Shown here one piece after another: positions 1-28,686 of a stretch of 28,686 nt of DNA. A program made the translations under genes and the position numbers. The notes under the pieces are model-generated. The model made no database searches. It worked only from the letters and a program-made list of their open reading frames with translations, and had not been told where the DNA came from. This stretch comes from a virus. The stretch's first letter is position 1. Each line of letters opens with the position of its first letter. The DNA is taken from positions 1 to 28,686 of IMG/VR virus record IMGVR_UViG_3300011253_000726. One strand, given 5' to 3'.

Positions 1-330
1 AAAAACTTTATTTGTCATACCATTAACTACAATATCTACAAACTTAGATAATACAGGCACTGGTTTCCAGTCTAAATTAAGATAAGACATGTCACCATTA
101 ATAGCTAACTCATCTTTATATTTTTGTACAGGCTGTTCTCCTCTTGCGTATAATCTTAAACTATGAAATCTATTATATGATGTAGCAAATCTAGTTCCAT
201 TACCGCCTTGTCTCCACCATTCACCTTCAATAGCTTGAGCAACTTGCTGTCCATATTTCAACGAGCTTTTTACTTCGTCCGGCACAACTTGGCTAGGAAA
301 AGAACTGTTTGGATTTGTGTATATATTCAT
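1..330 (-). CDS. Portal protein, N-terminal part (crAss-like type), runs off the left edge
   Basis: This is the first 110 residues of a longer protein: the reading frame opens with ATG at 330-328 and continues without a stop to base 1. It starts MNIYTNPNSSFPSQVVPDEV and includes GEWWRQGG, LRLYARGEQPVQKYKDELAI and SYLNLDWKPVPVLSKFVDIV. I recognise this pattern from the N-termini of crAss-like phage portal proteins. A portal forms the dodecameric ring at the capsid vertex, through which the terminase pumps DNA. Its position directly behind TerL fits the usual terL-portal order. The start codon lies one base from the TerL stop, so the pair is probably translationally coupled. The family call rests on remembered motifs and gene order, and the C-terminal part is not in the window. 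Confidence 0.72.
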   Translation of the reverse strand, partial: MNIYTNPNSSFPSQVVPDEVKSSLKYGQQVAQAIEGEWWRQGGNGTRFATSYNRFHSLRLYARGEQPVQKYKDELAINGDMSYLNLDWKPVPVLSKFVDIVVNGMTNKVF

Positions 331-2541
331 TTACTTAATTATTTTTGATAATGTACCTTTGTTGTTGTATCTTTTTATCCCAAGGTCTATAGTTTTTCTT
401 ATCGTTCTATTAACTGGAGCATATCTATTTTTATTACAAGCCATAATAGCAAGTCCAGAACTTATAGATGCATCATATTTTGTTCTTCTTGTTATGTCAA
501 AATTAGCCCAGTCTTCAAGTGTTCTTTGAAAATACATATCTCCATAACTGTCACCATCAAATCCCACAGCATTTTCTATATATGTTTCAATAGCGGCAGC
601 GTGCGCTTGTATTATATCTTGACTAGAGTTAGGTATTCCACCAATCTCTCTTTCTGTTACTGATAATTTAGCATAGACTTTGTCTGGTCTATTCATACTA
701 AATCCTCTATAACCTCTTCTTCTAAAATGATATAATAATCTAGGTTTGTTATTTTCTGCTAGTATTGGCATACCATAAAATATACATGCCATAAGTACAT
801 CTTCAAAAAACAATTCAGCAGTTTGCGGGCGAGCGATATATTCTAAGAAAAAATGATCAGCAGGAGCATTTTCCATGCTAAACTTAGTTAAACCACTTAA
901 AGCTCCTTTAGAACCTCTTCCATCTACTGTGCCTGATATATCATAACTATCACAACCAAAAGCACCCATGTGCTCATTACCTGGATATTTAATACCATTT
1001 TTAATTATAAATCTGTTTTGTAAATTTGTTGGTGGCACCCAAGTTATAAGAAATCTACCGTTTTTGTTAGGTGAAAAAACCACTCTAGTATCAATAATAC
1101 CATTTTCCCATTGAAAACTTCCAGCAGTTACAACAGCGGCAGATGATGCTTCCTCGTTGTAATCAATTTGCTGATATATTTTTGTTAAATTAAATAAAGA
1201 CATTTTAGACTCGTCTCTAAACGCATGCTTAGTTGTGCGAGGAAACTGTCTATAAAATTCATTTAATCCATCTTGATCGTCTTTAAGACCTTCTACCTCA
1301 TTCTCCCAATATTCAATGACTCCAATTTTGATTGGTACTCCATGAGGTCCATGCACTTTTTCTGATGGGGTTTCGAAGACAGGGTAGCCATAAGAATCAA
1401 TGTATCCTTCGTAATTCCACTCCATAGGAATGAACAAAGAATAGAGTCCTGAACGCGTTTGTCCATTTGCGTTTCTTTTTGTAACATCTGAGTCATCATA
1501 TAATTTTTTAAAATTTCTACCACCTTTGTCTAAAGCGTTTGATGTTGATCCCATCATACACTTGCCAATTACTCTAGAACCTAGTCTTAATGTTGTTTTA
1601 GTAACACGCCAATTATTTTGTATATCATTAGGTCTTTCCCATTTACCACTTTCATCATGCACTAATAACCTTAGTTTTTCACCATCATAAGCATTATCTC
1701 CTGTGTTTTTCCAATCAATAGTTGTATCAAGCCCAGCAAGATCTTCTGGTTTATCTGTAGATACTATAGACCTTCTTGTAAACTTAGAAGCTGGCACACG
1801 ATACGCTAGTTCTGTTTTAGGTCGATCCATACCGTCTTGTATAGGTTTAAAAAAGAAAGGATAGTTAACTGATATTGGTACTACCTTGTCTGTAAACATT
1901 TTTTTAGCATCAGCACCAGATTTTGATAATATACCAAAACGCGCGTCAGTAGACATTGTAGCCATATTGACAGTTTCTCCAGATGCCATAAATGAAAACC
2001 CAGATCGTCTGTTTTTTAAATAACACATACCGTAACTTCGGTAATCTGCTCTGCATGCTTCCCAAAATATAAAAAATAATCTATTTGATTCTCTAAAATC
2101 TGGTTGGCCAACATCAATTTTTGACCATTGTAAGTACATATAATGAGTACCAGTTATAAATATAGGTTTATCTTTGTTTATATACCAAAAACCTTCTTCA
2201 CGTCTTTTAAACTCAAGGTTAATATAATCATACCATTTTTCCTTAAAATCATCTGGATATTCTCTCCAGTCAAAAACGGTTTTTATTCTATTTAATACTT
2301 TAGGATAATCAAACCTGGTCCATTTATTTTCTTTAAACTTATAAACATTGTTTTCTTTAGGTAAAGCTATTTTAAGATTTTGTATTTCATAAATCTCTCC
2401 AATTTGTCCAGTCTTAGATATAACAACCATATCATAATCATCATTATATCCATACTCCCATTTATTATACCTATTCATTCGTTTAAGAATTTTAGGTTTA
2501 ATATAATCAGGTAATACTTTATATAAAGTTTGCTTATACAT
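331..2541 (-). CDS. terL: Terminase large subunit (packaging ATPase/nuclease)
   Basis: At 736 aa this matches the long TerL of crAss-like phages. TerL docks on the portal, hydrolyses ATP to pump DNA into the prohead and cuts the concatemer. The ATPase half shows a degenerate P-loop region, KNRRSGFSF (about 176-184), and a Walker B followed by the catalytic acid, LRLLVHDESG (about 290-299, D296/E297). The RNase H-like nuclease half starts near residue 520 with GCDSYDISG (D531). It has further candidate metal-binding acids at FFEDVLMA (D581) and SSQDII (D642). The ATG overlaps the stop of the preceding 91-aa gene by one base (TAATG). The Walker A lacks the classical GxxxxGK[ST], as in many TerL proteins. 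Function is well supported; the crAss-like assignment is inference from sequence flavour. Confidence 0.9.
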   Translation of the reverse strand: MYKQTLYKVLPDYIKPKILKRMNRYNKWEYGYNDDYDMVVISKTGQIGEIYEIQNLKIALPKENNVYKFKENKWTRFDYPKVLNRIKTVFDWREYPDDFKEKWYDYINLEFKRREEGFWYINKDKPIFITGTHYMYLQWSKIDVGQPDFRESNRLFFIFWEACRADYRSYGMCYLKNRRSGFSFMASGETVNMATMSTDARFGILSKSGADAKKMFTDKVVPISVNYPFFFKPIQDGMDRPKTELAYRVPASKFTRRSIVSTDKPEDLAGLDTTIDWKNTGDNAYDGEKLRLLVHDESGKWERPNDIQNNWRVTKTTLRLGSRVIGKCMMGSTSNALDKGGRNFKKLYDDSDVTKRNANGQTRSGLYSLFIPMEWNYEGYIDSYGYPVFETPSEKVHGPHGVPIKIGVIEYWENEVEGLKDDQDGLNEFYRQFPRTTKHAFRDESKMSLFNLTKIYQQIDYNEEASSAAVVTAGSFQWENGIIDTRVVFSPNKNGRFLITWVPPTNLQNRFIIKNGIKYPGNEHMGAFGCDSYDISGTVDGRGSKGALSGLTKFSMENAPADHFFLEYIARPQTAELFFEDVLMACIFYGMPILAENNKPRLLYHFRRRGYRGFSMNRPDKVYAKLSVTEREIGGIPNSSQDIIQAHAAAIETYIENAVGFDGDSYGDMYFQRTLEDWANFDITRRTKYDASISSGLAIMACNKNRYAPVNRTIRKTIDLGIKRYNNKGTLSKIIK

Positions 2542-2816
2542 TATTTAGATCTTCCTTCAGCAAAGCCACGAAATGTACTTTCTTTTTTAACTTCTTTAGG
2601 CTTTTCTTCTAACATATCTTGTTCCTCATTAATACGATTAAGTATTTCAAAAGCATCAAATATAGCTAGTTTTTTTGTAGCAGCAGCGTTTTTAAGTCTG
2701 TCAGCTGAAATATCGTCGTCTGAATCTACAATAGCTTCTTTAGCAACTTTAATAAGTTCTTCAACAGCTACGTGTCCAGCTTGGATTATATTCTTTTTCG
2801 TTTCCTTGGTATTCAT
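2541..2816 (-). CDS. Small helical protein upstream of TerL; candidate small terminase subunit
   Basis: The protein has 91 aa and is predicted mostly helical. Its central segment, SADRLKNAAATKKLAIFDAF (about 37-56), is followed by EILNRINEEQDML and a charged tail rich in Lys and Glu. Small terminase subunits recognise phage DNA and are commonly short helical proteins encoded immediately before terL. This position and size are the only reasons for the proposal. No helix-turn-helix is obvious to me. The ATG at 2816 lies inside the 3' end of the upstream 201-aa gene (56-nt overlap). The stop overlaps the TerL start by one base. Confidence 0.6.
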   Translation of the reverse strand: MNTKETKKNIIQAGHVAVEELIKVAKEAIVDSDDDISADRLKNAAATKKLAIFDAFEILNRINEEQDMLEEKPKEVKKESTFRGFAEGRSK

Positions 2817-3366
2817 ACTCTATAATAATATCATTTGATTTCATACAATAAAGACGTTGTTCGCCTACAATAAATTCCCATTCTCTGTTAGCTTTAAATC
2901 CTACAAGATCTCCCTCGTTAATTCCTAGCGCTTCTAATGAACTATTACCTATTTTAAGTATACCAATATGTTTTTGTTCAATATCAAGCGTTAAATTGTC
3001 AATGTCTTTTATAGGTTTTATAAAACACCTTTGACCAATAGCTAACCACTTATTATCTCTTTTGTATAGATAAACTTGATCTGGTTTACAAAAATATAAA
3101 TCTTCTTTAAAATATTGCCCACTGTTTCTATCTACACCCCTAACGTCATACCATCTTCTAAATATATTATGGTGCACCATTACTTCATCTCCAACTTTTA
3201 AAATAGTTTTAAATGCTAACGGTACAGAAACTATAATTGCTTCTTTGCTAACTAGTTTGTGATCTTCAATACTGGTATTTAGTATTAAAGTTTTATCACC
3301 AACTTTCTTTTCATTATTATATCTACTATTTTTAGGAGTTATAATAAAGTCATATACACTGTTCAT
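2761..3366 (-). CDS. Tandem GroES-fold-like (Cpn10-like) protein, function unknown
   Basis: The protein has 201 aa. The C-terminal half (about 110-185) follows the layout of a GroES barrel. It has an opening strand RCFIKPIKD, then IGILKIG where GroES has GxVxAVG, then EGDLVGFKANREW, then EFIVGEQRLYCMKSNDIIIE, which matches the GroES ending (…GEEYLIxRExDIxAxxE). The N-terminal half (about 5-102) repeats the pattern with FIITPKNSR, EAIIVSVP, KVGDEVMVHH and EDLYFCKPDQVYLYK. It has no clear GroES mobile loop, so it need not bind a chaperonin; the fold may have been reused structurally. It is distinct from the true GroES at 7529-7789. The ATG overlaps the upstream stop by one base. Resemblance was seen by eye only. 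Confidence 0.6.
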   Translation of the reverse strand: MNSVYDFIITPKNSRYNNEKKVGDKTLILNTSIEDHKLVSKEAIIVSVPLAFKTILKVGDEVMVHHNIFRRWYDVRGVDRNSGQYFKEDLYFCKPDQVYLYKRDNKWLAIGQRCFIKPIKDIDNLTLDIEQKHIGILKIGNSSLEALGINEGDLVGFKANREWEFIVGEQRLYCMKSNDIIIEYEYQGNEKEYNPSWTRSC

Positions 3367-3593
3367 TAATACTCTAAGTCGTATTCAACAGAGATAGCCA
3401 TGTTAGAATTAAACTTCTTCCACGGCATAACCTCGTCTTGTTTTTTAATGTATATGTTATAAGAGTTGTCAGGTTTATTGAAAGTAATATTATTAATAAT
3501 ATGACCTCCATAAACAGATTGTCCAACAGAATAATGCATAGCTTCGTTTTTATAGTCCGCGCCTATACTTATTTTTCTTATAATAGAACTCAT
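3366..3593 (-). CDS. Hypothetical protein, 75 aa
   Basis: I do not recognise a function. The protein begins MSSIIRKISIGADYKNEAMH and continues with a beta-rich pattern (YGGHIINNITF, SYNIYIKK) and an acidic end, SVEYDLEY. There is no membrane segment and no cysteine. It lies in the late operon, 1 nt before the coiled-coil gene's stop codon and overlapping the next gene by one base, so it is almost certainly expressed with the packaging genes. Small proteins with this 'RKISIGADYK…AMHY' opening are, as far as I recall, common in marine phage genomes but uncharacterised. Confidence 0.65.
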   Translation of the reverse strand: MSSIIRKISIGADYKNEAMHYSVGQSVYGGHIINNITFNKPDNSYNIYIKKQDEVMPWKKFNSNMAISVEYDLEY

Positions 3594-3594
3594 G

Positions 3595-3855
3595 TTATTT
3601 TACTTCTTCAGCTTCTACTTCAGGTACTATTTCTTCGTAAGATCCGTCTTGTAAGTTAATGTTAACTTGCCCGTACTTTTCTTCTAACTCTTTTTTAGTT
3701 TTGTTTAGAGCATCGTTAAAATCTTTTAACGCTGCAGAAATTTCAAATTTCTTAGCTTCTAATGCTCCTAAGTCATAAACAACTGTTTGAATTTTTTGTT
3801 GTTGTTCTTTAATTGTTTCTAACTCTTTGTCTGTAATTTTTAAATCTTTACTCAT
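3595..3855 (-). CDS. Small coiled-coil protein, 86 aa
   Basis: Residues about 5-65 are a long heptad-rich helix (ELETIKEQQQKIQTVVYDLG, then ALNKTKKELEEKYG). It is followed by VNINLQDGSYEEI and a Glu/Val tail. There is no signal peptide or membrane segment, so a spanin role is not supported. The segment 'EKYGQVNINLQDGSY' after a coiled coil is a pattern I associate with widespread uncharacterised small phage proteins. A TAACAATTAAA-type leader lies about 10 nt upstream of the ATG at 3855. Function unknown; a structural or scaffold role is only a guess. Confidence 0.7.
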   Translation of the reverse strand: MSKDLKITDKELETIKEQQQKIQTVVYDLGALEAKKFEISAALKDFNDALNKTKKELEEKYGQVNINLQDGSYEEIVPEVEAEEVK

Positions 3856-3885
3856 TTGATTAAATTTTAATTGTTATTAATTGTT

Positions 3886-4350
3886 TTACTTATTACTATT
3901 ATTACTTATAGTTTTAAATTTTTCCGCTCCTCGAGAACCAAAGTACGCTACGTAAACTGTTGTAGTTAAAGTTTTTAATAAACTTATCCACTCTTGCTCT
4001 ACTGTAAAAGATATACTTTCATGACTATCAACCCATATAAAAGCAATAGTCATTACAGATAAAAATATCAAAGACAAAGGGCGTGTATTTTTACTAAGCC
4101 ATGAATCGCTTTTCATATCGCTTTCCCAGCGCTTTGATACTTCTTGCATTTCAATCATATCTTGTTCTAATAATTTTAATGCTTTTTCTTTATCCTCTAC
4201 AGGTAATGCAGGGTCTTTATGTATTAAGTTTTTAACTAAACCTAAGACACCGTTATTTGGTAATACTTCACCAACAGTACCTAATATACCTGGCGCAGCT
4301 TGTGATAAAAATTGCCCAACTTTTGTTTCGTGAAATTTCTTTTTACTCAT
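3886..4350 (-). CDS. Putative holin, 3TM gene-transfer-release type
   Basis: The protein has 154 aa. It carries the hallmark stretch RWESDMKSDSWLSKNTRPLS (about 74-93), followed directly by a membrane segment (about 91-107, LSLIFLSVMTIAFIWV). A second hydrophobic or amphipathic segment follows (about 118-137), ending in a basic tail (GSRGAEKF). This layout is typical of the GTA-holin-3TM family, whose members are thought to open the inner membrane for lysis. The N-terminal part (GILGTVGEVLPNNGVLGLV) is also weakly hydrophobic. The ATG overlaps the stop of the HEXXH gene by four bases (ATGA), so the two are coupled. No endolysin or spanin is recognisable next to it. Confidence 0.72.
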   Translation of the reverse strand: MSKKKFHETKVGQFLSQAAPGILGTVGEVLPNNGVLGLVKNLIHKDPALPVEDKEKALKLLEQDMIEMQEVSKRWESDMKSDSWLSKNTRPLSLIFLSVMTIAFIWVDSHESISFTVEQEWISLLKTLTTTVYVAYFGSRGAEKFKTISNNSNK

Positions 4351-4670
4351 AATGCGTTAAAAGGATCTGTTTTACTATATGCTTCTTTCTCCCAAGGTAA
4401 ATTAGGATTACCTTCTTTCATTTTAGAACGTAAGTATGTTTTACCTTTCCAATACACAGCGCTATCATCGTAATCTAAATCTCCACGTTTAACTTGATCA
4501 ATATGCACTTCTTCATGTTCCACAACACTTTTTTCTGCGTCATCAGTTAAGTTTGGCGCTACTAGTATAGTACCGTTTTTGTTTCCTTTGCCTAAAACAC
4601 CTTCTTCTAATTCTCTTTCATAAACAGGAGAACCGTCTATTTTAAACGGTGGTTTAAGTTTAAATGCCAT
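4347..4670 (-). CDS. Small HEXXH zincin-like protein, putative metallopeptidase
   Basis: The protein has 107 aa. It contains HEEVH (residues 52-56), with the hydrophobic context SVVEHEEVHIDQ expected of a zinc-metalloprotease helix. A possible third ligand, E96, lies about 40 residues downstream in WEKEAY. The upstream segment GTILVAPN resembles the edge strand that precedes the active-site helix in small zincins. Such minimal HEXXH proteins occur in phages. The coupling to a holin suggests lysis or virion maturation, but the substrate is unknown. The motif is seen; catalysis is inferred. Confidence 0.62.
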   Translation of the reverse strand: MAFKLKPPFKIDGSPVYERELEEGVLGKGNKNGTILVAPNLTDDAEKSVVEHEEVHIDQVKRGDLDYDDSAVYWKGKTYLRSKMKEGNPNLPWEKEAYSKTDPFNAL

Positions 4671-5252
4671 TTATTTTTGTTTTTTAGGTAGTCGTTCTTT
4701 TGTTTCTTTATTAACAATAGGTTTAAGTTTACCCTTCTTTTTTTTAATTGATCTGTGCATATGTCCTTCTTTACCATCATGACCTTCATTGTTTAATGGA
4801 GATGCTTTTCTTGACACTGCTTTATGGTCTTTTTTATATCTTGACACTCCAGCTTTATCATCTACTGCATTGTACTTCATATCGTCATACCTTTTTTCTC
4901 CAATATAACCAGTTCCATAATTAACGTTATTAGCTGGTGATGATTTTCTATGTGGAGCATTGCCATGTGGTGCATGTGGTCCTTTTTCTACAGAATATCT
5001 TGACATTCCTGCCCCGTGTTCTTTTTTTCCTCTTGGAGTTTCTAAGTGTCTTGAATATTCACCATCAGTCATAGCGCTATGATCACCACGGTTTCCTTTT
5101 TGTTTAGCTGGTGATCCTTTATGGTCTGCAATATCATTTTCTAAATAATGCATTCTAGCTTTGCTAGATAATCTTTTGTTGTACGCTTCTTTTGCGTCAA
5201 ATCTTTCAGCGGATTTCATTCCGCCCATGTGTTTGTGTATTGGATGTCCCAT
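4671..5252 (-). CDS. Basic, His/Lys-rich protein with repeated SPLN-type motifs (193 aa)
   Basis: I do not recognise a family. The protein is very polar and probably largely disordered, rich in Lys, His, Gly and Ser (MGHPIHKHMGGMKS…, HAPHGNAPHRKSS…). It contains SRKASPLN and RKSSPAN, motifs shared with the neighbouring proteins at 5850-7089, plus NYGTGYIGEK, which parallels NFGTGFLG in the 6715-7089 protein. It ends in a lysine-rich tail. The stop abuts the HEXXH gene's start. The late-operon position and strong positive charge would suit a virion-internal or DNA-associated protein, but this is inference. Confidence 0.65.
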   Translation of the reverse strand: MGHPIHKHMGGMKSAERFDAKEAYNKRLSSKARMHYLENDIADHKGSPAKQKGNRGDHSAMTDGEYSRHLETPRGKKEHGAGMSRYSVEKGPHAPHGNAPHRKSSPANNVNYGTGYIGEKRYDDMKYNAVDDKAGVSRYKKDHKAVSRKASPLNNEGHDGKEGHMHRSIKKKKGKLKPIVNKETKERLPKKQK

Positions 5253-5268
5253 TTTTTTATTTTTAATG

Positions 5269-5853
5269 TTATATAAATGCTGTTAATTTTCCTGCTGTGG
5301 TTAGTGTGTTTGGTTGACCACCAGCAGCAGCAGCACCAACTAATACTTTTTGTACAACAACTGGTAATACTTGACCAGCTGGTATATCTTCAATAAATAC
5401 TAAATCTCCACCAATAGTTTCTACATATAAATTACCTGCAGTACCAACATATATCTGTGCTCCTGGAGAAGCTACACTATTTGCATCGTATATTTTATAA
5501 GCCGATACAGCTGTACCTCCAGCAAATGGAAATATATTTGCAGAAAGTAACAATGTAGTATTGTTTACAACTTCAACTATAGTAGCTACTAAAGGTGAAT
5601 TAGTACTAGAAGAAATTGTAGCAAACATGTTATAAACTACCATACCTCTTGAAACACCTTCGTTAAGAATTGATCCATCAGCGTTATAAGTAGTTATAAA
5701 ATTAGCATTAGCATCAATCAGTTGATTGTCTGTTAACTCTGGCGTTGTAGCTGTAGAAGCTGCACTAACTCTTACGCTAGGTCCCGGAATATTTATAGTG
5801 TCACTAGGAGCTACCGGTATCGCGCTAGTATATGAGCTTGGATTTATTATCAT
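5269..5853 (-). CDS. Putative virion surface or decoration protein, beta-rich (194 aa)
   Basis: The composition is Thr/Ala/Val-rich with no catalytic signature. The C-terminal part carries IYVGTAGNLYVETIGGD and VFIEDIPAGQVLPVVVQKVL, ending in TTAGKLTAFI. This 'GTAGN…T.GGD…F..IPAGQ.LPV' layout is common in small phage structural proteins with a beta-sandwich attached to heads or fibres. The ATG overlaps the upstream stop by four bases (ATGA). Location among structural genes agrees. I cannot tell a capsid decoration from a tail location. Confidence 0.62.
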   Translation of the reverse strand: MIINPSSYTSAIPVAPSDTINIPGPSVRVSAASTATTPELTDNQLIDANANFITTYNADGSILNEGVSRGMVVYNMFATISSSTNSPLVATIVEVVNNTTLLLSANIFPFAGGTAVSAYKIYDANSVASPGAQIYVGTAGNLYVETIGGDLVFIEDIPAGQVLPVVVQKVLVGAAAAGGQPNTLTTAGKLTAFI

Positions 5854-6470
5854 GATTTTAAAAGATTAATTGTTTTTTTGCTTTCAGTTATAGCATTAGC
5901 TGCTTGAGCTGAACCTATTGCGTTTTGCACTCTTTGATTTCTACTGCCAGCGCTAGCACTTTGATATTGATTACCTTTTTTTTGATTTCTTTTTATCATC
6001 TTCTCTTCTTGCTTAATGTAACCATCGTTTAACGGTGAAGCTTTTCTAGACATACCATCTTTAGGAGGAGTATTAGTAGGTTGTTTATCAGAAATATGCT
6101 TTCTACCTTTTCTTTCTTTGTCTGACGGAGCTTTATGTTCTGAAGCGCTAGCTAAATGACTTGCGTATTTACTAGGTTTCATACTGTGAGCGCCTATAGC
6201 ATCTAACGGAGATTGTTTTCTAGACATCGAAGCGTCAGCTCTACTGTTGTCTCTTTCTTCTTCAACAATACTGTTATCTTGTTCTCTGCTATGAGCAGCT
6301 TTAGCGGCTTTAATTTGATCTTGCAGCTGTGATTTAAGTTCGTAATCTATACCACCTTGACCTTCAGATCCCATTTTTCCTTTGTTTACTTTGTCTAGTT
6401 TTCTTTGTAGTTTACCGTGTTTGTTCAGTGGGCTTTTGCCACTAAACGCTCTTTGAAATGGTGATCCCAT
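5850..6470 (-). CDS. Basic disordered protein with three SPLN motifs (206 aa)
   Basis: The protein is Lys/Ser/Gln-rich and low in hydrophobics. It carries GKSPLNKHGK near the N-terminus (about 11-20), SRKQSPLDAIG in the middle and MSRKASPLNDGY later. Adjacent proteins have the same motif. The N-terminal block MGSPFQRAFSG may be a fourth variant. The C-terminus (NAIGSAQAANAITESKK) is more helical. Function unknown. The repeated short motif suggests a shared localisation or processing signal rather than enzymatic activity. It overlaps the downstream gene by ATGA and starts 2 nt after the upstream stop codon. Confidence 0.65.
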   Translation of the reverse strand: MGSPFQRAFSGKSPLNKHGKLQRKLDKVNKGKMGSEGQGGIDYELKSQLQDQIKAAKAAHSREQDNSIVEEERDNSRADASMSRKQSPLDAIGAHSMKPSKYASHLASASEHKAPSDKERKGRKHISDKQPTNTPPKDGMSRKASPLNDGYIKQEEKMIKRNQKKGNQYQSASAGSRNQRVQNAIGSAQAANAITESKKTINLLKS

Positions 6471-6472
6471 AA

Positions 6473-6703
6473 TTATCCTTTTGCTATTTGAGTTATTGGC
6501 CCTGCTTTATATACTGGGTCCATAAATTTTAATTTCATACCGTAAGTTCCATTGCTAGAACCTTTACCGTGTAACCTTCCTTCTTGGTCTAAAGGTCCGT
6601 CCCATATTTGAGACTCACCTACAATACCAATGTCTTCTCCTTTTGATTTAGAAGCATGCGAGTGAGCTTTGTCTTCTATCATATTTAATGGTGATTTTTT
6701 CAT
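6473..6703 (-). CDS. Small SPLN-motif protein (76 aa)
   Basis: The protein begins MKKSPLNMIEDKAHSHASKS, placing the SPLN motif at the extreme N-terminus. It then has a Gly-rich section, ESQIWDGPLDQEGRLHGKG and SNGTYGMKLKFMDP. It has no membrane segment and no recognised domain. It is translated from the same operon as three other proteins carrying the motif. It is probably a small virion-associated protein, by position only. Confidence 0.6.
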   Translation of the reverse strand: MKKSPLNMIEDKAHSHASKSKGEDIGIVGESQIWDGPLDQEGRLHGKGSSNGTYGMKLKFMDPVYKAGPITQIAKG

Positions 6704-6714
6704 AATTTTGTTTT

Positions 6715-7089
6715 TTAATATATTTCTTCTTCTTGACCTATGCTTCTATCAAAAGATCCTGGCATAGGTGCTCCAAACATTCCGCCTGCTGCTTTCTGTG
6801 CTCCTGGCGTAAAAGGTGAAGCTATTGTTGGTGCGTTTGTTAATAATTCTGGTGTTTCTTCTTCCATACCTATTTGGTTTGGAACAGTATTTAATTCTTG
6901 TTCAACTGGAACCTCTAAAGTTTCTTGAACTTGAGTAGGTCCTTGATTTTGTTTTCTAATCATAGACCCAACCTGGTTTTCTAATTTAGAAACTCTACTC
7001 CTTATTTTACCAGCATTTTTTTTACTAGAAAAACTACCAACTGCTGAACCTAAAAAACCAGTTCCGAAATTTATTGGACTATTACTCAT
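6715..7089 (-). CDS. Small protein with SPIN/GTGFLG N-terminus and coiled coil (124 aa)
   Basis: The N-terminus MSNSPINFGTGFLGSAVGSF carries a variant of the SPLN motif followed by GTGFLG. The latter is paralleled by NYGTGYIG in the 193-aa protein. Residues about 25-45 (KIRSRVSKLENQVGSMIRKQ) form a short coiled coil. The rest is Pro/Glu/Thr-rich and probably disordered, with ASPFTPGAQKAAGGMFG near the end. No family is recognised. The start overlaps the stop of the winged-helix-like gene by ATGA. Confidence 0.62.
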   Translation of the reverse strand: MSNSPINFGTGFLGSAVGSFSSKKNAGKIRSRVSKLENQVGSMIRKQNQGPTQVQETLEVPVEQELNTVPNQIGMEEETPELLTNAPTIASPFTPGAQKAAGGMFGAPMPGSFDRSIGQEEEIY

Positions 7090-7532
7090 CTTTCTTTATC
7101 TTTGTTTACATTATAAATAGCTCTTGTCAGTACTTTATCTGTATAGCTATTACCTTTTATTAATTTATTTCTTCTTTCACTAGAAGGTATATCATCTTCA
7201 CCTAACATGATTCGATACATTTTACTTATAAGTTGTTTGCACTTAAATGAAACTTTATATATATTATACTTTTGAGTTGTTCTGTTTCTATGTCTCCATA
7301 CAACAATCCAATCTTCTTTTAGTAATCTGTTCCAGCGCCTGTTATCCCAACTATAAGAATATGTACCTATTTCAAAATCATGCTTAGTAAAAAGATCCAT
7401 ACAATCAAAATAAATTAATAACTCAAGATCCGCGTCATTTAAGCCGTTGTTTTTACAAGCCCATTTACGTATTATACGATAATGTTTTAGCAAGTTAAGA
7501 TCTTTTACATCTCTTGCTGATAGCTTTTTCAT
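7086..7532 (-). CDS. Winged-helix-like (MarR-type?) protein, 148 aa
   Basis: The first two thirds read as a helix-rich DNA-binding module. LKHYRIIRKWACKNNGLND is followed by DADLELLIYFDCMDLFTKHD (two helices), then WNRLLKEDWIVVWRHRNRT with a basic beta-hairpin 'wing' (VVWRHRNRTTQKYNIYKVS), then another helix (FKCKQLISKMYRIMLG). This order (helices, recognition-like segment, hairpin, helix) is that of MarR-like winged helices. The C-terminal 40 residues are basic. It is flanked by groES and virion-type genes with ATGA overlaps at both ends. A late-gene regulator is possible but unproved. Confidence 0.6.
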   Translation of the reverse strand: MKKLSARDVKDLNLLKHYRIIRKWACKNNGLNDADLELLIYFDCMDLFTKHDFEIGTYSYSWDNRRWNRLLKEDWIVVWRHRNRTTQKYNIYKVSFKCKQLISKMYRIMLGEDDIPSSERRNKLIKGNSYTDKVLTRAIYNVNKDKER

Positions 7533-7789
7533 AAAACAACGACAACGTTTTCTTGTCGAATAACGTGATAAGGTTCTTTATTTATTTCTATTCTATGTGA
7601 TGATGCTTTATCAAAATAAATTATATCTTTATTTTTTACTGCAACAACTCCGTCGCCTACTTGAATAACTTCAGCTTTTTGGAATCTTACATCTTCTCTT
7701 TGTTTTTCTGTAAGAAGTAAACCACCTTTTGTAGACTGGTTTTGTTCTTCTATTTTTTTTATTATTAAATTATTTCCTATCGCCCTCAT
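7529..7789 (-). CDS. groES: GroES-type co-chaperonin (Cpn10)
   Basis: At 86 aa this is slightly shorter than bacterial GroES (about 97). It has the opening strand NNLIIKKIEE and a mobile loop, STKGGLLLTEKQREDVRFQK (about 19-38), with the GG-L-L core that binds GroEL. It also has AEVIQVGDG and the barrel end EINKEPYHVIRQENVVVVL. It should form the heptameric lid of the phage chaperonin encoded immediately upstream. The ATG at 7789 sits 20 nt inside the 3' end of groEL, so translation is probably coupled. The roof-loop region is compact. Confidence 0.9.
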   Translation of the reverse strand: MRAIGNNLIIKKIEEQNQSTKGGLLLTEKQREDVRFQKAEVIQVGDGVVAVKNKDIIYFDKASSHRIEINKEPYHVIRQENVVVVL

Positions 7790-9323
7790 GTATTCTTATA
7801 TTATTAATTATACAATCAGTTGATAAAATAGTAGTTGCTACTGAAGCCGCGTTTAAAAGAGCGCTTTTTGTAACTAATAATGGATCAATGATACCATTAT
7901 CAATCATGTTTACCATATTTCCCGTAACCACATCTAATCCTTTTCCTTGAACTTTAGGTGCTTTGTAATCTAATATACCAGCGTTATCTAATATTGTCTT
8001 AAAAGGAGCTTTAATAGCGTCTAGAAGTGTTTGTTCAGCTTCTGACTCAGCTTTGATAGATGAAGATGCATTTAGCAGGGCAATTCCCCCACCAGATACA
8101 ATACCTTCTTTGATTGCGGCCTTTGTAGCACAGATAGCGTCTTCGACTCTATCACTTTTTTCTTTTAATTCAATTTCAGAATTAGCACCAACTTTTACTA
8201 TAGCAACTTTAGCAGCTAATAGCGCTAATCTTCTTTCTAGCGCTACTATAAATCCAGGAACTTTTTCTGTAGATAATCTTTTCTTAACTTGTTCAACTAG
8301 ATCTTTTGCTTCATCAGGAGTTTCTTCTATTTGAATAATAGTATCTTGTTGTCCACTTATAGATTTTTTAGCTCTACCTAAATGCCTAACTTCAATTAAA
8401 TCCATATCATCTCCTAGGTCTTCATTAATAACTGTAGCTCCAGTCATCATAGCTAGATCATTTAGTTTTTCTTTTTTAGTAAAACCATATGTTGGTCCAT
8501 CTACTATACATACTTTAATATTGCCTTTCATCTTGTTCATAGCTAATGCAGCTAAAACTTGAGGATCAACATCTGCAATAATCAAAAGTGATTCATTATT
8601 TTTTATAGCATGTTCTAATACTCCTTGTATTTTTCTTATGCTATCAATTTGTGATTCAACGATTAAAACTAATGGATTATTTAGTTCACATGTTTTTTTA
8701 GCTTGGTCAGTTATAAAATGCATGCTTTTAACTGGCTTATGGTATTGCATACCATCAACTACTTCAACAGATGAAGTTATATCATTAGATTCTTCCATCA
8801 TCACAACTCCCGTATTTGCTACACTTTTGAAAGCTCCACCGATTAGTTTACCTAGTTCGGTATCGTTATTTGAGGAGATTGTGGCTACCTGGTCGATCAT
8901 ATCGCCTGTAACTTTGATGGAATTATCTTCAAGATATTTTACAACTTTTTTAACAGCTGCGTTAATACCTAGTTTTAATTCTCTTGAATTAATATTTTTA
9001 GAACTTGCTTTAGTTAATATTGACTGAGCCAATACTGTAGCTGTAGTTGTACCATCGCCGGCTTCTTCTACAGTTTTTCTAGCAGCTTCTTTTAGTAATG
9101 TTGCACCCATGTTTTCAACAGCATCAAATAATACTATTGAGTTTGCCACGGTTACACCATCTTTAGTGATGATAGGTTTTCCTGATTCATCTTCAAGGAT
9201 AACACATTTGCCGCTAGCTCCTAATGTGGAGCTAACAGCTTTTGTGAGTTTGTTTATCCCTTTAAATATCTTATCTTTGGCATCGCTACCGAAGTTAAGA
9301 TTCTTGACAAGTTTGTCTGACAT
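7770..9323 (-). CDS. groEL: GroEL-type chaperonin (Cpn60), phage-encoded
   Basis: At 517 aa this is a full-length group I chaperonin that folds client proteins in an ATP-driven double ring. Visible motifs are TLGASGK (about 33-39, the nucleotide loop, with Ala where E. coli has Pro33), KDGVTVA (D55), GDGTTTATVLA (D90, ATPase loop), RVEDAICATKAAIKEG with the catalytic Asp of the ED pair, SGGG, and IDPLLVTKSAL near the C-terminus. The Gly/Met-rich (GGM) tail of cellular GroEL is missing; it ends NNIRIHEGDRK. The order groEL-groES is the reverse of the usual bacterial groES-groEL. It sits between virion genes, so likely clients are the large fibre proteins or the capsid protein. Its own leader (9324-9349) is A/T-rich with no Shine-Dalgarno. 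Confidence 0.95.
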   Translation of the reverse strand: MSDKLVKNLNFGSDAKDKIFKGINKLTKAVSSTLGASGKCVILEDESGKPIITKDGVTVANSIVLFDAVENMGATLLKEAARKTVEEAGDGTTTATVLAQSILTKASSKNINSRELKLGINAAVKKVVKYLEDNSIKVTGDMIDQVATISSNNDTELGKLIGGAFKSVANTGVVMMEESNDITSSVEVVDGMQYHKPVKSMHFITDQAKKTCELNNPLVLIVESQIDSIRKIQGVLEHAIKNNESLLIIADVDPQVLAALAMNKMKGNIKVCIVDGPTYGFTKKEKLNDLAMMTGATVINEDLGDDMDLIEVRHLGRAKKSISGQQDTIIQIEETPDEAKDLVEQVKKRLSTEKVPGFIVALERRLALLAAKVAIVKVGANSEIELKEKSDRVEDAICATKAAIKEGIVSGGGIALLNASSSIKAESEAEQTLLDAIKAPFKTILDNAGILDYKAPKVQGKGLDVVTGNMVNMIDNGIIDPLLVTKSALLNAASVATTILSTDCIINNIRIHEGDRK

Positions 9324-9349
9324 AATTAGATTAGATTAAATTTGATTTA

Positions 9350-9640
9350 TTATTTAAAGGTTTTTACGACTTTTGGCCCTTTTAAGAAATCTACTTTCTT
9401 AGCATAATGATCTACTGACGAATCAATAGCTTGTTCTGCTCCTTCAAGAGTTTCTCTTCGGGTTACGTCGATCCAAGTATTTTCCTTTTCAGGTTGTTGG
9501 TACTCGGTTTGAAAAAAACCATTTGGTAATTGTACTATTCTCCAGTTTTTCTTTTCTGAAAGATGTTTCCAAAAATTAATAGTTTCTTCGTTTGGTTGTG
9601 GTTGACTATTCCACGAACTAGTCTGGTAATAAAAGGTCAT
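9350..9640 (-). CDS. Hypothetical protein, 96 aa
   Basis: No family is recognised. It begins MTFYYQTSSWNSQPQPNEET and has a Trp-rich middle (FWKHLSEKKNWRIVQLPNGF, ENTWIDVTRRET). This is followed by a predicted helix with ETLEGAEQAIDSSVDHYAKK and a basic tail. It is soluble, without cysteines. It stands alone between groEL (26-nt gap) and a beta-rich virion-type gene, within the late operon. Its C-terminal helix pattern recalls small phage proteins of unknown role; I will not assign one. Confidence 0.62.
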   Translation of the reverse strand: MTFYYQTSSWNSQPQPNEETINFWKHLSEKKNWRIVQLPNGFFQTEYQQPEKENTWIDVTRRETLEGAEQAIDSSVDHYAKKVDFLKGPKVVKTFK

Positions 9641-9675
9641 TGGTTTAAAATTTATTGGTTAATAAAAAATTGTTA

Positions 9676-10125
9676 CTATGTGATACTAGTTACAGGTCCT
9701 ACAGTTCCTGTTCCACCAGATCCAGTTCCTAACAATATAACTGATTGTTTAGCTTCAAATGTAGCTGTAGAAGCTTGGTTAACTAAAGCACTTTGCTTAA
9801 CGTATTGGCTTGCTTGAGGAGCCGCTGGCTCTGCAGTAAAATCCCATGCTACGTTTGAGCTTGGTACCATTGGTTGATTCCAAGGTTGTTCTACACCTGC
9901 AATAATTTGTTGCCATAATCCTCTAGTCCAAGCAGCTTTTTGACCAGCTGTTGAAGGAGGGAAGCTTGCTGCACCTGCAGCCGCTATGTTAATTACTGAA
10001 GTACCACCATTGTCATAAGTGATTGTTGTAGCTGTACCAGCACCGTTTACAGCGATAGTTGCTACGTCTGAAATTTTAAGTGGAGTTTGTACACCACTTA
10101 CATCCATGTTTAAATATTTTCCCAT
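9676..10125 (-). CDS. Putative virion protein, beta/Ala/Thr-rich (149 aa)
   Basis: It begins MGKYLNMDVSGVQTPLKISD and has a beta-hairpin segment, TITYDNGGTSVINIAAAG. A Trp/Gln-rich centre follows (WTRGLWQQIIAGVEQPWNQP), with a Gly/Thr-rich end (LLGTGSGGTGTVGPVTSIT). There is no signal peptide and no enzymatic motif. Composition and position next to fibre genes suggest a virion component. The leader contains an alternating TA tract directly upstream of the ATG. Not recognised beyond that. Confidence 0.6.
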   Translation of the reverse strand: MGKYLNMDVSGVQTPLKISDVATIAVNGAGTATTITYDNGGTSVINIAAAGAASFPPSTAGQKAAWTRGLWQQIIAGVEQPWNQPMVPSSNVAWDFTAEPAAPQASQYVKQSALVNQASTATFEAKQSVILLGTGSGGTGTVGPVTSIT

Positions 10126-10165
10126 TATATATATATTTTAAATGGTTAAGGTTCACTGTTGTTTA

Positions 10166-10201
10166 CATATGTCTAAGGCGAACCAAAAAAATAGACATAT
10201 G
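10166..10201. repeat. Perfect 10-bp inverted repeat in the 114-nt gap of the late operon
   Basis: CATATGTCTA (10166-10175) and TAGACATATG (10192-10201) are exact reverse complements with a 16-nt loop. On the leftward strand the loop starts with seven T. A second small hairpin, TCACTT/AAGTGA (10216-10221 and 10227-10232), lies beside it. Neither is followed by a T-run in the leftward direction, so a simple intrinsic terminator is not supported. An RNA-processing site or operator is possible. Confidence 0.5.
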
Positions 10202-10239
10202 CTTAGTTTTTATTATCACTTGTTTTAAGTGAAATTTAC

Positions 10240-10596
10240 CTATTCAACTGGCGGAGTTGGATTTTGCCACGTAAAATATAAGTCTTCGTTTACTGGTGTA
10301 ATTTCAGATTGAATAGTTGCAGCTATGCTAGCTTGCATCGCTGGTACATCTAATGAACCTTCTAACCATCCGATAACTACAGTTTCAAAAGCTTCAGTGT
10401 CTTCGTAAGGTACAAAAGGATCTCCAGCTACGTACGTGTAGCTTTGCGTTCCAATGTTAGTTGATGAATAAGTTTTTCCTCCAGATTCTTCAGAGCCGGT
10501 GTATCTGTAATGTACCGTGTATATTACATTGTCTTCACCCTCTGCTTGAATGTGAGCGTTCATTTGTGGGATGTCCCATTTGTAAGTAATTGCCAT
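10240..10596 (-). CDS. Phage structural-type protein, MAITYKW…/YFTWQNP family (118 aa)
   Basis: The protein reads MAITYKWDIPQMNAHIQAEG, then NVIYTVHYRYTG, DPFVPYEDTEAFETVVIGWL and ends DEDLYFTWQNP-like (here NEDLYFTWQNPTPPVE). I recall the same layout from a family of small uncharacterised proteins in T4-like cyanophages and marine phages, assumed to be virion parts. No enzyme motif is present. A TAACAATTAAA-type leader lies about 10 nt upstream of the ATG at 10596. Neighbouring genes are fibres and beta-rich small proteins. Confidence 0.7.
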   Translation of the reverse strand: MAITYKWDIPQMNAHIQAEGEDNVIYTVHYRYTGSEESGGKTYSSTNIGTQSYTYVAGDPFVPYEDTEAFETVVIGWLEGSLDVPAMQASIAATIQSEITPVNEDLYFTWQNPTPPVE

Positions 10597-10640
10597 TTTG
10601 TTTTTGTTTAATTGTTATTTATTTATTGTTTATTTATTTA

Positions 10641-11012
10641 TTATGGATTACCACAGCTTTGCGATGTGATTACGCCACTTGCGTTAGTTGTAAAAATAGC
10701 CACCTGAGACCCACTGCAGTTAAACTTTGGTTGTTGAGTTGAACTATGAATTGAAAAAGTAGTGCTTGCGTATACTGTGCCAGTAGGATTTACGTATAAA
10801 GTGTCACTAATTGCTATATTGCTTAAATTAGATTGTGTTGTGTAAACTGTCACTACTGTTCCACTTGGTGATGTTCCTATCGTGGCATTAAAATTATAAT
10901 ACACTGGGCTATCTACACCATTTACAAATTCTATATCCGCTTTTGCGGCATTATTGACGTTTGCTATTTCTTTATTTCCAACGCCATTGACGCTACCATC
11001 AGTCCAACTCAT
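10641..11012 (-). CDS. Putative fibre-associated beta-rich protein (123 aa)
   Basis: It starts MSWTDGSVNGVGNKEIANVN and continues with Thr/Ser/Val-rich beta strands (TVVTVYTTQSNLSNIAISD, TVYASTTFSIHSSTQ). Two cysteines occur (FNCSGSQ and the terminal SQSCGNP). The high Thr/Ser/Asn content and location directly after the large fibre gene suggest a virion or adhesion role. No domain is recognised. The start lies 11 nt below the 1068-aa gene's stop. Confidence 0.6.
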   Translation of the reverse strand: MSWTDGSVNGVGNKEIANVNNAAKADIEFVNGVDSPVYYNFNATIGTSPSGTVVTVYTTQSNLSNIAISDTLYVNPTGTVYASTTFSIHSSTQQPKFNCSGSQVAIFTTNASGVITSQSCGNP

Positions 11013-11023
11013 AATTTATTTTT

Positions 11024-14000
11024 TTAAGCTATTTTAACCCAAGTTTTATCTGGATCAAAGTATATATAATTAGCACTTGTTGCGTAACCTATTATTCTTA
11101 CATAGTCACCGGTTCCAGTTGGTCTACTGTTAGAAAAAGCGCCAGCCGTGTTAGATACATATAAAGGCGCTCCAATAGTAAAACCATGACTTGATTTGTA
11201 AAAGAAACCTTGTAATAACATACCAGCTGTGGCATTTGATCCTAAAGCTATAGCTAACATATACGTTGATTTAGCTTCACTGTCAGCGTCAGCTGTTGTC
11301 CAACCACCGTTTGTTTTCACAGCGTATAAAGTACCTGCTGTAACAGTTTCAGAAACTGACCAATTTACTATATTACCGCTTCCACTTGTTGTGTTTGCTG
11401 CTGGTGTATCATCTAATATAAGATTAAAAGAAGTTGCAGTTACTACGTTTGAATTACTGTCTAAACCTAATAGCTTAGTAGGTGTTCCGCTACCTGCTAA
11501 TCCATAACCGCCAAATTTTAAAAGACCAGAATTGTCTATTGTTATACCAGGAACTAAAGATCCTCCATATATATCTAATTCATTATTGCTGCTATCATTT
11601 TCTATTTTAAAATAAGCTGTAGATGTAGAGTTAAAATAAACACCGCTAGTTGCTCTAACGGATCCAGCAACGTGTAATTTGTTAAGTGGCGCAGTCGTCC
11701 CGATCCCGACGTTGCCGCTGTTTAAAATAGTCATTACTGTTCCTGATCCTGCTGTTGCATTAGCAGAAAGTGAATTAAATTGATAAGAACCCCCTGTTGA
11801 ATTATCTGCGCCTAAAGAATAGAATCTTGCAGTACCACCTAAGTTATCCATTAAAGTCGCGTTTGCTCTATAACTTGCCGCTATAGATGAACCCCCAATA
11901 ATAATATTTGGTGTATCTAATTTTTGTTGAGGACTAGTCGTCCCGATCCCGACGTTGCCGCCGTTGTTGTAAGACAAATCATAGCCTATTCGTTTCCAGT
12001 TATTAGTTTGAGTATTTGAAACCGTTACTAAAACTGATCCAGGTAGTGTTGAAGAAAGACTTGCTGCCCAACCGCTATTCCATTTGTAAAGGTTCATGTT
12101 AGAATGGCCGGAGGTATATTCTATTACTGAAAACTTACAGTAAGACCAAATACTTGTTGTATCAGCTATTGCTATATAAGGCCTATCTTCGCTTCCGCTA
12201 GCACCGGTAGATTTACCAAACTTTACAGGGAAGTTTCTTTCTATTCCAGGTTCATTTATAACATAAGCCGTACAGTTAGTCCAGTTATAACCTGAATACC
12301 AATACCCGGAAAAACGTACATCAAAGGATTCGCCATAAGCATAATCAAAAACACGTATAACTCCACTCATCATGTTATTTACACCACCAGCGCCATTATC
12401 CGGGAGTTCCATTATTAAATAACCCGTTTGAGTTCCACTTCCATTATATGCAGCCCCTGAAGGAGAAAATATTCTAGCTGTAGTGTTTTCATCAGTACCA
12501 AAACTATCACCTTTAACGTTTCCATTAACTTCAAGCTTATAGTTTGTTGGGGTAGTCGTCCCGATTCCGACGTTGCCTGCGTTTGTAATACGCATTCTTT
12601 CAGTAAAAGTTACTCCGTTTCCAGCTGTACCGCTAGGCGCTGTATACCAAGCGTGAGTTCCGCTTCCTTGTTGATAAGCTGTAGCAGATCCATTAGTAAT
12701 ATAAGTCTCTGTAGTTGAAACACCACTGTCAACGTAATAATTACAGCCTAAGGTAATTGTACTGCTGCTAGGACTTTGTAAAGAACCTGTGCCTACTTGT
12801 AAAGCTGTATAATTATACCAGTTACTTGGCGTTATACCTATTGCAACAACAGCTTTGTTAGCATCAGCTGAAGAAGTAATATGCATTTTTTCTGTAAAAT
12901 CATTTCCTGATCTAGTGAAAAAAGATAAAGCACCTTTTCTAGCCGATATATCGGTAGCAATTGTTCTTATTGAACTAAAATAAGCAGAGTTTGTTCCACT
13001 GTAATAACCACCCATATTTATAAGACCCATTATATCATCGTCAGCAGGACTTGCAGAAAACTGTAGCATGTCCATTTGAGCTCCAGCTGAACCAGCATTT
13101 GTTGAAACTAGTCTAACTAAATCTCCAGTTCCTTCAACGTGTAACTTAGCCCCAGGACTAGTCGTCCCGATCCCGACGTTGCCCGCGTTATTTATAATCA
13201 TCTTCTGCGTATTAGCAGTATAAAAATCAATATCCCCTGTTGATACGTTACCAGCTTTTAATATAACACTCCCGCCTGTAGTAGCAACTTCATTACCAAT
13301 AATTTGTACAAGACCACCTCTTGCCGTGCTTGCTGTTTGCCCTCCACATAAATATAAGGTTTGATTGTCAGAGCCATCAACTGTGTTCATAGAAATAGTT
13401 CTAAAACTATTTGCTGAACCTTCTAAAAGTAAATCACCAAATATTAATTGGTCACCTACTACGTGAAGCTTTTTACTAGGACTTGTAGCACCAATCCCGA
13501 CGTTGCCTGCGCTTATATAGTTATCTGTACCATCTGTATATAATGCTATTTTAGCAACACCTGCGTCGTACATTTGAAGTCTTGCTCCGTCTGTAGATTT
13601 TTCTGCTAATTCAAATATATTATTTGTATTACCATTTGATTGTATAGTTAAACCAGAAGATGAAGAACTTGTGCTGTTAGATTTTATAGTCAAAGGTGAA
13701 GTAGGACTAGTCGTCCCGATCCCAACGTTGCCTAATTCGTTAATACGAAGTCTTTCTAATAAATTTGTACTAGTACTGTTAGATGTAAAAAAAGCAAGCC
13801 CGCCTCCGTAATTACCATTACCAGTTTCTTTAACACCAGTAATTTGACCCATAGCTATTTCTCCGGTACTACCTGTCCACCATCTCTGTGTAAATACTAA
13901 AGACGCTCCATATTCGTCAGCGCCAGAAGCGCCAGCAAAATTTAATCTCATTGTTCCAGTTGGATTATGAGCAGAATTGCTGCCACTGTTTGTTTGTAAC

Positions 14001-14230
14001 CCATTAACATGAACACTAGAGGTAGGAGCAGTCACGTCAATCCCGACGTTGCCAGAATTACTATTATATATATCGTTACCATTAGCTAGCCAAAGACCTG
14101 TTCCAGGCACTGTGTTAGCGTCAACCCAGTCAATACCTGTTGAGGTTGTTGAAAGAACTTGGCCTGCAACGCCAGAACTATTATTACTATCTAGTAAATA
14201 TTTTGTTGAATATGTTTTTCCTGTACCCAT
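11024..14230 (-). CDS. Tail fibre/adhesin with seven GNVGIGTTSP repeats (1068 aa)
   Basis: The protein opens MGTGKTYSTKYLLDSNNSSG and GLWLANGNDIYNSNSGN, then repeats units beginning GNVGIGTTSP followed by a K/L-HV strand (for example SPGAKLHVEG). I count seven units. Each is followed by 60-250 residues of beta-rich sequence. The end (AGMLLQGFFYKSS…GAPLYVSNTAG…YVRIIGYATSANYIYFDPDKTW) is a C-terminal module I know from many phage fibre proteins. No self-cleaving S74 chaperone domain is visible. The repeats are typical of long trimeric fibre shafts that carry receptor-binding heads. The ATG directly abuts, in frame, the TAA of the 2159-aa gene. Confidence 0.85.
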   Translation of the reverse strand: MGTGKTYSTKYLLDSNNSSGVAGQVLSTTSTGIDWVDANTVPGTGLWLANGNDIYNSNSGNVGIDVTAPTSSVHVNGLQTNSGSNSAHNPTGTMRLNFAGASGADEYGASLVFTQRWWTGSTGEIAMGQITGVKETGNGNYGGGLAFFTSNSTSTNLLERLRINELGNVGIGTTSPTSPLTIKSNSTSSSSSGLTIQSNGNTNNIFELAEKSTDGARLQMYDAGVAKIALYTDGTDNYISAGNVGIGATSPSKKLHVVGDQLIFGDLLLEGSANSFRTISMNTVDGSDNQTLYLCGGQTASTARGGLVQIIGNEVATTGGSVILKAGNVSTGDIDFYTANTQKMIINNAGNVGIGTTSPGAKLHVEGTGDLVRLVSTNAGSAGAQMDMLQFSASPADDDIMGLINMGGYYSGTNSAYFSSIRTIATDISARKGALSFFTRSGNDFTEKMHITSSADANKAVVAIGITPSNWYNYTALQVGTGSLQSPSSSTITLGCNYYVDSGVSTTETYITNGSATAYQQGSGTHAWYTAPSGTAGNGVTFTERMRITNAGNVGIGTTTPTNYKLEVNGNVKGDSFGTDENTTARIFSPSGAAYNGSGTQTGYLIMELPDNGAGGVNNMMSGVIRVFDYAYGESFDVRFSGYWYSGYNWTNCTAYVINEPGIERNFPVKFGKSTGASGSEDRPYIAIADTTSIWSYCKFSVIEYTSGHSNMNLYKWNSGWAASLSSTLPGSVLVTVSNTQTNNWKRIGYDLSYNNGGNVGIGTTSPQQKLDTPNIIIGGSSIAASYRANATLMDNLGGTARFYSLGADNSTGGSYQFNSLSANATAGSGTVMTILNSGNVGIGTTAPLNKLHVAGSVRATSGVYFNSTSTAYFKIENDSSNNELDIYGGSLVPGITIDNSGLLKFGGYGLAGSGTPTKLLGLDSNSNVVTATSFNLILDDTPAANTTSGSGNIVNWSVSETVTAGTLYAVKTNGGWTTADADSEAKSTYMLAIALGSNATAGMLLQGFFYKSSHGFTIGAPLYVSNTAGAFSNSRPTGTGDYVRIIGYATSANYIYFDPDKTWVKIA

Positions 14231-17200
14231 TTAATATGTATTTCTTACTATGTTAACCCATTCGTATGTTGATGCACCTGTTTGCATACACATATCTGCG
14301 TAGCTCGCGTTTTCTTCTGTTACTTCTATTACTGATACATTGTCTATAACTAAAGCACCACTTGTTGCTGCAGATGTTATATAAAGATCAATAGCATTAT
14401 CGTCTCCAGCACTTGTTCTTACATCTAATGTTACACTGTGAGTTCCAACTGTAGTAGGCAAACCTGTTAAAGTAAAAGCACTTGCACCAGTATATCCGCC
14501 AATTCTAAAATCACCTGCATTTAAACTATTAGATACAATTGTATAAGTAAGTAAAACTTTTTGACCGCTTAACGTATTAGCTGGCCATAAACTCCCTTGA
14601 ATTAAATATTGAGCGGCACTATTAGCGGTAAGCGTTGCTTGCCCACCACTTATAGTTGCGTTTGATGATTTTGTCCAATCACTGTCTGTTGCAAAGTCGC
14701 CATTTGTCACAAAGTCAATACCTGTAACTGGAACTGGTTCGTCTGTTGCAGTTCTGTAGCGCATTGTACCTACTTTAGCAGCTGAAGCTGTGTCTGTATC
14801 ATCAGCCATTTGAATACCACCAGCAACTTGTAGTTTTGATTGAGGCCCAGTAGTACCAATTCCGACGTTGCCATTGTTTAGTATACGTATTCTATCACTA
14901 CTAGCTGTTTGAAAACTTAATTGTTGAGCTGATTGATTTGCTCCAATATAACCAATAGCTGAAGTTGGATCAACCCATAAGTCTAATCGTTTGTTACTAG
15001 CGGAATTTTCTTCAATTCTTATCCAAGGCGCACTTCCTCTAACCACTAATTGCTTAGCAGGACTAGTTGTCCCTATCCCGACGTTTCCGTTTCCAACAAT
15101 AGTAAAAGCTCTACCGCTATTTACATCAACCGCCATTGCGCCAGCGGCACTCATATTAGAAGTATGTGACGAGCTATCTACTTCAAAAGTATAAGTATTA
15201 TTACTCATACTAGTTGCTGTCTGTATAATCTTTGCAGCGTTGTTAGTATCGTGTGTTACAGTTAATTTGCCATTAGTTAAAGTTACATCACCTGCAAAAG
15301 TTGCGTTTTGTGATGTGTCAAGACTTAAAGCTAAGATGTTAGATGGAGCAAACTGAATTGCACCTGTTGCTCTTATATGAGGGCTATTAGCTAAAGCACC
15401 AGTAAAAGTATTATCAGCATCACCATTTAATCCAAAATACGCGCTAATAACGCCACCATCTTGTCTTAAATGTAATCTTGGATTATAATTTTCATTATCA
15501 TTGTTTGTATCTGCTTCAATAAGTAGTTCAGTATCTCCAACAGATTTTGTTAATGTTACATTACCTACAAAAGTTGTGTCATTACCACTAACTGTTATCG
15601 GTGCATTACCTAAAGTTTCTGAATCTGTAACAGAACTTGCGCCTTGCCACAAAGCTACTGTTTGCCCCGTGCCTACACCTGATAATACAGATGAGTTATC
15701 TATTTTTTGCCATTCACCAGAAGTACCAACATCGTCATTCCAAATTACCCAATCACCAGTATTCCAAGAGTTAGGCTCGTTACCTGTACCATTTGGAGTT
15801 GCAGCACCATCAGCACTACATATATAATAATAACCAGAAGTTTGTGTAACTGTATTTAGATTTGGATTACCATACCCAGAATTTAAAGATACGTCTGGAT
15901 TCCATGTTCCTCTATATATTGTAGCTCCAGTAATTAAACCGTCTACATAACCTTTTGTTGTTAAAGTTGAAGAACCATCACTTGTTATTGTTGCTGCTGA
16001 AGTTCCTTTTCCCGTAATTTCTGCATTTCCGCTGCCAGTTATTTTGAACATATTGGCGCTATCAGAGTTTCTTTTAAATGTTAAATCCCCTGCAGTTCCA
16101 GTTGTATTTCCAAACAACACTGTTCCAGACGACCCACTTGCTGCTGATGTAAATCTTAAATATTTATCTGTAGGAAGATTAATATTACCTGCAAAAGTTG
16201 CGTTAGCGCCTGTTAAGGTTAAAGCAAGTGTTTGACTACTTGGTTTAAATCGCATAGCGCCCGTACCAGTATTTGATATGTCTGCAAAGCCATTTGTAGT
16301 AAAATTTAAATCATCACCTAAAGTTATATCACCTGCAAAAGTTGCGTTGCCAGTTGAATCAACACTAAAGTTTTGTGATAAAATCGCTAAAGGTCTTAAA
16401 TTATTACCACCTGTTTCTACTGCCCTAATTGTTCTTATACTTGAATAATATCCTATGTCTATAGCTGAAGCAGTTGTTGAATCAACAATAAATCTATTTG
16501 AATCACCTGTTACAGTAACACCTGTGTTTGTTGTTGCTATCTTTGGGGAGTTATCAAAATACAATTGAACACCTGCATTTACATCTGCATTTATTAGTGT
16601 TTCAGTACCATCAGCATTATAAACCTCAAAATCTTTTGCCCAAATTTGTAATGAACCACTACCTAGTTCTTTTATGTAACTATTATTGCCGTTTGAGTCG
16701 TGATATATTTGAAGGTCCTCACCAGTGCCAAAAAATGCTTTTATACCATCATTGTGCCTTGTATTTTTTTCAAATTGGGTTCTAGCTCCATTATTAGGTC
16801 TAACGGAAAAATATGTTGTATTACCACCAGAACCATCGTCAGCTTGAAAAAACATATTATTACCATCAGCTTCTTGCCTAATATACATATCACCAACTTC
16901 ATTATCTATAAAACCACTAGTACCACTTGATTGCAGTCTTAATCCAACTAAATTACCTGATGTTAAAAACCTTACTTGTTGTGTGTTTGCTAGTATAATA
17001 TCACCAGTCATAGCTGTTGCAGTAGTGTTACCAGCTAGTGGTAAGTAAGGACCGCCAGGTAATGTACCTCCTCCAGATATTGAAATATTTCCACTAGAAT
17101 CTGTTTGTAAAAATCCTTGCCCTAGCGATGGCACCTGAAGAACACCCGTAGATTTTATTGTGAATTTAGAACTAGTACTTCCCCCAGTAGTAAACTCCAT

Positions 17201-20200
17201 TGTATCTGCGGTAAAATTATAACGAACCTGACCATGATACCTATCTGCTCCAGAAGTTCCTTTAGCAAATAAATAATAAGCGGTTGCCGTGCTTCCCGCA
17301 AAAACAGTAGCGGCAGTATCTCCGCTGCCATTACCAACAACTAAATTACTTGTCCCAGGATAAAAACTACCAGGAAAAGTATTTCCAATACCGACGTTGC
17401 CTGAACTGTCTATACGTATTCTTGAAGTTGTGCCATTTGAAAAATCAAACGCAGTTGTAGATATAAAACCTAAAACTCCACTCCCTGCTCCATCTGCGTA
17501 AATAGTTTTACCTGTACCTCCTGAACCAAAATCTGCTGTTTTTATATGCAAATTACCTATCCGCGCATCACCGTTAACTCTTAACTTGTGATCAGGACTA
17601 GTCGTCCCGATCCCCACGTTACCCGTGTTATATTCAATAGTAACTCTTTCGTTTTCACCACTAGTAGTGTCTTTTGATGTAATTGCAAAATCAGCGTCGC
17701 TTGAACTACCGCTTCCTATTTTCCAATCAGTATAAGCATCTCCACCCCAAGTGTCACTTGTGCCTCTCATAAACTCTATACCTGTTGCTGGTGATGATTC
17801 ATGATCAGCGTGTAGTCTCGCGGTTACAGTACCTGAAGTTTTCTTTAATTCAAGAAGTTGATTTGGACTAGTCGTGCCAATCCCGACGTTGCCATCGTCT
17901 TTAATACGCATTTTTTCTGCTCTTACTCCAAATTTTTCAGTAACAAAAGCCATATCACTAGATGCGCTGCCTTTAGCTATAGTAACTATTCTTCCAACTG
18001 CTCTATTACTTGATGCGCTAACTTGCATGTTTATTTGAGCAAAACTATTAACAGTAGTGTTTGTATTAGTAATTGTAACAGACGCGCCTATAGTGTCTTG
18101 GCCACTATCACTTGTCCCATCATAAGCTACATCAGAAGGTCTAGCTATTCCTAATATACCAGTAGGACTAGTAGTACCAATCCCGACGTTGCCATTTCCT
18201 AGTATTGTCATTTTAGAATCACTCAGAGTCATATCTGAGTTGTCTATAGTATTATTATTTAAAAAATGAAGCTCTCCAGTTCCATAAGTAGAAGTTCTTT
18301 TTAAAGCTAAACCAGCTTTTGTTGCGCCATTAGATGCTATAAAACCTGATAATCCTATAGCTGTATATTCATTTTGGCTGTTTGCACTACCAAAAGAAGC
18401 TACAATTTCACTATCTGCAGAGCTTCCATATACTGCAAGTTTATAACTAGGACTAGTCGTCCCGATACCTACGTTACCGGCGTTTAAAACAGTCATATGA
18501 ACTCTTTGAGTTCCATTATCATCATAAGAGCCAAGATTGAAATTACCAGCTTTACTTTGTATAAATTTAGCTCTTTGGTTTGCTGAAGCACCACTGTGGT
18601 TCATTATATACTCACCCCATGAAGTACCTTCTGTTATAGTTCTACCAAGAGTGCCAAATTTTGTATGTAATCCAACAGAGCTAAAAGCAACACCATTTAT
18701 TGTGCCAGGACTAGTCGTCCCGATACCTACGTTGCCAGAAGAATTAATAAACATTTTAACTGAAGTTGGGTTTCCTGTTAAAATACTTACAGAAGAACCA
18801 TAATTTGAAGCTCTCAAAATATCACCTGTTCTACTGGTTAGTTTTAAAGCATTTGGACCATAATCTGAAGAAAGTTTTGCAAAATAACCATTAGAATAAG
18901 CAGTATCATTTGCTGTTGCTGATATAACACCTGATACTTGTAGTCTATCAAGAGGATTAGTAGTTAAAATACCTACATTAGTTCCATTGTCATAAGTAAC
19001 ACCCGTAGCTAAAGTATTAACGTCTGGTGTCCAACGAGCTAAATAGTTTACAGTACCTGATCCTGATGGAACACCTGGTATATCACCACCTAATACTTTT
19101 ACTACATTACCTGAAGCGTCAGTACCTAGCATGTAAGTTGGAGTACCTGTGTTATTTGTAGAGTCGTAATTCCTAAATTTCACTGCTCCAGTTGAACTAA
19201 TATCCACTCTTCCAGCGCTGGCTGTTGTAAAGGTTAAAGTGTCTCCAGTAACATTAACACCGTTACCATTGTTTGTTGATGAAGAATCCTGTATACATAA
19301 AAAAGCTCCAGCATCGGTTGATATAAATTTACCAACTCTATCATAAGGCGTTTGAACAGTAAAAGGATCAGACCCTATTGTATTTAGTATCCTAACCTCT
19401 CCTTCTACATCTAACGTATAATCAGGACTAGTCGTACCGATCCCAATGTTGCCCTCTTTGTTAATCACCATTCTTTGGACTACACCTTGAGTTGCGTTTC
19501 CTGCTGTAGCAAATATTAATTCACCATCAATCCAACTATTCCCAGAGCCTGTTCCTGAAGGTGATCTAGCGTATATAGCAGCCATCGTAGCTTTGTACGC
19601 GGAGTTTCCAGACTCTCTTTTACTAAACAAAAGCATAGGAGAAAAACCTCCAACTGTTGTATCGTCATTATGCAATGTTAATCCAATTGTACTTGGGCCA
19701 GCAGTTGTATTGCTACTTACAGTATATGTTATACCTAAATCACTTGTATTTACTACTTGAGGATCGTAATTATTTCTACCACTAGCACTTTTTATATAAA
19801 GGTCTGTTGTTCCGTTGGGGTTGTTTGTCCAATTTGAATTTAGCATTAATTTACCAACAGGTAAAATTGTCCCGATACCAACGTTGCCAGAAGTTAAAAC
19901 AGTTACATTAGTTGCGTCTCCATTTGCACTTGTTCCAAAAAATGCTTTACCTGCCTCTGCTACTACATAAGCATTTGAATCATTGTCTGCAACTCTTAAT
20001 TTTGCTCTGTTAGTTCTTGATTGAATAGTTAAACCAACTTCACCACCACCTTCGCTATTAAATATAGCAAGTTTAGTTTGTCCTAACGTAGAATTTCCTA
20101 GCTGTAAAGCAACTGAAGGACTAGTCGTTCCAATTCCTACGTTGCCGGCGTTACCGCTTACGCTACTATCAATAGTAACGTATGGCGTACCGTTTTCTCG

Positions 20201-20676
20201 TATTTGAAAATTGTAACTTCCAGCAGAGTTTTTACCTACAAGTTCCCATTGGTATGTAGTACCAAGACCACTAGAATAAGGATTTAAAATTAACTCAGCG
20301 TCAACGTTAGTAGTAGTTTCTATTTTAATATTACCATCTTGCACTTCTAACTTCTCACTAGGACTAGTAGTACCAATCCCGATGAGACCTGCGCTATCAA
20401 TATATAATCTAGAAACACCATCTCTGTTTAATGTAAAAATATTAGCATCAGCTGAAAATGTACCCCAAGTTTTACTATCTGCTCCTATATATAAAGTTTG
20501 ACTACCGTCGTTAACAGGTCTAATATAGGAATTTCCTCTTGACATAAAAAGCCCATAACCTCTAACAGAAGTATAAGACGCGTCACTGTGGTAAAACCTA
20601 CTTTCAGTGTCTGTAGTTCCATCACCAACAACAAGATTATAATTAGGGCTTGTTTCTCCAATACCTACCTTACCGG
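11692..20676 (-). repeat. About 21 near-identical DNA repeats in the fibre genes (GNVGIGTTSP-coding)
   Basis: On the + strand each copy approximates ggactagtcgtcccgatccc followed by gacgttgcc. Copies lie near 11694, 11935, 12549, 13156, 13480, 13704, 14026, 14840, 15060, 17370, 17597, 17866, 18166, 18450, 18709, 18954, 19425, 19866, 20118, 20361 and 20648. Many agree at synonymous positions too, and the block is GC-richer than its AT-rich surroundings. Spacing is irregular, so this is not a CRISPR. Positions are approximate, by eye. Confidence 0.8.
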
Positions 20677-20710
20677 CGAAATATCCATTATTTAAAAAAT
20701 TTAATGCCAT
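14231..20710 (-). CDS. Giant tail fibre/adhesin with 14 GNVGIGTTSP-type repeats (2159 aa)
   Basis: The N-terminus MALNFLNNGYFAGKVGIGET already contains a repeat; about 14 variants follow. Between roughly residues 1130 and 1880 a different repeat is used, NATFAGDITL-like (four copies: NATFAGDITL, NATFAGNINL, DTTFVGNVTL, NATFAGDVTL). There is also a module with TKGYVDGLITGATIYRGTWN and DWVIWND. Near the C-terminus NGDFATDSDWTKSSNATISG through VIDNVSVIEV looks like a carbohydrate-binding-type beta-sandwich (CBM4/9-like). The protein then ends TGASTYEWVNIVRNTY, a common fibre ending. It should form a very long fibre binding host glycans. The N-terminal 'MAxNFLNN' is shared with the upstream 521-aa protein. 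Confidence 0.85.
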   Translation of the reverse strand: MALNFLNNGYFAGKVGIGETSPNYNLVVGDGTTDTESRFYHSDASYTSVRGYGLFMSRGNSYIRPVNDGSQTLYIGADSKTWGTFSADANIFTLNRDGVSRLYIDSAGLIGIGTTSPSEKLEVQDGNIKIETTTNVDAELILNPYSSGLGTTYQWELVGKNSAGSYNFQIRENGTPYVTIDSSVSGNAGNVGIGTTSPSVALQLGNSTLGQTKLAIFNSEGGGEVGLTIQSRTNRAKLRVADNDSNAYVVAEAGKAFFGTSANGDATNVTVLTSGNVGIGTILPVGKLMLNSNWTNNPNGTTDLYIKSASGRNNYDPQVVNTSDLGITYTVSSNTTAGPSTIGLTLHNDDTTVGGFSPMLLFSKRESGNSAYKATMAAIYARSPSGTGSGNSWIDGELIFATAGNATQGVVQRMVINKEGNIGIGTTSPDYTLDVEGEVRILNTIGSDPFTVQTPYDRVGKFISTDAGAFLCIQDSSSTNNGNGVNVTGDTLTFTTASAGRVDISSTGAVKFRNYDSTNNTGTPTYMLGTDASGNVVKVLGGDIPGVPSGSGTVNYLARWTPDVNTLATGVTYDNGTNVGILTTNPLDRLQVSGVISATANDTAYSNGYFAKLSSDYGPNALKLTSRTGDILRASNYGSSVSILTGNPTSVKMFINSSGNVGIGTTSPGTINGVAFSSVGLHTKFGTLGRTITEGTSWGEYIMNHSGASANQRAKFIQSKAGNFNLGSYDDNGTQRVHMTVLNAGNVGIGTTSPSYKLAVYGSSADSEIVASFGSANSQNEYTAIGLSGFIASNGATKAGLALKRTSTYGTGELHFLNNNTIDNSDMTLSDSKMTILGNGNVGIGTTSPTGILGIARPSDVAYDGTSDSGQDTIGASVTITNTNTTVNSFAQINMQVSASSNRAVGRIVTIAKGSASSDMAFVTEKFGVRAEKMRIKDDGNVGIGTTSPNQLLELKKTSGTVTARLHADHESSPATGIEFMRGTSDTWGGDAYTDWKIGSGSSSDADFAITSKDTTSGENERVTIEYNTGNVGIGTTSPDHKLRVNGDARIGNLHIKTADFGSGGTGKTIYADGAGSGVLGFISTTAFDFSNGTTSRIRIDSSGNVGIGNTFPGSFYPGTSNLVVGNGSGDTAATVFAGSTATAYYLFAKGTSGADRYHGQVRYNFTADTMEFTTGGSTSSKFTIKSTGVLQVPSLGQGFLQTDSSGNISISGGGTLPGGPYLPLAGNTTATAMTGDIILANTQQVRFLTSGNLVGLRLQSSGTSGFIDNEVGDMYIRQEADGNNMFFQADDGSGGNTTYFSVRPNNGARTQFEKNTRHNDGIKAFFGTGEDLQIYHDSNGNNSYIKELGSGSLQIWAKDFEVYNADGTETLINADVNAGVQLYFDNSPKIATTNTGVTVTGDSNRFIVDSTTASAIDIGYYSSIRTIRAVETGGNNLRPLAILSQNFSVDSTGNATFAGDITLGDDLNFTTNGFADISNTGTGAMRFKPSSQTLALTLTGANATFAGNINLPTDKYLRFTSAASGSSGTVLFGNTTGTAGDLTFKRNSDSANMFKITGSGNAEITGKGTSAATITSDGSSTLTTKGYVDGLITGATIYRGTWNPDVSLNSGYGNPNLNTVTQTSGYYYICSADGAATPNGTGNEPNSWNTGDWVIWNDDVGTSGEWQKIDNSSVLSGVGTGQTVALWQGASSVTDSETLGNAPITVSGNDTTFVGNVTLTKSVGDTELLIEADTNNDNENYNPRLHLRQDGGVISAYFGLNGDADNTFTGALANSPHIRATGAIQFAPSNILALSLDTSQNATFAGDVTLTNGKLTVTHDTNNAAKIIQTATSMSNNTYTFEVDSSSHTSNMSAAGAMAVDVNSGRAFTIVGNGNVGIGTTSPAKQLVVRGSAPWIRIEENSASNKRLDLWVDPTSAIGYIGANQSAQQLSFQTASSDRIRILNNGNVGIGTTGPQSKLQVAGGIQMADDTDTASAAKVGTMRYRTATDEPVPVTGIDFVTNGDFATDSDWTKSSNATISGGQATLTANSAAQYLIQGSLWPANTLSGQKVLLTYTIVSNSLNAGDFRIGGYTGASAFTLTGLPTTVGTHSVTLDVRTSAGDDNAIDLYITSAATSGALVIDNVSVIEVTEENASYADMCMQTGASTYEWVNIVRNTY

Positions 20711-20734
20711 GTATTACATTGGATTAGATTAATA

Positions 20735-22300
20735 TTATATGTGCGAAAGTAAAACTCTATATATATCTACTGCTACGCTACCTGAGAACACGATGCTCAT
20801 ACTTGCAGATCCACTTCTTGTTACGTCTGCGTATACTGTTTGGTATGGTGATACATTTTGTGTAACTTCTGCTGTAACATTTTTAGCTAAAGCACCAGTT
20901 CCAAATAATGATGTATCTGCTAAATCTATTGTAAAAGTTGTTAAACCATTTGCTTCAACCCTAGCAACAGGGCTAGTATTATCAAGTGTTTTTGATAAGC
21001 CATAAGGGTTTCTTTGAGAATTTAATTGTACCCAACCATTTGCTGATACATCAAAGTTAGCTGAATCAAAACCAGCAACACCTTTTTGTGTAGCACCATC
21101 TGTTGCACCAGCGCCTGCTATGTTAGCATCTGCTTGTACAATTGTATAGTTTGATATAGCTGGAGATGAGTTTGCTGCAATAGCATTATTAGCAAATATA
21201 AAGTCCCCTGGTTCTAATGCTTCAGTTAAGAAAGTACCAGCAACCGATACCACAAAGTAATCACCTTGATCTAAAGCTATATTACTAGCTCCTTCTAAAG
21301 CTGGAGAATTTGTAGCTGCATTATAAGATCCTTTAAAAACACCAACGCCTGCAACTAGTAATTCTACTTGACCTAAATTAACACCGTCTGTAGAAGCTGT
21401 ACCAGTGGCAACGCCTGTTAGCTTGTTAGTGTTCATGTTAAGTGGACTTGCAAAGCTATTTGTTTCACCCGCTTGAGTTTGCGTTATAACACCACCAACA
21501 GTTAAATCATCTACTATAGTTACATCGTCTGGGAAATCAACAGTTATACTACCGTTGTTACCTGTTTGTTCTGTTATTGCTATTCTACCAGTTGTACCAA
21601 ATACTGTAACCGAAGATTTTATACCCGATCCAGTTCCGCCAGCAGTTAAATTCATTATAGCAGAATTTGAAGCACCTGCTGCAACTGGTAACGTATATGT
21701 CTCGTTTGTATCAGATGGTAATGTTACTGTTTTAAGATTTAATGCTGTAACGTGACCTGTTGTGTTTGTTGTAACTGAATCAACAGCAGTGAAAGTAGCG
21801 CCGTAACCAGGAGAAGCAGTTGATGTTGTATCTGTTCTAGATGTTAAGTCATGGTTAACAATTGGTATAGGACCAGTTTGATTTGTTACACTTATATAAG
21901 TACCACCTTGTACTTCTGTTATATCACCAAATGGTATTGTAGCCCATTTATTGTTTTTAGTTAAGAATCTATCAGAAGCTATAGAAGTTCCATCAACAGC
22001 GGAAAGATCTGCTGTTACCGTTACATTACCAAGCGTAGGCGTGTTAGGTGTAAGATCGATGTAAGTACCATCTGTAGTTGTTATAGTTTCTACGCCACTT
22101 GTAGTTCCTACTTCTATCCAACCAGCAGCACCGCCACCAGTATCTGATACATATTGTTTTAATGTGTCTACTGTTGTGTCAAAATATAATTGACCAACAA
22201 CACCTGTGCCTGCCGCAGCGTCACTTGCGAACTTCTCTATAACTATGTTCTCTACTTGTATAGAGTTTAAGTTAACGTTATTTAAAAAATTAATTGCCAT
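20735..22300 (-). CDS. Tail fibre/collar-type adhesin (521 aa)
   Basis: It begins MAINFLNNVNLNSIQVENI, sharing MAxNFLNN with the 2159-aa fibre, and has GQLYFDTTVDTLKQY. The central part is Thr/Gly-rich with fibre-type phrases such as DSVTTNTTGHVTALNLKTVT and TVDFPDDVTIVDDLTVGG. The C-terminal 90 residues (VARVEANGLTTFTIDLADTS and SMSIVFSGSVAVDIYRVLL) form a compact beta domain, found as I recall at the end of other phage fibre or collar proteins. No enzyme motif is present. Likely role: adhesion apparatus, proximal or accessory fibre. Confidence 0.8.
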   Translation of the reverse strand: MAINFLNNVNLNSIQVENIVIEKFASDAAAGTGVVGQLYFDTTVDTLKQYVSDTGGGAAGWIEVGTTSGVETITTTDGTYIDLTPNTPTLGNVTVTADLSAVDGTSIASDRFLTKNNKWATIPFGDITEVQGGTYISVTNQTGPIPIVNHDLTSRTDTTSTASPGYGATFTAVDSVTTNTTGHVTALNLKTVTLPSDTNETYTLPVAAGASNSAIMNLTAGGTGSGIKSSVTVFGTTGRIAITEQTGNNGSITVDFPDDVTIVDDLTVGGVITQTQAGETNSFASPLNMNTNKLTGVATGTASTDGVNLGQVELLVAGVGVFKGSYNAATNSPALEGASNIALDQGDYFVVSVAGTFLTEALEPGDFIFANNAIAANSSPAISNYTIVQADANIAGAGATDGATQKGVAGFDSANFDVSANGWVQLNSQRNPYGLSKTLDNTSPVARVEANGLTTFTIDLADTSLFGTGALAKNVTAEVTQNVSPYQTVYADVTRSGSASMSIVFSGSVAVDIYRVLLSHI

Positions 22301-22305
22301 TTTTT

Positions 22306-22884
22306 TTAGTTTAGATATAAATTGCCTGTCTGTGCTGAGGCAAATGTTACTGTTAGTTGTGTTGTGTTTACATAGGCTACTTCGCCATATATAATTATAT
22401 TGTTGTTATTTACTACTGTAATAGATGGAAAATTACCTAATGCACCCGTGTGAGTTGCTGTTATTGTCGCTACATTGTTAAAAGGTATAACTTCTGTTGA
22501 ACCAGAAACTAAACCCCATTCTGTGCCTGTAACTGTAGATTTTAATACTTCGCCTAAAGCGCCTGGTTTATTTGTACTATCTCTTAAAGCACCTGTTACA
22601 TATAGATTACCCGCAATAGTTAGAGTTGTTCCGCCCGGGTTAGCGTTTTGTGTCATTATAGAATCTACAAGAGTTGTAGACACTACGCCAGTTACAGGAT
22701 CAGTTACATCGAAAAATAAAGGTAGCGTTAAACTTGTACCATTAACGCTATCAATTATAAACTTTGCTATTTCACTTATTTTAAAATTCTTTGTAGGATT
22801 TCTAAGCGATGCATTTTTCTCCGTACCTAACAGTATATCGTCAGACTCAGGTATAACCGTATTGTATGTATAGATTATAGCCAT
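22306..22884 (-). CDS. Fibre/collar-type protein with MAIIYxY…LLGT N-terminus (192 aa)
   Basis: The N-terminus MAIIYTYNTVIPESDDILLG is paralogous to that of the next upstream gene, MAIIYSYPVGTPTAKDNLLG. Here it is followed by FKISEIAKFI and then a Thr-rich beta region (GGTTLTIAGNLYVTGAL, SITVVNNNNIIIYGEVAYV). This N-terminal module is probably the virion-attachment domain, and the remainder the variable part. Close spacing (5 nt) to the 521-aa gene points to a co-translated fibre set. Confidence 0.75.
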   Translation of the reverse strand: MAIIYTYNTVIPESDDILLGTEKNASLRNPTKNFKISEIAKFIIDSVNGTSLTLPLFFDVTDPVTGVVSTTLVDSIMTQNANPGGTTLTIAGNLYVTGALRDSTNKPGALGEVLKSTVTGTEWGLVSGSTEVIPFNNVATITATHTGALGNFPSITVVNNNNIIIYGEVAYVNTTQLTVTFASAQTGNLYLN

Positions 22885-22894
22885 GTGTTAGTTT

Positions 22895-23413
22895 TTAAAA
22901 TGCCGATGTATCTAGTATTTGGTATCTAATCTTTATTTGTAATGTACCATTGCCATTACCAGTAACTGTTCCACCTGTTTTCAACATAAGTGGCGTGTTT
23001 ACTGCTATATCACCAGCTACTAGCGTCATTGCATGTACTGTACTTGCTGCTGCTGATAATCTATTACCTGGAATAGTAAAAAAAGGTATTGCACCTATTT
23101 CAGCTGTAGGACTTGCAGCAAACGTGTATTGAGGTGCTACATAATCAAAATAAAAACTAGCATCTAAAACTCTAATATATTGATTAGCGCCTGGCGCTGC
23201 TATTAATTGGACGTCAGTTGCTTGTAAAGCGTTTAATTGTACTGCTGTTAAAGCTACTGTTGTTTCTAGATAACCTTGGGTTAGCAATGTACCAACAGAT
23301 CCGATCGGAAACTGCACTGTTTTGTTTTCTTCTGTTACAGGGTTTACCTGTGTTCCTAGTAAGTTATCTTTAGCTGTAGGTGTTCCTACTGGATAACTGT
23401 ATATTATTGCCAT
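22895..23413 (-). CDS. First gene of the leftward operon: fibre/collar-type protein (172 aa)
   Basis: It has the MAIIYSYPVGTPTAKDNLLG N-terminal module shared with the gene at 22306-22884, then KTVQFPIGSVGTLLTQ. A beta-sandwich-like C-terminal region follows (AVQLNALQATDVQLIAAPGA, YIRVLDASFYFDY, TLQIKIRYQILDTS). The latter pattern ('ATDVQLIAAPGANQYIRVL') is one I associate with small phage surface-domain proteins. It is the promoter-proximal gene of the whole leftward block. The ATG at 23413 is preceded by an AT-rich leader with no Shine-Dalgarno. Confidence 0.75.
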   Translation of the reverse strand: MAIIYSYPVGTPTAKDNLLGTQVNPVTEENKTVQFPIGSVGTLLTQGYLETTVALTAVQLNALQATDVQLIAAPGANQYIRVLDASFYFDYVAPQYTFAASPTAEIGAIPFFTIPGNRLSAAASTVHAMTLVAGDIAVNTPLMLKTGGTVTGNGNGTLQIKIRYQILDTSAF

Positions 23414-23742
23414 TTATTAAGTATTTAGTATGTATAATTGTATACTCTATATACTTACATATATATAGCGATATTTACAAGTGAATAAGATAGAGAAAAA
23501 GTGACACAAGGGTGCTACTATATACTTATAACTACCTATTGTCACTAAAATTAAAAAAACGTTACAAATATAGGGCAGTAGTGCTCCCCCTCACTTTTTT
23601 CTTTGCTTTTTTCCAGGAAAACTCAACTTTTTAACACCAACCCCACCACTTTTTCACACAGTTTACAACTATATATACAACTTTTACAAACAAATCATTA
23701 AAACATTTGGATAATATAAATGTAACTAATAAAAACTATACA
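23414..23742. other. Divergent AT-rich junction between leftward and rightward blocks
   Basis: No convincing gene lies here. On the + strand a pyrimidine-rich tract runs from about 23583 to 23660. It begins with a short imperfect hairpin (GGGCAG … CTCCCC, about 23573-23588) followed by T-runs, which looks like an intrinsic terminator for rightward RNA. A 7-bp inverted repeat, AGTGACA (23500-23506) and TGTCACT (23540-23546), lies to its left. On the - strand TATATTTG (complement of 23565-23572) fits the Bacteroidota -7 consensus TAnnTTTG, but I see no matching -33 TTTG. The first bipartite promoter (23684-23716) closes the region. A replication origin here is conceivable but unsupported. Confidence 0.5.
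23684..23716 (+). promoter_or_regulatory. Bipartite promoter-like element, copy 1
   Basis: TTACAAACAAA at 23684, then 14 bases, then GGATAATA at 23709 (continuing TAA). It is the first of six copies with identical 25-nt box-to-box spacing. The next start codon is at 23743, 34 nt after the second box begins. It sits at the head of the rightward block. Confidence 0.75.
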
Positions 23743-23838
23743 ATGTTAAACAAACTATTCAAACTTCACATTAAATTCTTACAATTACTAATATTAATAT
23801 CATTACCAACTGTAATAGTACATATTATAATGTCATAA
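23743..23838 (+). CDS. Tiny hydrophobic protein (31 aa)
   Basis: The reading frame starts at ATG 23743 and stops TAA at 23836-23838. It encodes MLNKLFKLHIKFLQLLILIS and then LPTVIVHIIMS. It has a basic N-terminus and one hydrophobic stretch (about 13-30), so it would be a single-span membrane peptide. Support comes from the bipartite promoter 34 nt upstream, not from homology. It would be the first product made from the rightward block. A chance frame in AT-rich DNA cannot be excluded. Confidence 0.45.
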   Translation: MLNKLFKLHIKFLQLLILISLPTVIVHIIMS

Positions 23839-23857
23839 TGTCATGACACAGTGACAT
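23839..23857. repeat. Hairpin/direct repeat copy A: TGTCATGACA-N3-TGACAT
   Basis: The palindrome TGTCATGACA (23839-23848), 3 nt, then TGACAT (23852-23857), directly follows the stop codon of the 31-aa ORF. ATGTCA (23838-23843) can pair with TGACAT. The same arrangement recurs at 24217-24235, after the next gene. Confidence 0.6.
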
Positions 23858-23915
23858 GTTGCGTCATACTATCATCACATTATCACTATATAAATAATAC
23901 TACACTTGTATAAAC

Positions 23916-23948
23916 TTACAAACAAACTACATAACTAACTGGATAATA
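23916..23948 (+). promoter_or_regulatory. Bipartite promoter-like element, copy 2
   Basis: TTACAAACAAA at 23916, 14 bases, GGATAATA at 23941. The following ATG is at 23981 (40 nt), the longest leader among the six. The eight bases before box 2 (AACTAACT) are identical in copy 4. Confidence 0.75.
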
Positions 23949-23980
23949 ACTATATAATAACTAAATAAATAATAATAACT

Positions 23981-24208
23981 ATGTCAACTTTAAATTCTAA
24001 AAGATTTGTAATCAGAAAATCACTAATTGGTAAAAACCAAATCATTAACTTCACTAACAAAAAAGGTATCACTATTGAATACAATCATGATATTGCTTAT
24101 GAAATCATGAAAGATAAATTAAACTCTATGAATTGTTTCACTAAGTATAAATCTTACACTTCATCTAATAATATTCCAGTAATACTAAGAGATAAAGAGT
24201 TAGTGTAG
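23981..24208 (+). CDS. Hypothetical early protein (75 aa)
   Basis: It encodes MSTLNSKRFVIRKSLIGKNQ, then INFTNKKGITIEYNHDIAYE and a basic C-terminal half, ending ILRDKELV. It is soluble and Lys/Asn-rich, with one cysteine. I recognise no domain. It has its own promoter-like element and ends 21 nt before the first tRNA-like element. A TGTCATGACA repeat lies just before and just after its transcription unit. Small basic early phage proteins often act on host machinery; nothing here shows which. Confidence 0.65.
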   Translation: MSTLNSKRFVIRKSLIGKNQIINFTNKKGITIEYNHDIAYEIMKDKLNSMNCFTKYKSYTSSNNIPVILRDKELV

Positions 24209-24216
24209 TGACAAAC

Positions 24217-24235
24217 TGTCATGACAATCTGACAT
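24217..24235. repeat. Hairpin/direct repeat copy B: TGTCATGACA-N3-TGACAT
   Basis: TGTCATGACA (24217-24226), 3 nt, TGACAT (24230-24235). It is the same two-part unit as at 23839-23857, 378 nt away. The TGACAT half also serves as the 5' acceptor-like strand of the tRNA-like element at 24230-24269. Confidence 0.6.
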
Positions 24236-24269
24236 AATGGTTAGTAGTGGTTCGATTCCACTCATGTCA
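24230..24269 (+). ncRNA. Minimal tRNA-like element 1 (40 nt, no anticodon arm)
   Basis: TGACAT (24230-24235) pairs with ATGTCA (24264-24269). Between them lie AATGGTTAGT, which resembles a tRNA D-loop, and a perfect T-arm: AGTGG, TTCGATT, CCACT (24246-24262). The B-box consensus GGTTCGANNCC is met. The anticodon arm and variable region are absent, so this cannot be a conventional tRNA. No CCA is encoded. It lies 16 nt before the ATG at 24286. A pairing alternative for the 3' strand is TGACATG at 23852, 7 bp perfect but more than 400 nt away. It may be a decayed tRNA, a tRNA-mimic or an RNA-processing signal. Confidence 0.5.
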
Positions 24270-24285
24270 ACTAATAATAAATAAT

Positions 24286-24423
24286 ATGATATACACTTTA
24301 ACTTGTGAAAATGGTAAAGAAATCAATATGACTTCTTATATAATCCAACAAATGGAAAAGAAAATAACTAGACAAGATGTTCTTGACAGAATAGAATTCT
24401 ATAAATCAACTAATAAACTATGA
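24286..24423 (+). CDS. Small hypothetical protein (45 aa)
   Basis: It encodes MIYTLTCENGKEINMTSYII, then QQMEKKITRQDVLDRIEFYK and a short tail. The second half reads as one amphipathic helix. There is no known family. The start lies 16 nt downstream of tRNA-like element 1. The stop TGA overlaps the ATG of the next gene (ATGA), which argues that the frame is real. Confidence 0.55.
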   Translation: MIYTLTCENGKEINMTSYIIQQMEKKITRQDVLDRIEFYKSTNKL

Positions 24424-24563
24424 AAAGAGACTTATACAGATTTGCAAAAGCAAGACAAAGAGATCCACTATTTAAAATAAGTAAACAACAAATAGAAGCA
24501 ATGGAAAGAGCATACTGGTTAAAGTATAATAATTACAAACAAAATCAAATGTTAAATGGATAA
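24420..24563 (+). CDS. Small basic hypothetical protein (47 aa)
   Basis: It encodes MKRDLYRFAKARQRDPLFKI, then SKQQIEAMERAYWLKYNN, and is helical and strongly basic. It overlaps the preceding gene by ATGA. Its last codons (NYKQNQMLNG) coincide with promoter-like copy 3, so the end of the protein is constrained by the DNA element. No function recognised. Confidence 0.55.
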   Translation: MKRDLYRFAKARQRDPLFKISKQQIEAMERAYWLKYNNYKQNQMLNG

Positions 24564-24565
24564 TA
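24533..24565 (+). promoter_or_regulatory. Bipartite promoter-like element, copy 3
   Basis: TTACAAACAAA at 24533, 14 bases, GGATAATA at 24558, embedded in the 3' end of the 47-aa gene. The next sensible start is ATG 24571, only 13 nt after box 2 begins, so a transcript from here would be nearly leaderless. This decides against the earlier in-frame ATG at 24556, which lies upstream of box 2. Confidence 0.75.
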
Positions 24566-24570
24566 ATAAT

Positions 24571-24789
24571 ATGAATATACAAACTACATACAATGATAAA
24601 TTCCAATGCAACTGGTATCACTGTAAAATCAAAAATGAGACATTCTCTTCCCCTCGTATGAAAGATGTCGAAGAGTGGCGCGAAGACAAAATAGTCAATG
24701 CAAAACACTATGATGAATTACAAGTGCTACATGACAAAGCAATGCAACATATGTATAATACTAACCCAACTAATTACACAGGAGACTAA
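24571..24789 (+). CDS. Hypothetical early protein (72 aa)
   Basis: With the start at ATG 24571 it reads MNIQTTYNDKFQCNWYHCKI, then KNETFSSPRMKDVEEWREDK and an Asn-rich tail ending TNYTGD. Using ATG 24556 would add MDNNN, but those codons are the GGATAATAATAAT of the promoter-like element. There are two cysteines and no membrane segment. The stop overlaps the next ATG by one base. No family recognised. Confidence 0.6.
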   Translation: MNIQTTYNDKFQCNWYHCKIKNETFSSPRMKDVEEWREDKIVNAKHYDELQVLHDKAMQHMYNTNPTNYTGD

Positions 24790-24971
24790 TGGCAAAAATG
24801 AAACAACTAGATGAAATGGCAGAAAAGCTAGTTCCTCAAATACTACACAAAATATATAATACAGTAAATACTGAAATAGCATATAGCGATCTTGATCTTG
24901 AAGGTGATCAAATTAGTGATGCTCATGATTATGTAATGACACTCGTAATAAATAAATTAATAAACAATTAA
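24789..24971 (+). CDS. Small acidic hypothetical protein (60 aa)
   Basis: It encodes MAKMKQLDEMAEKLVPQILH, then KIYNTVNTEIAYSDLDLEGD and DAHDYVMTLVINKLINN, predicted as two or three helices. No domain is recognised. It overlaps the upstream stop by one base. It is followed after 5 nt by a membrane-anchored small protein, and part of the short leader of that gene (ACAATTAAA) encodes its last residues. Confidence 0.6.
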   Translation: MAKMKQLDEMAEKLVPQILHKIYNTVNTEIAYSDLDLEGDQISDAHDYVMTLVINKLINN

Positions 24972-24976
24972 ATAAT

Positions 24977-25183
24977 ATGGATAAAAGAAAAACAATTGCA
25001 CTAGCGTGCTTAGTATTTATCGGTGGTTACTTCGCAGGTAACACAAATGGTAAACAACAAAAGGTAGATGAAATACTAACTACTATGAATGAAGTACAAT
25101 TAGATTGGTATCATTGGCAAGATATGGCAGACATTGTAGAAAGCAAATCAATTCATGGTGATGTAATTGTAATCGGTGAATAG
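24977..25183 (+). CDS. Small membrane-anchored protein (68 aa)
   Basis: The basic N-terminus MDKRK is followed by a hydrophobic segment (about 6-21, TIALACLVFIGGYFAG). A polar domain follows with a Trp/His-rich centre (LDWYHWQDMADIVE). The layout suggests an uncleaved N-terminal anchor with the rest outside the cytoplasm. It is the first of three consecutive overlapping genes whose products all have an N-terminal export-type segment. No family is known to me. Confidence 0.6.
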   Translation: MDKRKTIALACLVFIGGYFAGNTNGKQQKVDEILTTMNEVQLDWYHWQDMADIVESKSIHGDVIVIGE

Positions 25184-25457
25184 TCTTGTTATTGCGCTAG
25201 CAATATCCTTAACAGGACAAGTAGATGACAAAGTGTGTTACAAAAAATGCACACGTCATAACGATGATGTAATACACTTAGATGTTAAATATCACCCTGA
25301 CGGTATATTTCAAGACCCTCAAGACAGAATAAAAGAATGGATCTGTCAAGGTGAAGGCGAAGGCTTTAGACATACTATATCAAGTAAATTAACCTGTGAT
25401 GGTAGTAACCATGAAGGAGGTGATGGTAATAAAGGCGAGTGTTATGTCTGCTTCTAA
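25176..25457 (+). CDS. Small secreted Cys-rich protein (93 aa), GTG start
   Basis: It starts with GTG at 25176, overlapping the previous gene by 8 nt; there is no in-frame ATG nearby. The N-terminus MNSLVIALAISLTGQ looks like a short signal peptide. The mature part has six cysteines (CYKKC, EWIC, LTC, GECYVC), suited to disulfides outside the cytoplasm, and a Gly-rich C-terminus (HEGGDGNKGECYVCF). No family recognised. The absence of ATG and lack of a clear leader lower confidence somewhat. Confidence 0.55.
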   Translation: MNSLVIALAISLTGQVDDKVCYKKCTRHNDDVIHLDVKYHPDGIFQDPQDRIKEWICQGEGEGFRHTISSKLTCDGSNHEGGDGNKGECYVCF

Positions 25458-25668
25458 AACTATAAAACTATTAATACTTATAGCTCTATTGTCATATAGT
25501 TGTTATAAGTTAGGACAAGGTAATCCTATAATAGTAGAAAAAACTGTTGAAGTTAAAGTATATGACAAAGGTTTTTGTGTGTCTTGTTTTAAAGAACATA
25601 CTTGGAATGATATGTATGCACTGATGAACACTCATCTTGACTCAATTACAAACAAAACAAACAACTAA
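25444..25668 (+). CDS. Small exported or lipoprotein-like protein (75 aa)
   Basis: The frame is open from GTG 25396, but I prefer ATG 25444, which puts an export signal at the N-terminus: MSASKTIKLLILIALLSYSC, with a possible lipidation Cys (LSYSC, residue 20). A polar domain follows with CVSCF and HTWNDMYALMNTHLD. With this start it overlaps the previous gene by 14 nt. Its C-terminal codons (SITNKTNN) coincide with box 1 of promoter-like copy 4. Function unknown; small early exported phage proteins may serve superinfection exclusion. Confidence 0.55.
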   Translation: MSASKTIKLLILIALLSYSCYKLGQGNPIIVEKTVEVKVYDKGFCVSCFKEHTWNDMYALMNTHLDSITNKTNN

Positions 25669-25678
25669 CTGGATAATA
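25646..25678 (+). promoter_or_regulatory. Bipartite promoter-like element, copy 4
   Basis: TTACAAACAAA at 25646, 14 bases, GGATAATA at 25671 (extended TAATAAACAA, identical to copy 5 over 18 nt). ATG follows at 25694. Box 1 overlaps the end of the preceding coding region. Confidence 0.78.
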
Positions 25679-25693
25679 TAATAAACAAACAAT

Positions 25694-25882
25694 ATGAAAT
25701 GTAAATGTACAGATGTAATACCACAAGGTCGCTTAGCCTTAGGTTATAGAACTTGCGTAAAATGTAGCACCACAGAGCTTTATAGTTATATACCAATTAT
25801 TGGTAACAAACAAGTGCTCGAACTACAAATAGTATCACAAGAACTATCTGCAGCTGTACATAAATCATGGCGTAGAAAATAA
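25694..25882 (+). CDS. Small zinc-ribbon-like protein (62 aa)
   Basis: It encodes MKCKCTDVIPQGRLALGYRT, then CVKCSTTELYSY. Four cysteines (C3, C5, C21, C24) could bind one zinc. I recall similar tiny 'KCxC…IPQ.R..LGY.TC..CS' proteins in many phages, all uncharacterised. The C-terminal half is helical with a basic end (AAVHKSWRRK). It is driven by promoter-like copy 4. Its stop codon directly abuts the first base of tRNA-like element 2. Confidence 0.7.
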   Translation: MKCKCTDVIPQGRLALGYRTCVKCSTTELYSYIPIIGNKQVLELQIVSQELSAAVHKSWRRK

Positions 25883-26003
25883 GGGCGTGAAATGGTATGG
25901 TCACCTAACAGTAAATCGAGGTCTTGGCTTCAAGCTTGTATCAGTTGTACAAAGCCACTCGTAGTGACAGTGATAAACGCAGGTTCGATTCCTGCCACGT
26001 CCA
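25883..26003 (+). ncRNA. tRNA-like element 2 with long hairpin instead of an anticodon arm (121 nt)
   Basis: The acceptor-like stem GGGCGTG (25883-25889) pairs with CACGTCC (25996-26002), 7 bp including one G-U, followed by A. The T-arm is perfect: GCAGG, TTCGATT, CCTGC (25979-25995). The D-side segment contains ATGGTATGG but no D-stem of four pairs. The middle folds into a nested hairpin: GTCAC/GTGAC (25900-25904, 25964-25968), CGAG/CTCG (25917-25920, 25958-25961), TGGCTT/AAGCCA (25925-25930, 25952-25957) and an inner TTGTA/TACAA. This recalls the tRNA-like domain plus P2 of tmRNA more than a tRNA, but no SmpB-type tag frame is evident. An intron-bearing tRNA is an alternative. Confidence 0.55.
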
Positions 26004-26016
26004 CTAAATAATAAAT

Positions 26017-26196
26017 ATGCAAAGAATAAAATTCACATCAAAAACTACCGCTAAAACTAGCGAAGGACTAAAGTATAAAGGTTATGCTGTCGGAGAATTA
26101 CCACCAACATTTGCTTTCATATATAATGAGAACAAAGAAAACTATGGAATTAAAGAGTGGTTTAACTATAAAGGATTAACATGGATAGCAGAATAA
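26017..26196 (+). CDS. Small hypothetical protein (59 aa)
   Basis: It encodes MQRIKFTSKTTAKTSEGLKY, then KGYAVGELPPTFAFIYNENK and ends YKGLTWIAE. Strand pattern suggests a small beta barrel or SH3-like fold, but I recognise no family. It starts 14 nt after tRNA-like element 2, through a spacer (ACTAAATAATAAAT) resembling the one after element 1. It overlaps the next gene by 16 nt. Confidence 0.55.
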   Translation: MQRIKFTSKTTAKTSEGLKYKGYAVGELPPTFAFIYNENKENYGIKEWFNYKGLTWIAE

Positions 26197-26351
26197 TACA
26201 GGATATAGAAATAGTCGAGCGTGAAGCTTGTTATTTAATAGACGTTATAGAAACTACATTAGAACGTATTGTAAACTATAACGATCTTAACGAAAAAGAA
26301 ATTAAGTCCATAAAAGATATGGCAATTATGATGCTCCAAGAATGGAGTTAG
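26181..26351 (+). CDS. Small acidic helical protein (56 aa)
   Basis: It encodes MDSRIIQDIEIVEREACYLI, then DVIETTLERIVNYNDLNEKE and ends MMLQEWS with a TAG stop, rare in this window. It is predicted as an all-helical hairpin. It overlaps the previous gene by 16 nt. Its stop codon lies at the base of the hairpin at 26351-26379. No function recognised. Confidence 0.5.
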   Translation: MDSRIIQDIEIVEREACYLIDVIETTLERIVNYNDLNEKEIKSIKDMAIMMLQEWS

Positions 26352-26379
26352 CTCAACCGCGGCGAAAGCAAAGGTGAGC
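26351..26379 (+). other. Structured RNA hairpin upstream of tRNA-like element 3
   Basis: GCTCA-A-CC (26351-26358) pairs with GGTGAGC (26373-26379), seven pairs with one bulged A. The loop holds a GCGAAAGC mini-hairpin with a GNRA tetraloop. No T-run follows, so it is not an intrinsic terminator. CTA-GAAA-TAG, another small GNRA hairpin, follows near 26384. The whole interval 26351-26510 may be one RNA. Confidence 0.45.
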
Positions 26380-26423
26380 ACATGCTAGAAATAGGAGACA
26401 AGAGTCACACTAACTAGCTGATT

Positions 26424-26510
26424 AACTAGGTATGGTTTATATAGTTCTAAAAAGAGGTGCTCTATATGCGACTACTGACGAGTATTGAGGTTCGATTCCT
26501 CATCTAGTTA
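26424..26510 (+). ncRNA. tRNA-like element 3 (87 nt)
   Basis: AACTAGG (26424-26430) pairs with TCTAGTT (26503-26509, one G-U), followed by A. The T-arm TGAGG, TTCGATT, CCTCA (26486-26502) is perfect. The 5' side continues TATGGTTT, matching the ATGGT in the other two elements. The interior can form ATATAG/CTATAT around a 17-nt loop, or AGAG/CTCT, but no 5-bp stem with a 7-nt U33 loop, so no anticodon is readable. The 3' end overlaps box 1 of promoter-like copy 5 by three bases (TTA). A divergent long-variable-arm tRNA cannot be ruled out without a covariance-model search. Confidence 0.5.
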
Positions 26511-26540
26511 CAAACAAAATACGACAACAATCGGATAATA
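26508..26540 (+). promoter_or_regulatory. Bipartite promoter-like element, copy 5
   Basis: TTACAAACAAA at 26508, 14 bases, GGATAATA at 26533 (extended TAATAAACAA as in copy 4). ATG follows at 26555. Its first three bases are the 3' end of tRNA-like element 3. Confidence 0.78.
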
Positions 26541-26554
26541 TAATAAACAATAAT

Positions 26555-26803
26555 ATGCTAATAGACCAAATCAAACCAGAAATTTTATTAAAACTAGACA
26601 AAGACTACGAAAAGTATAACACAAGTATAAATCATATATACAATGTGTTAGCTACTAAAGAAGTGTATGCTCAATTAACTATTGACGAAATCAAAGATAT
26701 ATTTACATTTGCTAGTTTAGATTATTTGGACTACTCGCCATCAGATATACTGTTTGGCGACAGAATGCTAAAACAAGATTACAATTACAAATACGGAAAA
26801 TAA
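26555..26803 (+). CDS. Hypothetical early protein (82 aa)
   Basis: It encodes MLIDQIKPEILLKLDKDYEK, then a helix-rich, Tyr/Asp-rich sequence (YAQLTIDEIKDIFTFASLDY) ending QDYNYKYGK. No domain is recognised. It has its own promoter-like element 22 nt upstream and is followed after 19 nt by a 174-aa gene whose leader carries TAACAATTAAA. Confidence 0.65.
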   Translation: MLIDQIKPEILLKLDKDYEKYNTSINHIYNVLATKEVYAQLTIDEIKDIFTFASLDYLDYSPSDILFGDRMLKQDYNYKYGK

Positions 26804-26822
26804 CAATTAAATTAAATAAACT

Positions 26823-27347
26823 ATGTCAGACTCAATTAAAAAGTACGAAGAACTGTACGACAACAAGCTGGAAGAAAAAATGATCAGCAAAGGCTTCGGT
26901 GAAAAAGATTCACACGATGAAGAACACGTAATGAAAGTAGTGTGTAAACACTTCGATCTAGAATTAACAGATACATGGCAAAACGACTGTGATCACTACA
27001 TATACGAAGAAAGTACAGCCGATGGTTATACTGTGTATGTAAGTTTACATGATGCTAACGCAAACGTGTGTGTAAGTGAAAACATATTCTATTACGACAA
27101 CGATCTTGCACAAGAATTTACTCAAGCTATATATGACAATGATCATGGTAATGTTAAAATATACTTATCTATGCTACATGACGGTGAATATTGGATTGAA
27201 GATGCTATCAGAGAAATTTACATTAGTTTAGTAGAATTATACACTGATATGTGTAAAGACGAGCTAACAGATGAGGGTTGGACAGAACTTACTGACTTAA
27301 GTACTCAACCATCAACAGATATGTTAAACTTAATAGCAAATAACTAA
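26823..27347 (+). CDS. Acidic hypothetical protein (174 aa)
   Basis: It is strongly acidic (many Asp/Glu) with an ordered alternation of helices and strands. MSDSIKKYEELYDNKLEEKM is followed by MKVVCKHFDLELTDTWQND, YTVYVSLHDANANVCVSEN, IRFIYISLV-like helices (IREIYISLVELYTD) and a Thr/Ser tail. Four cysteines are spread out (HDANANVC, KVVC and others). No catalytic motif is obvious. High acidity would suit a DNA-mimic inhibitor, but nothing specific supports this. It starts 11 nt after TAACAATTAAA. Confidence 0.68.
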   Translation: MSDSIKKYEELYDNKLEEKMISKGFGEKDSHDEEHVMKVVCKHFDLELTDTWQNDCDHYIYEESTADGYTVYVSLHDANANVCVSENIFYYDNDLAQEFTQAIYDNDHGNVKIYLSMLHDGEYWIEDAIREIYISLVELYTDMCKDELTDEGWTELTDLSTQPSTDMLNLIANN

Positions 27348-27348
27348 T

Positions 27349-27819
27349 ATGAGTACTAGAAACGTAACTATGGTAGTCCATAGACAAGAAGCAGAAAAAT
27401 ATGTAAAAGGTTTTGCAATAGAACCAAGTGAAATAGCAGACAAAAGCTACGTAAATATGTATTTACACCATGACGGTTACCCTGAATACCAAGGTGTTCA
27501 AACAGCTATGTGGATTAAGCACATGCAAGATGATAAAGGTTTTAATAATTTTGGCGATGGCTCAAGAATTGCATCTCATTTAGTTAAAGACATGCACTAC
27601 AATGCACAATATTTATATCCTAGTGTAGACAATATTGATCATCAATATACTTATATTATATGGGTAGGTAAGTCTGATCCTTGGATAAGTATCTATAATC
27701 AACATACGTCAACTTGTATGTTTGTTGGTACGCCTGATAAACTTGTAGAAAAATATTTAAATTCTGATATGGAATATACAGACTGGAATTACAAACATAA
27801 TACAAACAAAGCTGGATAA
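27349..27819 (+). CDS. Conserved phage protein of unknown function (156 aa)
   Basis: The N-terminus MSTRNVTMVVHRQEAEKYVK and the block VNMYLHHDGYPEYQGVQTAM followed by DGSRIASHLVKDM and YTYIIWVGKSDPWISIYN mark a family I recall from cyanophages and other marine phages, always uncharacterised. It is a compact alpha/beta protein with conserved His/Asp/Tyr residues (HHDGYPEY) that could be an active site. The start follows the upstream stop by one base. The C-terminal residues NYKHNTNKAG coincide with promoter-like copy 6. Confidence 0.75.
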   Translation: MSTRNVTMVVHRQEAEKYVKGFAIEPSEIADKSYVNMYLHHDGYPEYQGVQTAMWIKHMQDDKGFNNFGDGSRIASHLVKDMHYNAQYLYPSVDNIDHQYTYIIWVGKSDPWISIYNQHTSTCMFVGTPDKLVEKYLNSDMEYTDWNYKHNTNKAG

Positions 27820-27821
27820 TA
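27789..27821 (+). promoter_or_regulatory. Bipartite promoter-like element, copy 6
   Basis: TTACAAACATA (one mismatch to the consensus) at 27789, 14 bases, GGATAATA at 27814. ATG follows at 27827, only 13 nt after the start of box 2, so the transcript may be leaderless. It lies inside the 3' end of the 156-aa gene. Confidence 0.72.
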
Positions 27822-27826
27822 TACAT

Positions 27827-28087
27827 ATGACAGACAGACAAATCGAACAAATGGCAATACGTGTAGCAGACATAGTTATACAAGCTCTAGAAGACAAGCA
27901 GCAAGAGTGGGATAAAGCTCTCGTTGCTGATCTTCATGAGCAAAATACCGAGCAACAACTATTGGCTCAATTAGCTACAGCTATGACTCAGCTAGACTTT
28001 GCTCTTAGCAATGAAGACTACACAAAATGTGCAGAACTAAAACAACAAATACTAAACATAGAAAACCAATTAAACAAATATAAATGA
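27827..28087 (+). CDS. Helical protein with UVR-like C-terminal motif (86 aa)
   Basis: It encodes an amphipathic helical N-terminus (MTDRQIEQMAIRVADIVIQA). A C-terminal segment, LDFALSNEDYTKCAELKQQI (about 56-75) plus LNIENQLNKYK, fits the UVR motif of UvrB/UvrC and related proteins (ALxxEDYexAAeLrdxI). That motif is a helical hairpin for protein-protein contacts in DNA repair. The stop overlaps the DNA ligase start by four bases (ATGA), supporting a DNA-metabolism role as partner or regulator. The UVR assignment is by eye. Confidence 0.65.
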   Translation: MTDRQIEQMAIRVADIVIQALEDKQQEWDKALVADLHEQNTEQQLLAQLATAMTQLDFALSNEDYTKCAELKQQILNIENQLNKYK

Positions 28088-28686
28088 TAAAACCAATGCT
28101 AGCATACAAAGTTGACTCAAAACCAGTCGACTGGACTAAAAAAGTCTACATGCAACCAAAACTTGACGGCGTACGCTGTGTAATCCAACTTAATGACAAA
28201 GGCGAAGTATATGCATACTCTCGTACAGGTAAACCGTGGCTAAATATTAACCACATACTAAAAAACCTTAAACCTTTCTTTGATACGTATGAAGACGCTA
28301 TACTCGATGGCGAGTTATACAACCACGATCTACGTGATGACTTTGAAAAGATTATATCTCTTGTGCGTAAACAAAAACCTACAGCAGATGATAAAGCTGA
28401 ATCTAAAAAGCTAGTACAGTTTCATTGTTATGACTATGCTAACGGTTCTGACAATTATTCAACACGTCAGTACAACCTTGCAGAGTTTGTAGAAGATGAT
28501 CTATATTCTTATTGTGTTAAATATGTACCAACGTATCTAGTTAACAAGCACGAAGAAGCTCTAGACTTACATCACAATGCTTTTCTACCTGACGGCTACG
28601 AAGGCTCTATATTACGTCTTGACGGTCCTTATCAGTGCAAGCGTTCTTATAACTTACAAAAGTTTAAAGACTTTCACGATGCCGAA
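28084..28686 (+). CDS. ATP-dependent DNA ligase, N-terminal part, runs off the right edge
   Basis: The first 201 residues are present, starting MIKPMLAYKVDSKP. Nucleotidyltransferase motifs are clear: motif I QPKLDGVR (nucleophile K26), motif III LDGELYNH (about 75-81, E77), motif IV GYEGSILR (about 171-178) and motif V CKRSYNLQKFK (K186/K193). The enzyme adenylates its lysine with ATP and seals nicks in replicating phage DNA. The lack of an N-terminal DNA-binding domain fits the small phage/virus ligases. The OB-fold domain lies beyond the window. It is coupled to the UVR-motif gene by ATGA. Confidence 0.92.
   Translation, partial: MIKPMLAYKVDSKPVDWTKKVYMQPKLDGVRCVIQLNDKGEVYAYSRTGKPWLNINHILKNLKPFFDTYEDAILDGELYNHDLRDDFEKIISLVRKQKPTADDKAESKKLVQFHCYDYANGSDNYSTRQYNLAEFVEDDLYSYCVKYVPTYLVNKHEEALDLHHNAFLPDGYEGSILRLDGPYQCKRSYNLQKFKDFHDAE

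Follow-up and report, generated by a model that had tools for sequence, protein, structure and literature searches.

Gene arms and motif copies of the window

The window, i.e., the whole stretch of DNA analysed here, is an IMG/VR record of 28,686 bases with a leftward and a rightward gene arm. The leftward arm encodes a terminase, GroEL, a holin and tail-fibre-like proteins; in front of its first (late) gene lies a late promoter-like element, GTAAA-N15-GTAAGTATATA (23448..23478, − strand). The rightward arm opens with small ORFs and reaches a DNA ligase gene (28084..28686, + strand), which is cut by the window end and is the first recognisable replication gene of the arm. In relatives, a sigma factor gene is found about 2 kb beyond the ligase. 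A 121-nt tmRNA-like RNA without a tmRNA body is located near the motif region described below.

The bipartite motif TTACAAACAAA-N14-GGATAATA occurs exactly at positions 23684, 23916, 24533, 25646 and 26508, and a further copy at 27789 carries one mismatch, reading TTACAAACATA; all are on the + strand. An earlier note on this DNA had reported six copies with constant spacing. The 25-nt box-to-box distance does hold in 6/6 copies, and 100 dinucleotide shuffles gave no exact match and a mean of 0.06 matches at ≤3 mismatches, while the count is amended to five exact copies and one with a mismatch at 27789. The motif is, as stated there, confined to the rightward genes: the + strand of the right arm holds GGATAATA six times, neither strand of the left block contains it, and TTACAAACAAA has five occurrences in the right arm plus an isolated one in the left block. 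The copies at 24533, 25646 and 27789 run into the 3′ ends of ORFs with frame offsets of 2, 1 and 2, respectively. Since these overlaps fall in differing frames relative to the motif, the constraint does not act on protein, which upholds the previous interpretation.

Consensus, spacing and predicted start base

The consensus of 700 pooled non-redundant sites reads TTACAAnnTAATACGA-N9-GATAATATAAnTR, and that of the 253 non-redundant sites close to the window type reads TTACAAACAAA-ATACRA-N7-T-GGATAATA. The 14 bases between the boxes had been regarded as free, but across relatives six of them (ATACRA) are conserved, as is the T before GG, the full ATACRA appearing in only two of the window copies. 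The invariant core of the motif is GATAAT, and the G ahead of it is lineage-specific. Two relatives seemingly without the motif carry the variants TTCGAAnnTAATACGA and TTACAAnnnAATACGA, both followed by N9-GATAATAT. Across 80 loci retrieved via the sigma gene, and thus picked without regard to the motif, the spacer was N9 at 194 sites, N8 at one and N10 at one, a rigidity that sigma promoters rarely show.

With the G of GATAAT numbered +1, the base at +13 (12 nt past this G) is a purine in 697 of the 700 sites, on a low background of G, and +12 is mostly T. An ATG begins exactly at +13 in 47 of the 194 sites from the sigma loci, with three at +12 and one at +14. All but one of these 47 ATGs open ORFs of at least 40 codons (46/47), and the genes starting there belong to 12 unrelated families. 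The other main class of sites reads NTGTAA from +11 to +16. Where an ATG stands at +11, it is directly followed by a stop codon in 37 of 39 cases, which points to a start-site context and not to a gene start. A reading of this ATGTAA as a start–stop uORF was discarded, as more sites show any first base (NTGTAA), with a constant TG and a G at +13.

The phase-locking of the ATG to the +13 purine suggests that GATAAT occupies the place of a sigma −10 element and that many of the mRNAs are leaderless. The geometry is of the sigma70 type: a −10-like hexamer with A at −11 and T at −7, and a purine about 7 bp past its last base. In the simplest account, transcription would start at +13, the purine 12 nt past the G, with GATAAT as the −10 element at −12 to −7 of an early/middle arm promoter; an ATG at the start base would give a leaderless gene, and the upstream box TTACAAnnTAATACGA, at −38 to −22, would stand in for a −35 element. 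The −10-like hexamer, the purine at this distance and the leaderless genes fit a multi-subunit polymerase programmed by a sigma factor. The motif, its rigid spacing and the phase-locked ATG and purine recur in relatives, which strengthens the initial view of a promoter-like element; the element also differs, as had been noted, from the Bacteroidota TTTG/TAnnTTTG box, GATAATAT standing at that place.

The family-wide +13 purine was used to predict start bases for the window copies, all on the + strand. For copy 1 (23684..23716) the predicted start is 23722 (G), with the next ATG at 23743 (a 31-codon ORF), and for copy 2 (23916..23948) it is 23954 (A), ahead of a gene at 23981. Copy 3 (24533..24565) overlaps the 3′ end of the ORF at 24420–24563, and its predicted start, 24571, falls on the A that opens the ATG of a 72-aa ORF, which would thus be leaderless. 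Copy 4 (25646..25678), overlapping the 3′ end of its upstream ORF, has a predicted start at 25684 and is followed by a gene at 25694, and copy 5 (26508..26540), which shows the full extended motif (ATACGA), has one at 26546 with a gene at 26555. Copy 6 (27789..27821), with one mismatch in box 1 and the middle box ATACAA, overlaps the 3′ end of the ORF at 27349–27819. Its predicted start, 27827, coincides with the initial A of the start codon (ATG) of an 86-aa gene, again predicted to be leaderless. This copy is the nearest promoter upstream of the DNA ligase and, in relatives, also the nearest one upstream of sigma.

Phage specificity and candidate recognition factors

The ten relatives read over their whole length all have the terminase (72–97% identity), and that of the 66-kb genome G016 is 97% identical to the one in the window. 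At E 1e-5, no terminase relatives were found in Crassvirales; all were phages of Flavobacterium, Cellulophaga, Tenacibaculum or Maribacter, plus MW202828. The nearest named relatives are Elemovirus, Pervagoviridae and other Flavobacteriaceae podoviruses, and the earlier assignment to crAss-like phages is accordingly not supported. Each relative has the exact or variant motif on a single strand and only within the initial 5–10 kb of its non-structural arm. After the ligase, this arm of G016 encodes a DNA-binding protein, a 203-aa HTH-like protein, sigma, Erf, an exonuclease, a primase-helicase, thymidylate synthase, MazG, a resolvase and ribonucleotide reductase, and from this gene content we infer early/middle timing.

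The exact motif is present in 97 viral-contig stretches, and TAATACGA-N9-GATAATATAA in at least 120 stretches of viral contigs, while the motif core was found in only six contigs of bacterial and archaeal genomes (257 Gb). The site is phage-specific, a conclusion well supported by these scans, and its near-absence from bacteria suggests that a phage-made factor reads the promoter. A host promoter is ruled out by the 257-Gb genome scan together with the lack of a TAnnTTTG excess over control, canonical TTTG/TAnnTTTG pairs being about as frequent as in reversed controls. A literature search returned nothing relevant on this motif or on any described promoter of these phages.

A sigma70-family protein of 250 aa, comprising regions 2, 3 and 4, is encoded by each of the complete relatives. 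It is matched by phrog_351 (E = 3e-22) and by RpoD profiles from the PDB (2e-8), its fold matches SigA/RpoD, and regions 2 and 4 lie in one open frame, as expected of a phrog_351 member. PF04542 scored 30.8 bits, above the cut-off, and PF04545 fell below the cut-off in G016 and above it in G031; the named-phage collection contained no match at E 1e-5. One scan detected the sigma gene in 95 viral-contig stretches. It was found in 21 of 24 motif-bearing contigs, the remaining three ending beside the motif cluster, and the outgroups MW202828, phi38:1 and elemoA have neither motif nor sigma, a co-occurrence that rests on one clade. Site counts in the scan of motif- and sigma-bearing contigs, with three mismatches allowed, are lower bounds. 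Directly upstream of sigma, 78 of the 80 loci encode the 203-aa HTH-like protein.

We set aside as evidence the covariation between the base preceding GATAAT and residues of sigma or the HTH-like protein: sigma ranked first, though no clearer than other arm proteins, and phylogeny confounds the comparison. Residue 53 of sigma was also dropped as a marker of motif type, as D53 occurs in ACAA-type genomes too.

The two halves of the promoter appear to be modular. Three sigma-bearing loci (L402, L406 and L417) at first seemed to lack the motif. In L402 and L406, CACGGACTT-N16-GATAATA replaces the upstream box while the −10 and start context are kept, an arrangement that L397 shows once; L417 retains the upstream box (TTACAA..ATACGA) with the −10 variant GATATTA. 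The replacement of the box beside a preserved −10/start module indicates that the halves change independently, which fits two recognition surfaces. Region 4.2 of sigma is nearly invariant across genomes that differ in the upstream box, so this region leaves the box unexplained, and a protein other than sigma may read it. We regard as well supported that the motif represents a real, phage-specific, modular promoter with a start predicted to the base.

As the best reading of these data, we propose that the promoter is recognised by the phage sigma, possibly with an activator, on the host core enzyme. A mechanism combining host core and a phage factor is likely, and we lean towards the view that the promoter is read in this way, the factor most likely being the conserved 250-aa sigma of the same arm. 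Since the upstream box is swappable beside a constant −10/start module, its recognition probably involves a second surface or protein that binds DNA, in analogy to the MotA box of T4 middle promoters. As the motif cluster precedes the sigma gene, the loop has to be set off by some other factor. The main uncertainty concerns the late strand, which has a motif of its own, GTAAA-N15/16-GTRASTATATA (N16 at 19 sites, N15 at two), almost absent from the early strand and from reversed controls; the window element at 23448..23478 is a copy of it, and this late-strand motif could be the real target of sigma.

If sigma served the late arm only, the early motif could instead be read by host RNA polymerase with a host or appropriated sigma and a phage activator bound at the upstream box. 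The late arm's own motif, the position of the box at −38 to −22, its swapping independently of the −10 and the conserved HTH-like protein directly upstream of sigma all suit this arrangement. We nevertheless consider it unlikely, since flavobacterial sigmaA needs TAnnTTTG at −12 to −5 (PMC9723704, PMC6847099) where GATAATAT lacks it, the motif is absent from host genomes, and no clear residue change in the HTH-like protein tracks the box swap.

Early use of the motif without prior synthesis would be explained if a virion-delivered factor read it right after entry, either the giant late-arm protein (2,000–3,900 aa), with its sigma-region-2-like fold, or an unrecognised RNA polymerase within it. 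For segment 1142–1243 of the giant protein of G016, the predicted fold resembles that of sigma region 2 (VIA-align: Z ≤8.3, rmsd 3.1, 92 residues aligned). Sigma factors make up almost the whole of its 50 best VIA-align entries, and Foldseek returned RpoS region 2 with probability 0.98 and E = 0.43. The Foldseek E-values are weak, however, and for helical folds a Z of about 8 does not settle the matter. Comparing profiles of the segment and the phage sigma directly gave P = 0.066, no RNA polymerase family was detected in the giant protein, and sequence comparison recovers the segment from only 3 of 11 giant proteins (G016, G002 and G008), yet the promoter core is conserved. On balance, delivery of the reader with the virion seems improbable. 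The narrower model, in which the sigma-region-2-like domain of this putatively injected protein would read early promoters with the host polymerase before phage expression and the free sigma would take over later genes, is more doubtful still.

The phage's own RNA polymerase, named as a good candidate for the reader in the earlier note, found no backing: the single-subunit family PF00940 was matched in 0/30 relatives with a working T7 control (E = 1e-109), the geometry is sigma-like, and all complete relatives encode sigma. Pfam/PHROGs searches detected no RNA polymerase family in those proteins of one complete close relative that were searched, the giant late-arm protein included, and DxDxD and SRD/HDE signatures were inconsistent, so that a virion or T7-like enzyme was rejected as a candidate. 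The rigid spacing and the arrangement of TAATACGA, nine nucleotides and an invariant G resemble the 5′ part and spacing of the T7 promoter, but this likeness is probably a coincidence. A T7 promoter is shorter than this element and has a conserved −9 to −1 part, positions that are mostly variable here, and the phase-locked ATG and purine sit 12 nt further on; recognition by a single-subunit T7-like polymerase is thus very unlikely. Least probable of all is an operator or RNA element (regulator site or leader) in place of a promoter, which would suit the motif part near the start codon and the TTACA and TGTAA at the motif's two ends, inverted copies of each other, but would leave the promoter geometry and start-base signature unaccounted for and sits poorly with three of the six window copies lying within the ends of upstream ORFs.

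A large group of uncultivated marine phages gains a predicted, base-exact map of start sites, and the motif offers a simple means to annotate their early genes. Promoter and sigma form a pair open to in vitro testing, and the natural swap of the upstream box beside a constant −10/start module is a ready-made experiment on how phage promoter specificity changes. If a virion sigma-like domain does take part, this would answer how such phages begin transcription without a virion polymerase.

Comparison with known promoter systems

The middle promoters of phage T4 are phage-specific, with a MotA box centred near −30 that replaces the −35 element and is paired with a sigma70 −10. The present promoter likewise has a dedicated upstream box (−38 to −22) that can be swapped apart from the −10, a likeness of position only. 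It differs from the T4 case in its −10, which is GATAAT and not a host −10, in the 17-nt length of the box and its rigid spacing, and in the variation of the box between clades. Neither MotA nor AsiA was named in PHROGs and Pfam scans of the large G016 proteins.

The 250-aa protein, with its regions 2, 3 and 4, resembles phage-encoded sigma70-family factors (phrog_351). Phage-encoded sigmas often serve late genes, whereas the present motif lies in the early arm. For crAss-like phages, a virion RNA polymerase is likewise a proposal for early transcription in phages of Bacteroidota; here, in contrast, the searches turned up no polymerase of this kind, and the terminase places the phage outside the crAss-like group.

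The Bacteroidota sigmaA promoter (TTTG/TAnnTTTG) shares with the present element a −10-type element from −12 and a start further downstream. Flavobacterial sigmaA promoters carry TAnnTTTG at −12 to −5 (PMC9723704, PMC6847099); in contrast, the phage element has GATAATAT in its place, together with a strong upstream box. Leaderless starts are predicted at about 24% of the sites here, as against 5.5% of mRNAs in F. psychrophilum (PMC9723704).

A tmRNA-like RNA and tRNA-like halves in the early arm

The plus strand of the window encodes, at 25883-26003, a tmRNA-like RNA that lacks the tmRNA body. Its match to the Rfam tmRNA model (34.4 bits, E 1.4e-11) falls below the gathering score of 47, and the parts that fit are the T arm, a D-like segment and the acceptor stem, the last of which contains the G3-U70 pair. 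No tag ORF was recognised in this RNA, and ARAGORN returned zero calls on the window. Related phages carry it as well (L374 4655-4730, L380 3733-3804 and L400 5005-5130); among the relatives examined, a search pattern recovered 29 distinct sequences. The hypervariable insert self-pairs, with a mean stem of 5.9 bp within its own sequence versus 3.4 bp across sequences. We infer that the RNA could act as a decoy, its target being SmpB, AlaRS or trans-translation.

Two tRNA-like 3' halves, each comprising a T arm and an acceptor, were also found on the plus strand of the window. The first (24204-24264) received a weak Rfam tRNA score of 17 bits and the second (about 26420-26512) none. Early genes lie directly 3' of both.

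Promoter-like elements and a giant late-arm protein

In three related loci (L402, L406 and L397), the upstream promoter box is replaced by CACGGACTT, with the gap fixed at 16 nt; the -10/start module is unaltered. In the outgroup phage MW202828.1, which is devoid of the early motif, the palindrome GTGTCGTTAACGACAC occurs about 14 times and may act as an operator or terminator specific to that phage.

In the late arm of the close relative G016, a giant protein (L201 11048-19246) combines a sigma-region-2-like fold (residues 1142-1243) with HExxH and HAD-like FDFDDTLA motifs. The late arm of the window has a promoter-like element, GTAAA-N15/16-GTRASTATATA (23448-23478, minus strand), also present on the late strands of relatives, which differs from the early motif.
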